From positions 1 through 64,000 of the forward strand of contig JAAYAM010000214.1 in assembly GCA_012719355.1 (NCBI GenBank): a stretch of DNA of 64,000 nucleotides, given 5' to 3'. The position numbers and the translations under genes are program-made. Of this stretch, positions 1 through 64,000 are shown one piece after another. Under the pieces are notes generated by a model. The model searched no databases and had not been told where the DNA came from. It worked only from the letters and a program-made list of their open reading frames with translations. Within the stretch, counting starts at the first letter, position 1, and each line of letters begins with the position of its first letter. The DNA is from Acidobacteriota bacterium. GTDB taxonomy: Bacteria > Acidobacteriota > UBA6911.

Positions 1-57
1 AAGAGCGACGGCGCCTATGCCCGTAAGACCCAGTCCAAGAAACGCCCTTCTTTCCAT
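1..57 (-). CDS. Tat-exported protein, N-terminus only
   Basis: Only the first 19 residues lie in the window; the gene runs off the left edge. They read M-E-R-R-A-F-L-G-L-G-L-T-G-I-G-A-V-A-L, a twin-arginine motif (RRAFLG) followed by a hydrophobic stretch, as in Tat signal peptides. A strong ribosome binding site, GGAGGAG, sits about eight bases before the ATG at 57. The gene is the last visible member of the minus-strand series that includes the TonB receptor, 142 bp downstream of its stop. Tat export implies a periplasmic or membrane-bound protein that folds before export, often a cofactor enzyme. The family cannot be told from 19 residues. Confidence 0.6.
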   Translation of the reverse strand, partial: MERRAFLGLGLTGIGAVAL

Positions 58-199
58 TCGTAATACTCCTCCAATCATCCAGTGCTTTCTTGCATTGCGT
101 GCTCGCAAAATTGATTCAGTTCATGAGAGGCTATTATGCATATCCCGCCCGAAAATCTCACTGAATTGTTTGTGCGGCCACAGTCGGGTTACTGTCCTG

Positions 200-2452
200 C
201 TATTCTCGCCATGCCACCAGTATCTCAGCGAAAGCAGACCGTCTCGGCGCGAGATACGAATAGAAGTACTCCCGATCGAGGATGTTCTCCACAGAAAGCG
301 ACAACGCGAACAGTCGGCCGATTCGATAGGTCACTTTTGCGTCGGCTGTGAAATAGGGATCAAACGAACCTGGCACCCCGGTAACAACATCCCTGTTTTC
401 GTCGTGGCTGTAGATTTTCCCCACGTACCGGCCGGTCAGAGTGGCCCTGATGCGGCCTCCCTCGAACTCTGCTCCACCGTTGCTTGTCCAGCGCGGAAGA
501 AAGGCAAGGAACCTGCCTTCGGTTGAAGGTTTCGATTCGTTTTCGGTAATCCTGGCATTGTTGAACGTTGCGTTGAGAAAGAGCCTCAAGTCCGGAGCGA
601 GGCGCTGGCTCAACTCCATTTCCACTCCTCTGCCAACAGCCTTTCCCGCATTGACATACTCGTTGATCTTGGGCGCAACCGGATCGGTTCTGCGATAAAC
701 CAGATTCGACATTCGGTTCTCGAAATACGCCAGGGAAGCATCCGCTCCTTTCCAGAGACGCCGATCGATCCCGGCATCCCAGGATATAGCCACCTCAGGC
801 TTCAGATCAGGGTTTGCGCGGTACACGGTTCCTGACGAGTAAGACCATGTCCGATACAGCTCGTATATCGTGGGCGCCCGAAAAACCCGGCCGATCGAGC
901 TTCTGAGAGTAGTTACAGGTGAGAGCCGGTAGACGATTGCTGCTTTGGGGCTGAGACTGAATGCTTTTCTCGCCGCATAGGAAGCAGGATATCCTTCGAC
1001 ACCGTCCTGGTTGGCACGACCGTCGAAGGTCTGCCAGAAATCTCCCCGCACCCCTATATAGGCCGTCAGATCTTTCCGAATGAGTAGCTCGTCCTGTGCG
1101 AAAAGACCCGTCGTCAGCGACTTCCCGCCTGCTTCGTATGTCATCCTATTCCGCGAGTTCTCGTCGCGCCAGTCTGCAAGCCCGTATTCGCGAGTTGACG
1201 CCACACTTCGGGTCAGATCCCCTCCGAAGGTGACAATGTGGCGGCTGAACACGGGAAACATGAACTGGATGCTGCCGGTCGTCCTGTGGAGAGGCGTTTC
1301 TGCAAGAGTGCCGGGACCTCCGGCGGCGGTGGTGGCTGCTGTGGATCCGGGCGTCGTATACCAGTTGTTGCCCACGCCCAGGAAGCTCACCATCGACTTC
1401 ATCTGTGCACGTCCGACCACGGTATCGAATGAGAGGCTGTAGATGTCCTGCCTCCTGTTGCCGGCGCCACTCAAGAATGACGACTCGCGCACGGTACTGC
1501 TCCCGGACGTATAGGAAAAGACCGGGTCGCCGGCGGCATTGCCCAGGTATGTATGCGGCGAATCCACCCCGTAGCGGTACGCACTTCTGAGGAACGAAAA
1601 ACCGATCCGGGAGACATCGGTAATCTTCCAGGACGCTTTCAAGTTGAAGTCATGATCATCCCAGAAGTTGTCTCCACGGTCGCCCACGATGAAACGCCTG
1701 TTTCCCTGCGTGTCGGTAGTCTCGCGGTATCCGGTGATACCGTCGGGCGGCTGGAGGCTTTGGGAATTGAGGTCGGTCGCGAAACCGTTCGTCCGGTTGT
1801 GGCCATAGCTGACCAGTATCCTGAACCTGTTGCTGAAGTTTTCGCTGTAAGAGAAATAGCCGCGCGCCAGGTCGTTCATCGCCTGGTTGTTCCCGAGCCC
1901 ACTGCCGAAACCTCCGCGCATGATGATCTCTCTGGTTTCAGGCATACGGGTAACAATGTTGACGACGCCTCCCATAGCGTTGCCGCCGTACAGACTTGAG
2001 AAAGGTCCCTTGACCACCTCTATTTTTTCAACGTTTCCCACAGCAAGACCGCCAAACTGCACTGCACCCAGATAGCTGTCGTTCAGCGGCATGCCATCGA
2101 GGAGAACCAGCGTTCTCTGCTGGCCGGGAAATCCTCTCAGGGTGATGGTGGATTGTGTGTCCATCACACCCTTCCCCCGGCGGTTGAATACACCGGGGAT
2201 CGTATTGATCGCCTGATCGATCGTTGAAATGGGTCGGCCCATCATTTCATCCAGGCTTATCACAGCGGCGCTGCCCGGCGAATCTTCAAGTTTCTTATCC
2301 GACCGCGTTGCGGTTACGACCACAATCTCGTTAAGCTCCGTCAGGTTTTGCGCTACAGAATCCGGGCGAAGACCAAGGAGGAATGCGGCAGAAAGGCAAA
2401 CAACGATAAAGGCACGACCCGTGCTGAATTCCTGCTCTATCACATGTCTCAT
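200..2452 (-). CDS. TonB-dependent outer membrane receptor
   Basis: A 750-residue outer membrane transporter that would import a scarce ligand using TonB/ExbBD energy. The N-terminus has a signal sequence (hydrophobic core near residues 14-27), then a TonB-box-like segment (EIVVVTATR, near residues 42-50), a plug domain (GRPISTIDQAINTIPGVF; TLRGFPGQQRTLVLLDGMPL; VEKIEVVKGPFSSLYGGNAMGGVVNIVT) and a long beta barrel ending in the NILDREYFY segment typical of the family. Overall it looks like the BtuB/CirA/FepA type. The ATG at 2452 has a GAGGAGA ribosome binding site that overlaps the region just after the DUF2117-like stop (17-bp gap), so the two are co-transcribed. Substrate is unknown; a metal chelate, corrinoid or other cofactor is inferred from family habit only. 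Confidence 0.93.
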   Translation of the reverse strand: MRHVIEQEFSTGRAFIVVCLSAAFLLGLRPDSVAQNLTELNEIVVVTATRSDKKLEDSPGSAAVISLDEMMGRPISTIDQAINTIPGVFNRRGKGVMDTQSTITLRGFPGQQRTLVLLDGMPLNDSYLGAVQFGGLAVGNVEKIEVVKGPFSSLYGGNAMGGVVNIVTRMPETREIIMRGGFGSGLGNNQAMNDLARGYFSYSENFSNRFRILVSYGHNRTNGFATDLNSQSLQPPDGITGYRETTDTQGNRRFIVGDRGDNFWDDHDFNLKASWKITDVSRIGFSFLRSAYRYGVDSPHTYLGNAAGDPVFSYTSGSSTVRESSFLSGAGNRRQDIYSLSFDTVVGRAQMKSMVSFLGVGNNWYTTPGSTAATTAAGGPGTLAETPLHRTTGSIQFMFPVFSRHIVTFGGDLTRSVASTREYGLADWRDENSRNRMTYEAGGKSLTTGLFAQDELLIRKDLTAYIGVRGDFWQTFDGRANQDGVEGYPASYAARKAFSLSPKAAIVYRLSPVTTLRSSIGRVFRAPTIYELYRTWSYSSGTVYRANPDLKPEVAISWDAGIDRRLWKGADASLAYFENRMSNLVYRRTDPVAPKINEYVNAGKAVGRGVEMELSQRLAPDLRLFLNATFNNARITENESKPSTEGRFLAFLPRWTSNGGAEFEGGRIRATLTGRYVGKIYSHDENRDVVTGVPGSFDPYFTADAKVTYRIGRLFALSLSVENILDREYFYSYLAPRRSAFAEILVAWRE

Positions 2453-2469
2453 CTATTTTCTCCTCGAAA

Positions 2470-3534
2470 TCAGAATTCATGCTCCGCGACCAGCTGATCC
2501 CCGAGCATTGCAGATATCCGTTCACGTACCGTCTTGAACGATTCTTCAATGACAGGCTGTTTGTGGAAAATAGTGGAAAAGACGGCAAGTCCGAAAACGT
2601 CATCCATCCGGACCGTGTAAATTACCGAGCCTTGAGTGATGCGTCCGTTGTCGAGGATGACATCCCTGTCGCCATCGGTGATACCGATCAACGGCATCCC
2701 GAACCGGTAGAGTATGTCCCCGACAATTGCCGTCGTATCGTCGCCGACAGTCACCGCGCCTTCAACATCATATATGCGGTCGTACACATTGATTGCACTG
2801 TGATCGACGAAGGCCATACCTCTGCCGGTTTGTTGCATGACGCGCGGTGTATGGTCCATGCGACGAAGCGCGGAGGTAGTTGCCAGCTTGACCGTCTTCA
2901 GATCGATGCCGCCCCTGCGTTCGAGCTTCTCAAGTCCGTGCGTTTTGATTTCGATCCCGTGCGTTCTGCTGATGCGCCGATCTTCACACTCAATTACGAC
3001 TTCTTCTCCCGTTGCCCTGCCTATAATGATCCCATCGGCGAGCACGAAATCGCCGGCAGCCGCCTCCGTAAGACGTCGACGGATCCTGCCGTCCTGCTCC
3101 CGTATTGTGGCAGGTACGTCGACGGGATCGTGCTTCTGGAGTTGCAGCTGCCATCTGAGGAGTTCCAGGACTTCAGGAGAACTTCCAGTATTCAGCTCGA
3201 CAAACCATCCCGCGGAGCATTCGATCTGTACCAGCGGTACTGCGACACCTGCTCTTGCGGCAACCATTGCTCCATGCAGTAGACCAGAAGAGGGAGTCTT
3301 GCCGTAATTGGCGAAGACCAGCTGCTCTGACCCGGCCTCGAGTTCACGAAGGATTTGGCTTGGTTGAGTCCCCGGGGTCTCAATATCCTGCAAGCCGCTG
3401 TCGATAGCGGCCGTCCTGCCCATCGTACCGGCGAGCACGCAACGGACCTGTTTCTTTGCACTGAAGCATTGAACGATTCTCAGCGCCCATCCGGAATCGA
3501 AAACCTCCGGTCCGTGAAAAAGAATGCCGATCAT
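2470..3534 (-). CDS. DUF2117-like conserved protein of archaeal type
   Basis: A 354-residue soluble protein. It begins MIGILFHGPEVFDSGWA and continues with VLAGTMGRTAAIDS, LVFANYGKTPSSG, VPLVQIECSAG, and later GIIIGRATGEEVVIE and KTHGLEKLERRGGIDL. From memory these blocks match DUF2117, a family I know mainly from methanogens and without assigned function; I could not run a search. The start is fixed by an ATGA overlap with the upstream gene (ATG 3534, upstream TGA at 3533-3531) and a GGAG ribosome binding site; a longer reading frame extends upstream but lies in the neighbour. It sits between a TPR-like protein and a TonB receptor in a tight operon, so a link to uptake or handling of a ligand is inferred. 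No signal peptide or membrane segment is seen. Confidence 0.6.
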   Translation of the reverse strand: MIGILFHGPEVFDSGWALRIVQCFSAKKQVRCVLAGTMGRTAAIDSGLQDIETPGTQPSQILRELEAGSEQLVFANYGKTPSSGLLHGAMVAARAGVAVPLVQIECSAGWFVELNTGSSPEVLELLRWQLQLQKHDPVDVPATIREQDGRIRRRLTEAAAGDFVLADGIIIGRATGEEVVIECEDRRISRTHGIEIKTHGLEKLERRGGIDLKTVKLATTSALRRMDHTPRVMQQTGRGMAFVDHSAINVYDRIYDVEGAVTVGDDTTAIVGDILYRFGMPLIGITDGDRDVILDNGRITQGSVIYTVRMDDVFGLAVFSTIFHKQPVIEESFKTVRERISAMLGDQLVAEHEF

Positions 3535-4106
3535 TTCTCCTCGATCCCAAAAACGGTTTTGTAGAGCCTGATGTGACGCTCGCTCCACGCGGCGTCGTCT
3601 TCGTGTCCCTGATTGCGCCAAAAGGCGGCGTTCTTCTCCCACTGTTCAATCGGGCTTCGATAATCCAGAACCGGCTGCCCGGTCTTGGCTCGTATCTCGG
3701 CAGCATGCTCGTACGCGTCCGCGGCGATGAAGTGGTTGCCGAGCTCCTCGGCAAAGGCCCCGAGCTCTTCATAGATCTGGATACATACATCCCATTTCTC
3801 CGCCCGCTCCGCGACAAGCGCGTGGCGGCAGGCAACCATTACCGCCAGTTCCCTGCTCCTGGCACGCCGGGCATTGTGAAACGCCTCGGTATACATCGTT
3901 AACGCCCTCTCGATATCGCCCGACTGTTCACAGGCCAGAGCGCCGCTGAAGAACCCGTTACAGGCCAGGATGTAGCTTCCTTTTGACGCTTTCAGGGAAG
4001 CAAATTCCCGCCATACGTCTGGATTTCCGGTTTTGCGAGCTTTTTCTTCAAGCTGGCGAGCGAGATAGTAGGGATCGTCTTTCGCAAGATTCCAATTCAG
4101 CATCAT
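3531..4106 (-). CDS. TPR-like helical repeat protein
   Basis: About 191 residues of mostly alpha-helical sequence with paired helices characteristic of tetratricopeptide-like repeats (for example SYILACNGFFSGALACEQSG, then DIERALTMYTEAFHNARRA, and WDVCIQIYEELGAFAEELG). Such proteins usually scaffold protein contacts. No signal peptide or catalytic motif is visible. I start at the ATG at 4106 (a second ATG follows at 4103) because GGAG lies just upstream; the reading frame can be extended to 4157 but that part overlaps the upstream gene's end. It overlaps the DUF2117-like gene by four bases, so the two are probably translated together. Function unknown. Confidence 0.7.
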   Translation of the reverse strand: MMLNWNLAKDDPYYLARQLEEKARKTGNPDVWREFASLKASKGSYILACNGFFSGALACEQSGDIERALTMYTEAFHNARRARSRELAVMVACRHALVAERAEKWDVCIQIYEELGAFAEELGNHFIAADAYEHAAEIRAKTGQPVLDYRSPIEQWEKNAAFWRNQGHEDDAAWSERHIRLYKTVFGIEEK

Positions 4107-4131
4107 AAGCTCCAATACTCGTGCGATCTGA

Positions 4132-5091
4132 TCAGCGCACCAGAAACACCGCGCCAACCATCCCGCCGAAGACCAGCACCCGCATAACTGTGGACACGAT
4201 AACGAGCTGCGTTCCGGTGACCGCTCCGAAAATCCCGAAGTAATACGGGACCAGATACCTTACGTTGGGCAGCGTTGAAAGGAGAGTGCCGACGAGCAGG
4301 GCGGCTACGATATCGCCTCCTCCCAACATTCCTTCAGACATCAGTCCTCCGGCAATCGTGTACGCTCCTATTGGACTGATCAACCGTGCCGCAATGATCG
4401 GCAGCGCTACCTGGGGCACGGGAAAGTAGGGGACAAGAGCCTCGAGATGCCGGGCCAGGTAATCAAACACCCCGAATCCGATCAACACGAAAGCAGCCCA
4501 GGCAAACGGGATCAGTGTTCTCAAGGTTCTTGGAATTATCTTTCGAGCATCCTTCAGGGAATTCGCCAGCGCCTGGCTTGCCGTCGGACGCTGTGGCCGG
4601 GAAGCTGTCCGGGGGGACAGATCCGCCCCCTCGGGACGAGGGAGAACAAGTCGGCCGATTGCAAGGAGAATCAAGGTCTTGATCAGATCCGCCAGCAAGA
4701 CCAGTCCATAGTAAATAAGACCGAAGATACCGATCAGCGGCATAGTCACCGGCAGAACGCTGCGGCCCTGTGCAATATAGCCGGGGAGTGCATTCATGAT
4801 GGCCGAAATGATAAGTTCGGAACGGCCGATACGGTTTTCCCTGTGGTAGCGGGCAAGCATTGAATGCCCCGCGGTAGGCGAGACGACGGCGACGACAAAG
4901 CTCCCGGCGCATTCGGGATGAAGATGTCCAAGTCGCATTAGAGGGCGGGCGAGCCAGGAGAGCTTATCTATCCAACCTAGCTCGACGAAGAGCTGAGCAA
5001 GAATGACCCCGGCGACAAATACAGGAATGATGGTAAGCAGGAATTTGCCCGTCGAGATTAAGGAACCTGCGAGTATTCCCGGAATGTCCAT
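4132..5091 (-). CDS. Gate-domain (nucleoside-recognition) membrane protein
   Basis: A roughly 319-residue inner membrane protein with about eight hydrophobic segments. The motif region SPTAGHSMLARYHRENRIG and the following IISAIMNALPGYIAQG resemble the Gate/nucleoside-recognition domain found in spore maturation proteins SpmA/SpmB, in concentrative nucleoside transporters and in the FeoB membrane part. That suggests a transporter or gated channel, substrate unknown. A GTG at 5106 is possible, but the ATG at 5091 gives a better N-terminus (MDIPGILAGSLIST) with GGGGCGA upstream. It is the first gene of the minus-strand operon that leads to the TonB receptor, so a two-membrane uptake route is a reasonable inference. 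Confidence 0.75.
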   Translation of the reverse strand: MDIPGILAGSLISTGKFLLTIIPVFVAGVILAQLFVELGWIDKLSWLARPLMRLGHLHPECAGSFVVAVVSPTAGHSMLARYHRENRIGRSELIISAIMNALPGYIAQGRSVLPVTMPLIGIFGLIYYGLVLLADLIKTLILLAIGRLVLPRPEGADLSPRTASRPQRPTASQALANSLKDARKIIPRTLRTLIPFAWAAFVLIGFGVFDYLARHLEALVPYFPVPQVALPIIAARLISPIGAYTIAGGLMSEGMLGGGDIVAALLVGTLLSTLPNVRYLVPYYFGIFGAVTGTQLVIVSTVMRVLVFGGMVGAVFLVR

Positions 5092-5217
5092 GTCGCCCCG
5101 TAACACGTATTTTCTAATTCGTACTACCGGCGAGGATCCTATCCTGCCGACACTGGTGGGTCAAGCGGTTTCGTAAAGGGGCCAATCTTTAATTAAGAAT
5201 TGAATTTGGGAAAAGAG

Positions 5218-5302
5218 TGCCGAAGGAGGGGGTCGAACCCTCATGGTACCAGGTACCGCGGGATTTTGAGTCCCGTGCGTCTGCCAGTTCCGCCACTTCG
5301 GC
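5218..5302 (-). tRNA. tRNA-Leu (anticodon CAA)
   Basis: Read on the minus strand it folds as a type II tRNA: acceptor arms GCCGAAG (5302-5296) and CTTCGGC (5225-5219), an anticodon stem CGGGA/TCCCG enclosing loop CTCAAAA with anticodon CAA, a long variable arm built on GGTACC repeats, and a T arm GAGGG-TTCGACC-CCCTC. Discriminator base A is at 5218; CCA is not encoded. The anticodon decodes UUG as leucine. The long variable arm supports leucine identity. Confidence 0.95.
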
Positions 5303-5390
5303 TTGGTCGCGAATAGTAGCCCAAGCAGTCGTTTCAGTCAACCGCAACCCTCTGCAGCGCTTTCGAACCTGTGCGCGGCGGGCGTCCGGT

Positions 5391-5419
5391 TTGATCCGGC
5401 ACGTGATTTCTGGTACAAT
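5391..5419 (+). promoter_or_regulatory. Putative sigma-70 promoter of carD
   Basis: TTGATC (5391-5396) and TACAAT (5414-5419) are separated by 17 bases, and TGG precedes the -10 element, giving an extended -10. The start of carD is 21 bases further on, so the 5' leader would be short. Confidence 0.55.
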
Positions 5420-5440
5420 TGAGCGGTTCCCGGAGGTACT

Positions 5441-5953
5441 ATGGACTTTCGAATTGGTGAAAAAGTGGTCTATCCCAATCACGGGGTAGGCATTATCGAG
5501 GAGGTTAGCCGCCGATCCGTAAACGGAACACCAGAAGAATTCTACATGCTCCGTATTCACTCCAATTCATCCCTCGTTATGGTTCCGACTGCTAACGTAA
5601 AAAGTGTCGGGTTGCGTAGAATCATAAAAAAATCGGATGTTGACGGCCTTTTCAAACTACTTCAGGAAGATTTCTACGAGCCTGAGGCCGACTGGAAGGG
5701 ACGATACAAGGACCATTCCGAAAAAATGCGCACCGGCTCCATATTCCAGGTTGCCGAGGTATTGAAAAACCTCGTGTACCTGAGTTACCGGAAAAGCCTT
5801 TCCTTCCGGGAAAAGAGAATGCTGGATCGGGCCAAACAGCTTATTATCAGCGAAGTAGCAACTGTCAGGGGATTGAACGAGAAAGCCGTTGAAGACCAGA
5901 TAGAGCGCATCTTATCCGAAGCTTATTCCCGATCGGTTAAGACTTCTGAATAA
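5441..5953 (+). CDS. carD: CarD-family transcription regulator
   Basis: A 170-residue protein starting MDFRIGEKVVYPNHGVGIIEE, the Tudor-like CarD/TRCF RNA-polymerase interaction domain (about residues 1-60), followed by a basic helical C-terminal domain (residues 70-165). CarD proteins bind the RNA polymerase beta subunit and stabilise open promoter complexes, notably at rRNA promoters. Length and layout match the short CarD/CdnL type. The ribosome binding site GGAGG lies six bases before the ATG, and a promoter-like sequence precedes it. The next gene starts two bases after its stop, so they form a transcription unit. This window also holds Mfd, whose interaction domain is homologous. Confidence 0.92.
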   Translation: MDFRIGEKVVYPNHGVGIIEEVSRRSVNGTPEEFYMLRIHSNSSLVMVPTANVKSVGLRRIIKKSDVDGLFKLLQEDFYEPEADWKGRYKDHSEKMRTGSIFQVAEVLKNLVYLSYRKSLSFREKRMLDRAKQLIISEVATVRGLNEKAVEDQIERILSEAYSRSVKTSE

Positions 5954-5955
5954 CC

Positions 5956-7269
5956 TTGTCGCCACTGCTGTTTTACATCGTAATAATCGTCGCCCTCCTT
6001 GTCCTGTCGGCCTTTTTTTCAGCCGCGGAGACCGCCTATACGGCGGTCAACCGGCTGAGGCTCAGATACAAGGCTGAATCGGGCGACCACGAAGCGGCGG
6101 CAATCACAGGAATAGTCGAAAATCCTGATCGCCTGCTCGGTGTGATCCTGCTGGGAGTGACGGTCGCGGAGATGGGGGCAGCCAGCCTCCTCACTTATAT
6201 TGTCGCCGCCTACTCCGGCCACGGCGAACTGGCTGGGTTCGTCGGTTCAATCCTATTCGCCCTTTTCGTCCTGGTCTTCTGCGAGTTGACCCCCAAGATT
6301 GTGGCGGCGACTCATCCAGAGCCCACAAGCCGAGCCCTCCTGTTTCCTGTCAAGCTGGTGATCTTCCTTCTGTCGCCTGTCGCGCGTCTGGCTTCATGGC
6401 TTGCCAACCGCGTCGTCCAAACCGCGGGGCTCGATTCCTCCACTGCAAGCCCGTTCGGCCACAGCCTGAGTGAAGACGAGATCAAGGCAATGATCGCCGG
6501 ATCTTCCGAGGAGAGCGTACCGGGTGAGAAGAAGGAGATGCTGCACAACATCTTCGAAATCGGCGCCACTCAGGTCCGTAAGATTATGATCCCGCGGGTT
6601 GAAGTCACGGCTGTCGACATCGAAGACCCCATGTGGAAGATCCTCGACGTCGTCAACAAAACCAATTATTCCAGAATCCCGGTCTACCGCCAGAACTTCG
6701 ACAACCCGGTCGGGATACTCTACGTGAAAGATCTTCTCCCTTACCTGCAGAAGTCAGAAGCTATCAACCTTCAGGTGCTTCTACGGCCGGTCCATTTTAT
6801 TCCCGAAACCGCCCGGCTGGACGTCGTGCTGCGACAGCTGCAGTTCATGCATCTTCACATGGCAATGGTAGTGGACGAATTCGGCGGGGTTGCAGGAATT
6901 GTCACTCTGGAAGATCTTCTGGAGGAAATCGTAGGCGAGATCCGCGACGAGCACGACACCGAGATCGAAGCTATCCGCGAACTCGGCCCCAACCTGTACT
7001 CGATAGCCGGCAACCTGCCCGTCCGGGATTTCAATCGTGTATTCGAAGAGAAACTCCCGGAAGCACCCGAATACACCAGCATTGCCGGCTTTCTCGAGGC
7101 TCTCACCGGACGACTGCTCCTGGAAGGAGAAACGGTGCGCTACGAGAACATCATTCTCACGGTCGAAAAAGTCCAGGGGTTCAGGGTCGTCTCGGTCCGG
7201 GTACGCACCTCGTCACCAATGATGGGACGAGCCGCCAAGCCTTCACCCGGATCTGAACCATACGGGTAG
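5956..7269 (+). CDS. CNNM/CorC-type membrane protein with CBS pair
   Basis: A 437-residue inner membrane protein of the hemolysin-C/TlyC (UPF0053) group. It has an N-terminal DUF21 transmembrane domain (about residues 1-180, with FFSAAETAYTAVNRLRL early on), two CBS domains (about 200-325, including KIMIPRVEVTAVD and VVDEFGGVAGIVTLEDLLEEIVGEI) and a C-terminal CorC/HlyC domain (about 335-420). Relatives act in magnesium or other divalent cation export. The start is a TTG two bases after carD's stop with no clear ribosome binding site, so translation may depend on coupling. Transport of magnesium is inferred from family only. Confidence 0.88.
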   Translation: MSPLLFYIVIIVALLVLSAFFSAAETAYTAVNRLRLRYKAESGDHEAAAITGIVENPDRLLGVILLGVTVAEMGAASLLTYIVAAYSGHGELAGFVGSILFALFVLVFCELTPKIVAATHPEPTSRALLFPVKLVIFLLSPVARLASWLANRVVQTAGLDSSTASPFGHSLSEDEIKAMIAGSSEESVPGEKKEMLHNIFEIGATQVRKIMIPRVEVTAVDIEDPMWKILDVVNKTNYSRIPVYRQNFDNPVGILYVKDLLPYLQKSEAINLQVLLRPVHFIPETARLDVVLRQLQFMHLHMAMVVDEFGGVAGIVTLEDLLEEIVGEIRDEHDTEIEAIRELGPNLYSIAGNLPVRDFNRVFEEKLPEAPEYTSIAGFLEALTGRLLLEGETVRYENIILTVEKVQGFRVVSVRVRTSSPMMGRAAKPSPGSEPYG

Positions 7270-7288
7270 AATGTCCGTCGCGACCGCT

Positions 7289-8578
7289 TCACACGGCTGC
7301 GGCAAAGGCCTCCCGCGCTGCATCTATCGTAGTTCTGATATCGCTTCTGCTGTGTGCGAGCGAGACAAAGCAGGTCTCGAACTGCGATGGCGGGAAATAG
7401 ACTCCGCGATCGAGCAGCGCGTGGAAGAACCTGCCATACCGATTCGTGTCGCTCTTCTTTGCCGACTGGAAATCAGTCACCGGCGAATTCGTGAAAAACA
7501 CGGTGAACATCGAACCGATGGTATTGATCTGAACGGCGGCACCGGCTTCTTCCGCGGCTTTTCTCAGACCTGCGACCAGTTCCTGTGTCAGTCCCTCGAT
7601 TCTCTTGTATACATTGGCCGCCTTAAGCGCCTTCAGAGTAGCGATCCCCGCCGCAACTGCCAGCGGATTCCCCGAAAGCGTTCCAGCCTGGTAAACAGGT
7701 CCCTCCGGAGCTACCCACTTCATGATCTCCCGGTGCCCTCCGTAAGCGCCGACAGGAAGGCCGCCGCCAATTATCTTTCCAAGGCAGGTCAGGTCGGGTT
7801 TCAGTCTCAGAAGGCCTTGGGCGCCAGCATAGGATAGCCTGAATCCCGTGATCACTTCGTCGAATATCAGAAGAGCGCCGTGTTCCCTTGTGAGTTTTCT
7901 CAGGCGCTGCAGAAACCCCGGTGCCGGCAGCACCGTCCCCATGTTCCCTGCTATCGGCTCGACGATTACAGCGGCAACTTCGGCACGGTTATCGTCCAGA
8001 ACTTTCTGCACGACTTCGATCCTGTTGTAGGGAACCGAAAGGGTGGATATGCATTCCTGAGGCTGAATTCCTGCGCTGTCGGGCAACCCGAGCGTCGCCA
8101 CACCCGATCCGGCTGTGACCAGCAGACTGTCAACATGACCATGATAGCAGCCGTCGAACTTGATTATCTTGTTCCTGCCGGTGAAAGCACGGGCAAGCCG
8201 AATGGCACTCATGGTCGCTTCGGTCCCGGAATTGACCAGACGGACTTTTTCAATTGCAGGGAAGGCGTCGGCGATCATCTCAGCCAGAATGACTTCGTTT
8301 TCAGTAGATGCGCCGAAGCTGGTCCCAAGGTCGGTCTGCTGCCTGAGTGCCGCCTGTACTTTTGAAGGAGAGTGCCCCAATATCAGAGGACCCCAAGAAC
8401 AGACATAATCGATATAGGAATTGCCGTCCACGTCAATGACACGGCTCCCCTTGCCGGACTTGATGAAACGTGGTTCTCCTCCGACACTGCGAAATGCACG
8501 AACCGGACTGTTGACCCCTCCGGGAATCCGTTTTTGCGCGCGTGCAAACAGGACCTTCGATCGTCGATTCACTTTCAT
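7289..8578 (-). CDS. hemL: Glutamate-1-semialdehyde 2,1-aminomutase
   Basis: PLP enzyme that converts glutamate-1-semialdehyde to 5-aminolevulinate, the last step of the C5 route to tetrapyrroles. It shows RIPGGVNSPVRAF near the N-terminus, NSGTEATMSAIRLARA, the PLP aspartate region LIFDEVITGFR, and the Schiff-base lysine in CLGKIIGGGLPVGAYGG (about residue 268 from this start). With the ATG at 8578 the length is 429 residues, close to the usual 426-430. Upstream ATGs at 8587 and 8635 exist, but the last lies inside hemB. It follows hemB directly, so the two act in successive steps of haem synthesis. Confidence 0.96.
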   Translation of the reverse strand: MKVNRRSKVLFARAQKRIPGGVNSPVRAFRSVGGEPRFIKSGKGSRVIDVDGNSYIDYVCSWGPLILGHSPSKVQAALRQQTDLGTSFGASTENEVILAEMIADAFPAIEKVRLVNSGTEATMSAIRLARAFTGRNKIIKFDGCYHGHVDSLLVTAGSGVATLGLPDSAGIQPQECISTLSVPYNRIEVVQKVLDDNRAEVAAVIVEPIAGNMGTVLPAPGFLQRLRKLTREHGALLIFDEVITGFRLSYAGAQGLLRLKPDLTCLGKIIGGGLPVGAYGGHREIMKWVAPEGPVYQAGTLSGNPLAVAAGIATLKALKAANVYKRIEGLTQELVAGLRKAAEEAGAAVQINTIGSMFTVFFTNSPVTDFQSAKKSDTNRYGRFFHALLDRGVYFPPSQFETCFVSLAHSRSDIRTTIDAAREAFAAAV

Positions 8579-8603
8579 ACGCTCCATCTTGAATACCGCG
8601 TTG

Positions 8604-9575
8604 TTACCCCAATGCTTCCGCTGCTTCCTTGGCAAAATACGTCAGGATGATGTCGGCACCGGCACGCCGGATTCCTATCAGTGACTCCATCATGGTGCGC
8701 GGCAGATCCAGCCATCCCAAATTCCCCGCAGCCATCAAAGCCGAGTACTCGCCGCTCACCTGATAAGCCGCCAGCGGCTGCGGATAACGGTCGCGCAGCA
8801 TCCTGATAACGTCGAGATAGGGCCCGGCCGGCTTCACCATCAATATGTCAGCGCCTTCCTGGATATCCAGATCGACTTCCCGCAATGCTTCCAAGGCGTT
8901 TGCCGGATCCATCTGATGACTGCGCCTGTCCCCGAAAGCAGGAGCGGATTCGGCCGCTTCCCGGAAAGGACCGTAGTAGCCCGAAGCATATTTCACCGCA
9001 TATGAGAGGATCGGAGTATTGTGGAACCCATTACTGTCCAGAATACTGCGTATCGCCCCCACCCTTCCGTCAAACATGTCGGACGGAGCCACGATATCGG
9101 CACCGGCCCTGGCGTGCGACAGTGCCGTGAGAGCGAGGAGTTCCACACTCCTGTCGTTGAGTATTTCATCGCCTGAAATAAGTCCACAATGGCCGTTGGT
9201 TGTGTATTCGCAGAGACAGACGTCCGTAATCACCAGGATGCCGCTCACACTTTCTTTCAGCGCCCTGACGGCTTCCTGGATGATCCCGTGCTCATCATAC
9301 GCGCCCGAGGCACGGTCATCCTTCTTCTCCGGAATTCCGAAAAGAATGATGCCTCCGATTCCGAGGGACTTGACCCGGCGGACTTCCTCGACAAGCAAGT
9401 CTATTGACCATTGAAAGTTGCCGGGCATCGAGGAAATCTCCTTCTTCACTCCGGTTCCGGCACACACAAATAATGGATAGACGAACTGTTCTGGCGAGAG
9501 GCGGGTTTCGCGCACCATGCTTCGAATTGTTTCGTTCATGCGAAGCCTGCGCGGGCGATGCGACGGGAATGCCAT
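8604..9575 (-). CDS. hemB: Delta-aminolevulinic acid dehydratase (porphobilinogen synthase)
   Basis: Condenses two 5-aminolevulinates into porphobilinogen. The 323-residue length matches the family. The triple-cysteine zinc site is intact ([14 protein letters not shown], cysteines 120, 122 and 130), so this is a zinc-type enzyme. The two active lysines are in [14 protein letters not shown] (K195) and [14 protein letters not shown] (K248). The ATG at 9575 has AGGAGGGAG just upstream. Its end lies 25 bases upstream of the hemL start I prefer, consistent with an operon hemB-hemL. It is divergent from tilS. Confidence 0.97.
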
Positions 9576-9683
9576 ACTCCCTCCTGGAAAGCAGATGATT
9601 TGAAAGGGCTGAATTATATCATAAACGGAGAAAGGAGCTTCCGGTTCTGGCTTCCGATCCCTGTTTATGATAGAAGTGGGAAA

Positions 9684-11123
9684 ATGTCAAAAGACAAGCT
9701 TCTTCGCAGGTTTCATCCGCTCGAAGCCCGGGTTCGCAGTACCCTGCGCAAGTACGGCATGCTCAACCCCGGCGAGCATGTGATCGCAGGCGTATCGGGC
9801 GGCGCAGATTCCACGGCACTGCTCATCTTTCTGGCCGGCATCGCTTCCGAATTCAATCTGACGGTGACGGCCGCGCACCTGAATCACGGGATAAGAAACC
9901 AAGAAGCCGATGCGGACGAAGACTTCGTCAGGCAGCTGTGCGCCAAATCAGGCATACCGTTTATCTCGGAAAGAATTGAAGTCAGGCAGCATGCCCTGGC
10001 CACAAAACAGAACCTCGAGGAGCTTGCACGAAACAGGCGCTACGATTTCCTCAGGCGCACTGCCGCACGCATGAAGGCTCAGAAAGTTGCTGTTGGCCAT
10101 ACCCTGAATGATCAGGCAGAAACCGTTCTCTTCCGCTTTCTGAGAGGTAGTGGCGTCGAGGGGCTTTCCGGAATCCATCCTGTCATGGAAGGTATCATCA
10201 TCAGGCCGCTGATTGAGTGTTCCCGTACCCTGATCGTCGATTATCTTAAAGATCGTAAAGCCTCGTTCAGGGAGGACTCCTCCAACGCGGATTTCAAATA
10301 CAGCAGGAATAGGATTCGTCTGGAACTGATCCCTTACCTTGAAAGGCACTTCAACCGGCAGGCGGTCACGACGCTTGCTCGAGAAGCATCGCTCGCGCGC
10401 GAAACCTGGTCTTTTATGCAGGAGCAGGCGAGAGGGCATCTCGACAGACTTGGGGTGAAAGTCGGCGATGACTTAGGTCTCAACATAAGCGGGTTGCTAC
10501 AATTGCACCCGGCCCTTCAAAAACAGGTGGTGAGAAGGGCACTGAAAACCCGCATCGGGTCGCTGCGGGGAATCACTGCGGCCCACGTCGAAAGCGTGCT
10601 CGAACTGTGCCGCCCGGGGCAGGGTCATGCCTGGACGGATCTTCCCCGTGGTCATGCAGCAGAGCGGCAACTCGGTATTCTGGTGCTGCGCGGTAACTTG
10701 CCTTCCTCCGTTACCGAATTTACGTACGACCTCGAAATTCCCGGCACCTGCACGGTTGCGGAAACCGGCGCCGTCCTTACCTCACGGATTACCAGAACCC
10801 CCGATTTGAGCACCCTCCGGGGGAGGGGTTCCACAGAGGCATTTCTTGAAACTTCGGTCCTGCCGGAACGTCTTACTATTCGTTCCAGAGAACCCGGAGA
10901 CCGGTATGGGGGCCAGGGACACCGGAAGGTCAAGAAAATGCTGATCGATGCTGGAATTCCTCAGAGGGAGCGGTCGCGCCTGCCAATGATTGCAGCAAAC
11001 TCCGATGTCATATGGATTCCCGGATTCAGGCCTGCACGGCCGTACGAAGTGCGACCCGATTCAGCGGAATGCATCGCGGTGACGTATATGGAACCGCATG
11101 GGGGAGAGGGCCGGACACGATAA
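9684..11123 (+). CDS. tilS: tRNA(Ile)-lysidine synthase
   Basis: ATP-dependent enzyme that modifies C34 of the CAU anticodon tRNA-Ile to lysidine, changing its specificity from Met to Ile. The PP-loop SGGADST (near residue 35) follows [25 protein letters not shown] and [20 protein letters not shown] are family blocks. A C-terminal TilS domain follows ([30 protein letters not shown]). I start at the ATG at 9684 ([10 protein letters not shown]), 479 residues; the frame opens earlier but that stretch overlaps the hemB control region. Its position just before ftsH is a widely conserved gene order. Confidence 0.94.
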
Positions 11124-11246
11124 TTACAGGACTGGTTGGCGCGTCGCCGATTGAGTCTTATATTCATGCTATGGCGCCTGGATGTTCCTGGAAAGATACG
11201 GCACTTCCGGTTCAGTGGAAACCGTTTAGGAGCCTTTTCAACCCTC

Positions 11247-11255
11247 TGGTATAAT
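11247..11255 (+). promoter_or_regulatory. Extended -10 promoter element before ftsH
   Basis: TGGTATAAT is a consensus extended -10 element, 66 bases upstream of the ftsH start. No good -35 is present at 17 bases, which extended -10 promoters can tolerate. Confidence 0.45.
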
Positions 11256-11320
11256 TCCGGGTGTGACCAGGGGGGAGGTATCCACGCCCGCATCCGAAAG
11301 TCGCACGGGAGGTTTCTCAT

Positions 11321-13243
11321 TTGAGCACCAACGTAAAAAACATTCTGGTCTGGCTGGCGGTGGTGGCGTCACTGGTCCTGCTGTGGAAGTTGTTCTACAA
11401 CATTCGCGACGTCAACATCGAAGAGAAGGAGTTTTCCGCCTTCTACAACGAAATGACAGCCAAGCGAATACAAAGCGTCAAGATAATGGGGGAAGATCTC
11501 GAAGGAGTCGACAAGACCGGCAAGAAATTCAAGACGATCATTCCCGCAGACGCGAGCTGGGATCTTGTCAAGACCCTTCAGGAGAATGACGTTAAAGTCA
11601 AGATTGAGAAATCTTCCAGCGGCTCGATTCTGTCGATCTTTCTCTCCTCCTGGCTCCCTCTGCTGCTGCTCATCGGATTCTGGATCTTCCTGATGAGGCA
11701 GATGCAGAGCGGGGGAAACAAGGCGCTCTCTTTCGGCAAAAGCAGGGCGCGACTGATGTCGAGCCAGCAAAAGAAGGTGACGTTCAAGGATGTCGCCGGA
11801 GTCGAGGAAGCTAAGGAAGAACTGACCGAGATCATAGAGTTTTTGAAGGAACCCCAGAAGTTTCAGAAGCTCGGCGGCCGTATACCCAAGGGCGTGCTGC
11901 TGATGGGGCCTCCCGGGACCGGCAAGACTCTGCTCGCAAGGGCCATAGCAGGCGAAGCCAATGTCCCGTTCTTTTCAATCAGCGGTTCTGATTTCGTCGA
12001 GATGTTCGTGGGGGTCGGAGCGAGCCGCGTCCGCGACTTGTTCGAGCAGGGTAAGAAGAACGCCCCCTGCATTATTTTTATCGATGAAATCGACGCAGTT
12101 GGACGTCATAGAGGAGCAGGACTCGGCGGTGGACACGACGAACGCGAACAGACGCTCAATCAGTTGCTGGTCGAGATGGATGGATTCGAATCGAACGACG
12201 GCGTCATCCTGATTGCCGCGAGCAACCGTCCCGACGTTCTCGATCCTGCACTCCTCAGACCGGGGCGTTTCGACCGCCAGGTGGTTGTTCCCCTCCCGGA
12301 TATACGCGGCCGGGAAGGGATTCTAAAGGTGCATACCCGCAAGATCCCGATTTCAGACGACGTTGACGTTTCGGTGATCGCCAGGGGGACTCCCGGATTC
12401 TCGGGAGCATCGCTTGCGAACCTTGTCAATGAAGCCGCCCTGAATGCGGCCCGCTATAACAGAAAAGTCGTGGTCATGAGCGACTTTGAAGGGGCCAAGG
12501 ACAAGGTTCTGATGGGCAAAGAGCGGAAGTCGATGGTGATTACTGAAAGCGACAAGAAAGTGACTGCATACCATGAGGCGGGACACGCGCTGGTTGCGTA
12601 TATGATCCCGGAGAGCGATCCACTGCACAAGGTCACAATTATCCCGAGAGGGATGGCCCTGGGGTTGACCCAGCAGCTTCCCGAGACAGACAAACACAAT
12701 TACACCAAAGCCTTTGTAGAAGGGCAGATAGCGATTCTGATGGGAGGACGCTGCGCCGAAAAGATGTTCCTGAATCTCGAGACGACCGGTGCCGCCAACG
12801 ACATCGAAGTCGCGACCGAACGGGCCCGTAAGATGGTCACTGAATGGGGAATGAGCCCCGCGATGGGTCCGCTGACGTTCGGCAAGAAGGAAGAGCAGAT
12901 ATTCCTCGGAAGGGAGATCGCGCAACACCGGGACTACAGCGAGGATACGGCCATCAGGATCGACAGCGAGGTCAAGAGAATTGTCGAGGAAGGCTACAGC
13001 CGGGCGGCGAAGACCCTCGAAGAAAACCGCGAAAGTCTCATCAGGCTGGCAGAGGCCCTACTCGAGTACGAAACCCTCGACAGCTGGGAGATTGAAGCTG
13101 TGATCAAGGGTAAGCCCCTGAGACCGAGGACCGAAACCGATTCCGGCAGCGACTCGGAAGGTAAAGCTGCCCCGGAGAAGACCCCGGGACGTTCGCCGCT
13201 CCCACAGCTGATAAATCCGAAAGGGAAACCGGCACCGGCATGA
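11321..13243 (+). CDS. ftsH: ATP-dependent zinc metalloprotease FtsH
   Basis: Membrane AAA protease that extracts and degrades membrane and regulatory proteins. The 640-residue sequence has two transmembrane segments (about 8-26 and 103-124) flanking a periplasmic domain, Walker A GPPGTGKT (196-203), Walker [12 protein letters not shown], the second region of homology ending [10 protein letters not shown], and the zinc site HEAGH (418-422). The start is TTG with GGAGG eight bases upstream. The C-terminal tail is proline-rich and likely disordered. A strong terminator follows at 13276. Upstream tilS is the usual partner. Confidence 0.97.
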
Positions 13244-13275
13244 TCCGCAACCGGTCATGAATCGAGAGGTATTTC

Positions 13276-13313
13276 AATCCCCGGTACCCTGGCAGGTACC
13301 GGGGATTTTTTTT
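13276..13313 (+). terminator. Rho-independent terminator after ftsH
   Basis: A perfect 13-bp stem (13276-13288 with 13295-13307) encloses a six-base loop, and the descending arm runs into an eight-T tract (13306-13313). It lies 33 bases after the ftsH stop and separates ftsH from folP. Confidence 0.92.
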
Positions 13314-13375
13314 GATGTTGACAGGACCGAATAGCCCCGGTTCGCGCTACAATGGTTTCGCGAGGATGAGAATTC

Positions 13376-14272
13376 ATGACAGAGGTAGCTCCCAGGCGAA
13401 GATACACTCTCAAGGCACGCGATTTCACGCTGACGCTCGGTGAAAGAACGCTGATAATGGGAATTCTGAACGTCACCCCGGACTCTTTCTCCGACCGGGG
13501 GCAATATTTTGAAACACAGACAGCGGTGGACCGCGCCTGGGATATCGTCCGGGAGGGAGCCGACATCCTGGATATCGGGGGAGAATCCACACGGCCCGGA
13601 TCATCCGGAGTCAGTGTTGATGAGGAACTGAAACGAGTTATTCCGGTGATTGAAACCCTGCGCTCCGGGAAATATCCACTACCGATTTCCGTCGACACCT
13701 CAAAGCCTGAAGTCGCCAGGGTCGCCCTCGCCACAGGCGCTTCCATCATTAATGACATCACTTCTCTGAAGAACAACACGTCGCTGGGAGAGGAGACGGC
13801 AGAGGCGGGAGCGGCGCTCGTGCTCATGCACATGCGCGGTGAGCCGCGCAATATGCAGACGATCCCGCCGAGCCTGAACATTCTCGATGAGATCGATGTA
13901 TGGGCGGAAGAAGCGGTTGCACGCGCTCGGAAATGTGGTGTATCCTCCGATAAGATAGTACTGGACCCGGGAATAGGATTCGGAAAAACGGCAGCACAGA
14001 ATTTCGAACTTATTGCAAATTTGAATCGTCTTGTTGAAGCCGGGTTCCCTGTTCTGATAGGAACGTCCAGGAAATCGTTTATTGGATCAGTCCTGAAAAA
14101 GCCGGCCGGCGAACGTGTTTTGGGAACCTGCGCGACTGTTGTTGCATCTATTCTATTTGGAGCTCATATAGTGCGTGTTCACGACGTGGTCGCCGTCCGG
14201 GAAGCTGCCGACGTTACTGACGCACTACTGGGCACTTTGCTTCATGCGCCAGTTGCACAGCCGGGCGCATGA
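13376..14272 (+). CDS. folP: Dihydropteroate synthase
   Basis: Joins p-aminobenzoate to dihydropterin pyrophosphate in folate synthesis and is the sulfonamide target. Signature blocks are GILNVTPDSFSDRGQYF (near residue 25), DILDIGGESTRPGSSGV, PISVDTSKPEVA, and DPGIGFGKTAAQNFELI. The length of 298 residues is slightly longer than the 270-280 norm because of an N-terminal extension. GAGG lies about ten bases before the ATG. The gene follows the ftsH terminator and so probably has its own promoter. Folate genes next to ftsH and cdaA are a familiar arrangement. Confidence 0.95.
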   Translation: MTEVAPRRRYTLKARDFTLTLGERTLIMGILNVTPDSFSDRGQYFETQTAVDRAWDIVREGADILDIGGESTRPGSSGVSVDEELKRVIPVIETLRSGKYPLPISVDTSKPEVARVALATGASIINDITSLKNNTSLGEETAEAGAALVLMHMRGEPRNMQTIPPSLNILDEIDVWAEEAVARARKCGVSSDKIVLDPGIGFGKTAAQNFELIANLNRLVEAGFPVLIGTSRKSFIGSVLKKPAGERVLGTCATVVASILFGAHIVRVHDVVAVREAADVTDALLGTLLHAPVAQPGA

Positions 14273-14388
14273 AGAGCAATTATGGCTTTTTCGCTGTGCG
14301 TACGAATGCTGAAATCACCCGCCGCTATGCACTGGTAGTCAATCGACCTCCTGTGCTTCGGTTCGTTGTGATCTCCGAATTCTCCTGA
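14269..14388 (+). CDS. Small ORF coupled to folP stop (39 codons)
   Basis: An ATG at 14269 overlaps the folP stop as ATGA and opens a frame of 39 residues that ends at 14388, filling most of the folP-cdaA gap. The product (MKSNYGFFAVRTNAEITRR at the start) is basic, with no motif I recognise and no membrane segment. The overlap is the only evidence for translation. It may be chance. Confidence 0.2.
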   Translation: MKSNYGFFAVRTNAEITRRYALVVNRPPVLRFVVISEFS

Positions 14389-14411
14389 CGATATGAGAGA
14401 ACCCATTTAAG

Positions 14412-15227
14412 ATGGATTCGCTGCTGGGGTTTTTACATTTCACTCCGTTCTCGATCCGCGATCTCATCGATATAGCCATAGTGGCGTATATCATGTACCG
14501 CTTCCTTCTGCTGATGCGTGGCACCAGGGGCGTCCAGATGACCTTCGGGATCGTAATGCTCCTTCTCTTCTACTGGGTGACCCTCTACTACAGGCTTACA
14601 GCCGTCCAATGGCTCCTTTCGAATGTCCTCACGTACATAGTCTTTGCGATCATCGTCCTCTATCAGAATGAAATCAGGCGGGGGCTTGCCGGGATCGGGA
14701 CGACGTCCATATGGGGACGCCACAGGAGAAGGGCGAATGACGGCTTCGAGGAGATAGTCCTCGCCGCCACAACGCTCGCCTCCAAACGAATCGGAGCACT
14801 CATTGTCGTAGAGCGAGACATCGGTCTGAGGAACTACGTCGAAAGTGGAATTGCACTTGATGCGGTCCTCACCTACGATCTCCTGGTGACGATATTCAGC
14901 CCGAATACGCCATTGCACGATGGCGCCGTAATAGTACAGAACAACCGGATCATCGCTGCAGGGTGTTTCCTCCCCCTGACGCTGGATCCGTACCTCAGCA
15001 AGGAGCTCGGGACCCGGCACCGTGCTGCAATCGGGATCACTGAAGAGACGGATGCCGTCGCTATTATCGTATCTGAGGAAACGAGCACGATCTCGCTCGT
15101 TGTCGGCGGAAAGATAACGCGTGATCTCGACGGCGCCACTCTCAGGGCCTCTCTTCAGAATATTGTGGAGAATCGTGCTTCAACCCGAGTATCACATCTA
15201 GTCGATCAACGTCCGGAAACGGTATGA
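14412..15227 (+). CDS. cdaA: Diadenylate cyclase (c-di-AMP synthase), membrane type
   Basis: Makes cyclic di-AMP from two ATP. Three N-terminal transmembrane segments (about residues 18-34, 41-58 and 66-84) precede a DAC (DisA_N) domain. The catalytic motifs are intact: D-G-A at 170-172 in NTPLHDGAVIVQ and G-T-R-H-R at 200-204 in ELGTRHRAAIGIT. The length of 271 matches CdaA. The next gene, a YbbR-domain protein, overlaps by four bases; in Firmicutes that partner (CdaR) regulates the cyclase. The usual third member, glmM, is absent here. c-di-AMP commonly controls potassium and osmotic balance. Confidence 0.95.
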   Translation: MDSLLGFLHFTPFSIRDLIDIAIVAYIMYRFLLLMRGTRGVQMTFGIVMLLLFYWVTLYYRLTAVQWLLSNVLTYIVFAIIVLYQNEIRRGLAGIGTTSIWGRHRRRANDGFEEIVLAATTLASKRIGALIVVERDIGLRNYVESGIALDAVLTYDLLVTIFSPNTPLHDGAVIVQNNRIIAAGCFLPLTLDPYLSKELGTRHRAAIGITEETDAVAIIVSEETSTISLVVGGKITRDLDGATLRASLQNIVENRASTRVSHLVDQRPETV

Positions 15228-16168
15228 AGCGGTTTGCAAAAGAATATCTCCTGGAAAACTGGACCCTGAAGGCCACGTCGCTCCTTCTGGCGCTGATCCT
15301 TTGGCTGTTTGTGAGAGGCGAGCCGGGAGGTCCGGAAAGGGTGGTATCGGTTCCGCTGGAGGTTCAGCTGCCAAGGCTGATGGAAATCACCAACGAGAGA
15401 CCCAATACTGTGGAGGTCACGCTCAGGGGGGCAATGAATACCTGGTTCAACCAGCCTCTTCCAACGTGCGTCGTTGATCTCCAGGGATACGGTGAAGGTC
15501 GACACGTGATACCTCTCACCCCCGAGACTGTCAGGACTGCCAAAGGTTCGGGCATAGAGGTGATGCAGGTGACTCCCGCCAGAGTCACGCTGGTACTCGA
15601 AAGGACAATTTCAAGAGAAGTGCCCATAACGGTTCCGGTCGCTGGGGAGCCTCCTGACGGCTACGAGCTTTACAGAAAATTCGTGCGGCCCTCCTCGGTA
15701 ATCGTGACCGGGCCGCGCACCCATATTGAACGGGTCGCCGAGGTCACGACTGATCCTGTCTCGCTGGAAGGGCTGACCCAGATGTCCCGTTCCTTTGTAA
15801 ACCTGAACATAGAGGATCATTTCATCCGCAGTTCACTGACAAACGCAGTTCAGGTGGAGGTACATATCGGGCCGACCAGGAAATTGACAACTATAAGAAA
15901 TGTGCCGGTCTTCCTTGACGATCCGGCGACTTACACGGCAAAACCGAAGCAGATCTCCGTGCAGGTACTGGCTCCGGTCGAGTGGATTCCAGGCATAACC
16001 TCCGCTGACGTAAGCGCTACCATTGCAACGGGAGACATCAACGCAAGCCGGTTTCCTGCCCGGGTGAAGCCGCAGGTAAAGTTTCTCAACAACCAGAATG
16101 GCCATGTGCTGATCAGGAACATCGAACCGGCCGAAGTCCTGGTCGAGAGAAAGTCGACCGCCTACTAA
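15224..16168 (+). CDS. YbbR-domain protein (CdaR-like regulator of CdaA)
   Basis: A 314-residue protein with a single N-terminal transmembrane helix (ATSLLLALILWLFVRG, about residues 17-32) and several YbbR repeats outside the membrane (for example VEVTLRGAMNTWFNQ and PSSVIVTGPRTHIERV). It overlaps cdaA by four bases, and its family partner regulates the cyclase by direct contact. Its TAA stop coincides with the left target-site copy of the small inverted-repeat element at 16169-16377, so the element did not change the protein. CdaR identity rests on the neighbour plus the domain. Confidence 0.85.
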   Translation: MKRFAKEYLLENWTLKATSLLLALILWLFVRGEPGGPERVVSVPLEVQLPRLMEITNERPNTVEVTLRGAMNTWFNQPLPTCVVDLQGYGEGRHVIPLTPETVRTAKGSGIEVMQVTPARVTLVLERTISREVPITVPVAGEPPDGYELYRKFVRPSSVIVTGPRTHIERVAEVTTDPVSLEGLTQMSRSFVNLNIEDHFIRSSLTNAVQVEVHIGPTRKLTTIRNVPVFLDDPATYTAKPKQISVQVLAPVEWIPGITSADVSATIATGDINASRFPARVKPQVKFLNNQNGHVLIRNIEPAEVLVERKSTAY

Positions 16169-16377
16169 GGAGCCTGTCCGAGAATTAGGGTATGCCGCGT
16201 TCCGAGCGCCTCGCATCTGCCCACGCGCCGCCGGAACCCTTTGGGCACATGGAGCTTGCTGGGTGATCTCTGCGTTGTTCGTCGTCAACGATGTTCCTGC
16301 ATCACATCCTCCTCGCGCCTTGAGCTCGCCCCGCAAGCCCCATGCGCGCGGCACATCCTAATTCTCGGACAGGCTCC
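16169..16377. mobile_element. MITE-like element with 21-bp perfect terminal inverted repeats
   Basis: Identical 21-bp inverted repeats lie at 16169-16189 and 16357-16377 (outer end GGAGCCTGTCCGAG). They bound 209 bp with no credible gene. The trinucleotide TAA flanks both ends (16166-16168 and 16378-16380), consistent with a 3-bp target duplication. The insertion sits between the convergent stops of the YbbR gene and the beta-propeller gene. Removing one TAA copy and the element would restore a joined sequence in which the plus stop TAA and the minus stop TAG overlap, so neither protein is altered. Non-autonomous transposon is the simplest reading; a transcribed copy could fold as a long hairpin and act as a two-way terminator. 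Confidence 0.7.
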
Positions 16378-17372
16378 TAAGCCCCTGCCTTCCTCACCAG
16401 GCGGAATGCCCAGAAACCGGATTCACCGCCGGCCAGAAAGACGAGATGACTTCCATCCGGCTGCAATTGCGTCTTCACCCCAAGCGCTGTCCCCGGAACC
16501 GGGTACTCCAGCAATAATTCCGGCGCACGAGGGTCGGCCGCATCAAGAATGGCAAGACCTCTCTTCCAGTTTGCCGCAACCACATCCCGTCCTGCCCAAG
16601 CAACGCTGTGGACCCACCCTCCCGAATCTGGGTGAGCAGGATCAGCAGGATTAAGTCCGAGGTAGTGCCTTCCCAGCAACACCGGACGCTCCCCAGCCTC
16701 GAGCGATGCTAACGCGACTCCGCCATGTCCTTCAGCAAGCGCCACCAGGCGCTTTCCACCGGATTCTTTCACCGCAAGAGAAATGCAGGTGGCTTCGGAC
16801 GGAAGAAAGGCAACTTCAACCGGCCGTGCGGGATCATGGATGTCCACAATTCTCAGGCCCTGCCAGTCGGCCAGGAGGGCCTCATCACGCGACAGCCGTA
16901 TGTCGTGGGACCATCCTTTGGTGGAAAGGGCCGCAACCGGCAGTGCCCTCCCTTCGGCAAGCCGGGTTATCACGAGTCCGTTCACCCCGTAAGCGGCGAA
17001 AGCCAGTCCGTCCCGCACCTCAACGGCATTGGCGATGTCTCCGAGCGTATGCCTGTCGGTCACCGATCCGGAAGGGGAGACGAGCGCCAGCCCCTCGAAG
17101 CGCGAGGCGAGGACCGGGAGTCCGGAATTCGGCGACAGCGATATCACATCCTGCACCGGCGCAGCGGCTCTGGTCAACGTCAACGATTTGTCAAAAACCA
17201 GGAAGCCACCGTGCCGGTCAGAAATGTATATGCCGGTTTCGTCAAGAGAGATATCGTGAGCCCACCCCGGCGTGTCGGAGTGGAACAGGAGGGACAACTC
17301 GACGACAGGACCTCTTGAACAGCTGAAAGACAGAATTATCAGGATAACAAGCATCTTCGTTGCGTTTTTCAT
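16377..17372 (-). CDS. Beta-propeller (LVIVD-like) putative lipoprotein
   Basis: About 331 residues. An N-terminal hydrophobic stretch ends ILSFSC, a loose lipobox, suggesting a lipid-anchored exported protein. The rest consists of repeated strands such as GWAHDISLDETGIYISDRHGG, GWSHDIRLSRDEALLADW, GLRIVDIHDPARPVEV and GLAILDAADPRAPELL, matching LVIVD-type beta-propeller repeats. The ATG at 17372 is preferred because GAGG lies six bases upstream. Its stop codon uses the last base of the inverted-repeat element, although the pre-insertion sequence would also have given TAG. Function is unknown; such propellers often bind other surface proteins. Confidence 0.75.
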   Translation of the reverse strand: MKNATKMLVILIILSFSCSRGPVVELSLLFHSDTPGWAHDISLDETGIYISDRHGGFLVFDKSLTLTRAAAPVQDVISLSPNSGLPVLASRFEGLALVSPSGSVTDRHTLGDIANAVEVRDGLAFAAYGVNGLVITRLAEGRALPVAALSTKGWSHDIRLSRDEALLADWQGLRIVDIHDPARPVEVAFLPSEATCISLAVKESGGKRLVALAEGHGGVALASLEAGERPVLLGRHYLGLNPADPAHPDSGGWVHSVAWAGRDVVAANWKRGLAILDAADPRAPELLLEYPVPGTALGVKTQLQPDGSHLVFLAGGESGFWAFRLVRKAGA

Positions 17373-17450
17373 CCTTGACCTCGATATCCACGATCGACGG
17401 CGACTCAATCTTGTAGAGGGTTGTTGCTTCTGCTATTCTCGAACGTTGCC

Positions 17451-17948
17451 ATGTCTACTGCGAAAATCAAGTCCCTCGACGAAATTGTAAGGATTCGCCA
17501 CGGACTGCAGAAACAGAAAAGAAAGGTAGTGTTTACCAACGGCTGCTTCGACATCCTCCATGTGGGGCATGTACGCTACCTCAATCACGCCCGCTCCCTC
17601 GGGGACGCGCTCGTCGTGGGACTCAACAGCGACAGCTCCGTCCGGGCGATCAAGGGGGATTCGCGCCCGATCGTTCCCGGACCGGAAAGGGCCGAAGTCC
17701 TGGCCGCGCTTGCAAGCGTCGACTACGTGTTTCTCTTTGACGATCTGACGCCCGGACGGGTAATCGATCTTATCGTTCCGGATGTGCTCGTGAAAGGAGC
17801 CGACTGGAGCATTTCCGAGATCGTCGGACGCGATACGGTTGAAAATGCAGGAGGAGTCGTCCTCAATGTCCCGCTGGTAGAAGGCTCTTCCACTACGGGG
17901 ATCATTGAAAAGGTCCTCGCCCGTTTCGGAAAACGCGGGGAGATATAG
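17451..17948 (+). CDS. rfaE2: D-glycero-beta-D-manno-heptose 1-phosphate adenylyltransferase
   Basis: Nucleotidyltransferase that forms ADP-heptose for the inner core of lipopolysaccharide. It carries the family signature [20 protein letters not shown] (HxGH type) and [19 protein letters not shown]. At 165 residues it is the stand-alone C-terminal half of E. coli HldE; the kinase half is not adjacent. The ATG at 17451 gives the normal N-terminus ([13 protein letters not shown]), although no strong ribosome binding site is visible. It is evidence for an LPS-bearing organism. The mfd reading frame begins within its end. Confidence 0.93.
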
Positions 17949-20900
17949 ATACGAAAGCGGATTTCTCCATTTTTTCTCAAGCTGGAGACGAAATCTGATC
18001 AGGCTGAAAAGAACGTTCGAGGCTGCACTGGAAAGCGGTGCCATGCAGCAGCTGGCCGCCCGGCTTTCAGGGGGGGATCGCGTTGTCTCGGTGTCGGGGA
18101 CAACGGGCGGGGCTAAGGGCATTGCCATCGCCAAAACAGTGCTCACGGAATCCCGTCCTGTTGCAGTGATAACGCCGTCAAACTCTGAAGCCCAGAACCT
18201 GGCGCAGGAACTGCAGTTCTACGTGGATCTCTTTGCCCCCGCTACGGTGAGGGTGATCCATCTTCCGAGCCCGGAGGTGGATCCTTACCGTGGCCTTTCA
18301 CCTCATCCGGAGATCTCGTCTGCCCGTGCCAAAGCCCTCTGGCAGCTTCTTCACGACGGTCCAAGAGTTTTAGTAGCATCAGCCCGGGCCGCTGCGGTAC
18401 GCCTGCACAATTCAGTACGCTTTCTGAACAACTGCCTTATGATCAGGCAGGGTGAAGAACTCGCCCCCGAGATGCTGCGCGAGCACCTTTTCGAAACAGG
18501 CTATGTCGCAGACGATCCGGTAACCGACCCTGGAGAGTTCTCGCTGCGTGGAGGAATTCTCGACGTATTCTCGCCTCACATGGAGCGGCCCTTTCGGCTG
18601 GAGTTCTTCGGGGATCAGATTGAATCCATACGCACGTTCGACGTCGACTCGCAGCGTTCAATCGAAACAGCCGTATCTGCGGAAATCATCCCGATGCGGG
18701 AATATTGCGTCCGCCGCAATCTGTTGCGCGAATGGGCCGAGAAGGCGCCGACTCTGTGGACTGCCCCTTTTCTGCACCACCTCGAAGAGGAACTGGCGCA
18801 GGCAAGCCAGGGAGAGCTGTTTCCGGCATTTGAGTTCCTCCTGCCCGCGGCCGATCCGCTGGACAAGACCCTTTTTGATTACATTCAAAACTTCCGGCTG
18901 GTCGTACTTGAGCGCGAGGTCCTCGATAATACGCTCGAAAAAATGCATGCCGAGCTTTACGAGCGGTTCGTCGACCGGATAGAAGCACACAAGCCGGTTC
19001 TCTCCCCGGAACAGATCTATGCGGAGGCGGAAGAATTCCGCAACTCGATTGACCGCTTCCCCCGGGTTGAGATCGAGGAACTGAGCCTCAGCGATTCGGG
19101 TAATTCCTCCATCTATGTCTCGTCGCAATCGACTCGGAAATATCACGGAAACCTAAAGGAAGCTATCGGCGATCTGAACAGATTCCGGGAATCAGGAGAG
19201 AAGATAGCCTTCATCTTTTCAAATCCCGGCCGCGCCGAGCGCATGAGCGACATCCTGAAAGAATACGACATACCGGCTCATCTGTGCCGCAACAATCAGC
19301 ACGAGGATGTTTTGAGCGACGGCGCCGGCACTGTGGTTCTGGGGATCGGAAAAGTTCATTCCGGCTTCTATCTTCCTGCCGTCAACCTGAGGGTGCTTTC
19401 GGGTCAGGATATTTTCGATGACGCGGATTCCGCCCTGCCCAGGAAGAGCAAAGCCGCCCAGAGGCATGTTTTCATATCGGACTTCAGGGACCTGAAGCCG
19501 GGAGACTACGTTGTCCACATAGATCACGGGATCGGACTTTTCAATGGTCTGAAAACAATCGGGATGGAAGGTGCGAGCAAGGAGTTTGTGCTGCTCACTT
19601 ACCAGAACGACGCGAAGCTGTATGTTCCGGTTGAAAGACTGGACCTGATCCAGAAATACAGCAGCATGGGCGGAACACGCCCAACCTTGGACAGGCTGGG
19701 AGGAACGAGTTGGGCGAAGACCAAATCCCGCATCAAGAAGTCGATGCGGGACATGGCTGAAGAGCTCCTCAAGCTTTATGCCCAGCGGGAAATGGTTTCG
19801 GGCTTCGCATACTCCGCCGATACGGCATGGCAGCAGGAATTTGAGGACGCTTTCGAATATGAGCTCACCAGGGATCAGATCGACGCACTTGCGGCGGTGA
19901 AGAGCGACATGGAAGCGGCGAGTCCCATGGACAGGCTGCTGTGCGGAGACGTCGGGTACGGCAAGACTGAAGTGGCCATGAGGGCGGCGTTCAAGGCGAT
20001 AATGGATGGGAAACAGGTTGCCGTCCTGGCACCCACCACTGTCCTTGCATTTCAGCACTTCAACACGCTGCAGCAGCGCTTTACCTCTTTCCCGGTACGG
20101 ATCCAGCTGCTGTCGCGTTTCCGAACTCAGAAAGAACAGAAGCAGGTTCTCGAGGATCTCGAGACGGGCCGTGTCGATATCGTCGTGGGGACCCACAGGC
20201 TTCTTTCAAAGGACGTGCGCTTCAAAGATCTCGGACTCGTCATCGTCGACGAAGAACAGCGCTTCGGCGTCTCACACAAGGAGCGCCTCAAAGCTTTGAA
20301 AACCCGCGTAGATGTCCTCACCCTCACCGCCACTCCAATCCCGAGGACACTCAACATGGCACTTCTTGGGCTGAGGGACATGTCAACGATTGAAACGCCG
20401 CCGAAGAACCGGCTGGCTATCCAGACGTCGGTCCTCAAGTACAGCCCTGACATAATTAGCTCCGCAATCGAACTGGAACTCGCCCGTAACGGACAGGTGT
20501 ATTTCGTGCATAACCGCGTCGAGACCATCTACACGGCTGCAGCCAGAGTTCAGCAGCTTGTCCCTCAGGCAAGAATCGGAGTGGCGCACGGACAGATGAG
20601 CGAGCGGGAACTCGAAAAGATCATGCTGCGGTTCGTCAGAAATGAACTGGATGTCCTGGTCTGCACCACCATCATCGAAAACGGTCTCGATATTCCCAGA
20701 GCAAACACGATGATAGTCGATCGCGCCGACCTTTACGGACTGTCGCAGTTGTACCAGCTTCGCGGCCGCGTTGGAAGAAGTGACAGGCGCGCCTATGCAT
20801 ACCTTCTGGTTCCATCGGACGAAGCCCTGTCGGAAGTCGCGCGAAAGCGGCTCGCCGCAATTCGGGAGTTCAGCGACCTCGGGACCGGATTCCGCGTCGC

Positions 20901-21483
20901 CGCACTGGATCTCGAGATCCGTGGCGCCGGGAATCTGCTCGGAGGGGAACAGCATGGGCATATCGAAGCTGTCGGCTTCGACCTGTACTGCCAGCTGCTC
21001 GAACGTACGGTGGAGGAACTCCGTGGAGAAACCCCTGAAGAGGAGATATCGACGAGCATCAACCTGAATCTCGATATACGCATTCCTCAATCCTACATTG
21101 CCGATTCAAGTCACCGCCTCCGCATGTACAAGCGCATCTCATCCGCTTCGGATGAATGGGAACTCGATGCGTTGCGGCAGGAAATGGTCGACCGGTTCGG
21201 ACAGTATCCGGAACAGGTGGAAAACCTGTTCCGCTATGCAAAACTGAGACAGGAGACGCTGGCATTGCGAATACAGTCGATCGAAAGGAACAAAGACCAG
21301 GTCTTCTTCCGCTTCATCGACAGCTCGAGAGTCGACGCGGAAAAGCTGTTGAGACTTGTGACCCGAAACAAGCGGGCAAGTTTCTCTCCGCAAGGGCTGC
21401 TGGCAATGGAACTGTCCGACGATCAGCCGGACCGGCTCTTCAACGCCATCAACAAGGTCCTTTCGGAGATACGAATCCGGTGA
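17905..21483 (+). CDS. mfd: Transcription-repair coupling factor Mfd
   Basis: Displaces RNA polymerase stalled at DNA damage and recruits UvrA. It shows the UvrB-like N-terminal part, the CarD-like polymerase interaction domain ([20 protein letters not shown]), the RecG-like translocase with Walker [16 protein letters not shown] and [10 protein letters not shown], motif VI region [17 protein letters not shown], and the C-terminal TRCF domain. Start uncertain: TTG at 17905 overlaps rfaE2 by 44 bases; ATG at 18043 would drop residues that look homologous ([12 protein letters not shown]). An in-frame CTG at 17995-17997 has GGAG seven bases upstream and may be the true start. Length is about 1146 to 1192 residues. 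Confidence 0.95.
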
Positions 21484-21573
21484 ACCAACTATAGATACCG
21501 TATTTCTAGACCTGAAACCCGGAACCCGGTATTATTACGTACACTTCAATACTAATAAAAGGGAAGTTTTTCG

Positions 21574-22539
21574 ATGAAAAAGCTAACTTGGCTCGCTCCG
21601 TTGTTTTTCGGTTTGGGTTTTCTCTATGCTACGCAGGCTAAAACCGTAGACAGGATTTTGGTCCAGGTAAACGATGACATAATCACCCAGTCGGAACTGA
21701 ACCGAGAGATGGAACAGGTACGTCGCGAGATGGCAGCCAGGTACACAGGAGATCAACTTGAGCAGATGGTCCGACAGGCGGAAAAGGCAACGCTGGAGGG
21801 CCTGATAAATCAGAAATTGCTCTACCAGAAGGCAATGGAACTTGAAATGGACGACAGCCACGTCGATTCCAGAGTGGCGAATATTATCCAGCAGATCATG
21901 AAGGAATACCAGATCAAGGACACCGAGACGCTGGAGGCCCAGCTGGAACAGCAGGGGTCAAGCCTGAGAGAACTGAGAGAGAACCTAAGAAAAAGGACCA
22001 TTGTCGAGGATCTGATCGGTGCCTTTGTCGGGTCCCGCATCACTCTACTGACCCCGGAAATCGAGAAATACTACAAGGACCATCAGAGTGACTTCGCGAC
22101 TCCGGAAGAAGTAACCCTCAGTGAGCTGATTGTATCGGAAGGAAGCGATACGGCCAGTCTGGAACGCGCCAACGCCCTCTACCAACGCCTGCAGAAGGGT
22201 GAATCCTTCCCTACTTTGGCCACCCAGTACTCCAAAGGCCGCACCGCATCCAAGGGAGGAGCCAGCGGCACCTACCTCGTATCGAAACTCAATGCCGCGA
22301 CCGTCAAGGCCATAGCAGGTTTGAAGGAAGGCGAGATTTCCACACCACAGAAGGTGAGCGAAGGCTATATTATCTACCGTATCGATGCACACAAGGAGGC
22401 CAGCGTCCGGCCCTTTGAAGAAGTCAAGGACGAGATCAAGAACCGCCTTTATGAGAAGAAGTTCAATCCCGAACTGGAGCGCTTTATCACTCAGTTGAAG
22501 GAAGACGCCTACATCCAGATCTTCTCGGAAATCAAATAA
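21574..22539 (+). CDS. SurA-like periplasmic peptidyl-prolyl isomerase/chaperone
   Basis: A 321-residue exported protein: signal peptide about residues 1-22 (MKKLTWLAPLFFGLGFLYA), SurA N-terminal-like segment (VDRILVQVNDDIITQSELNRE), a long helical chaperone region, then one parvulin/PpiC domain (about 185-285, with LASQYS-like FPTLATQYSKGRTASKGG and GEISTPQKVSEGYIIYRI). It would help outer membrane proteins fold. It has only one parvulin domain, against two in E. coli SurA. AAAGGGAAG lies upstream of the ATG. A hairpin follows at 22579. Confidence 0.88.
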   Translation: MKKLTWLAPLFFGLGFLYATQAKTVDRILVQVNDDIITQSELNREMEQVRREMAARYTGDQLEQMVRQAEKATLEGLINQKLLYQKAMELEMDDSHVDSRVANIIQQIMKEYQIKDTETLEAQLEQQGSSLRELRENLRKRTIVEDLIGAFVGSRITLLTPEIEKYYKDHQSDFATPEEVTLSELIVSEGSDTASLERANALYQRLQKGESFPTLATQYSKGRTASKGGASGTYLVSKLNAATVKAIAGLKEGEISTPQKVSEGYIIYRIDAHKEASVRPFEEVKDEIKNRLYEKKFNPELERFITQLKEDAYIQIFSEIK

Positions 22540-22578
22540 CCCGATTCTTGGTTGGAGAGAGGTAGGGGATAAACGTTT

Positions 22579-22600
22579 GGACGGCTCCGTGGAGCCGTCC
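22579..22600 (+). terminator. Hairpin after the surA-like gene
   Basis: A 10-bp perfect inverted repeat (GGACGGCTCC, GT, GGAGCCGTCC) 39 bases after the stop. There is no T tract, so intrinsic termination is not certain; it may instead protect the mRNA 3' end. Confidence 0.45.
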
Positions 22601-22987
22601 GGCCATTATCACTACCGTTTCTGACTTACAGAGCCAGAATCCGGCCAAGCCTGGCCCGAACTCAGCTCAACTACCAAAAAGGTCCCTGGCATCGCGGGAA
22701 GGGGCCGCGATAATCTCTTTAGCACTTGAGCCTCGCTCTGGGGCCAGAGCTTGGATAACGGAAAATTCCTCTATTCCCAAGCATCTTTCATGCCAGATCG
22801 CCGTCATCTGCGCTCACTGGATAAGTACCGTTATCACAGCAATTTACGTCACATTGCCCTCTCCCTTCATGCGGCTTCTCTTCCCTCACATTCAAAAAAT
22901 TGGATCGATTGATGGGAAATTTGGAGTCTTTTGGCCCCGCTGTGCCTTGGAACTCTTGAACTCGGAGGGGAAAAAGCCTGGCGAGAG

Positions 22988-23011
22988 GCGGGCTCCGGCG
23001 AGGGAGCCCGC
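22988..23011 (-). terminator. Hairpin downstream of pckA
   Basis: GCGGGCTCC (22988-22996) pairs with GGAGCCCGC (23003-23011), 23 bases past the pckA stop. On the minus strand a CTTTTTCC run follows about 12 bases later, so it is a moderate terminator candidate. Confidence 0.5.
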
Positions 23012-23033
23012 ACAAAGACAGAGAGATATGGCC

Positions 23034-24698
23034 TTACCTGACCGCGGTGAACGAAGTCAGACGCTTCGGTCCAAATTCCTGGATGTGCTTCGGACAGCCG
23101 GAGCTCATCAACTTGAAGTTGTCGATGAAGCGGGCGGCCAGCGCATCGTACTTGCGGTAGTATTCCTCCCGGCTTCCCCAGGTGTTTGCGGGATCAAGTA
23201 TTTCAGAGGGGACTTCCGGACAAGCCTTGGGCACTTCGAACCCGAAAACCGGATCCTTCTGATACTCCATTTCCAGAAGGGTGCCGCTCAATGCTGCGTT
23301 CAGCAGTGCTCTGGTATAACGGATGCTGATGCGCTTCCCGACACCGAAGGGGCCGCCGGTCCAGCCGGTATTCACCAGCCAGCAGTTGGCGCCGTATCTG
23401 ATGATGCGCGCCTTGAGCATCTCGGCATACGTGTAGGGCGTGTGAACCATGAATGGGCCACCGAAGCAGGTGCTGAACGTGATCTCCGGCTCCGTACCGA
23501 GTCCAATCTCGGTTCCGGCGATTTTGCTCGTATAGCCTGAAATGAAGTGATAAATCGCCTGGTCCGGGCTCAATTTCGAAATCGGAGGCATTACGCCTGA
23601 AGCATCGCAGGTAAGAAAAATCACATTCCTCGGATGTCCCGCCATCTTGGCCGGCAGCGCATTGTCGATGTATTCAAGAGGATAGGCGGCGCGCGTATTC
23701 TCAGTGATTATGTCGTCATTCAGGTCGAGGTAACGCGTCATGGGGTCATAGACCACGTTCTCAAGGATGGTGCCGAATCTGCGGGTACACGCGTAAATCT
23801 GCGGCTCGGCATCTTCCGAAAGACGGATCACCTTGGCATAACACCCGCCCTCGAAATTGAAGATCCCGTTATCGCTCCAGCCATGCTCGTCATCGCCGAT
23901 CAGCTGCCGACCCGGATCGGCCGAAAGCGTCGTCTTCCCGGTCCCGGAGAGCCCGAAGAAGAGCGCAACGTCGCCGTCGGGACCCACATTTGCCGAGCAA
24001 TGCATCGGCAGCACTCCCTCGGTCGGCAGAAGATAGTTCATGACCGTGAAGATCGTCTTCTTGATTTCCCCACCATACGCCGACCCGCCGATAATCGCGA
24101 GTCTTTCCGCGAAATTCAAAATGATGAACGTATCTGTGCGAGTATTATCAACATTGGGATTGGCCTGGAAAGATGGCGCGCAGATTACCGTAAAATCCGG
24201 GATGTGGCGCCTCATCTCATCCAGAGTCTTGAGGTTGATGAACATCGTGCGGGCGAACAGGCTGTGCCAGGCTTTCTCGGTGATTATCCGAACCGGCATC
24301 CGGTACTCCGGATCCGAACCAGCATAGCAGTCCTGAACAAACAGGTCGCGCCCCTGAAGATAGCCCTGAAGGCGCGCATGTAGCGCGCTGAAATTGTCAG
24401 GGTTGAACGGGCGATTGTACTGGCCCCACCATATGCCGTCCCGGTTCGTCTGTTCCATGACCACGAATTTGTCTGCAGCAGCTCTTGCCGTGTGTTTGGC
24501 GGTGCTGACCAGAAACGGTCCCGCGTGGGCAAGACGCCCTTCCCCGCGGAAGACCGCCTCTTCATAAAGTGCGGGCGTGGGAAGATTCCAGTAGACCCTG
24601 TGCAGGTTTGTCAACCCGTGGTTCAACAGCCCGAATGCGCTGGCTCCCATCCCGGCTTCCTTCGCAGCCGGGGATGGAATATCAAGATAAAGATTCAT
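23034..24698 (-). CDS. pckA: Phosphoenolpyruvate carboxykinase (ATP)
   Basis: Interconverts oxaloacetate plus ATP with phosphoenolpyruvate plus CO2. The ATP-type Walker A GLSGTGKTTLSADP is at about residues 249-262, followed by LIGDDEHGWSDNGIFNFEGGCYAK; other landmarks are RTDTFIILNFAERLAIIGGSAYGGEIKK and GPFGVGKRISIRYTRALL. The ATG at 24698 overlaps the aminotransferase stop as ATGA, giving 554 residues, in the normal 520-550 range with a slight surplus. The partner gene makes or uses oxaloacetate, the PEPCK substrate, so the pair links amino acids with gluconeogenesis or anaplerosis. Confidence 0.96.
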   Translation of the reverse strand: MNLYLDIPSPAAKEAGMGASAFGLLNHGLTNLHRVYWNLPTPALYEEAVFRGEGRLAHAGPFLVSTAKHTARAAADKFVVMEQTNRDGIWWGQYNRPFNPDNFSALHARLQGYLQGRDLFVQDCYAGSDPEYRMPVRIITEKAWHSLFARTMFINLKTLDEMRRHIPDFTVICAPSFQANPNVDNTRTDTFIILNFAERLAIIGGSAYGGEIKKTIFTVMNYLLPTEGVLPMHCSANVGPDGDVALFFGLSGTGKTTLSADPGRQLIGDDEHGWSDNGIFNFEGGCYAKVIRLSEDAEPQIYACTRRFGTILENVVYDPMTRYLDLNDDIITENTRAAYPLEYIDNALPAKMAGHPRNVIFLTCDASGVMPPISKLSPDQAIYHFISGYTSKIAGTEIGLGTEPEITFSTCFGGPFMVHTPYTYAEMLKARIIRYGANCWLVNTGWTGGPFGVGKRISIRYTRALLNAALSGTLLEMEYQKDPVFGFEVPKACPEVPSEILDPANTWGSREEYYRKYDALAARFIDNFKLMSSGCPKHIQEFGPKRLTSFTAVR

Positions 24699-25912
24699 AC
24701 CCAATCCCTCACTAGTTTTCTTTCGCCCAGATATAGCTCATTTGGAGAGTTCGGATCGAGGGCCCATTTGATCCGCTCCATCCCCTCCATGGTGTCTTTG
24801 ATCGTCCCGCAGAAGCTGATCCGGAGATGGCCTTCCATCCCAAAGTCTACCCCGGGCATAACCAGGACTCTAACCTTCTCCAGAAGGAATTCGGCCAGCT
24901 TCCTCGAATCTTTCATGTAAGCGCTGAAATCAGGGAAGGAATAGAAGGTCCCGGATGGTTTTCTCACATGCACTCCGTCCATCGACTCCAGGCGCTCAAC
25001 CAGGACGTTGCGGTTGTTCTGCAGACTCATCCGAAGGCTCTCTACTGAATTCTGGACGCCGTTCAGTGCGCCGACGGCCGCCCACTGGGCAGGAGCGGAG
25101 GGACCTGAAGTCTGCTGCGACTGAATGTTGGTCATGGCAGCAACAACTTCCTTGTTGGCTATTGCCCAGCCGATCCGGAATCCCGTCATCGCGTACATCT
25201 TGGAAACGCAGTTCACCACTATGAGCTTTGAGCTTTCGGTGTGGTTCGTCGCATAGTGGTAGCAGTTGACCGGCGTGATGTCATCGAAGATCAACCTGTT
25301 GTAGGTGTCATCCATGATGAGGTAGAGGTTCTTCTTCTCGCAAAGCCTCACTACCTCGGCGATGAAGTCTTCCGAATACACAGCACCGGAGGGATTATTC
25401 GGGCTATTGAGAATGATGGCCTTGGTGTACTGGCCGACCGCATCGGCGATTTCCTGCACCGTCGGCTGAAAAGATCCGTCCTCGGCCTTGACCGGCACCG
25501 GGATTCCCCCGGCAAGCTTCACCATTTCGGGATAGCTGACCCAGTAAGGAGTCGGATAGATCACCTCGTCCTTGGGCTCGAGGATCGTATAAAGAGCCAC
25601 CATTATCGCCTGCTTCGCACCGTTTGATGCAATCACATTCTTCGGTGAAACGAGCTTGTCATAGTGCTCTTCGGTATAACGGATAATCGCCTTCTTCAAA
25701 GCAACAATGCCGTCTGCAGGAGTGTAGCGGACTTCTCCCGTGTTGACCATGGCGGTGCAGTTGATGATCGCGTCGATAGGGGCTCTGCTCTTGGGCTCCC
25801 CTCCGCCGAGGTGAATGATCGGTTCACCCTTTTCCCTCAGCAACGCGGCTGTTTCGTTCAGCTTCAGAGTAGGTGATTCTTTAATGGATCTCGCAAGTTG
25901 ACTGATGCTCAC
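24695..25912 (-). CDS. Aspartate/aromatic aminotransferase, class I (AspB type)
   Basis: PLP transaminase of 405 residues. It shows IIHLGGGEPKSRAP, the PLP-site asparagine in LNSPNNPSGAVY, the aspartate in LIMDDTYNRLIF, and the lysine region NCVSKMYAMTGFRIGWAIA; the final arginine region is GVDFGMEGHLRISFCG. Aspartate:2-oxoglutarate activity is most likely because the gene is translationally coupled to pckA, which uses oxaloacetate. The start codon is GTG at 25912 with AAGGGGG eleven bases upstream. Other substrates (prephenate, aromatic acids) cannot be excluded. Confidence 0.88.
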   Translation of the reverse strand: MSISQLARSIKESPTLKLNETAALLREKGEPIIHLGGGEPKSRAPIDAIINCTAMVNTGEVRYTPADGIVALKKAIIRYTEEHYDKLVSPKNVIASNGAKQAIMVALYTILEPKDEVIYPTPYWVSYPEMVKLAGGIPVPVKAEDGSFQPTVQEIADAVGQYTKAIILNSPNNPSGAVYSEDFIAEVVRLCEKKNLYLIMDDTYNRLIFDDITPVNCYHYATNHTESSKLIVVNCVSKMYAMTGFRIGWAIANKEVVAAMTNIQSQQTSGPSAPAQWAAVGALNGVQNSVESLRMSLQNNRNVLVERLESMDGVHVRKPSGTFYSFPDFSAYMKDSRKLAEFLLEKVRVLVMPGVDFGMEGHLRISFCGTIKDTMEGMERIKWALDPNSPNELYLGERKLVRDWV

Positions 25913-26119
25913 AGAATTAAAAACCCCCTTCGGTATGGGTTCATGAAACGGTTAAACGCAGATTGGTAAGTATACGGGACAGAGGGGCCCTTCACGCAAG
26001 GGAAAACTTTCTCAGAGCTACGCACTTCCCGTCCTGCGGTTCGCTCGACTGCCTTTTCTTCTTCCTTCCACGCTTTCGTAAGATCCTGTATAGTACATGA
26101 CGATTTTGTAGAGACTCAT

Positions 26120-27649
26120 ATGCGCGATGCCGAGAGTGAGACAAAGAAGCTGGCGACACTCCTCGAGATGAACCACGCTCTTTCCGGTACGCTCAATCTC
26201 AAGCACTCCCTGCACAAGGTCCTGGAAATCCTCGAACACCGCCATGGCGTGTTTCGAAGCGCCGTCACGCTCCTTAATTCCGACTCCGAGCTCTACATCG
26301 AAGCTTCCAACGGTATTACGGCCCAGGGACAGCGGGCCCTGTACAAGTTGGGAGAAGGGGTGACGGGAAGAGTGGTAGAAAGCGGGAAACCGGTCGTAAT
26401 CCCGCAGGCGAGCCGTGAACCCATGCTGCTGAACCGCGCCGCTCAGCGCAAGGGACTCAAACAGGAACTCAGCTTCATCTGCGTCCCTATCGTGTTGGGC
26501 CGCAAGACTGTCGGAGCGCTTGCGGTGGACCTGGTTTTCAGGGAAGGCCGGGACTACGACAGGTCTTTGAAGTTCCTGCGAGTGATCGCGTCCATGATCG
26601 GCCAGGCCGTCAGGGTCGAGCGGCTTGTTGAGGCTGAGACGAAAAGACTGGTCGACGAAAACATCCACCTGCGCGAAGAACTCCGGGAACGCTACGATTT
26701 CTCTAACATGGTAGGTGGCAGCGGCAGCATGCGCCATGTGTACGAGCAGATTGCGCAGGTGGCGGGAACTGGCACCACGGTACTGATAAGGGGAGAATCC
26801 GGAACCGGCAAGGAACTGATCGCGCACGCCATACACTATAATTCCCCACGGGCGAAGAAACCCTTCGTCAAGGTTAGCTGCGCCGCACTCCCCGATACCC
26901 TGATCGAATCCGAACTCTTCGGTTATGAAAAAGGAGCTTTCACCGGTGCCCAGGGACGCAAGCCTGGGCGGTTCGAAATGGCTGAAGGGGGGACTCTGTT
27001 CCTGGACGAAATCGGCGACCTGAACCTCACAACCCAGATCAAGCTGTTGAGGGTCATCCAGGAGCGGGAATTTGAGCGTCTCGGCGGCACAGAAACAATC
27101 AAGGTCAAGGTACGGCTGATCGCCGCCACAAACAAGGATCTCGAGAAGGCCATCACCGACGGAAGTTTTCGCGAAGACCTGTACTACCGGCTGAACGTAT
27201 TCACCATTTTTGTCCCGCCGCTGCGCGAGAGAAAGCCGGACGTCATGGCGCTGGCGGACTATTTCCTCGAAAAATTCACCAAGGAACACAGGAAGAGTAT
27301 CAGGCGCATATCGACGCCGGCCATAGATATGCTGATGAGCTATCACTGGCCCGGGAATGTCCGGGAGCTCGAAAACGCAATTGAACGGGCTGTGCTGATA
27401 TGCGACGGGACGGTGGTGCACGCGCACCATCTCCCTCCCACTCTCCAAACGGCCGAATCATCCGGCACCATAGTCAAGGTGTCGCTCAATGACGCCGTAA
27501 CATCGTATGAGAAAGACTTGATTCTGGACGCACTAAAAACCACACGGGGAAACTGCAGCAGGGCCGCCCGCCTGCTCGGCACCACGGAACGTATTCTAAA
27601 CTACAAGGTGAAGAAATACCGGATTGCCCCCTCCCGTTTCAAGAAATAG
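26120..27649 (+). CDS. NifA-like sigma-54 activator (GAF-AAA-Fis)
   Basis: A 509-residue enhancer-binding protein. The N-terminal GAF domain (about 20-165) senses a signal; the AAA+ domain (about 196-430) has Walker A GESGTGKE (225-232) and the sigma-54 contact loop GAFTGA (272-277); a Fis-type helix-turn-helix ends the protein (NCSRAARLLGTTERILNYKVKKY). There is no receiver domain, so activity is not set by a partner kinase. The overall order resembles NifA. No nif gene is visible; the gene lies between aspartate aminotransferase and gltBD, so control of nitrogen assimilation is inferred. I found no convincing -24/-12 promoter in the neighbouring gaps. Confidence 0.88.
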   Translation: MRDAESETKKLATLLEMNHALSGTLNLKHSLHKVLEILEHRHGVFRSAVTLLNSDSELYIEASNGITAQGQRALYKLGEGVTGRVVESGKPVVIPQASREPMLLNRAAQRKGLKQELSFICVPIVLGRKTVGALAVDLVFREGRDYDRSLKFLRVIASMIGQAVRVERLVEAETKRLVDENIHLREELRERYDFSNMVGGSGSMRHVYEQIAQVAGTGTTVLIRGESGTGKELIAHAIHYNSPRAKKPFVKVSCAALPDTLIESELFGYEKGAFTGAQGRKPGRFEMAEGGTLFLDEIGDLNLTTQIKLLRVIQEREFERLGGTETIKVKVRLIAATNKDLEKAITDGSFREDLYYRLNVFTIFVPPLRERKPDVMALADYFLEKFTKEHRKSIRRISTPAIDMLMSYHWPGNVRELENAIERAVLICDGTVVHAHHLPPTLQTAESSGTIVKVSLNDAVTSYEKDLILDALKTTRGNCSRAARLLGTTERILNYKVKKYRIAPSRFKK

Positions 27650-27736
27650 CCCGGCATATTGAATCTGGGGTGTAAAGCATCTACCGTTTTTTGGGGACGA
27701 CAGGGGCGTCAGGCCCTGAAAGAAAGTAGAGGGTGA

Positions 27737-30700
27737 ATGGAGAGATCGGAAAACAACAACGCACTCCCGGAACCACAAGGCCTGTATGACCCGCGGTTTG
27801 AGCGGGATGCCTGCGGACTCGGATTCATCGCCAGCATCAAGGGACAGGCATCGCACGAAATCATCGTCAAAGGCATTCAAATCCTCGTCAACCTGCAGCA
27901 CAGAGGGGCAAGTGGCAGCGACCCGGTAACCGGCGACGGAGCCGGCGTATTGATTCAGATTCCGCATCGCTATTTCGAGCGCGAGTGTGCGAAACTCGGT
28001 TTCACACTGCCGCTCCCCGGCGAGTATGGAATCGGAATGGTTTTCCTGCCGGTTGAGCGCCACCAGCGGCTGCTGTGCGAAGGCATTCTGGAGCGAATCG
28101 TACATGAAGAAGGGCTTGCAGTTCTGGGATGGAGAGACACCCCTATCGCAGCCGATTCTATCGGGCGCCTTGCCCGCGCCTCTCAGCCGTACATAGAGCA
28201 GATCTTCGTCCGACGGGCCCCCGGGATGGACCAGGAAACGCTGGAGCGAAAGCTGTACGTCATCCGAAAACGTACGGAAGCGGAGGTGGAGCGATCCGAA
28301 ATCCGGGACAAGAATTTCTTCGCAATTCCCTCGTTGTCGTCCCGCACAATTGTCTACAAGGGACTCCTGCTAGCGACCCAGATAGCGAACTTCTACAAAG
28401 AGCTTTCCGACCCCCTTGCCTCGAGCGCGCTGTGCCTTGTGCACCAGCGCTTCTCAACCAATACCTTCCCGACATGGCAGCTTGCCCATCCTTTCCGCTT
28501 CATCTGCCACAATGGTGAGATCAATACCTTGAGAGGAAACAGGGCCTGGATGGAAGCGCGCCAGTCAACGCTTGCATCCCCACTTTTCGATGACATCAAG
28601 AAGCTTTTCCCGATTGTCATGCCGGGCGGGAGCGATTCCGCCATTCTCGACAACGTTGTGGAACTGCTCTACATGTCCGGACGCAGCCTCCCGCATGCCA
28701 TGGCAATGCTGATCCCGGAGGCATGGGACGGCGACCCGTCAATGCCTCCTGCCAAGAGGGCTTTCTACGAATATCATGCATCCCTCATTGAACCATGGGA
28801 CGGCCCGGCGGCGATCGCGTTTACCGACGGCCGCGTCATCGGTGCGACGCTTGACCGGAACGGTCTTCGTCCGGCACGCTACCTGGTAACAAACGACGAT
28901 CTCGTCATCATGGCTTCAGAGACCGGCGTTCTCCCGGCCAGATCCGAAGAGATCAGATTCAAAGGGCGCCTGCAGCCGGGCCGCATGTTACTCGTCGACA
29001 TGGAAGCAGGACAGATCGTGCCCGATAGGAAGCTAAAAGAGGACTTGGCGGCGCGCCGTCCTTACCGGCAGTGGCTCACGGAGAATCAGACTACGCTAAA
29101 CGATCTTCCGGATCCGCCCCGTTGGCACCCGACCGATTTCGACTCCATCCTGCAGAGGCAGCGATCGTTCGGATACACACGCGAAGACCTTCAGATGATC
29201 CTGGTTCCGATGGTTACCCAGGCGCAGGAACCCGTGGGGTCGATGGGAACCGACACTCCACTGGCGTGCCTGTCCGACCGGCCGCAGCTCCTGTTCAACT
29301 ATTTCAAACAACTCTTTGCGCAGGTGACGAATCCGGCGATCGACCCCATCCGGGAAGAACTGGTGATGTCACTCACCAGCTTTATCGGCAGTCAACGCAA
29401 TCTTCTGGATGAAACGCCGCAGCACTGCCATACACTGAAACTCAGCCACCCGATCCTGACCAATCATGATCTGGAGAAATTACGTCGCCTCTCCTGGGGC
29501 GATTTCCTTGCCACCACGCTCCCGATGTTCTGGCGCCCGGACGGAGGAGGTAGGGAGCTGGAGAGAGCTCTTGCGGGGCTCTGCCGCCGTGCTTCGCTGG
29601 CGATAAAGTCGGGCTATACAGTCCTGATCCTCTCCGATCGCGGCATAGAGCAGGACTGGGCCCCGATACCAAGCCTTCTCGCCCTGACGGCCGTGCACAA
29701 CCACCTGGTGCGGGAGAAGACCCGAACCCAGGCGGGCATCATCGTCGAATCGGGGGAACCGAGAGAAGTCATGCACTTCGCGCTTCTGCTGGGATACGGA
29801 GCAAGTGCGGTCAATCCTTACCTTGCCATCGAGACAATCGGGGACCTGCACCGCAAAGGGTGGCTTCCGGAAGGGATGTCGTTGGAGGCGGCCGTCCACA
29901 ACTACGAGAAAGCAATCAACAAGGGCCTCCTCAAGGTCCTCTCCAAGATGGGAATCTCGACGCTGCAAAGCTACCAGGGAGCGCAGGCATTCGAAGCAAT
30001 CGGCCTCAACAGATCCGTTGTCGATCAGTACTTCACCGGGACTCCCTCCCGCATCGAAGGGGTCGGACTCGAGGTGCTGGCACAGGAGGTCAAAACTCGG
30101 CACGACCACGCGTTTTCTGCCGTGAGTGAAGCTGAATGCGAACTCGAATCAGGCGGACAGTACCATTACCGGGTCGAGGGGGAATACCACCTGTTCAATC
30201 CGGATACCATCAGCAAGCTCAGACATTCGGTCAGGTCCTCGAGCCAGGAAACATACCGGGAATACGCACAGCTGGTGAACGATCAGAGCCGGAAGCTCTG
30301 CACCCTGCGCGGACTGATGCGCCTGCGGAAAGCAGTCCATGAATTGCCGCTGGACAAGGTCGAACCGGCAAGCGAGATCGTGAAACGATTTGCCACCGGG
30401 GCGATGTCGTTCGGATCGATCAGCAAAGAGGCGCACGAAACACTCGCGGTAGCGATGAACCGCATAGGTGCGCGTTCAAATACGGGAGAAGGTGGAGAGG
30501 ATGAAGAGCGGTTCGCACGCGATCCGAACGGCGACTGGAGGAGAAGCGCAATCAAACAGGTAGCATCAGGAAGATTCGGTGTCACCACCAATTATCTTGT
30601 AAATGCCGACGAGCTTCAGATCAAGATCGCCCAGGGTGCAAAACCGGGAGAAGGAGGACAACTTCCGGGTCACAAAGTGGATGAGGTCATCGCCAGGGTG

Positions 30701-32287
30701 CGCCACTCGATCCCCGGGGTACAGCTGATCTCTCCACCCCCGCACCACGACATCTACTCGATCGAAGACCTGGCACAGCTGATCTACGATCTGAAAAATG
30801 TCAATCCGCAGGCGCGAATCTCTGTGAAGCTGGTCGCCGAGGTGGGAGTGGGGGTTGTTGCCGCGGGAGTCGCAAAAGCTCACGCCGACGCCATCCTGAT
30901 CAGCGGACATGACGGCGGCACCGGCGCGTCGCCCCTGACCTCGATCAAACACTCGGGAGTCCCCTGGGAACTCGGGCTTGCCGAAACCCAACAGGTGCTC
31001 GTTCTCAACGATCTGCGCAGCCGTGTCCGCCTCCAGACGGACGGGAAACTGCAGACAGGCCGCGACGTGGTAATTGCAGCGCTGCTCGGCGCGGAGGAGT
31101 TCGGTTTCTCGACTGCCCCTCTTGTTTCGCTCGGCTGCATAATGATGCGCAAATGCCACCTGAATACGTGCCCGGTCGGAATAGCGACGCAGGATCCTCA
31201 GCTGCGGAAGAAATTCGAGGGGCAGCCGGAACATCTCATCAATTACCTCTTCTTCGTGGCGGGTGAAGTGCGGGAATTGATGGCGAGCATGGGCTTCTCA
31301 TCGATGGACGAGATGATCGGACGGGTCGACATGCTGGACATGCAGGATACCATCGATCACTGGAAGGCACAGGGGCTCGATTTCTCATCAATTCTCTACG
31401 TCCCGCCTGTTCCAGGACGCGTCGGCCGCCGATGCCTGATACCCCAGAGCCACGGACTCGAGCAGGCTTTGGACTACAGACTGATCGATTACGCAAGAGA
31501 TGCACTTGAAACCGGAACCCGCATCGAGATCAAGCTCCCGATCCGTAACATCCATCGCACTGTCGGGGCGATGCTGAGCGGCGAGATCGCGCGTCGCACC
31601 GGTTCCGGTGGATTGCCCGACGACACTGTCCGGTTCCATTTCACCGGTTCCGCGGGGCAGAGTTTCGGAGCGTTTCTCGTGAAGGGAGTCACCCTCACAC
31701 TCGAGGGAGACGCAAACGACTATGTCGGGAAAGGGCTCTCAGGGGGAAGAATCATAGTATATCCTCCGAAGGAATCCACATTCTCCCCCGAAGAAAGCAT
31801 CATTGTCGGAAACGTGGTCCTGTACGGGGCCACCAGCGGCGAGGCGTTTTTCAACGGAATGGCCGGCGAGAGATTCGCAGTCCGGAATTCCGGAGCAACA
31901 GCCATTGTCGAAGGTGTCGGAGATCACGCCTGCGAATACATGACGCGTGGAACCGTCGTCGTTCTGGGGGAAACCGGAAGAAATTTCGCCGCGGGAATGA
32001 CCGGAGGAATCGCGTATGTTCTCGATGAGACGGGCGAATTCAGCTCGGGGCGCTGTAACCGCGCCAGTGTCGATTTGGAACAGCTGCAGGAAGACGACAT
32101 AGCATTGCTCCAGGAACTGATCAGGCGTCATCACGCTCTCACCGGAAGTCCCCGCGCCCGGCGCATACTCGATGATTGGCGGCAGGTACTGCCACAGTTC
32201 GTAAAAGTGTTCCCGCAGGAATACAGGCGTGTCCTGAATATGGCTGTCGACGACAGCCGGAAAGCGAGTCAGGTCGTCAATGGGTAA
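27737..32287 (+). CDS. gltB: Glutamate synthase (NADPH) large subunit
   Basis: A 1516-residue flavoprotein that transfers glutamine amide nitrogen to 2-oxoglutarate. The amidotransferase nucleophile is Cys26 (ERDACGLGF), exposed after removal of a 25-residue propeptide. The central and FMN-binding domains follow, with [10 protein letters not shown] and [18 protein letters not shown], and the 3Fe-4S cysteines lie in [19 protein letters not shown]. The C-terminal GXGXG beta-helix domain contains [12 protein letters not shown] and [23 protein letters not shown] precedes the ATG. It overlaps gltD by eight bases; the product pair forms the GOGAT enzyme. Confidence 0.97.
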
Positions 32288-33692
32288 GGTTACCGGTTTT
32301 ATGGAATACACGAGGGAGACGCCGGAGAGGCGGCCCGTCAGCGAGCGCATCCAGGACTTCTTTCCCGTTTACATCCCGCTCTCCGGAGAGAGTCTCCGGA
32401 AACAGGGGGCGAGATGCATGGACTGCGGGGTTCCATTCTGTCATACCGGGTGCCCGCTGAATAACCTCATCCCGGACTGGAACGACCTGGTCTATCGTGA
32501 CAGGTGGCATGACGCGATACGCGCTCTGCACTCCACAAACAACTTTCCCGAGTTCACAGGGCTTGTCTGCCCTGCTCCATGCGAGGCTTCATGCGTACTG
32601 GGCATCAACGAGCCTCCCGTATCAATCAAGGCCATCGAACATGCGATAGTCGAGAGAGCTTTCCACGAAGGATGGATTGTTCCGGAAGTACCCGAAATCA
32701 GGACGGGAAGACGCGTGGCGGTGATCGGTTCCGGTCCTTCAGGGCTTGCGGCGGCTCAGCAGCTGAATCGCGCCGGCCATAACGTGGTCGTGTTTGAAAA
32801 GGCCGACCGGATCGGCGGCATCCTCCGTTACGGCATACCGGATTTCAAACTTGAGAAGGGGGTGCTCGACCGCAGGCTCGACCAGTTGATGAAGGAAGGG
32901 ATTGAGTTCCAGCCCCGGTCACACGTAGGTGTCGATCTTTCTATCGAAGTGCTGCGTCGCAAATTCGATGCGGTTCTTCTTGCAGGGGGAGCAGAGCATC
33001 CCAGAGATCTGAATGTGCCGGGACGCGAACTGAAGGGCATACACTTTGCCATGGAATTCCTGACGCAGCAGAACCGGCGCTGCGCCGGCGACCGGGTGGG
33101 ATCAAAGAACGAAATCCTCGCCACAGGCAAGCGCGTTATCATCATCGGCGGCGGCGATACGGGGGCTGACTGTCTGGGCACCGCGCACCGGCAACGGGCG
33201 CTTTCCGTTCACCAGCTCGAAATCATGCCCATGCCCCCCGAGGAGCGGGCTCCCCATACTCCCTGGCCACAATGGCCTCTGATGCTGCGCGTCGAAAGCT
33301 CTCACGAAGAGGGTGGCTTGCGGGAATGGAGCACCGCGACTCTCAGATTCTCCGGTTATGAGAAGGGGAACGTCGCAAGACTTCACACTACGCGAGTTGG
33401 TCCGCCCCCTTCATTCGAACCGATTCCGGAATCCGAGACCGAACTCGAAGCCGACCTTGTGCTGCTCGCACTCGGATTTGCCGGCCCGTCAAAGAACCCG
33501 CTGCTGAATCAGCTCGGGATCTCGATGGACTCGCGTGGAAATGTCGCCACAGACGCAAACTACATGACTTCGGTGCCCGGCGTTTTCGCAGCGGGAGATA
33601 TGCGGCGGGGACAGTCGCTCGTCGTATGGGCAATAAGCGAGGGCCGCCAAGCGGCTCACTGCATCAACCAGTATCTGCGGACTATCAGGTAA
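32280..33692 (+). CDS. gltD: Glutamate synthase small subunit
   Basis: A 470-residue FAD protein that takes electrons from NADPH and passes them through 4Fe-4S clusters to GltB. The N-terminal cysteines are in [15 protein letters not shown] and [12 protein letters not shown], the FAD Rossmann fold is [17 protein letters not shown], and the NADPH fold is [16 protein letters not shown]. The C-terminus has [18 protein letters not shown]. It overlaps gltB by eight bases. A stem-loop terminator follows at 33697. Confidence 0.97.
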
Positions 33693-33696
33693 GCAG

Positions 33697-33724
33697 GGCA
33701 GGAAGCGCTCACTTCCTGCCTTAT
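33697..33724. terminator. Bidirectional stem-loop between gltD and the CoA-transferase gene
   Basis: GGCAGGAAG (33697-33705) pairs with CTTCCTGCC (33712-33720) around a six-base loop, with TTATT after it on the plus strand. It lies between two convergent stops only 36 bp apart. Confidence 0.7.
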
Positions 33725-33728
33725 TCCA

Positions 33729-35258
33729 TCATTCTTCCGGTGCCGGATCGGGAAAGCTGCGGCAACAGGCATCGTATTCCTTCCACCAGCTGTGCAGCAC
33801 CTCCATATTGGTGGCCCGCGGTTCGTCTCCTCCACCGGCCAGCCTCAGATAGTCACGCAGCACGGGCCGGAAATGAGGATGCGCGCATTTCGAAATGATA
33901 TCTTCGGCGCGACGCCGTGCCGACCGTATTTCGGTATTCAGGGCGAAACCCTGCTCCGTCACCACACAATGTATGTCATGCTCGGTGTGATCTATGTGGC
34001 GCACGTAGGGCATTATGCAGCTGACGGTGCGCCCGTTTTTCAGCCGGCGCACGGAAGGAGAATGCACGATGCTCAGATAGGCGTGCCGGAAGAAATCGCC
34101 GCTCCCGCCAAGCCCGTTAATTACCCTGGAACCGTCGACGTGCGTCGAATTAACGTGCCCGTATATGTCCACCTCAATCGGCGTATTCATGGCGATCACA
34201 TAAAGCCGGGTGATCAGTTCAGCGTTATTGGAGAGCCACATCGGCCGCAGGACCACCTTTTCGCGGCAGCGCGCAAACAACCGCTGAAATTCCAGCCTGC
34301 TCGCTTCAGAAAACGAGAAGGCAGTCGCAGATGCGCTCTCGAATTTGTCGTCATCCTCGACGTAGCGCATCATCCCATCCTGGAATACTTCAGTCCAGAA
34401 CCGGATCTTCTGGAACGGCGATTCGTACAGCTCGCTGACGATGGCATTGGCGACGTTCCCGACGCCGGACTGGATCGGAGGAAGCCGTTTTCCCCAGTTG
34501 AATTTCCCCTGGCAGTACAACAGGAATTCGATTACGTTTTGCGCGATCTGCTTGTCCGCAGCGGACGTCGGCTTGAAAGCGACCGGGTAGTCAGGCTTGT
34601 CGGACTGGATCAGCGCGACTACCTTGCTCTTGTCGATCTCTACATATGGAGTTCCGACCCTGTCGTTTACATTGACGATAGGGATGGGCCATCCCACTCT
34701 CGGATGGACACTCGGCAGCGCAATGTCGTGAAAGCCCGTGTAATCGGGAATCGATGGATTCACTTCCAAAATGATCTTCTTGGCGATCTTCAACGCTTCG
34801 GCGGAGATTCCCACGGAAGAGGACAGAATCACGCTGCCGTCCTGGCGGATACGGGAAACCTCGACAACAGCCAGATCGATGTCACCGTAGAATCCATAGA
34901 GCAGGTTTCGAGCAAAGGAAGAAAGATGGACATCGGTAAAATCCATCTCGCCGGCATTGATCATCTTGCGCGATACACTCGACGACATGTACGGTCCGCG
35001 CTTACCCACGAATGAAGCGATGGGGTTCTCCACATCTTCCGAAAGGGACGCGCCGCTAAAAAGTCCTATCTTCGTCTTGGGCGCGTTCTGCGCCAGATGG
35101 CGTGCCAGTGCCGGAATAAAAACCTTCGGCTCGCCTGTCTTCGTAAATCCGCTGATCGCGACTTTGCAGCGATCATGAACATACTTCACGGCTTCTTCAA
35201 CAGGAACGAGCTTCTCCAGCAATTCCTTGCATTCAACACGTTCGGTTAATATTGCCAT
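33729..35258 (-). CDS. Acetyl-CoA hydrolase/transferase family (succinyl-CoA:acetate type)
   Basis: A 509-residue enzyme of the Ach1/AarC/Cat1 group, which moves CoA between acyl groups such as succinyl-CoA and acetate. Blocks include VAISGFTKTGEPKVF near the start, PPIQSGVGNVANAIVSEL and, just after, the likely catalytic glutamate in FWTEVFQDGMM, then GLGGSGDFFRHAYLSI and HDIHCVVTEQGFALN. The ATG at 35258 (MAILTERVEC) has GGGAG upstream; an earlier start would add 29 residues of low-complexity sequence. The gene is convergent with gltD and stands alone. Whether it acts as hydrolase or transferase cannot be read from sequence; transferase is more usual in bacteria. Confidence 0.88.
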   Translation of the reverse strand: MAILTERVECKELLEKLVPVEEAVKYVHDRCKVAISGFTKTGEPKVFIPALARHLAQNAPKTKIGLFSGASLSEDVENPIASFVGKRGPYMSSSVSRKMINAGEMDFTDVHLSSFARNLLYGFYGDIDLAVVEVSRIRQDGSVILSSSVGISAEALKIAKKIILEVNPSIPDYTGFHDIALPSVHPRVGWPIPIVNVNDRVGTPYVEIDKSKVVALIQSDKPDYPVAFKPTSAADKQIAQNVIEFLLYCQGKFNWGKRLPPIQSGVGNVANAIVSELYESPFQKIRFWTEVFQDGMMRYVEDDDKFESASATAFSFSEASRLEFQRLFARCREKVVLRPMWLSNNAELITRLYVIAMNTPIEVDIYGHVNSTHVDGSRVINGLGGSGDFFRHAYLSIVHSPSVRRLKNGRTVSCIMPYVRHIDHTEHDIHCVVTEQGFALNTEIRSARRRAEDIISKCAHPHFRPVLRDYLRLAGGGDEPRATNMEVLHSWWKEYDACCRSFPDPAPEE

Positions 35259-35621
35259 TGGTCCACTCCCACAAAATTCCCCATGCTGCGGGCACGCAGG
35301 CCTTCCTCGCCGCGCGTTTCCTGACGACACTCCACTTATCGTCACCGCCGAAACTCATAAGTATCTCATATTACCAACTCCGGTTGCGTGCCGCACAGAA
35401 AATAGGCCAAAACCGGGAAGAACTATGAATTTACGGGTATGAAAAGGCGACTGCGGCGGGGGAACATCAGCTCGGGCAATCGAAGCCTACACCCTGAATC
35501 GCGCTGGGGTGCCGGACTGAGGCTTCAACAGGATCATGAACTAGTATAGCCTTTTCGCAACAATGGCCTCACCCGGCACCGAGCGCATTCTACGTATCCT
35601 GGCGGTGTTGTCAAGGACTAA
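35259..35621. other. Gene-free gap between CoA-transferase and aldehyde oxidoreductase genes
   Basis: About 360 bp upstream of the CoA-transferase gene and downstream of the FAD subunit gene (both minus). It should contain the promoter of the former. I see no RNA, repeat or convincing promoter box. Confidence 0.5.
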
Positions 35622-36596
35622 TCAACTAATAAATTGGCAGATCGTCTCCTCGACAGCCCCCTTGACCATTTCGACCTTGTAGGCATTGTCTTTGAGCGGA
35701 GTGGCACCGTCAACGGCGGCTTCCGCGGCAGCAACAGCGACAGCGGCGTCGATCTTCCGTCCCTCCAGAACCTTTTCGGCTGAAGCAGCCCTCCAGGGAT
35801 AAGGAGCGACTCCGGCAAGGGCGATTCTGGCGGTCCGGACAATACCGTTGTCCAACTGCAGCGCTATCGCGACTCCGGCCTGAGCAAAATCCCACGATCC
35901 GCGCGTCCTGACTTTTCGGTAGGCACTCTTCATCTCACCCTTGACAGCGGGGAGCTGCACGCCAGTGAGGATTTCTCCGGAAAGAAGAATCGTCTCCCTG
36001 TCGATGACGCTGTCGGGCTTAACGAAGAAACTCTCGATCTTCACGGTCTTGTTGCCAGAAGGCCCTGCAATCGAGACCTGCGCCTGCAAAGCCAGCAGGG
36101 CCACCGCCATGTCGGAGGGATGGACGGCAAAACAGGGGCCTCCACCAAAGATTGCGTGATACTGACTCTCCCCGTTGTACCCGTAGCACGTGCTTCCTCC
36201 CTTCTTGAAGCACCGGAGATCACTACGATAGTACCAGCAGCGGAGTTTCTGACAGAGATTCCCTCCGATGGTTCCCTGATGCCTGATCTGGGGAGTTCCG
36301 ACGGAGTTCGCGGCCATTGCAAGCACCGGGTATTTCGCAACGATACCGCTGTCGACGGCAATTTCGGCCAGCGTAGTCATAGCGCCGATTCTCATGCTGC
36401 CGTCGGTCCGGGAGGATATGCCTTTCAACTCCCGGATGTTGCTGATGCTCACGATCTTTTCGGTCTGAAAAATCTCGTCGCGCAGGCAGCCGAGCAGATC
36501 GGTCCCGCCCGCATGCAGCCTGGCGTCCTTTGCACTCGATGCCTTGATTGCCTCAGCGAGCGAGCCGGCTTTGACATATGAGAAGTTGTTCATCAT
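35622..36596 (-). CDS. Molybdenum aldehyde oxidoreductase FAD subunit, PaoB-like
   Basis: A 324-residue medium subunit of the xanthine oxidase family. The FAD motifs are ARLHAGGTDLLGCLRD and TIGGNLCQKLRCW. Four cysteines at about 120, 129, 137 and 155, within the segment from LRCWYYRS to GGGPCFAVHPSDMAV, sit where the extra 4Fe-4S cluster of E. coli PaoB (YagS) is held, which separates this subunit from CoxM and XdhB. It is the last gene of the three-gene operon and starts four bases after the large-subunit stop. Confidence 0.88.
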   Translation of the reverse strand: MMNNFSYVKAGSLAEAIKASSAKDARLHAGGTDLLGCLRDEIFQTEKIVSISNIRELKGISSRTDGSMRIGAMTTLAEIAVDSGIVAKYPVLAMAANSVGTPQIRHQGTIGGNLCQKLRCWYYRSDLRCFKKGGSTCYGYNGESQYHAIFGGGPCFAVHPSDMAVALLALQAQVSIAGPSGNKTVKIESFFVKPDSVIDRETILLSGEILTGVQLPAVKGEMKSAYRKVRTRGSWDFAQAGVAIALQLDNGIVRTARIALAGVAPYPWRAASAEKVLEGRKIDAAVAVAAAEAAVDGATPLKDNAYKVEMVKGAVEETICQFIS

Positions 36597-36599
36597 GGC

Positions 36600-38897
36600 T
36601 CATCCCCTCCTCTTTCTACTGAGCAGTTCCAGGATCATCCGGTTGTCCACCGGACCGTCAGTCGGCCGCACCCCAATGGCATTGTAGATTGCGTTGGCAA
36701 TCGCGGCCGCAGTGGGAACGTGCCCGGGCTCGCCCAGCCCTTTACATCCGACGTTGTTGCACTCGTTGTCCTTCAGATCGACTGGAACGACCTCGGGGCG
36801 TACCGGAACGTCCAGTGCGGTAGGGACTTTGTAATCATGCAAATTCGTATTGCACATCTTTCCGGTCTGCGGATCCATTACGCGTTTTTCAGTAAGGGCG
36901 TACCCCAGCCCCTGTGTCATGCCGCCATAAACCTGGTTTTCGTAAGATTTAAGATTAACAACGCGGCCACTGTCGTTCGCCCCGACGAGGCGCACGACTT
37001 TCACTTCGCCGGTTTTGGTATTGACTTCGACTTCAGCGAACTGCGCGGAAAACGGCATGACGGCCTTGCCGGCAGGGTTGGCTTCCCTGTTCCCTATTGC
37101 TATGACATCCAGCACACCTTTTGTCCTGAATATCTCCTCGAGCGTCTTCTTCTTGGAAGGGTTGCTGCGGCTCACGATTGACTTATCCCTGATTTCCAGA
37201 TCGTCCGCCGTCACCCCCAGTATCTCAGCGGCCCAGCCAAAAATCTGGCGCTTGACCAGCCACGCTCCCCTTCGTACCGCCGGCGCGAGGCTCGCCAGGG
37301 TCATGCTGCCGCCGCTGCTCGATGCGTATGGAGTGATGGCTGTATCGGCATTGATCATCCGGATATTTTCCACGGGAATCCCAAGCTCTTCGGCCGCCAC
37401 CATGGCAGCCGTCGTCTTCGTCCCCGTGCCCAGATCCATCGCTCCCGTCTTCACGGTCACGCCGCCGTCCGCAAACATCCTGACTTCTGCAGTATACGGC
37501 GGTCCGCCGGACCCCATCATCCACAGTCCGGCAGCCATCCCGACACCCCGTTTAATATGGCCAGACTCAGTCTTCGTCGCCTTGGCTTCGCTCCACCCGA
37601 ACTTCTTCGCTCCTTCGATAATGCAGTCCTTCAATCCGGCGCTGGAATAGGGGACACGCCGTGACGGGCTGATCTCGGTGAAATTCTTGAGCCGGAATTC
37701 CACCGGATCCATGTTCAGTTTCTCTGCCAGCATGTCCATCATCTGTTCGAGCGACCATGCAGCAGTCGGGAAACCCGGGGCGCGAAATGCGCGCGATCGT
37801 CCGGCATTCGTGTAGATCCCGCTCTCCAGAACCATCACGTTGGGACATTTGTATAATTCCTGGAACAGGAATCCGACGAACGCCATCGACGAGTAAGCGC
37901 CCGGCGTGAATACGCACGTCAGTTGAAGGGCCGTGAGGGTGCCGTCCTTTTTCACCCCGGCCTTGACCGTCATCTTCGCATTGGGCCTGTTGCCCACGCA
38001 CAGCATGGTCTCTTCCCTGGTGAGCATCAGTTTCACCGGCCGCGATGCCTTGCGCGAGAGAAGCGCGGCGATGATGGTGTATTTCCCCAATTCGAGCTTC
38101 GATCCAAAAGCCCCTCCGACGTAGGGACAGAGAAACCGCACGTTGTTGTAAGGCATATTCATGGTGCGTGCGAATGACATCAGGCCCGCGTCGTAGACCC
38201 CCTGGCTGGAATCCCACACCGTGATCTTTTCGCCGTCCCATTTCACCACGGATCCGTGTGTTTCAATCGTCGTGTGCATCTGGACTGGAGTGCGAAACGT
38301 CTCTTCCAGCACGATATCGGCTTCCACGAATCCCTTCTCGACGTCTCCTCTCGTTTGCGGCCTCGGTTTTCCGGCGGCATTGCCGCCAGGATGGATCTCC
38401 GGAGCGCCGGGTTTCAACGCAGAATCTTCGTCCACCACAAACGGGAGTTCTTCGTATTCCACCTTGATCGCTTTTGCAGCGTCCCATGCCTGATAAGGAG
38501 TCTGGGCCGCGACCGCGGCTACTTCTTCTCCCTGGTGGCGGCAGTGTGGATCGAAAAGCTTGCTTTGAGCCCCGTACCAGCTTATGTCGGCGCCCGGCGT
38601 ACTGCCGGTTATCACAGCCACTACGCCAGGCATCTTTTCTGCGGCGCTGGTGTCGATGCGCTTTACCATCGCGTGGGCATGAGGACACCTGAGTATGGCG
38701 CCGTAAACCATCTCGGGAAGAATCACATCGTAGGTGAATAGGGCTTTGCCCGACACTCGTTCATATGCATCAACCCGGGGAATCCCTTTACCCACGATGC
38801 GCGTCTCGCCCCAAGGATCCATGGTGTCTTCAGAAGGGGCGGGCGGTTCGAAGCTGTTGCGGAAGTTCTCCTCAAGTCTGTCGTAGAATTCGGTCAT
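36600..38897 (-). CDS. Molybdenum aldehyde oxidoreductase catalytic subunit, PaoC-like
   Basis: A 765-residue molybdenum cofactor-binding subunit of the xanthine oxidase family that oxidises aldehydes or N-heterocycles. It includes the aldehyde oxidase hammerhead domain near the N-terminus (GIPRVDAYERVSGKALFTYDV), the cofactor contact GGAFGSKLELGKYT, FRAPGFPTAAWSLEQ, GAMDLGTGTKT, and the C-terminal GLGEPGHVPTAAAIANAI with the catalytic glutamate. The ATG overlaps the 2Fe-2S subunit stop by one base (TGATG). No signal peptide is present, so it would be exported as a complex with the Tat-tagged small subunit. The substrate is unknown; no cofactor-insertion chaperone (PaoD/XdhC) is adjacent. Confidence 0.92.
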   Translation of the reverse strand: MTEFYDRLEENFRNSFEPPAPSEDTMDPWGETRIVGKGIPRVDAYERVSGKALFTYDVILPEMVYGAILRCPHAHAMVKRIDTSAAEKMPGVVAVITGSTPGADISWYGAQSKLFDPHCRHQGEEVAAVAAQTPYQAWDAAKAIKVEYEELPFVVDEDSALKPGAPEIHPGGNAAGKPRPQTRGDVEKGFVEADIVLEETFRTPVQMHTTIETHGSVVKWDGEKITVWDSSQGVYDAGLMSFARTMNMPYNNVRFLCPYVGGAFGSKLELGKYTIIAALLSRKASRPVKLMLTREETMLCVGNRPNAKMTVKAGVKKDGTLTALQLTCVFTPGAYSSMAFVGFLFQELYKCPNVMVLESGIYTNAGRSRAFRAPGFPTAAWSLEQMMDMLAEKLNMDPVEFRLKNFTEISPSRRVPYSSAGLKDCIIEGAKKFGWSEAKATKTESGHIKRGVGMAAGLWMMGSGGPPYTAEVRMFADGGVTVKTGAMDLGTGTKTTAAMVAAEELGIPVENIRMINADTAITPYASSSGGSMTLASLAPAVRRGAWLVKRQIFGWAAEILGVTADDLEIRDKSIVSRSNPSKKKTLEEIFRTKGVLDVIAIGNREANPAGKAVMPFSAQFAEVEVNTKTGEVKVVRLVGANDSGRVVNLKSYENQVYGGMTQGLGYALTEKRVMDPQTGKMCNTNLHDYKVPTALDVPVRPEVVPVDLKDNECNNVGCKGLGEPGHVPTAAAIANAIYNAIGVRPTDGPVDNRMILELLSRKRRG

Positions 38898-39526
38898 CAG
38901 GCGCCTCCCTTCTGCTTACGTAATTCAGCCGCTTTGGCCGCCGCGCTGAAGATGTTCGTGTAGGCTCCGCAACGGCACAGATTGCCGCTCACTGCGGTCC
39001 GGATCTGGTCCATGGTCGGGCTTGGATTTACCCGCAGCAATCCTTCGACCGCCATGATTTGTCCGGGAGTGCAGAATCCGCACTGGAAAGCGTCCTCTTC
39101 AAGGAAAGCCTGCTGGACAGGACCCAGCCGCTCCCCTTCAAGCAAACCTTCTACAGTGGTGATCTCATGTCCTTCGGCTTCGACCGCGAGGGTCATGCAT
39201 GAGTAGCGGGGTCTGCCGTCTATCAGCACGGTGCATGCGCCACACTCACCCCGCTCGCATCCGATCTTTGTCCCGGTCAGGCCAAGCACTTCCCTCAGCA
39301 CGTATGCCAGCGTCCACCGCGGCTCAACCAGGACCTTCCGCGTTGCTCCGTTCACGTGCAGACTGACGGTCACAGTGCTGCCGGTCGCTTCAATCTCCTG
39401 TGCCGCAGCAGGTGGTGCGTCTTTCAACGAGACGGCCACTACGGCTCCTGCGCTGACGGAACTTAGGAAACCTCTCCGGGTCAATCCCGGCGTAGAGCCG
39501 GGACTGTCATCGCGTTCTTCTGCCAT
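38897..39526 (-). CDS. Tat-exported 2Fe-2S subunit, PaoA-like
   Basis: A 209-residue iron-sulfur subunit. It starts with a twin-arginine signal (LTRRGFLSSVSAGAVVAVSL, arginines 17-18) ending near AAAQ. The first 2Fe-2S cluster is in GCERGECGACTVLIDGR with a later Cys in RYSCMTL; the second is FQCGFCTPGQIM and NLCRCGAYTNI. Tat targeting matches E. coli PaoA (YagT), so the mature heterotrimer would sit in the periplasm. The ATG at 39526 has GGAGG seven bases upstream, better than the earlier in-frame start. First gene of the operon. Confidence 0.93.
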   Translation of the reverse strand: MAEERDDSPGSTPGLTRRGFLSSVSAGAVVAVSLKDAPPAAAQEIEATGSTVTVSLHVNGATRKVLVEPRWTLAYVLREVLGLTGTKIGCERGECGACTVLIDGRPRYSCMTLAVEAEGHEITTVEGLLEGERLGPVQQAFLEEDAFQCGFCTPGQIMAVEGLLRVNPSPTMDQIRTAVSGNLCRCGAYTNIFSAAAKAAELRKQKGGA

Positions 39527-39678
39527 ATTGTATCCTCCACAAGGGTTTGCCGGATGCGGAAATGAAACGCCATACAATCATGAAAGCCAGGCTGCAGTCC
39601 GGCTGCGTGGTGTCGATTCTACCAGCAGGATCGGGGCTGTTCAAAATCCATTTTTGCCCGATCGGCTCTATAAACGCT

Positions 39679-39707
39679 TTTAACCGGTGTGGGAGGAGTA
39701 CTATAGT
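39679..39707 (+). promoter_or_regulatory. Putative promoter of serC
   Basis: TTTAAC (39679-39684) and TATAGT (39702-39707) are 17 bases apart, 30 bases before the serC ATG. A fair but not strong match to sigma-70. Confidence 0.4.
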
Positions 39708-39736
39708 ATGCTGTCCAATAGGAGAGCGGAACACGT

Positions 39737-40816
39737 ATGGCAAGTGTCTTTAACTTCAACGCAGGGCCTGCCGCAATGCCTCGGGCGGTATTGGAAAAAG
39801 CGCAGATCGAGTTGATGGAAAACGCCGGCACAGGCATGTCGGTGATGGAGATGTCCCATAGATCCAAAGAGTTCAGAGAGATCATCGACAACGCGGCATC
39901 GGGAGTCAGAAGACTCCTGAGAGTCCCTGAGACGCATGCCATCCTCTTTCTGCAGGGAGGAGCAAGCCTTCAGTTCGCGATGGTTCCGATGAATCTGAGG
40001 CGTCCGGGGAAGAGCGCTGACTATGTCGATACCGGCGTCTGGGCATCGAAAGCCATCAGGGAGGCGCAGATCACGGGACGGGTAAACGTCGCATGGAGCG
40101 GCCAGGAGGACGGATACTCTCGTGCGCCGAAACCGTCGGAACTGAGTCTGCGATCAGACGCCGAATACCTCCACATCTGCTCCAACGAGACGATCGGAGG
40201 AGTGCAATGGACGGGATTGCCCGAAACAGAAGCGCCGATCGTCGCAGACATGTCGAGCGAAATCCTTTCCCGAGTCATCGACGTAAGCAGATTCGGCCTC
40301 ATTTATGCCGGCACGCAAAAGAATCTGGGACCATCGGGGCTCGCGATAGTGATAATACGCAAGGACCTTGCCGAACGTGCACCCAAAGACGTGCCCATCA
40401 TCCTGCGCTACTCAACCCACATCGCCGACGGCAGCCTGTACAATACGCCCAACACCTGGGGCGTCTACATGGTCAGGCTGATCTGCGACTGGACCGAAGC
40501 ACAGGGCGGAGTGCGGACAATTCAAGAGCTGAATGAGAAGAAGGCCGCCGCGCTCTATGCAGCGCTCGATTCCAGCAGTTTCTGGCTCTGCCCGGTCGAA
40601 AAGGAAAGCCGCTCCACAATGAATGTCGTGTGGCGCCTGTCGAGCGAGGCGCTCGAAGACAGGTTCGTCACCGACGCCGAGAAGGAAGGACTTTTCGGCC
40701 TGAGGGGTCACCGGATTTCGGGCGGCATTCGCGCCAGCATCTACAATGCGGTTCCCCCGGAAGCCGTCGACACGCTCGTGTCGTTTATGAAGGAATTCGA
40801 GAGAAGAAACGGTTAG
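39737..40816 (+). CDS. serC: Phosphoserine aminotransferase
   Basis: PLP enzyme of serine (and pyridoxal) biosynthesis, converting 3-phosphohydroxypyruvate to phosphoserine with glutamate. The 359-residue protein starts VFNFNAGPAAMPRAVLEKAQ and contains GMSVMEMSHRSKEF, FLQGGASLQFAMVPMNL, the PLP lysine in YAGTQKNLGPSGLAIV, and the C-terminal GHRISGGIRASIYNAV. Length and blocks match SerC of the Gram-negative type. It converges with the ornithine-decarboxylase-like gene 15 bases after its stop. Confidence 0.97.
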   Translation: MASVFNFNAGPAAMPRAVLEKAQIELMENAGTGMSVMEMSHRSKEFREIIDNAASGVRRLLRVPETHAILFLQGGASLQFAMVPMNLRRPGKSADYVDTGVWASKAIREAQITGRVNVAWSGQEDGYSRAPKPSELSLRSDAEYLHICSNETIGGVQWTGLPETEAPIVADMSSEILSRVIDVSRFGLIYAGTQKNLGPSGLAIVIIRKDLAERAPKDVPIILRYSTHIADGSLYNTPNTWGVYMVRLICDWTEAQGGVRTIQELNEKKAAALYAALDSSSFWLCPVEKESRSTMNVVWRLSSEALEDRFVTDAEKEGLFGLRGHRISGGIRASIYNAVPPEAVDTLVSFMKEFERRNG

Positions 40817-40831
40817 CGGACGACCCGGAGG

Positions 40832-41968
40832 TCACTCGTTTACGTGTACCACCTTTGCCGGCGGAAATCCGTTGAACCAGGTCGAAGACGCGTGACTGTA
40901 GGCGCCGATGTTTTCCGTATAGACCAGATCTCCCAGCTTCAGGTCCGGCAGCGCTTCGGCCTGAGAAATGGTGTCAAGCGCGTCGCAGGTCGGCCCGAAG
41001 ACCGCGGAGATCTGTTTGGGTCCTTTCCTGAACGACTTGATCTCGTATTGGCAGTGATCGAACAGTATCCCGGAATACGTGTGGTAGATGCCGTCATTGA
41101 TGTAATAGCAGGGTTTGCCGTCACGTTCCGATTTTCCGATCACCTCGGCAACAAGTGTCGCCGCGCTTCCGACCATGAATCTGCCCGGTTCGGCTAGAAT
41201 TTCCAGTTCTTTCGGAAAAAGCCGGTCGAGCTCCCGCCGGAGGATTCGCGCTAATTCCCGGAAAGGCCTGACATGCGGATCATAGCGCACCGGAAATCCG
41301 CCTCCGATGTCGAGCAGCTTCAGGCTGTATCCGCGCGTCTGCGCTTCTTCCATTATTGCAGCTGAAGTCGAAAGCGCCTGGACGTAGTTTTCGAAATTGG
41401 CGCACTGGCTCCCCACATGAAACCCGAGACCCTCAACCACGAGCCCGGCATCGGAAGCCATGGCGATCAGATCCACCGCTTCGGCTGGAGAAGCGCCGAA
41501 CTTGCTCGACAATTCGACCATCGATCCCGTGTTGGGAACGCGGATCCGCAAGGCGAGTCCCGCATTGGGCGCATACCTGCGGATCTTCGTTATCTCCTCG
41601 CTGTTGTCAAACGCGACAAGCGGTTTGTACTGATCCAGCTCCTGCAGCGTGCGCCTGTCCTTGATCGGATTCGAGTAGATAACCTTGTCCCAGATGTAAT
41701 TCTGGCGTTCTTCGGCCGGCAGGTCGCGGATGTTGTCGTAGACCAGGTTGAATTCGGCTATTGAAGCCACATCAAAGCTTGAGCCGATCACAAAGAGTGT
41801 TCGTATGATCGCAGGATCGGAGTTCGCCTTGACAGCATAGTAAGGGTGCACCCGTGGAAGATATCGCCTGAACTCCGCGTAGTTCCTGCGTATCGCATCA
41901 TGATCGACGACAAAGATGGGCGTGCCGTGAGTGTGCGCCAGTTCTTTCAATAGCGATAATCTGATCAT
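40832..41968 (-). CDS. Ornithine/lysine decarboxylase-like, fold III PLP enzyme
   Basis: A 378-residue alanine-racemase-fold decarboxylase. The PLP lysine is K47 (YYAVKANSDPA), glycine loop DIGGGFPVRYDP is typical, and the C-terminal GPTCDALDTISQ with the substrate-contact Cys-Asp pair points to ornithine decarboxylase rather than diaminopimelate decarboxylase. It would make putrescine, or cadaverine from lysine. It lies nine bases past the stop of the deoxyhypusine-synthase-like gene, in an operon with agmatinase, so polyamine synthesis is strongly indicated. Carboxynorspermidine decarboxylase is a less likely alternative. Confidence 0.88.
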   Translation of the reverse strand: MIRLSLLKELAHTHGTPIFVVDHDAIRRNYAEFRRYLPRVHPYYAVKANSDPAIIRTLFVIGSSFDVASIAEFNLVYDNIRDLPAEERQNYIWDKVIYSNPIKDRRTLQELDQYKPLVAFDNSEEITKIRRYAPNAGLALRIRVPNTGSMVELSSKFGASPAEAVDLIAMASDAGLVVEGLGFHVGSQCANFENYVQALSTSAAIMEEAQTRGYSLKLLDIGGGFPVRYDPHVRPFRELARILRRELDRLFPKELEILAEPGRFMVGSAATLVAEVIGKSERDGKPCYYINDGIYHTYSGILFDHCQYEIKSFRKGPKQISAVFGPTCDALDTISQAEALPDLKLGDLVYTENIGAYSHASSTWFNGFPPAKVVHVNE

Positions 41969-41977
41969 GACCTGTCG

Positions 41978-43135
41978 CTACAGCGTCTTGTTATTCTTCC
42001 AGTACTCGGTTGTGACCAGTTCCATGATCTTCGGGAGCTTGTCATACAGGCGTTTATGTTTCCTCGGCTTTACCTTGGACATGGCGTAGTGCGCGAGGAG
42101 CGGGAACGCTACAGTCGAATCGACGTAGCAGACAACCGCATCGGGAAGCTGGGTCGGATCGACCTTGCCCCAGGTCACCGCCTCGTGCGGAGTGGCGCCT
42201 GAAAGCCCTCCGGTATCGGGCCGGGCATCGGTGAACTGGATGAAGTAATCATGCCCTTCTTCTTTCACGCGCAGCACCTCCTGGATCTGAGGTTCTGTCT
42301 GCAGCGTGAAATTCTTGGGAGATCCGCCACCGATCAGCAGCGTCCCCGTCTTCTGGCCCGAGCGCTTGGCGTCGAGCACGATGCCGGTGGTTTCATTGAC
42401 GTCCCGCGACGGATTGATGCGTAATCCGTTATCTCGCAATTCGAGGCCCGCGATGTTCATCCCGATCGTCGAATCGCCCGGAGACGGACAGTAGCATGGA
42501 ACTCCTGCACGATAGGCGGCGGCGAGTACCGAGCTGTTCTCGCGTCCCGTCTGCTTCTCGAATTCTGCACAATACTTGCCCAGGAGATAGTGCAGTTCGG
42601 CCGTTCCCATCTCATGTTGGAACTCGGGCTGCATCAGCACCTGCCGCAGAACGTGGTCCGTCGCCATCAGAACATCGTTGTAATCGAGCAGGATGTCGTA
42701 GATACGGACAACCCCGAGTTTCCGGAGTTCCGGATCCGGGGAGAAAGGAGATCCACGGAACAGCGGCATGTTCATCGCGTGGTGCATGTCGTGATACAGG
42801 TTCGCCCCGGTGGAAACGATCCAGTCAATGAAGCCCGCGTTGATCAGAGGCACGATTACACCGGAACCGAGTCCGGCTGGAGTCATGGCACCTGAAAGGC
42901 TCATCCCGACCGTCACATTGGGTTTGAGCATTTTTTCAGTAAACAGCCGGCATGCTTCCTGCAGCCGTCCCGCGTTGTACGCAAGAAACGTGTTGTCGAT
43001 CAGCTCCGCCAGCGGTTCCTTTCCTGTAACCGGATTCGGGAGAATTCGTTGTCCCCGCAGGAACTGCTGCTTTCCCTTGGAAAACTTGTGCGGGTATTTG
43101 CTGACAAATCTCTTGGGAAGCTTCACTTCGCCCAT
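41978..43135 (-). CDS. Deoxyhypusine-synthase-like protein
   Basis: A 385-residue protein of the deoxyhypusine synthase family. It has the NAD-binding layout SGVIVPLINAGFIDWIVSTGAN-like block near 91-112, TGTLLIGGGSPKNF, DARPDTGGLSGATPHEAV and the lysine in T-W-G-K (K324), which matches the catalytic lysine of the human enzyme. In eukaryotes and archaea the enzyme modifies eIF5A from spermidine; bacteria lack that target. Here it lies between agmatinase and a decarboxylase, so it more likely moves an aminobutyl group onto a small polyamine, giving spermidine- or homospermidine-like products. That role is inference. It overlaps speB by 13 bases and has GGAGAC before its ATG. Confidence 0.87.
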   Translation of the reverse strand: MGEVKLPKRFVSKYPHKFSKGKQQFLRGQRILPNPVTGKEPLAELIDNTFLAYNAGRLQEACRLFTEKMLKPNVTVGMSLSGAMTPAGLGSGVIVPLINAGFIDWIVSTGANLYHDMHHAMNMPLFRGSPFSPDPELRKLGVVRIYDILLDYNDVLMATDHVLRQVLMQPEFQHEMGTAELHYLLGKYCAEFEKQTGRENSSVLAAAYRAGVPCYCPSPGDSTIGMNIAGLELRDNGLRINPSRDVNETTGIVLDAKRSGQKTGTLLIGGGSPKNFTLQTEPQIQEVLRVKEEGHDYFIQFTDARPDTGGLSGATPHEAVTWGKVDPTQLPDAVVCYVDSTVAFPLLAHYAMSKVKPRKHKRLYDKLPKIMELVTTEYWKNNKTL

Positions 43136-44076
43136 TGCTGTTGTCTCCTCTTATCAGTTGCCTTCTTCTTCCCAGCCAGAGCATAGGAGAAAAGCTTGTA
43201 TACCAGTTTAGCCGCCAGGAAATCCGGCGCCCGGAAGCCTGGAATCGGGGCCAGTTCCACAACATCAAACACCGGCACACGCCCGGCATTGCCGAAAACG
43301 GTGCGTGCAATATCGAGCATTCGTTCCCATGATATGCCGCCCGGTTCAGGGGTCCCGACGGACGGCATGATTGACGGATCCAGGCCGTCCAGGTCAATCG
43401 TGAAAAACACCTGCTTGTTCTTCACAAACCTGGCCAGGTCCCGCAGATACTTCCCTGACGGATCGGCCGCCTCCTCCGAGTAAACCGTCTTCACCTGAGA
43501 ACAGCCGCGCAGGAATGAGGCTTCCTGGATGGAAAGATTGCGAATCCCGATCTGGAAGACCGGGCAGACATCCAAAATGCGCTTGGCGGCGCACGCGTGA
43601 CTGTAAGGAGATCCCTCATACTCCTCACGCATGTCCGAGTGCGCATCGACGTGTACGGCCACAAGCGAATCAGAACCGTCAACCTTCGCCAGTCCCCGCA
43701 CCACTCCGGCGGAAATCGAATGTTCCCCTCCGAGCACGCCCAGTACCTCGGGCCTCTGCGGCCCCGACAGGAGTGCGGCGACAGCCGACTCCACCGACTG
43801 GATCATCGCTTCGGGAGAGCTATGCACAAGATTGAGCGGGAGAGTAGTATGGATACCGTACTCCATCACGGGTTCAGAATCAAACTCCCTATCGTAGAGC
43901 TCAACCTGACGGGAGGCCGCGATGATCGCCGCCGGCCCTTCACGAGTGCCCGCGCCATAGGAAGTTGTCGCTTCATAGGGTATCGACAGTAACCATCCCC
44001 TGGAACGGTCCGGAGCAGAAATCTCATCGGGCAGTCCCAGGAAATTCCAAGGAGTCTGGAACAGTTCGTTTGTCAT
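43123..44076 (-). CDS. speB: Agmatinase (ureohydrolase family)
   Basis: Manganese enzyme that splits agmatine into putrescine and urea. The 317-residue protein has the metal motifs GGEHSISAG, AVHVDAHSDMRE, SHACAAKRI and FFTIDLDGLDPSIMPSVGTPEPGG, with the EL in DVVELAPIPG completing the set. The agmatinase reading rests on polyamine neighbours and on the small substrate loop; arginase or another ureohydrolase cannot be excluded. It is the first gene of the operon that continues into the deoxyhypusine-synthase-like gene. No clear ribosome binding site precedes its ATG, where a 9-bp tandem repeat is found instead. Confidence 0.9.
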   Translation of the reverse strand: MTNELFQTPWNFLGLPDEISAPDRSRGWLLSIPYEATTSYGAGTREGPAAIIAASRQVELYDREFDSEPVMEYGIHTTLPLNLVHSSPEAMIQSVESAVAALLSGPQRPEVLGVLGGEHSISAGVVRGLAKVDGSDSLVAVHVDAHSDMREEYEGSPYSHACAAKRILDVCPVFQIGIRNLSIQEASFLRGCSQVKTVYSEEAADPSGKYLRDLARFVKNKQVFFTIDLDGLDPSIMPSVGTPEPGGISWERMLDIARTVFGNAGRVPVFDVVELAPIPGFRAPDFLAAKLVYKLFSYALAGKKKATDKRRQQQWAK

Positions 44077-44083
44077 GTCAGTG

Positions 44084-44101
44084 CTTGGATAACTTGGATA
44101 A
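44084..44101. repeat. Two tandem 9-bp repeats upstream of speB
   Basis: CTTGGATAA occurs twice head to tail (44084-44092, 44093-44101), seven bases before the speB start on the minus strand, in the place where a ribosome binding site would normally lie. Confidence 0.6.
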
Positions 44102-44113
44102 TTTGTATGTTGC

Positions 44114-44147
44114 AGCCCCGACGGCCCTTTACGGATCCGCCGGGGCT
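44114..44147 (-). terminator. Hairpin between speB and ilvC
   Basis: AGCCCCG (44114-44120) pairs with CGGGGCT (44141-44147), with CGG/CCG extending the stem past one mismatch. It lies 47 bases past the ilvC stop. No T tract follows on the minus strand, so termination is uncertain. Confidence 0.4.
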
Positions 44148-44194
44148 CATCAACGAAGGAGGTAAACTATTCTACGGGCGCACCCGCGCCAACG

Positions 44195-45295
44195 TCAGTT
44201 GGCAGCCCGACCTACGATCCCCTTTGTCTTTGACGAGATTTTCTTCGCAGGCTCTTTGGGACGCAAGGTGCGGGTCGCCTTTCCCGCCAGCCACATTTCC
44301 GAGTTGGCCATTGCATTCAATTCTTTTGTCAGCTGCTTCTTGTAATCCCGGCGCCCGCAGCTCTTGAGAACACGCTCAGTCTCTACACCCGAGGCCACGC
44401 TTTTGTACAGTTCGTTGAATACCGGCATCACAGCTTTCTTGAACCTAGGCTTCCAGTCAAGTGCACCGCGCTGTGCCGTGGCCGAGCAGTTGGCGTACAT
44501 CCAGTCCATCCCGTTTTCCCCGACGAGCCGGATCAGGCTCTCGGTGAACTCTTCGACCGTTTCGTTGAAAGCTTCGCTGGGACTGTGGCCGCGTTTGCGC
44601 AGCACGTCATACTGCGCTTCCATCATTCCCGCAATTGCGCCCATCAGAACTCCGCGCTCGCCGGTCAGATCACTGTAGACCTCTTTCTTGAAGGTTGTGG
44701 GGAACAGATACCCCGAACCGATCGCGATGCCGAGCGCAAGACACCTCTCGCGCGCTTTTCCCGTCGCGTCCTGTTCGACCGCAAAACTGGCGTTGATTCC
44801 CGCGCCCGACAGGAAGTTGCGACGCAGCGATGTCCCGGATCCCTTGGGAGCAACCATGACCACGTCAACGTCCTGCGGCGGAACAACACCCGTCTGATCC
44901 TTGTAGACTATTGAAAATCCGTGAGAGAAATAGAGCGTGTCACCAGGTTCCAGCCGTTCCTCGACAATGGGCCAGATCGCCCTCTGGGCTGCATCTGAAA
45001 CCAGCATTTCGATGACGGTACCCCGCTCGCAAGCCTCTTCAATGCTGAACAGATCTTTGCCCGGTATCCATCCGTCCTTCCTGGCGCGGTCCCAATCCGC
45101 GGGATACTGCTTGGATTGTCCGACGATTACTTTGAATCCGTTGTCTTTCATGTTCAAGGCCTGCGCCGGCCCCTGGACGCCGTAACCGATCACCGCGATC
45201 GTGTCGCCCTTGAGCACGCTGCGCGCCTTGGCCATAGTAAACTCTTTTCGAGTGACAACTTCTTCCTTGATGCCTCCGAAGTCAATGAGCGCCAT
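44195..45295 (-). CDS. ilvC: Ketol-acid reductoisomerase
   Basis: NADPH enzyme shared by valine, leucine and isoleucine synthesis. The 366 residues contain the Rossmann motif AVIGYGVQGPAQALN, the metal site helices around SDLTGERGVLMGAIAGMMEAQYDVL, and VEEFTESLIRLVGENGMDWMYANCSATAQRGALDW. Details such as LVSDAAQ resemble the longer variants of Bacteroidetes and fungi more than the short class I enzyme. A GGAGG ribosome binding site precedes the ATG. No other ilv gene is adjacent; it may work with cimA 4 kb away, which supplies the isoleucine precursor. Confidence 0.93.
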   Translation of the reverse strand: MALIDFGGIKEEVVTRKEFTMAKARSVLKGDTIAVIGYGVQGPAQALNMKDNGFKVIVGQSKQYPADWDRARKDGWIPGKDLFSIEEACERGTVIEMLVSDAAQRAIWPIVEERLEPGDTLYFSHGFSIVYKDQTGVVPPQDVDVVMVAPKGSGTSLRRNFLSGAGINASFAVEQDATGKARERCLALGIAIGSGYLFPTTFKKEVYSDLTGERGVLMGAIAGMMEAQYDVLRKRGHSPSEAFNETVEEFTESLIRLVGENGMDWMYANCSATAQRGALDWKPRFKKAVMPVFNELYKSVASGVETERVLKSCGRRDYKKQLTKELNAMANSEMWLAGKATRTLRPKEPAKKISSKTKGIVGRAAN

Positions 45296-45345
45296 TTAAT
45301 ACCTTTCCTCCCTCGTTATAATGGTAGTCCTCTAAGCCAAACGCG

Positions 45346-45367
45346 GAATGATACTTATAAGTCATTC
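45346..45367. repeat. Imperfect 22-bp palindrome upstream of ilvC
   Basis: GAATG and CATTC flank a central ACTTATAAGT; only one base breaks the symmetry. It lies about 50 bases upstream of the ilvC start. It could be an operator or a short hairpin. Confidence 0.4.
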
Positions 45368-45410
45368 ATACGGCGTGTTCAAGGCGAAAGCGCATCAGAC
45401 GGGCATCAGA

Positions 45411-45427
45411 CACTGATTTCATCAGTG
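45411..45427 (-). terminator. Hairpin after the Cys-rich kinase gene
   Basis: CACTGATTTCATCAGTG forms a 7-bp perfect stem with a three-base loop 19 bases past the kinase stop. A direct repeat of GCATCAGAC (45392-45400, 45403-45411) lies next to it. No T tract is present. Confidence 0.35.
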
Positions 45428-45445
45428 CGTGAGGCTGTCCCGCGA

Positions 45446-47101
45446 CTATGACTTGGAGACTGAATCTGATTCGCCGGTGCAATCAGAGGACAGGCCGGGA
45501 TTGCCATGCCTGGGACCTGCACGCATCAATCCTCCGGTCGGTTTCGCGTGCGAGACCCCACCCTCCCACCCCAACTCAGGATCCGAGATCCTCCCGAGCG
45601 GAGCGACGATCGTGCAGTTGGTTCCGTGCCCGGGAGTACTACTGACTTCGAGTCGTCCGCCCACCAGACCAAGCCGCCCCTTGATGCTGAACAGACCGAA
45701 TCCGTTCTGCGAATCCTCGGTGTCGGCTTTCCCCGGATCGAATCCGACGCCCTCATCCGTAACAACAATCTCCACGAGGTTGCCCTTCCCCTTCCGCATC
45801 GTTACCTTAGCCGTTTCGGCCCGAGCGTGTTTGACGACATTGAAAAGGAGCTCACGGGTGGCCTGGAAAAGCAGGACCCGCAGATCCTCGGCCTCAGGTT
45901 CAGCCTGCTCGTCCGCGTTTACGGTCACCGACAATCCGTGGACTGATTCCATGCGCCGGGCCAGATAATGCAGCGCCCGCGCCAGTCCCGCATCGTGGAG
46001 AACGGGCGGGCTCAATTCAAACGTGAGGGAACGGGAGCTTTCAATCGCCTTGTTCAGAATTTCATTCAGCTGAAGCGCCGATTCCCGCAGTTTCGGATCC
46101 TTGACGCCGTTCAGCAGCGAATCGGCACAGAACCTTGCTCCGACAAGGAGTTGTTGAAGATCGTCGTGTATAGCCTGCGCAAGGCGCTTCCGCTCACGTT
46201 CTTCCGCGTTCGTCAACTCAGAGGCGAGAGTGCGCAGCTGAGCTGTGCGCTGCCGCAGGTCCTGCAGCGCCACGTTCAGTTCACACCGGGTGCGCAGAGC
46301 GTTGATCCTGAACGCAAGATCACCCGCCAATTCTCTCAACAGGCGGATCCGGCTGTGTTCAAAGGCAGTGTCGGACGAATCGCATATGACGAGTGCCCCA
46401 AAGGCGCGGCCGCCAGCCTTCATCGGCAAAACTATTGTTGAGCGGCAACTACACCCGGATGGCCGCAGGCAGCACGACTCCCCTCTCGCCGCATAGAACA
46501 CCCGTGCTTCAGAACCAGCCGCCTGGTCCATCTCGATTGCTCTGACACAAGCTTCCCCAGGATCGCAGGAAGCGGCACAGACAATGCAGGATTCGTCGTC
46601 GCAGCAAAACCCTACCCACGCAGAGCTGTAGCCTCCCTTAGCCACAAGGATATGGCAGACGCTCGACAAAAGCATTTCTTCTGAAGTCGCGCGCACGACA
46701 AGCTTCCGGCATTCAGCCATCAGTTCGGACGTACGGTTGAGACTCACCCCGGCAATGGCTCGGGCTATGGTGCGCGAAATTGCCCCGAGATCCTTGCGGC
46801 CGACAACAGATAACCCTGTTCCCTGAGCAAGCCCGCCCCTGCGTGTAAGACAGATGACCGGAATCTTTTGGATGAGATGAAGAGCCTGAACTGCCTTCCT
46901 TGCTTTTCTGCCCGAAAGGGGAAGATCGAGCAATACAATATCGTATTCAGTGTTCTGCAACTGGTTCTGTGCTTCCTCCAGCCCTCGGGTACACGAGATT
47001 TCGTACGCCTGCAGAGACGCATACCTTTGCAGCCGCCTTTTCAGGACAGTGCTGCCATGCAAGCCGCTGACGAGAAGCACTCGGAGCGATCGCGTCATCA
47101 T
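45446..47101 (-). CDS. NarL-family histidine kinase with REC-like and Cys-rich GAF domains
   Basis: A 551-residue cytoplasmic kinase without transmembrane helices. An N-terminal receiver-like domain (about 5-118, possible acceptor D59 in IVLLDLPLSG) is followed by a GAF-like domain (about 125-270), a HisKA_3 dimerisation domain with His312 (RLAQAIHDDLQQ) and a HATPase domain (RELLFNVVKHARAE; VTDEGVGFDPGK; GFGLFSIKGRLGLVGG). The GAF region holds twelve cysteines between 131 and 219, including C166, C167, C172, C175, C179, C185 and C210, C211, C217, C219. That is far above normal and suggests a metal, iron-sulfur or redox sensor. The C-terminal tail (about 45 residues) looks disordered. No response regulator is adjacent. 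Confidence 0.88.
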   Translation of the reverse strand: MMTRSLRVLLVSGLHGSTVLKRRLQRYASLQAYEISCTRGLEEAQNQLQNTEYDIVLLDLPLSGRKARKAVQALHLIQKIPVICLTRRGGLAQGTGLSVVGRKDLGAISRTIARAIAGVSLNRTSELMAECRKLVVRATSEEMLLSSVCHILVAKGGYSSAWVGFCCDDESCIVCAASCDPGEACVRAIEMDQAAGSEARVFYAARGESCCLRPSGCSCRSTIVLPMKAGGRAFGALVICDSSDTAFEHSRIRLLRELAGDLAFRINALRTRCELNVALQDLRQRTAQLRTLASELTNAEERERKRLAQAIHDDLQQLLVGARFCADSLLNGVKDPKLRESALQLNEILNKAIESSRSLTFELSPPVLHDAGLARALHYLARRMESVHGLSVTVNADEQAEPEAEDLRVLLFQATRELLFNVVKHARAETAKVTMRKGKGNLVEIVVTDEGVGFDPGKADTEDSQNGFGLFSIKGRLGLVGGRLEVSSTPGHGTNCTIVAPLGRISDPELGWEGGVSHAKPTGGLMRAGPRHGNPGLSSDCTGESDSVSKS

Positions 47102-47279
47102 TTTGGGGCTCCAAGGGAAACTGGTTCATTGTACTACCGTAGCGCCTCTCTTCTGAAGACAAAAGTATGATCAAACATCCAATTGGTGAAACACGCACGA
47201 TTCGGCATTCCGGCACAATACGGGGTAACACGCATCCCTGATCTCTGTCACAATGGAGAGAGCTGGTGGAGGAAAGTGT

Positions 47280-48281
47280 ATGAAGGCATACGAAATGAAG
47301 AAGTTCGGGTTCGATGGACTGACCGTCGTCGATCATCCTGTCCCACAGCCTGCAGCCGATCAGGTGTTGGTGAAGATGCACGCATGGTCCCTCAACTATC
47401 GCGACCTGATGACGGTGACGGGGAGCTACAACCCAAGGCTGAAGATCCCGCAGGTCCCGCTGTCGGACGGCGCCGGCGAAGTCGTTGCAGTAGGGCAGGA
47501 AGTGAAAAGATTCAAACCGGGAGACAGGGTAGCCAATACTTTTTTTGAACGATGGACTTCAGGAACCCAGACCGACGAGCATGCCAGGACGGCGCTTGGA
47601 GCGGGAAGGGATGGAGTTCTGGCTGAGTACGTCGCGCTGCATCAGGACGGACTCGTCACAATTCCGGAACACCTGGACTATGTCGAAGCCGCGACTCTCC
47701 CATGTGCGGCGTTGACGGCATGGAATGCGGTCGTCATACAGGGGAAAGTAAAGCCCGGCGATTCAGTTCTTACTCTCGGGACAGGTGGAGTCTCCATTTT
47801 TGCGCTGCAATTCGCCCTGCTGTGTGGAGCCCGAGTCATCATAACATCGAGCAGCGACGAAAAACTCAAAAGGGCGGCCGAACTGGGCGCGCACATGATG
47901 GTCAATTACAGGAAAGTGCCGGAATGGGGAAAACACGTCCGGGAACTCAACGGGCGCGGCGTCGACCTCGTTGTCGAGGTAGGAGGCAAGGGCACGTTCA
48001 ACCAGTCGGTTGCTGCTCTGAGACGCGGGGGAACGCTCAGCCTTATCGGAGTCCTCTCGCGTGAGGGCGAGGCAAACATCGTGCCCGTCCTTATGAATGC
48101 AATCCGGGTCCAGGGTATCTTCGTAGGTTCCCGCGAAATGTTCCTTTCGATGACTGAGGCGATCACCCTTCATCGTATGCGTCCCGTGGTAGACAGGGTG
48201 TTCCGATTTGAGGAATTCCCCGAGGCATTGAAGATGATGCAAAAAGGAGGGCATTTCGGCAAAATCTGCATCATGGCGTGA
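47280..48281 (+). CDS. MDR-family NAD(P)-dependent alcohol dehydrogenase/quinone reductase
   Basis: A 333-residue medium-chain dehydrogenase/reductase. It has the GroES-like N-terminal domain (LSDGAGEVVAVGQEVKRFKPGDRV) and a Rossmann domain (VLTLGTGGVSIFALQFALLCGARVI). The catalytic zinc pattern (Cys ... GHE) is not present, so it more likely belongs with zinc-independent quinone or enoyl reductases. The ATG at 47280 has GGAGG close upstream; the frame can be read earlier but without such a signal. It is divergent from the kinase and followed closely by the metallophosphoesterase. Substrate unknown. Confidence 0.87.
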   Translation: MKAYEMKKFGFDGLTVVDHPVPQPAADQVLVKMHAWSLNYRDLMTVTGSYNPRLKIPQVPLSDGAGEVVAVGQEVKRFKPGDRVANTFFERWTSGTQTDEHARTALGAGRDGVLAEYVALHQDGLVTIPEHLDYVEAATLPCAALTAWNAVVIQGKVKPGDSVLTLGTGGVSIFALQFALLCGARVIITSSSDEKLKRAAELGAHMMVNYRKVPEWGKHVRELNGRGVDLVVEVGGKGTFNQSVAALRRGGTLSLIGVLSREGEANIVPVLMNAIRVQGIFVGSREMFLSMTEAITLHRMRPVVDRVFRFEEFPEALKMMQKGGHFGKICIMA

Positions 48282-48325
48282 CAGCAGCCGGTGGCGGCGG
48301 AAAAGAAATCTGGTAAAGTACGGCG

Positions 48326-49489
48326 ATGAGCATGCCAATTTCGCGCTTCTTGATATTCGTCTCGGTCTTCTTTCTCGTAATGGGGCTGGTCAGCCTTTAC
48401 ATCTACATTCGCGGCCTGCAGGCAATTCCGTCAGATTCCCGGTTTCGCGGCCTGTATACGATTGTCTTCTGGACTATCGCCGCATCATTCCTCGGCGGCC
48501 GCCTCCTTGAAAGCGCCTGGCGTTCTCCGCTCTCGGACGTGCTGGTCTGGACCGGTTCCTTCTGGATTGCGGCGATGCTCTACTTTTTTCTTGCTGCACT
48601 GCTCTTTGACGTCGTCAGAGTGGTCAACCACTTCCTTCCCTTCTATCCCTCCGCCGTCACGAATGATTATTCCAGGGCAAAGCTTATTGCTGCCGGAAGC
48701 GTCGTAACAGTCGTGGCACTGCTCCTGCTCGTTGGGCATGTGAATGCGCTTTTTCCGAGGATCAGGACTCTTGACCTGACAGTCACAGGGAAGGCCTCTG
48801 AAATGAAGGGACTCCGTATTGTCGCAGTAAGCGACATCCATCTCGGCTCCATCGTGGGACGATCGCGAGTCAACAGGATCGTTAGCATGATCAACTCCCT
48901 TGAACCCGATGTGGTACTCCTGCCGGGAGACATTGTCGATGAAGACCTTGCACCGGTCATCAGCAGAAATCTCGGAGAAGCGCTTCGCAACATAGAGTCG
49001 CGTTTTGGCGTATTCGCAGTCACCGGCAACCATGAGTACATAGGGGGAGTGGAGCCGGCGTCTGCATATCTGATGGACCACAACATCATCATGCTGCGCG
49101 ACCAGACCGTCAAAGTGAACGATTCCTTTTTTCTCGTCGGCCGCGAAGACCGCTCGCTGGGACGGTTCAATGGGGGACGGCGGAAGGACCTTTCAGAACT
49201 GATGAAGGAAGTCGACTGCAAGCTTCCGGTCATCCTGATGGATCATCAGCCGTTCGGACTGTCCGAAGCGGCAAGGTATGGGATCGATCTGCAGTTGTCA
49301 GGCCATACCCATTACGGGCAGCTCTGGCCCGTCAACTACATCGTCGAACAGGTGTACGAAGTCGCCTGGGGATACAGGAAGATCGACGGGACTCATTACT
49401 ATGTCTCCAACGGCGCCGGGACCTGGGGTCCGCCGGTGCGGCTGGGAAATCGTCCCGAGATCGTTCAGATCCGCCTCCGCCTCGAATGA
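48326..49489 (+). CDS. Membrane-anchored metallophosphoesterase (YkuE/YaeI-like)
   Basis: A 387-residue protein with four N-terminal hydrophobic segments (about 7-27, 40-58, 70-96 and 112-135) followed by a calcineurin-like phosphoesterase domain. Metal ligands are visible in AVSDIHLGSI, LLPGDIVDED, VTGNHEYIGG, and DLQLSGHTHYGQLWP. Related proteins cleave lipid-linked or nucleotide phosphates; YaeI-like members act in envelope lipid metabolism. The exact substrate is unknown. It is followed by the isoleucine leader and cimA, which have a separate control region, so it is probably not part of that unit. Confidence 0.87.
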   Translation: MSMPISRFLIFVSVFFLVMGLVSLYIYIRGLQAIPSDSRFRGLYTIVFWTIAASFLGGRLLESAWRSPLSDVLVWTGSFWIAAMLYFFLAALLFDVVRVVNHFLPFYPSAVTNDYSRAKLIAAGSVVTVVALLLLVGHVNALFPRIRTLDLTVTGKASEMKGLRIVAVSDIHLGSIVGRSRVNRIVSMINSLEPDVVLLPGDIVDEDLAPVISRNLGEALRNIESRFGVFAVTGNHEYIGGVEPASAYLMDHNIIMLRDQTVKVNDSFFLVGREDRSLGRFNGGRRKDLSELMKEVDCKLPVILMDHQPFGLSEAARYGIDLQLSGHTHYGQLWPVNYIVEQVYEVAWGYRKIDGTHYYVSNGAGTWGPPVRLGNRPEIVQIRLRLE

Positions 49490-49563
49490 GTATCCTGGAA
49501 GAGAAATTCTGTTTACATCATGAAAACGATATGGCAATGTTACGTATCTTGGTATAAGGAAAC

Positions 49564-49635
49564 ATGGCTCAGCGCACCATAACCCATATCGGCATCGCCA
49601 TTATTATCATCACCGGGGTATCGCCCGGCGGGTAA
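49564..49635 (+). CDS. Isoleucine-rich leader peptide of cimA
   Basis: A 23-residue reading frame, ATG at 49564 and TAA at 49633, preceded by AAGGA. Its sequence starts MAQRTITHIGIAIIIITG and ends VSPGG. Seven of 23 codons are isoleucine (ATA, ATC, ATC, ATT, ATT, ATC, ATC), four of them in a row (codons 13-16, 49600-49611), and three are threonine. It lies directly before an attenuator-type pair of alternative RNA hairpins and a gene for isoleucine-precursor synthesis. This closely follows the logic of the E. coli thrL and ilvL leaders. The ribosome would stall on the isoleucine run when Ile-tRNA is scarce. Confidence 0.85.
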   Translation: MAQRTITHIGIAIIIITGVSPGG

Positions 49636-49673
49636 AGGCTTGCAATGGTGCATGCACCGAGCCCTCATCCGCC
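49627..49673 (+). promoter_or_regulatory. Antiterminator structure of the cimA attenuator
   Basis: GGCGGGT (49627-49633) can pair with ATCCGCC (49667-49673, one G-U pair), GGCT (49637-49640) with AGCC (49660-49663), and GGTGCATGCACC (49647-49658) forms an inner hairpin. This uses the same bases as the ascending arm of the terminator, so only one structure can form. A ribosome stalled at codons 13-16 would leave 49627 onward free; one that reaches the stop codon would cover it and let the terminator form. Confidence 0.75.
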
Positions 49674-49694
49674 AGGCGGGTGAGGGCTTTTTTT
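49661..49694 (+). terminator. Attenuator terminator before cimA
   Basis: Bases 49661-49671 pair with 49677-49687 (11 pairs, one G-U) around a five-base loop, followed by seven Ts (49688-49694). It lies between the leader peptide and the GTG start of cimA (49724), as in classical attenuation. Confidence 0.92.
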
Positions 49695-49723
49695 GTTAGA
49701 GAAGCTGATAACGGAGAGCTCGC

Positions 49724-51286
49724 GTGAAAATACGGATCTACGACACCACATTGCGGGACGGGACGCAGGGAGAGAGCGTCGCCTTCTCGGTGCAGGACAA
49801 ACTCAGGGTAGCTCGCAGGCTGGACGAGTTCGGGGTCGACTACATCGAAGGAGGATGGCCCGGCTCTAATGAAAAGGATGTCGAGTTCTTCAGTCGCGCA
49901 GCATCCCTGTCTTGGCGGTCGGCCAGAATCGCGGCATTCGGCAGCACAGCGCTGGCAAAGAACAGCCCGGATGAAGACGCCAATCTGAATGCACTGATCG
50001 CAGCCGACACCCCGGTCGTCACGATCTTTGGTAAGTCCTGGGACTTCCATGTTCACACTGCCCTGAGAATCTCCCTTCATGCAAACTGCGACCTTATCAA
50101 AGCCTCAGTCGCTTACCTGAAGTCGAAAGGGAGGGAGGTCATTTACGATGCGGAGCATTTCTTCGACGGCTTCGCCGCAAATCCCGAGTATGCACTCCAG
50201 ACACTGCGGGCCGCCGAAGCCGGAGGAGCCGATCTCATCACGCTTTGTGATACAAACGGCGGTACTCTACCGCACCAGCTGCAAGAGGCGATCCACCGGG
50301 TGAAAGCAACGGTAAAGGTTCCTCTCGGCATTCACTGCCACAATGACTCCGACCTGGCTGTAGCCAATACGCTTGCCGCGGTCCAGGCGGGCGTGGTTCA
50401 CGTCCAGGGGACCATGAACGGCTATGGCGAACGCGCCGGAAACGCCAACCTCTGCTCGATCATACCTAATCTGGAACTCAAACTGCGATATACCGTGGTC
50501 GGCCCCGAGCGGCTGCAGCTTCTGACCAACACATCCAGATTCATAAGCCAGATCGCCAACCTGCCCCATCGCAAGGACCTCCCGTTCGTGGGTGAAAGTG
50601 CTTTTGCACATAAGGGGGGCATCCACGTCAGTGCCATCATAAGAGACGCAAAGACCTACGAGCATGTCGAACCGGAGATGGTGGGAAACACCCGCAGAGT
50701 CCTCGTCTCCGAGCTTTCGGGCAAGAGCAATCTCATGTACAAGGCGCGTGAGATGAACGTGGACATCGCCGAACACGAAGAAGAGCTCAGGCCTGCGTTG
50801 AACCGGATTAAGAAACTCGAGAACCAGGGCTATGAATTTGAAGCAGCCGAAGCATCAATACGGGTCTTGATGGAAACCGCGCTCAACGGCGAACGGGAGT
50901 TTTTCAGAATTGACAATTTCCGCGTCGTCACCGACATGCACAGGACAGGCGAAGTCACTTCCGAGGCGACGGTCAAGATACGGGTAGGCGACCGCTCTGT
51001 CCACACTGTGGCCGAAGGAGATGGTCCGGTTCACGCACTCGACAGAGCTCTTCGGCTTGCTCTCAATCAGTTCTTCGAACCGCTTCGTTCCGTACAGCTG
51101 ACCGACTACAAGGTCCGGGTGCTTGAAGGAAGTCACGGGACCGGATCCAAAGTACGGGTCCATATCCAGCAGAGCGATGGCGACGAGAACTGGACGACGG
51201 TCGGAGTATCGGAAAACATCCTCGAAGCAAGTTATATTGCACTGGCCGACGGCATACGGTACAAGCTGCTGAAGGACCGCCTGTAA
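49724..51286 (+). CDS. cimA: (R)-citramalate synthase
   Basis: Condenses pyruvate with acetyl-CoA to citramalate, the first step of the threonine-independent route to isoleucine. The 520-residue protein starts IRIYDTTLRDGTQGESVAFS, contains GVDYIEGGWPGSNEKDVEFF, CDTNGGTLPHQLQEAI, HCHNDSDLAVANTLAAVQAG and HKGGIHVSAIIRD, and ends with a LeuA-type regulatory domain (about 390-515). The DTTLRDG opening followed by EGGWPGSN points to the Geobacter-type citramalate synthase rather than 2-isopropylmalate synthase. The start is GTG with GGAG seven bases upstream. The isoleucine leader just before it independently supports the role. Confidence 0.92.
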   Translation: MKIRIYDTTLRDGTQGESVAFSVQDKLRVARRLDEFGVDYIEGGWPGSNEKDVEFFSRAASLSWRSARIAAFGSTALAKNSPDEDANLNALIAADTPVVTIFGKSWDFHVHTALRISLHANCDLIKASVAYLKSKGREVIYDAEHFFDGFAANPEYALQTLRAAEAGGADLITLCDTNGGTLPHQLQEAIHRVKATVKVPLGIHCHNDSDLAVANTLAAVQAGVVHVQGTMNGYGERAGNANLCSIIPNLELKLRYTVVGPERLQLLTNTSRFISQIANLPHRKDLPFVGESAFAHKGGIHVSAIIRDAKTYEHVEPEMVGNTRRVLVSELSGKSNLMYKAREMNVDIAEHEEELRPALNRIKKLENQGYEFEAAEASIRVLMETALNGEREFFRIDNFRVVTDMHRTGEVTSEATVKIRVGDRSVHTVAEGDGPVHALDRALRLALNQFFEPLRSVQLTDYKVRVLEGSHGTGSKVRVHIQQSDGDENWTTVGVSENILEASYIALADGIRYKLLKDRL

Positions 51287-51422
51287 CCTCTCGCATTTGT
51301 TGCAGGCTCTGCCGGAGCGTGCGCAGAAAACGCTTGCCTGCCTTGTTCCAACAGCCTATAAGAAGGGGTGATCCGTGCACCCGGTTCATGCATGCCGGGA
51401 GCGGTCATCTGGAGGGAATCAA

Positions 51423-52484
51423 ATGCGAATATTTCGAGGCATGGCCCGCTGCAGTCTTTTTCTTTCGGTTCTTCTGCTTTCCCAACCCGCTCTTATGGCG
51501 GATCAGGTGATACTCAAGAACGGCGACCGCTTAACCGGCACGATCGTAAAAAAAGAGGGGAACAAACTCACCATCAAAACCGACCAGTTCGGCGAAGTCA
51601 TCACTCCCTGGAGCCAGGTGGAATTCGTCGCGGCCGACAAACCGCTGCATCTGGTTCTCCCTGACGGCAAGACAATCAACGGGGTTTTCAGCCTTAAGGA
51701 ACGAAAAGTCGAACTGACCGGATCCCAGTCATCAGTCGCGTTGACACCTGACGATGTGGTCATCCTGCGCAGCGAGGATGAGCAGCTTGCGTTCGACCGG
51801 CTGACGCGTTCAGGATGGGGCAGACTATGGGAAGGAATCGGCACGATCGGGTTCGCAGGGACTGCCGGCAACTCAAGAACCCTGACATACACGGCTGCGC
51901 TGACGGCAAACCGCACTACCGCCACTGACAAAACCTCCGTTCATTTCAACGCTATCAAGAGCACTGCCCTGATAAACGGCATAAATGAGGATACTGCCGA
52001 AGCCATTCGAGGAGGAATAGGTTATAGTCACAATGTCGGTCCCCGGCTGTTTCTAAACGGTTTCAACGATTATGAATATGACCGTTTTCAAAACCTGGAT
52101 CTCCGCTTCGTCATCGGCGGAGGCCTCGGCTTCCGTGCCCTGAAGACCGAACGCAGCGCCCTGGAACTGTTCGGGGGCGCGGCGTACAATCGCTCGAGTT
52201 TCGACGCAGTCGGATCGCAGAAGGACGCCGAATTCTATTGGGGAAATGAGTACACCCTGAAACTCAATTCCTCCACGAGCCTGACTCAGAGCTATCGAAT
52301 GTTCAACAAGATCAATGAACCAGGGTACAGGGTGAATTTTGATCTGGGGCTGGGGACCAGGATATTGAAATGGCTCTCCTGGAACATGTCGGTAAGCGAC
52401 CGTTACCTGAGCCGGCCGGTAGCCGGGCGCAAGACCAACGATTTCCTCTATACGACCGGAATCGGGATCTCATTCTCGAGGTGA
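51423..52484 (+). CDS. DUF481 outer membrane beta-barrel protein
   Basis: A 353-residue exported protein with a signal peptide (CSLFLSVLLLSQPALMA), a small N-terminal domain (VILKNGDRLTGTIVKKEGNKLTIKT, about 25-110) of the type seen before DUF481 barrels, and a beta-barrel region (about 125-353) ending in F-S-R. DUF481 includes E. coli YdiY, a salt-induced outer membrane protein of unknown function. The ATG at 51423 has GGAGGG upstream. It converges with the TolC pair. The N-terminal repeat unit may bind cell-wall or metal ligands, but that is speculation. Confidence 0.83.
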   Translation: MRIFRGMARCSLFLSVLLLSQPALMADQVILKNGDRLTGTIVKKEGNKLTIKTDQFGEVITPWSQVEFVAADKPLHLVLPDGKTINGVFSLKERKVELTGSQSSVALTPDDVVILRSEDEQLAFDRLTRSGWGRLWEGIGTIGFAGTAGNSRTLTYTAALTANRTTATDKTSVHFNAIKSTALINGINEDTAEAIRGGIGYSHNVGPRLFLNGFNDYEYDRFQNLDLRFVIGGGLGFRALKTERSALELFGGAAYNRSSFDAVGSQKDAEFYWGNEYTLKLNSSTSLTQSYRMFNKINEPGYRVNFDLGLGTRILKWLSWNMSVSDRYLSRPVAGRKTNDFLYTTGIGISFSR

Positions 52485-52498
52485 GAATTCAGCGAGCG

Positions 52499-54319
52499 TC
52501 AGTCCAGGCTGCCCGTCGCCCGGCCCAGTTCCACAAGGGCTTTGGCATAGTCGACGCGCGCCCTGACCTCAGCCAGCTGCGCTGATCTCAGATCACGCTG
52601 CCGTGTTATCACTTGATACGGTATGGACGCGCCGGCAAGAAGTTTGTTCTCTTCCGCAGCCAGCAATTCGGTGCTCAATTCGACCGCCTTGTGAGCAGCT
52701 TCGACTTGAGCCTTCGACTGAACCAGTCCTATAAGGGCCTTGCGCACCTCGAGTTCGATTCTGGTGCGGGTGCGCTGCAGAGTAGTCTCGCTCTGTCGCT
52801 TCTCGAGCCTGGCTCTGTACACGTCTGCTTCCGCGGCGCGGTTCCGGATGTTGATCGAAAACGAAATTCCCACGGCATAATCCGGATAACTCCAATTCCT
52901 CACCTGCCGCAGGGCCTGCGACAAGCCTCCGGGGAGCACGACGGTGGCACCGCTCGAATCGGTGAAGATGCGGTTGCCGTACAGTCCCGAGCTGTTGAAA
53001 TTGGCAAAGAGAAGCAGGCTGGGACGCAGAGCATCTTTGGCGTACCGTATCGCGATATCCTGAATATTCAGGTTGATTTGACCCTGTCGCAGTTCGGGTC
53101 TGTTTTTCTGCGCGACTGACAGCGCATCAGCAAGCCTTGGAATATCGCTTTCGCGCGGTTCGGGAAGAGGGTCCACCGCTTCGATCTGGACGGAATCCAG
53201 CAGCCCGGCAAGATCACGGCTCATTACGTTCTTCAGCTCAACCTCGCGCAACTGCAGCGCTGTCCTGGATGCAACGAGATCGCGCTCCCTCATTGCGACC
53301 TCGGACTCCGAAGTGATAACGTCGAGTCCGGAAAGGGTCCCGATTTCCTCTCTCTGCCGGTTCTCTTCCAGGAGCCGCCGAGCGACTGCAAGAGACTGCT
53401 CGGCGACCTTTACATTCTCACGGGCGGCAACCAGTTCCCAGTAGATGCCCTGCGCCTGCGCCTGCGTTGTGTTTACCTGCAGTCGCACATTCTCCTTCAT
53501 GATGTCTTCTTCGTTCTCGGCGACTTCTATGAAACGCCGCCCGACCGATCTGCCGAAACCGCTGAGCAACTGCTGAGTGAAGTTGATGGAGAGCTGCGAG
53601 ACCACGTCCGGATTGTACCGGAGAAAACGCTGGGTGGAGCTCTGACGCATATTGTTGAGACTGACACTCAGACTCGTACCGGTGCTAAACGCCTGCGAAT
53701 AACGAGCCTGCAGAGCAACAGACCTGGTCTCCACCTCGGGCAACCCCGCCACCACGATCGAGTTCAGAGGACTGTTGGTACGGTCGATGCTGAAGCCGAT
53801 TGCCAGCGACGGGTCATAGGTTCCTCTTGGAAATCCGAAAACCTGCCTGGCACCTCCAGTGATACCGCCCGCGGATCCGAAACCTCCTACGCCACCGCCA
53901 CCTCCGAGACCGGCTCCGATCGCCCCTGAGAAAAGACCGCTCGGGATCTGCATTCCCGCGCCCCCGCGAGGAGCCCCGCCCCCTTTGACCCTCAGGAGAT
54001 CTGTCCAGGCATAATTGGCGCTGTTCCTCGTCGCCATTATGTCAAGGTTGTTTTCACTGACGGCGCTTTTCAGGTTTGTCAGCGATACCCGCAGCCTGCC
54101 GTCCTCGATCATCCGGAGGAGCTCCAGTGAATTCGACAGCTCCGATTGTGGGACTTTCTGCATCAGGTAAGGTTTGTAAAACCGCGGGAACCATTCCGGA
54201 TTCCGGCTGAGGTTCGGCATAGCTAACCTCTCCTGCGCGGCGGATATCACAGAAAAGCTCACCAGCAGAAGAGCCGTAAGAGCGGCCCGGACGAAGGGAA
54301 TTGTCCTGGAATGCATCAA
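52499..54319 (-). CDS. TolC-family outer membrane channel, copy 2
   Basis: A 606-residue outer membrane factor. Signal peptide (VRAALTALLLVSFSVISAA), a glycine-rich insert (about residues 110-165, runs such as GGGGGVGGFGSAGG), and two paired helical/strand repeats typical of TolC (SALRLS-type blocks such as QAQAQGIYWELVAARENVKVAEQSLAVARRLL). The C-terminal half repeats this pattern (AQVEAAHKAVELSTELLAAEENKLLAG). It would dock with an inner-membrane pump and adaptor, none of which is adjacent. It is paralogous to the upstream gene and starts in its stop as ATGA. Confidence 0.87.
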   Translation of the reverse strand: MMHSRTIPFVRAALTALLLVSFSVISAAQERLAMPNLSRNPEWFPRFYKPYLMQKVPQSELSNSLELLRMIEDGRLRVSLTNLKSAVSENNLDIMATRNSANYAWTDLLRVKGGGAPRGGAGMQIPSGLFSGAIGAGLGGGGGVGGFGSAGGITGGARQVFGFPRGTYDPSLAIGFSIDRTNSPLNSIVVAGLPEVETRSVALQARYSQAFSTGTSLSVSLNNMRQSSTQRFLRYNPDVVSQLSINFTQQLLSGFGRSVGRRFIEVAENEEDIMKENVRLQVNTTQAQAQGIYWELVAARENVKVAEQSLAVARRLLEENRQREEIGTLSGLDVITSESEVAMRERDLVASRTALQLREVELKNVMSRDLAGLLDSVQIEAVDPLPEPRESDIPRLADALSVAQKNRPELRQGQINLNIQDIAIRYAKDALRPSLLLFANFNSSGLYGNRIFTDSSGATVVLPGGLSQALRQVRNWSYPDYAVGISFSINIRNRAAEADVYRARLEKRQSETTLQRTRTRIELEVRKALIGLVQSKAQVEAAHKAVELSTELLAAEENKLLAGASIPYQVITRQRDLRSAQLAEVRARVDYAKALVELGRATGSLD

Positions 54320-56202
54320 TTCCCCTCCTTGAGCCTGTCCGGGCCTAACGGAGGCGCTGGAACGCGGGAGAGTTTGCCGCTTAAGGCATCGGAATAGTCG
54401 ATCCTGTTCCGCTCCAGTGTAATCCCTCTTGCCCGGTCCATTTCCACGAGTGCTTTTGCATAATTCGCCATGGCCGCGACTTCAGCCTGGCGCGCATTCG
54501 TGAAATCCCGTTCGCGCAAAATGACCTGATAGGAAGTGGATGCGCCGGCTTCCAGCTTTATCTTTTCTCCTTCCCACATTTCGCGTGCCAGTGAGGCGGC
54601 CTTGCGCGCAGCCTCGACCTGGGCCTTGCCTTGGATAAGCCCAATTACAGCCTTGCGAACCTCCATCGCGATGGTGTTGCGGGAACGCTGCCTGTTTATC
54701 AGAAGCTGGTTCTTTTCAAGCTGGGAGCGGAGATTGTCGGCCTGCGCCGTCCTGTTGCGCAGCGGTACCGAGAGACTGAAGCCCCCGGCATATTGCGGAT
54801 ACTTCGCCCTGAAGCTTTGAGCGAACGCGTCCGCCAATCCCGTGCTGGAGTTCTCACTGGAGCCCTGCAGCCCTGAACCGGCGTAAAATCCGAATACCGA
54901 AACACTCGGTTTAAGGTTCTGATCGGTGAAGCGAACCGAGACATCCTGGTTCTGCAGGCCGATCTCCGCCTGGCGGAGTTCGGGCCTCATCTCAAAGGCG
55001 GCCGCCAGGGCAGTCTGAGTCTCCGGAATGTCGGACTCCTGAGGGTTCGGCATCGGATCCCTGATGACTATCTGAGCGGCATCGAGTACTGGATCGACCC
55101 GCATGGCCAGCATATTCTTCAACGTGGCTTCCTGCAGTTGCAGGTTTGTCCGCGCCACAGTGAGGTCTCTTGTCCGGGCGGCAACTTCCGATTCAGCCGA
55201 TGTCACGTCAAGCGGAGACATGGTGCCGACTTCAACCCGTATCTTGTTGTCCTTGTAGAGCTGCTCGGCGACGGCCAACGCCTGCTCGGCCACCTTCACA
55301 TTCTCCTGGTGAGCGGCCAGCTCCCAATAGGCATTCTCAACCGCCACGATGGTGTTGATGACCTGGAGGCGGAACACGTCCTCTGCGACTTTCGTGTTGT
55401 TGCGCGCAACAATGATATACCGCTCATTGTAGAGCCGGCCGAAGCCGTTCAGGAGCGGCTGGTTCACCCCGATCGCGAATCTGGTCACCGAAGCCGGGTT
55501 GTACAGGAGATTCTGCTGAGTCGAGCTCTGCCGCTGCCCGTTTAGAGTCAGCGAGTAGCTGGTCCCGAGTGAAAACAGTTGCGCATAGCTGGCCGTGAAG
55601 GCCGTATTCTCACCTACCACATTGAAGATTCCGGAGACAACATTGGTATTGAGAGGAGAGGTGACCCGGTTATAGCTGAAATTTACGTTCAGGGTGGGGT
55701 CGAAGTTCCCGGCGGATCCCACCTGGACTGCTCCCCCTCCGCCGGTGATTCCGCCGGCGGAACCGACGCCGGATCCCGCCCCCGATCCGCTTATTCCCGC
55801 CCCAAGAGCACCTGACGTCAATCCTCCAGGGGTTGAACCGCCGGAAAAGCCGCGCGGGGATTGTCCCGCCTTGCTGCGAAGCAGGTCTGTCTGGGAGTAC
55901 TCCGGTATGTAGCGTTGCACGGCAATATCAAGATTGTTCTCCAACGCAAGAGCCAGGGCGTCGGCAAGCGTGAGGTTGAGTTTGCCGTTATCAATGAGAT
56001 CTTCAATTCTTGCGGTGTTGTCGAGCACCACCGGCGGAAGTTCTCGTCCACTATAAATGCTGAAAGGATTGGAGAAAAACCCTGATCCGGCGCGGTGCAT
56101 CACCAGGCTCACATCCTGTTGGGCAAAGAGCGCCGGCCGCAGAATCAGCCCCGAGATCATGCAGGCTACCAGCAGGGCCGATCGGAACGTATGCTTTGTC
56201 AT
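54316..56202 (-). CDS. TolC-family outer membrane channel, copy 1
   Basis: A 628-residue homologue of the next gene, with the same order of parts: signal peptide (ALLVACMISGLILRPALFA), LTLADALALALENNLDIAVQ, a Gly/Ser-rich insert (about residues 118-170, SGSGAGSGVGSAGG), and two TolC repeats (ENAYWELAAHQENVKVAEQ; KAQVEAARKAASLAREMWE). Tandem duplication with slight divergence is likely. The glycine-rich insert is unusual for TolC of model Proteobacteria and may lie in the equatorial or periplasmic part. Its upstream gap (about 110 bp) separates it from the PilZ gene. Confidence 0.87.
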   Translation of the reverse strand: MTKHTFRSALLVACMISGLILRPALFAQQDVSLVMHRAGSGFFSNPFSIYSGRELPPVVLDNTARIEDLIDNGKLNLTLADALALALENNLDIAVQRYIPEYSQTDLLRSKAGQSPRGFSGGSTPGGLTSGALGAGISGSGAGSGVGSAGGITGGGGAVQVGSAGNFDPTLNVNFSYNRVTSPLNTNVVSGIFNVVGENTAFTASYAQLFSLGTSYSLTLNGQRQSSTQQNLLYNPASVTRFAIGVNQPLLNGFGRLYNERYIIVARNNTKVAEDVFRLQVINTIVAVENAYWELAAHQENVKVAEQALAVAEQLYKDNKIRVEVGTMSPLDVTSAESEVAARTRDLTVARTNLQLQEATLKNMLAMRVDPVLDAAQIVIRDPMPNPQESDIPETQTALAAAFEMRPELRQAEIGLQNQDVSVRFTDQNLKPSVSVFGFYAGSGLQGSSENSSTGLADAFAQSFRAKYPQYAGGFSLSVPLRNRTAQADNLRSQLEKNQLLINRQRSRNTIAMEVRKAVIGLIQGKAQVEAARKAASLAREMWEGEKIKLEAGASTSYQVILRERDFTNARQAEVAAMANYAKALVEMDRARGITLERNRIDYSDALSGKLSRVPAPPLGPDRLKEGN

Positions 56203-56313
56203 CTGAACCTCCTGAACGTCGGCCGATTGTACAACGAAAAGGACGCTTGCGAAAGCAACAGACTGCTCGGATTGCCGCTGCGCAAGTGTTGAGATCGGTG
56301 CTATCTGGAATTA

Positions 56314-56610
56314 TCAGGATGGGTTGCTTGCATACTTCCGGGCGGTTTCGTACACCGGATCCTCCACCTTCAATCCGACCAGGAACTCTTCCCTGTGAGG
56401 CTGGCAGTAGATGAGCTCTCCCGTGAAATTCACGCTACCCCATTCAACCGTCACTGTAGCGGATTCAGGAAGTTTGTGTTTCATGATGAGACTGAGACCG
56501 TGAACCGAAAGGTCCGCGAGCCGCGCCTTGCATGTACCGCCGGGAAGGTCCGAAGAGGTCACGTTTACTGTCAGATCGGTCTTGAATCGTGTGCGACTTC
56601 GCCTGTTCAT
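56314..56610 (-). CDS. PilZ-domain protein (c-di-GMP-binding candidate)
   Basis: A 98-residue single-domain protein. It has the arginine motif near the start (RRSRTRF) and D-L-S-V-H-G-L-S-L (about 34-42), which corresponds to the DxSxxG motif of PilZ domains that bind c-di-GMP. A short barrel follows (VTVEWGSVNFTGELIYC). Both ligand motifs are intact, so binding is likely. The gene stands alone between the TolC pair and the nitroreductase gene. Its target is unknown. Confidence 0.82.
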   Translation of the reverse strand: MNRRSRTRFKTDLTVNVTSSDLPGGTCKARLADLSVHGLSLIMKHKLPESATVTVEWGSVNFTGELIYCQPHREEFLVGLKVEDPVYETARKYASNPS

Positions 56611-56822
56611 GTGTTGCTCAATCGGTTGAAAGCCGCCGACACCTTAGCACAAACAGGCAGCAGGACCGGCGGATAGTTGTTCCGTTTTCAAAAGAGCTTT
56701 GTCAATGGATATCGGTTTGACAAAAAGCTCTTCTCGCTACTATGCTCTGCCCGTTTCAGGACACCTTCTTATCACAGATTTTCTCTGATATAAACGGATA
56801 CGCAGAAGGAGGATTGAGGATC

Positions 56823-57644
56823 ATGGGGTTTTTGAGAATCGACCGGAACATATGCAAACGAGACGGTTTCTGTGTCCGGGAATGCCCGGGAACGATCATT
56901 CGCATGTCGGCAGACGGGATTCCGGAAGTCACGCCCGGACGTGAAGCTGGTTGTTTCGATTGCGGTCACTGCGTAGCGGTCTGTCCCTACGGCGCTCTGG
57001 AACATGAGCGGATTCCGTCGGGGAATTCCCCAGCGATCCGGGAAGAACTGCGGATCAGCGAGGAGCAGGCGCTGCAGTTCCTCCGCTCCCGAAGATCGAT
57101 AAGGCATTTCCTGAACAAGCCGGTGGAAAAGGAACGTATCTTGAAGCTGATTCATGGCGCGCGCTACGCTCCCACGGCGGGCAACGGCCAGCTTGTCGAG
57201 TGGCTCGTAGTCAGCGACAGAACACGCCTGAAGGAAATCTCCGGACTCACGGTAGACTGGTTGCGTGAATTGGTGAAGGATCCGCAGGTTCTGGCGACGA
57301 GTCCCTATCTCCCTGCAGCGGTGGCGGCTTGGGACGCAGGGTATGATTCGGTGCTTCGAGATGCCCCTGTCCTCGTGATCGCCACTGCACCGAAGGAGGC
57401 AATCAACGGTATGGTCGATCTTACTCTGGCTCTTTCATATTTCGATCTGCTTGCGCCGGCGATGGGATTGGGAACCTGCTGGGCGGGACTCCTCCAGGGA
57501 GCACTGCTGCACCTTCCTTCACTGAAGCGCTTTGCCGGAATACCAGAGCGAAACCCGCACCATTACCCCATCATGCTTGGGTACCCCGATGCCAAATACT
57601 ACCGGGTACCGGAAAGAAAAGAGCCGAAAGTACGTTTCGTGTAG
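56823..57644 (+). CDS. Ferredoxin-nitroreductase fusion protein
   Basis: A 273-residue protein. Residues 1-70 form a 2x4Fe-4S ferredoxin-type domain with CKRDGFCVRECP and CFDCGHCVAVCPYGA; residues 80-260 form a nitroreductase-type FMN domain (LRSRRSIRHFLNKPVEKE; GARYAPTAGNGQ; LAPAMGLGTCWAGLLQ). Related anaerobe proteins reduce nitro groups, flavins or quinones with electrons from ferredoxin. The ATG at 56823 has GGAGG upstream and begins the ferredoxin part cleanly. It converges with the malic enzyme gene through a palindromic terminator. Confidence 0.9.
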   Translation: MGFLRIDRNICKRDGFCVRECPGTIIRMSADGIPEVTPGREAGCFDCGHCVAVCPYGALEHERIPSGNSPAIREELRISEEQALQFLRSRRSIRHFLNKPVEKERILKLIHGARYAPTAGNGQLVEWLVVSDRTRLKEISGLTVDWLRELVKDPQVLATSPYLPAAVAAWDAGYDSVLRDAPVLVIATAPKEAINGMVDLTLALSYFDLLAPAMGLGTCWAGLLQGALLHLPSLKRFAGIPERNPHHYPIMLGYPDAKYYRVPERKEPKVRFV

Positions 57645-57658
57645 AGTTTGAGGGGGGA

Positions 57659-57686
57659 AGAGCCACAGGAGATCTCCTGTGGCTCT
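57659..57686. terminator. Perfect palindromic terminator, both directions
   Basis: A perfect 28-bp palindrome with outer arm AGAGCCACAGGAGA and TCTC beyond, placed between the convergent nitroreductase and malic enzyme genes. It can form a stable hairpin in either transcript. Confidence 0.7.
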
Positions 57687-57709
57687 CTCTCCAACTACGT
57701 CGTCCCAGC

Positions 57710-59098
57710 TTACTCGGGTGCGGCCAGGATCACTCTTTCCTGCATTTTCACCTGCGTCTCGCTCCTGGCGCGGCTGATCATCAGTTCCGCCGTTCTATAG
57801 AGTTGATCGCGGGTGAGAATCCTGCGGGCGACTCCCTGCTCGATCGCCTTCATCCCGACAGCCACCGCCTCTCGAATGAAAACATCCGGCTCGTCCATTT
57901 TCGGGATGATGTAATCCGGGCTGAGGCCTTTGTCTTCAGCGCATTTCGCAAGTTCTTTCGCCGCCGCGATGCACATCTGATCGGTAATCGTCGTGCCGGC
58001 GACATCAAGGCAGCCACGGAAGATTCCGGGGAACCCCAGCGAATTGTTGATCTGGTTGGGAAAATCGGAGCGCCCGGTGCCGACAACAACCGCGCCCGCC
58101 TCTTTGGCATCCCAGGGCCACATTTCCGGGATCGGGTTCGCCGTCGTGAAGACGATGGGATCCTTCGCCATCTGGGCAACCCATTCCTTCTTAAGAGTAT
58201 CCGGACCGGGGGTCGATGCAGCTGAAACCACGTCAGCTCCCCGCATCGCCTCTTCGATTCCACCGACGAGCTGATCTCTATTGGTAAGCTGACACATCTC
58301 CCATTTTTCTCTGTGGGTCTTCTGTAACTCGGTGCGGCCTTTGTGCAGAGTACCCTTGGAATCAACAAAGATAAGATTGCCAGGCTTGGCGCCATAGGCC
58401 ATGTAGAGTGCACCGATGCGGATATTGGCTGCTCCCGAACCAACTAGAGTTATCCTGACATCCTCGATGCGTTTTCCGACGACTTTGAGAGCATTGATCA
58501 GCCCGGCCAGGCAAACCGTGGCCGTCCCCTGCTGGTCATCATGCCACACAGGGATTTTGCAGCGCCTGCGCAGTTCGGCCAGAATATAGAAACACTTGGG
58601 CTGCGCTATATCTTCGAGATTGATTCCGCCGAAAGAGGGCTGAAGAAGCTCAACGGTCCTGATGATTTCATCCGGGTCCTTGGTGTCCAAACAGATCGGA
58701 AACGCATCAACGCCACCAAGGTACTTATAAAGGATGCCCTTTCCTTCCATCACCGGCATACCGGCCTCGGGGCCGATATCACCCAGGCCAAGAACACGAG
58801 TTCCGTCCGTGACCACCGCTACCGTGTTCCCTTTGTTGGTATGCTCGTAAACCTTTTCGGGATTCTTATGAATATCTTTGCAGACTTCCGCCACACCCGG
58901 CGTGTACCAGATGGCGAAATCATCGAAATCACGGATACAGCATTTCGGCGAAGTCTCCAGCTTGCCCTTGTAAAATGGATGCAGTTTCATCGCATCTTCC
59001 GCGGGCTTATACGCCTTGGCTAGCAACTCCTCCTTGGTCACTCTCTTCGTTTCTGGTGTCTTGACTGCTTGTGCGGCCGGATCTGAATTGATGGCCAT
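57710..59098 (-). CDS. Malic enzyme
   Basis: Oxidative decarboxylation of malate to pyruvate with NAD(P). The 462-residue protein shows [66 protein letters not shown] and a Rossmann [14 protein letters not shown]. It lacks the C-terminal phosphotransacetylase-like domain of MaeB, so it is the short form. The cofactor preference is not evident. The ATG at 59098 has GGAGG five bases before it; earlier ATG and longer frames add residues with no family likeness. It may feed pyruvate to CimA and, with PEPCK, run the C3/C4 node. Confidence 0.93.
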
Positions 59099-59497
59099 TG
59101 TATCCTCCATCTGTTTTTGCTTAAACCGGGCGCGGTCCTCTGCTCCCGGGGTGGGTGCTAATAATAATATATCTCTTTGCTCAATCTGTGCGAGGGGATC
59201 AGCTGCCGCACTTCTGAAAAAGATCTCATCCACGGCAAGCGCCTTCTGCCACTCTATCCGCTCAAAGAAGACGTGCACACCATACTCTCGTATGCATCCT
59301 GAATTCAAGTCATATCTGATTAGCGCTTCTAATCACAGCCGAAACATGATTAGTTTCTGCTCACAACTCGTTGGACTTCAATTTGATACATCCCGGGGTG
59401 GAATTGAATCTCCGAGTCAACCGGGAACCGGGAGATGGGCCGCATCCTTGTCTGCGGCCCATCTCCCGGGAGTGGGGGGGTGCGAGACCTTGATGTT
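59099..59497. other. Gap upstream of malic enzyme, with a long hairpin
   Basis: About 400 bp between two minus-strand genes. The left half should hold the malic enzyme promoter (an AT-rich stretch lies at 59159-59175). The right end holds the hairpin described separately. No gene is supported. Confidence 0.5.
59428..59469 (-). terminator. Long perfect hairpin after the porin-like gene
   Basis: A perfect 17-bp stem (59428-59444 with 59453-59469) encloses an 8-base loop, 29 bases past the porin-like stop. It is very GC-rich but lacks a T tract, so it may end transcription or shield the mRNA. Confidence 0.55.
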
Positions 59498-60856
59498 CTA
59501 GAAAGCGAGTACGGCGTCGAACATCGGCCCGTGGAAATGGCCGCCGCTGCGTATGTCGGCAGCCGGAAACCCATGGTAATTTTGAATGACGTATTCACCC
59601 TTCATCAGCAGATGCCGATTCAGGAACCAGCCCGCACCCAACTGGGTCCGGTTGACGCTGACGGTGTTCGGGATATCCGCAAACCTGCCCTTCGCAACGT
59701 TGTGCCGGGCGCCCACAAAGAAGTTCTCGTCGCCGAACCGGTACACAACCTCTGCTCCGAACTGCCTCCAGACACGCTCTTTAAGCTCGTTCGCCGATTT
59801 CCCTTTGGCGTATTCCGCGACTCCGAAAAACTCCAGCCCGCGGTATTTCACGAACGGGTTCAGCTGGTAGGCGGAGACCTTCTCCCGGAACCCGGGATTG
59901 ATCGTTCCCGAGGTTGCCTGGGCAGTGGCAGTCGCCTGCGTATTCTCCAGAACATAGAAGTACGGAGATCCGGCCCGGTCACCCGCAAACAGGGTCTGCG
60001 AGGGCGACTTCTTGATCTGGTAATTCGACCCCGTCAGCCGGAAGCGAAGATCGGACGTGAGCTGCCGGTCGAAGCCGAGTTTGGTGATGATCGCCGGAGA
60101 TCTTTGATCAGGAGAGGTCACGTTCCCCTTGATCTCTCCACCCGTTATCGCCGCCATGGCCAGAACTCCGCCGGCGCGCAGGTAGACTTCTCCGCCTATC
60201 TCGGTGGTGAAGGCGTCAAGAAGGTAATTGCCGATGAAGGGATTGTAGATACCATTGCCGTTGTCGGTACGCCGGAAGTGGGCATCGCCGTAGTTCACCT
60301 CGAAGTGACCGACTTTGACGGTGATGAACTTCGCCCACAGTATGTTGGCGATTCCATTCATCATCGGTATGTCGACTGGAGATTTATCCATAAGGACGTA
60401 TCCGTCCTTCACCCACACTTCATTATGATGCCTCGAGGAAAGATAGGTAGTCAGGGAGAGACGAATCCCATCCGCAAGCTGTGCGTTCAGGTATAGATTG
60501 GCCGCCGCCAGGTTGAAACCCGGGCCGATTCTCATCAACTGATTGACATTCGATCCATTGACGAATCTCGGCGCCGCCGCATTGCGATGTTTCAGCGCCT
60601 GGATGCTCTGCGAGAAAGCTGCTCCCCAGTCGATCTTCAGACCTTCAAACGGAATCTCCTCTTCATCTTTCGGAGGTTCAAACATATTGATGCCGCACTG
60701 GTCTGCAGGCCGGAAATTCTGGATCTTCGAAGCCGGGCATTTCCGCTTGTCCTGAATTGCCGCTTCGGTATCAGTGTCGTCCGCTGCCTGCGCAAGCCCA
60801 AAGCCGGCGGCCAGCAGAAGCACGGCGATCAGCAGTGCAAGTCTTTGCGTGTTCAT
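59498..60856 (-). CDS. Porin-like outer membrane beta-barrel protein
   Basis: A 452-residue exported protein: signal peptide (LALLIAVLLLAAGFGLAQA), an acidic N-terminal segment with two cysteines (KRKCPASKIQNF and ADQCGINMFE), and a barrel of many amphipathic strands ending in phenylalanine (MFDAVLAF), as expected for barrel insertion. It resembles large porins or substrate-specific channels, but I cannot name the family. It is translationally coupled to the YceI gene (TGATG overlap), so the two probably act in the same envelope process. Confidence 0.75.
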   Translation of the reverse strand: MNTQRLALLIAVLLLAAGFGLAQAADDTDTEAAIQDKRKCPASKIQNFRPADQCGINMFEPPKDEEEIPFEGLKIDWGAAFSQSIQALKHRNAAAPRFVNGSNVNQLMRIGPGFNLAAANLYLNAQLADGIRLSLTTYLSSRHHNEVWVKDGYVLMDKSPVDIPMMNGIANILWAKFITVKVGHFEVNYGDAHFRRTDNGNGIYNPFIGNYLLDAFTTEIGGEVYLRAGGVLAMAAITGGEIKGNVTSPDQRSPAIITKLGFDRQLTSDLRFRLTGSNYQIKKSPSQTLFAGDRAGSPYFYVLENTQATATAQATSGTINPGFREKVSAYQLNPFVKYRGLEFFGVAEYAKGKSANELKERVWRQFGAEVVYRFGDENFFVGARHNVAKGRFADIPNTVSVNRTQLGAGWFLNRHLLMKGEYVIQNYHGFPAADIRSGGHFHGPMFDAVLAF

Positions 60857-61509
60857 CAGTTGCCACCTCCCACCGCTTCCTGCGCCTTCGAAGCCGGGAA
60901 GAGCGCCTGAGTCATCTCATTGGGAAGCCGCACCACCGTATCGAAGGTAACCGTTACAACCTTGGCCACCTTGAGCGTTCCGAAGAAAAGACTCGGCGGT
61001 TTGACTCCGTATTCGGCCATGTCTATCTCGACTTTTCCCACGACGCGGGCTCCCCCCTCGGGAAGAGGTATCAGTTTGGCGCCGACTCCGACCGGTTTCG
61101 TGACTCCCGCAATTGTAAGTTCGCCTGATGTCTGGACCGCCTGGTCGTCGTCAATAAGGGTATATTTGTTGGCTATATATTTGATCTCCGGGTGCTTGTC
61201 CATTTTCAGCGCTTTTCTCAGGTGCTTGTTCATGGTTCCGTCGCCGCAATCGATCTGGGGGACCGAGGCCACTACCGTTACAACCTGCACACCGGCCGCC
61301 AGTCCCGGTACCGGCTCTGCGGCATCGGCAGGGACTGCACTCACCGCGGCATCGCCGCCGCAGGCCCAGCCGCCCACGATCGTCGCGGTTCCATCAATGG
61401 TGAGGGGATACTTCTTGGTGAGAGGTTTCTGCTTCTGGGGACCCTGGGCAAAAACCGTTGCTGCCATCGACAGCACCACGATCAAGGCAACAGCCGATCT
61501 GAAGATCAT
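60856..61509 (-). CDS. YceI-family exported lipid-binding protein
   Basis: A 217-residue periplasmic protein with a signal peptide (AVALIVVLSMAATVFA) and a YceI-type lipocalin-like core, as in KMDKHPEIKYIANKYTL, SGELTIAGVTKPV and GKVEIDMAEYGVKPPS. YceI relatives bind isoprenoid lipids such as quinones. It has an extra alanine-rich segment with two cysteines (GGWACGGD; PQIDCGDG), which could form a disulfide. The ATG at 61509 has AGGAGAG upstream. Co-translated with the porin-like gene. Ligand unknown. Confidence 0.85.
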   Translation of the reverse strand: MIFRSAVALIVVLSMAATVFAQGPQKQKPLTKKYPLTIDGTATIVGGWACGGDAAVSAVPADAAEPVPGLAAGVQVVTVVASVPQIDCGDGTMNKHLRKALKMDKHPEIKYIANKYTLIDDDQAVQTSGELTIAGVTKPVGVGAKLIPLPEGGARVVGKVEIDMAEYGVKPPSLFFGTLKVAKVVTVTFDTVVRLPNEMTQALFPASKAQEAVGGGN

Positions 61510-61692
61510 CTTGTCTCTCCTTGCGAATTGCATCAATCGGTCAGGCGACCCGATCAAGCGGCCCGGCCGATTGATAGCTGTTTTCGATGCTCAAGTTATA
61601 GAAGAGGGTGAGATGGATAGAAATCCGGTGAACTTCTGAATTCGCAGGGCGGAAGGTCAGGGAAAACTACTGAGGCCTCGAAGCTAATACGG

Positions 61693-62349
61693 TCAGGAAA
61701 GCTTCAGCATTCCGTGATCTATGGCAAAACGAACCAATTCGGCACGGCTTTTGAATTCCAGTTTGCTCATTATGTTGTTGCGGTGGCTTTCAACGGTCCG
61801 TTCCGAAATGCACAGCTTGTCTGCAATCTCGGCGTTTGTATGGCCGTACGCCAGAAGCGTGAGAACCTCAAGTTCACGCGGAGTCATGAGGTCTACTCCT
61901 TTCGCTCCCTTCGCTTTCCGGGGCTGGCGGCCGACATATGAGGAGATGACAAGGCTCGCCAGTGCAGGGTCAATGTACTGCTCGCCTTTCTTCGCAGCCC
62001 TTATCGCCTGAACGACGTCGGTACCGGTCGATTTCTTAAGGACATAACCCCGCACACCCATTCGGAACAATTCCTGCAGGTAGTATTCGTCTTCGTTCAT
62101 CGTCAGAACAACTATCGCCACCTGCGGCTTCTCTTTCAGCACGGCCTCGGCGACTTTCGATCCTGACAGCCCGGGCATCGCCAGGTCCAGAAGCAGGATG
62201 TCCAGATCCATCTCGGAGACCGCTCGTATCGTGTCAAAGCCGTTGCCGGTCTCGCCGACGACCTCCATGTCGGGCTCTTTCTCAAGCAGCACCCTCAGGC
62301 CGTTGCGGAAGACTGCATGATCGTCAGCTATCAAAATTCGTATCGCCAT
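61693..62349 (-). CDS. NarL/FixJ-type response regulator
   Basis: A 218-residue DNA-binding response regulator: receiver domain (about 1-120) with acid pair ADDH, phospho-acceptor D55 (ILLLDLAMPG), and LKKST as the conserved lysine region; LuxR-type helix-turn-helix (about 150-215, LTPRELEVLTLLAYGHTNAE). It overlaps the kinase gene by 26 bases, so it is the cognate partner. It may control genes outside the window. Confidence 0.95.
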   Translation of the reverse strand: MAIRILIADDHAVFRNGLRVLLEKEPDMEVVGETGNGFDTIRAVSEMDLDILLLDLAMPGLSGSKVAEAVLKEKPQVAIVVLTMNEDEYYLQELFRMGVRGYVLKKSTGTDVVQAIRAAKKGEQYIDPALASLVISSYVGRQPRKAKGAKGVDLMTPRELEVLTLLAYGHTNAEIADKLCISERTVESHRNNIMSKLEFKSRAELVRFAIDHGMLKLS

Positions 62350-63793
62350 CGTGTTCCTCGCTCAACGGTATCCTTACCCGTATGGTCGTTCCTTCGCCGG
62401 GAGCAGATTCGATCACGAAGCTCCCCCCCAGAAGGGTAACGCGTTCCTTCATGCCGATCAGCCCAAGGCACTGGTTCCCTTTCTCCTGAACCATGGACAT
62501 TTCAAATCCCTGTCCGTCATCCTCGACCAGCATGGTAATTTCGTGCAGTTGCCTAAGGATCACAACACTGGCATGAGTGGCCTTCGCATGTCGGATCATA
62601 TTTGTTATTGCCTCTTGTGCGATCCGGAACAGCGGCACTTCAATCCGGCTGGGGAGCCGTTCCAGCCCTTCAGGTGAAATGAACTGGTAATCTATATCCA
62701 ACCCGGCCGTCTTGGTTATCTCTTCTATATGCCGGGCCAGCGCGGAGTCGAGGCCATAATCGTCGAGAATGGACGGTCGCATTCCCCATGCCAGCCGATG
62801 CACATCTCCTATGATCTGCCGTATGGTGTTCTCGGCGCAGTGGCAGAGCGAGCCCGGCGTATGGACGTAAGCGCATTTGGCCGGGCTGTATTTGCAACCG
62901 GACTGCACCTGCAGCAGAAGCGCAAGAAGCGACTGCCCGAAATGGTCGTGCAGCTCGCGGGATATGCTCTTACGCTCATCCTCCTGTACCTGCACGGTTC
63001 TCTCGATCAGGGACAGGCGCGCCTTCTCTTTTGCCTGAACTTCTCGACGGTAGCGCATGAGGGCTTCCCCCATCTGGTTGAACGCTACGGCAAGGCGCCC
63101 GATTTCGTCATTCGAGAAAACCCTGGCTCTCGTTTCAAATGCCCCTTCACGGACCTTGTTTGCTGTCTGAACAAGGTGGTGAATCGGCCGGGTCAGTATC
63201 CCGGTCAGCAGAATCGCCAGACAGATTCCAACCGCAGTACAGAGGATCAGGCCCCAAAGAACGGTCCGTGTCAGAAGCGCAAGCTCCCGGCTCACCATCC
63301 GGTCCAGGACGCCGAGTTGAATTGTCCCGGCATACCCGCCGACGACGGGAAAATTCACATCAATAATCAGCCCTTCGGAGCTGCCCAGGATTCTGGCCGA
63401 ACACTCTGGAGGACACGGCTTGGAAGATGTCTTCATGAGATCCGGCGGCACCCGCCCTCCAAAAGTGGACGCCACGATTCTGTTGCGTTCATCGCGCACA
63501 ATCGCGTAGCGGATCTCCGGAAAGGTATCCTTTGCATCCTGCAGATAGCGCTCGACCTCGTAGAAGTTGCCGATACTAGCCGACCGCTCGATCGTATCCG
63601 CGAGCGCCCGTCCCATTGAAAGCGTCCTCTGTTCCAACAGCTGATAGAGAATGTGAGAAGTGCTGGCCCGGGTCTGAAGCAGGGTCACCGCCCCGAACAG
63701 GATGGCGGTCAAGAATCCTATGCCCAGAATCTTCAGGAATATGGGGATCGACAACACCCGCCAGGAGAAGGCGGAGAGGAGCCTGCGGAACAT
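62324..63793 (-). CDS. Membrane sensor histidine kinase, HAMP-HisKA_3, with Cys insert
   Basis: A 489-residue kinase of the NarL class. Transmembrane segments near 15-39 and 175-199 flank a periplasmic domain (about 40-170) that carries C127-P-P-E-C131. HAMP (about 197-250), HisKA_3 with H282 (SRELHDHFGQ), then a cysteine insert, C300, C307, C317 and C319, and a HATPase domain. The Cys insert lies within the dimerisation helices and could hold a metal or iron-sulfur group. The ATG at 63793 overlaps the stop of the upstream PhnD-like gene (TGATG), so the two are co-translated; an ATG at 63802 is possible. Confidence 0.93.
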   Translation of the reverse strand: MFRRLLSAFSWRVLSIPIFLKILGIGFLTAILFGAVTLLQTRASTSHILYQLLEQRTLSMGRALADTIERSASIGNFYEVERYLQDAKDTFPEIRYAIVRDERNRIVASTFGGRVPPDLMKTSSKPCPPECSARILGSSEGLIIDVNFPVVGGYAGTIQLGVLDRMVSRELALLTRTVLWGLILCTAVGICLAILLTGILTRPIHHLVQTANKVREGAFETRARVFSNDEIGRLAVAFNQMGEALMRYRREVQAKEKARLSLIERTVQVQEDERKSISRELHDHFGQSLLALLLQVQSGCKYSPAKCAYVHTPGSLCHCAENTIRQIIGDVHRLAWGMRPSILDDYGLDSALARHIEEITKTAGLDIDYQFISPEGLERLPSRIEVPLFRIAQEAITNMIRHAKATHASVVILRQLHEITMLVEDDGQGFEMSMVQEKGNQCLGLIGMKERVTLLGGSFVIESAPGEGTTIRVRIPLSEEHDGDTNFDS

Positions 63794-64000
63794 CACTTCC
63801 ATCCTTCCAGCTTGCCGACTGCCTGCCGAAGACTGTTAAAAAGGCCATCCTCCGGGACAACGAACCGCTCGATCCCCATCTTCTCGAGAATCGGTTTTCC
63901 CTTCGGATCGTCGTCCATCTTAACCAGGATGGTCCGCAGCACCTTCTTCAGCTCAGGATCCAGATCGGGATGGACGACCAGAGGCTGAATTCCAAATGGC
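63793..64000 (-). CDS. PhnD-like periplasmic substrate-binding protein, C-terminus only
   Basis: The last 68 residues of a gene that runs off the right edge. The tail (PLVVHPDLDPELKKVLRTIL, then KPILEKMGIERFVVPEDGLF) matches the end of phosphonate/phosphite-type ABC substrate-binding proteins (PhnD family), where leucine-aspartate pairs and the final FV...D..Y/F block recur. The gene is fused by TGATG to a membrane histidine kinase and a NarL regulator, so it is more likely the sensory binding protein of a three-component system than part of a transporter. Confidence 0.75.
   Translation of the reverse strand, partial: PFGIQPLVVHPDLDPELKKVLRTILVKMDDDPKGKPILEKMGIERFVVPEDGLFNSLRQAVGKLEGWK

Follow-up and report, generated by a model that had tools for sequence, protein, structure and literature searches.

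Several described systems for nickel and cobalt uptake resemble parts of the locus reported here. In Helicobacter pylori, nickel import by NiuBDE has been proven, and FrpB4, a nickel receptor that depends on TonB, is repressed by NikR (PMC5140060). Rodionov and colleagues derived GTGTTAC-N13/14-GTAACAC as the operator of NikR, together with the reversed form (PMC545781). CbtX (COG3366), found in delta-proteobacteria and archaea, has been predicted to transport cobalt (PMC545781, PMC2667541). Here we analyzed a stretch of 64,000 nucleotides from an Acidobacteriota bacterium (the window), which represents contig C140 of a 4.57-Mb genome in 377 contigs and carries a DUF2117 gene among transport genes. 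DUF2117, which we take to be the same family as COG4073, is mainly archaeal and has no known role, and our literature search for DUF2117 or PF09890 returned a single incidental mention in the papers searched. One paper credits SMc00986 with six DUF2117 domains and places it under the iron regulator RirA (PMC3484140); six such domains are inconsistent with a domain of 325 residues.

Results

A four-gene set and its neighbours in the window

Between positions 200 and 5091, the minus strand of the window carries four tightly packed genes, which encode a Gate-domain inner-membrane permease with a CNT-like fold (4132-5091), a TPR-like soluble helical protein (3531-4106), a DUF2117 protein of 354 amino acids (2470-3534) and a TonB-dependent outer-membrane receptor (200-2452). 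A gap of 25 bp separates the stop of the Gate gene at 4132 from the TPR ATG at 4106, the TPR gene ends at 3531 and overlaps the DUF2117 start at 3534 by 4 bp, and 17 bp lie between the end of the DUF2117 gene at 2470 and the start of the receptor gene at 2452. The ORF coordinates reproduce exactly the spacing given in an earlier note on this DNA. That note had described a five-gene operon that includes a Tat-exported protein. The four-gene set is indeed conserved, but the Tat protein is a neighbour that is absent from all other cassettes.

The Tat-signal protein begins at the very edge of the window (1-54, minus strand), with only 18 of its residues inside. The first 127 bases of the window are identical to the end of contig C269 of the same genome, and from this shared stretch we infer that the two contigs are neighbours that were cut at one assembly node. 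The sequence to the left of position 1, the recovery of which the earlier note had proposed, is presumably found there: C269 completes the protein to 192 amino acids (L003, 18787-19365), and the completed protein matches Flavodoxin_5 (E=4e-11). Its gene starts 145 bp after the receptor gene. Because no flavodoxin was found in the 12 further cassette loci that were compared, we rejected it as a cassette member and prefer the description of a conserved four-gene set with a neighbour. About 1.1 kb beyond the flavodoxin gene, and convergent to it, C269 carries genes for HypA and HypB, which are nickel chaperones of hydrogenase maturation.

Rfam identifies a tRNA gene (5218-5302, minus strand) close upstream of the operon. 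Genes of this kind are common integration sites, and the tRNA gene is possibly linked to the patchy spread of the module. Elsewhere in the window, a polyamine-like cluster with decarboxylase, deoxyhypusine-synthase-like and agmatinase-like genes was recognized by eye (40832-44076).

Distribution and variants of the cassette

Twelve further bacterial cassette loci were found in Acidobacteria, Elusimicrobia, Desulfobacteraceae and one Brachymonas MAG. They derive from one scan of 85,000 species genomes, the matches of which were all bacterial, and from searches within phyla; almost all of them are metagenome assemblies. The closest cassette-bearing relative is an Acidobacteria MAG of the same genus (G266). 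DUF2117 is a rare family in these bacteria: a full-length copy was present in 2 of the 396 genomes sampled from the phylum of the window, in 1 of 395 genomes from the phylum of genome G397, and in 5 of 248 from the Elusimicrobia phylum. No relatives of DUF2117 were found in viral contigs and plasmids.

In all 13 loci, DUF2117 comes immediately after the TPR-like gene, and the two overlap by 4 bp. A TonB receptor gene is adjacent in 12 of the loci, the exception (L034) being located near a contig end. Clustering of these genes in 13 loci that span several phyla is far beyond chance. Each bacterial DUF2117 locus that was found adjoins TonB, Gate and/or ABC genes, which bears out the association proposed in the earlier note. 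Its view of DUF2117 as placed between a Gate channel and a receptor holds as a recurrent context, but Gate is dispensable, since two loci have only an ABC importer of the FecCD type.

The inner-membrane step is encoded, depending on the locus, by Gate, by a FecCD-type ABC importer, or by both. The cassettes of Acidobacteria and Elusimicrobia have Gate alone. Loci L016-L018 combine a binding protein, a FecCD permease and an ATPase with Gate, L019 and L024 have the ABC importer and no Gate, and in the Brachymonas MAG (L023) the ABC importer is accompanied by a divergent Gate (26% identity). The importer in L016-L019, L023 and L024 is NiuBDE-like, with Peripla_BP_2, FecCD and ATPase genes. At the level of gene content, the TPR-DUF2117 pair is the constant core of the cassette, and Gate and ABC importer are interchangeable, because the pair stays while the two importers replace each other. 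The sequence comparison documents membership, conservation and importer exchange directly. Phylogenetic trees of DUF2117, TPR and Gate have the same main groupings, which is what one would expect if the genes travel together as a module.

Two further observations concern the loci themselves. In locus L036, a short remnant of DUF2117 (4630-4845), with 59% identity over 32 residues, is found close to the gene for a distantly related TonB receptor, and the arrangement looks like a decayed cassette. Long stem-loops (AAAGCCANGAAGGCT...CCTTCNTGGCTTTTTT) are located about 60-200 bp upstream of the receptor gene in L016, L017, L019 and L024; a terminator, an attenuator and a dispersed repeat are candidate readings.

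NikR genes and operators accompany the cassette

Six genomes (L014, L020, L021, L022, L034 and L035) have a nikR gene immediately next to the cassette, inside it or divergent from it. The encoded proteins match NikR_C (PF08753), and the NikR of L021 scores above the NCBIfam NikR equivalog cut-off (153 versus 105 bits). The nickel-ligand residues (QH, HxH and C) are all kept in these six proteins and in the NikR of the window genome, which is encoded on a different contig from the cassette (G000:C76). No NikR was found in the five Desulfobacteraceae-type genomes, so that nickel is a candidate ligand of their cassettes.

NikR boxes were searched with the delta-proteobacterial consensus GTGTTAC-N13/14-GTAACAC in either orientation, allowing at most 2 mismatches. 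The cassette and nikR promoters, 3,351 bp in total, hold eleven boxes; a single one was found over the remaining 164 kb of these loci, and 320 kb of control loci gave none. The candidate NikR operator of the window (5100-5127; GTAACAC-N14-GTACTAC on the plus strand) is located 8 bp upstream of the Gate ATG and has 2 mismatches to the reversed consensus. It directly follows a weak sigma-70-like promoter (TTGACC-N17-TAGGAT; 5136-5164, minus strand), a kind of site of which 4 were found in the region against 2.6 expected. A pattern modelled on the window box has no second match in the 4.57-Mb genome. In G266, the Gate promoter has a box and so has the convergent promoter of the receptor gene. L035 and L023 have no box with at most 2 mismatches.

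The window has one more match to the NikR consensus at 2 mismatches (47225-47251). It ends just before an ORF at 47253 that is alcohol-dehydrogenase-like by eye, and is probably due to chance. In L035 (genome G1012), nikR is directly followed by a gene, again recognized by eye, for a ZIP-like transporter with a His-rich loop (1348-2079).

In the Rfam search of the cassettes only tRNAs were matched, and neither cobalamin nor NiCo riboswitches were found. The CbiM/NikM importer is absent from all six genomes with a cassette-adjacent nikR. HypC-D-E-F hydrogenase maturation genes are located beside the Elusimicrobia cassette L034. It should be noted that the NiFe-hydrogenase matches in 10 of 13 genomes carry little weight, because this census is unspecific.

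Because nikR genes and NikR operators accompany the cassette, its ligand is probably nickel, as judged from the regulator. The cassette is very probably under the control of NikR, and as a whole it is probably a nickel-acquisition system that would be repressed by NikR when nickel is plentiful. The earlier suggestion that a metal complex or cofactor is taken up or processed here is supported in this way, and the adjacent nikR genes and NikR operators narrow the ligand to nickel.

The Gate permease and the TonB receptor

The Gate protein matches PF07670 above the cut-off (E=2e-9). By Foldseek, its structural model (pLDDT 80) is similar to the nucleoside transporter CNTnw (probability 1.00, TM 0.51, but E=0.03), and this likeness of the predicted fold supports a permease role. 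Relatives of Gate outside the cassette, in the phylum of G397, are 27-45% identical; three of them are located in corrin or chelatase contexts and the others are not. One forms an operon-like array with the genes for CobN and a FecCD importer (L081, 2623-10238), one is beside ChlI/ChlD-like genes with CbiQ (L082, 317-7071), and one lies within a cluster of CbiG, tetrapyrrole methylase and CbiA genes (L094). The L081 and L082 clusters are candidates for chelatase-linked metal uptake. The surroundings of the Gate relatives fit CbtX (COG3366), a tentative assignment by gene context, and cobalt is conceivable as a substrate of the permease, since these relatives sit in cobalt/corrin clusters.

These gene contexts, together with the prediction that CbtX transports cobalt (PMC545781), are what speaks for cobalt or cobalamin (corrinoid) uptake through a CbtX-like Gate and a BtuB/BtuFCD-type receptor and ABC importer, as do the matches of the binding protein and permease to BtuF and BtuC models, which stay below cut-off. 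This explanation is improbable, given that the cassette carries nikR genes and NikR operators, that no cassette has a cobalamin riboswitch, that the receptor remains far below the cut-off of the BtuB model (144 versus 600 bits), and that Hyp rather than Cbi genes are the neighbours.

The receptor has both the barrel (PF00593, E=5e-45) and the plug domain (PF07715, E=6e-24), and is 42-46% identical to the receptors of the Elusimicrobia cassettes. No specific ligand model of NCBIfam is matched above its cut-off. The receptor is nearest to Cir/FepA among PDB sequences and to TonB-hemin in NCBIfam, and a flavodoxin gene follows it in the window; one could therefore read the locus as an iron-siderophore or heme uptake operon with passenger genes. 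We consider this hardly probable, because other cassettes lack the flavodoxin and have regulatory sites that resemble those of NikR. We rejected heme-receptor identity as the TonB-hemin score misses its cut-off (TIGR01785, 202.8 versus 316.85 bits) and the His that marks TonB-hemin receptors between the FRAP and NPNL boxes has no counterpart between the FRAP and NPDL motifs of the 7 receptors aligned. The seven receptors of the window type have no invariant His or Cys, and this would favour a chelate over a bare ion as the receptor ligand.

The TPR-DUF2117 pair

The identification of the DUF2117 protein in the earlier note proved correct: PF09890 matches over its full length (positions 1-325; 305 bits versus a gathering threshold of 25, E=6e-91). 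The alignment reveals invariant residues H7, E105-C106, H199 and H245 as well as an invariant Asp cluster (D265, D266, D287, D289, D291, D311 and D312). The AF2 model is confident (pLDDT 88) and has alpha/beta parts, and Foldseek returned no credible close fold in the PDB. Weak PF09890 matches elsewhere in two phyla were rejected as relatives, being 6-phosphofructokinases and metal P-type ATPases by sequence; the likeness of the phosphofructokinase GGDGT motif to GDDTT in DUF2117 is a faint hint as to the fold. For the TPR-like protein, the only Pfam match is a sub-threshold one to TPR_12 (E=0.001). DUF2117 is also present in methanogens, as seen with the PF09890 control sequences, and methanogens depend heavily on nickel.

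A cytosolic role of the pair in nickel release or hand-over would be consistent with its constancy across two unrelated importers and with the occurrence of DUF2117 in methanogens. That the pair handles nickel or a nickel complex directly is a tentative proposal, to which we give slightly less than even weight. Alternatively, the receptor and Gate or ABC importer would import nickel while the pair serves as a regulator or assembly factor of the transporter. The top Foldseek matches of DUF2117 are RCK-type channel regulators, at very low TM scores, and TPR proteins are often scaffolds; however, the pair is kept in L019 and L024, where the unrelated ABC importer replaces Gate, DUF2117 has invariant Cys, His and Asp residues, and the family also occurs in methanogens. 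On balance, such an auxiliary role seems rather unlikely.

Discussion

In the proposed nickel-acquisition system, the TonB receptor would bring a nickel complex across the outer membrane. Nickel or its complex would then pass the inner membrane through the Gate permease with its CNT fold or, in other loci, through the binding protein, FecCD permease and ATPase. The translationally coupled cytosolic TPR-DUF2117 pair would receive it, and would then either set the metal free or deliver it to nickel proteins, the Hyp machinery for example. NikR would repress all these parts when nickel suffices.

A more specific idea is that the cassette salvages an organic nickel cofactor, for example a tetrapyrrole of the F430 type that methanogens have shed; TPR-DUF2117 would open or strip this cofactor. 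Such a role would account for the occurrence of DUF2117 in methanogens as well, for the use of a permease fold known from transporters of organic solutes, and for the location of distant Gate relatives beside tetrapyrrole chelatase genes. Even so, we regard it as quite improbable.

With uptake of nickel as the preferred reading, DUF2117 likely gains its first role, in nickel acquisition. A Gate/CNT-fold permease would be linked to nickel and would exchange with an importer of the NiuBDE type, and the range of TonB-dependent nickel uptake would come to include Acidobacteria, Elusimicrobia and, probably, the Desulfobacteraceae. Should DUF2117 have this role in archaea too, a step that was not known would be added to nickel handling in methanogens. 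The reading predicts that nickel and NikR control the operon and that DUF2117 binds nickel or a nickel complex.

Among the known systems, the cassette resembles FrpB4/NikH with NiuBDE/CeuE-FecDE of Helicobacter (PMC5140060) in that a NikR-linked TonB receptor feeds an inner-membrane nickel importer. The Desulfobacteraceae-type cassettes have an ABC importer of the same FecCD/Peripla_BP_2 type, a putative nickel importer. In contrast to the Helicobacter system, the cassette usually has a Gate permease and always the TPR-DUF2117 pair, and the receptors are likened here by their TonB type and NikR link. CbtX is, like Gate, a transmembrane protein, and the relatives of the cassette Gate are found in corrin and chelatase gene clusters; the cassette Gates differ from it by their NikR-like control and their association with a TonB receptor. 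The DUF2117 proteins of methanogens are full-length matches to the same family (PF09890), but methanogens lack an outer membrane and hence a TonB receptor. With NikMNQO/NikKMLQO and NikR (PMC545781), the cassette shares the regulator and the operator consensus, whereas its transporter is unrelated, and CbiM/NikM is missing from the genomes in which nikR adjoins the cassette.
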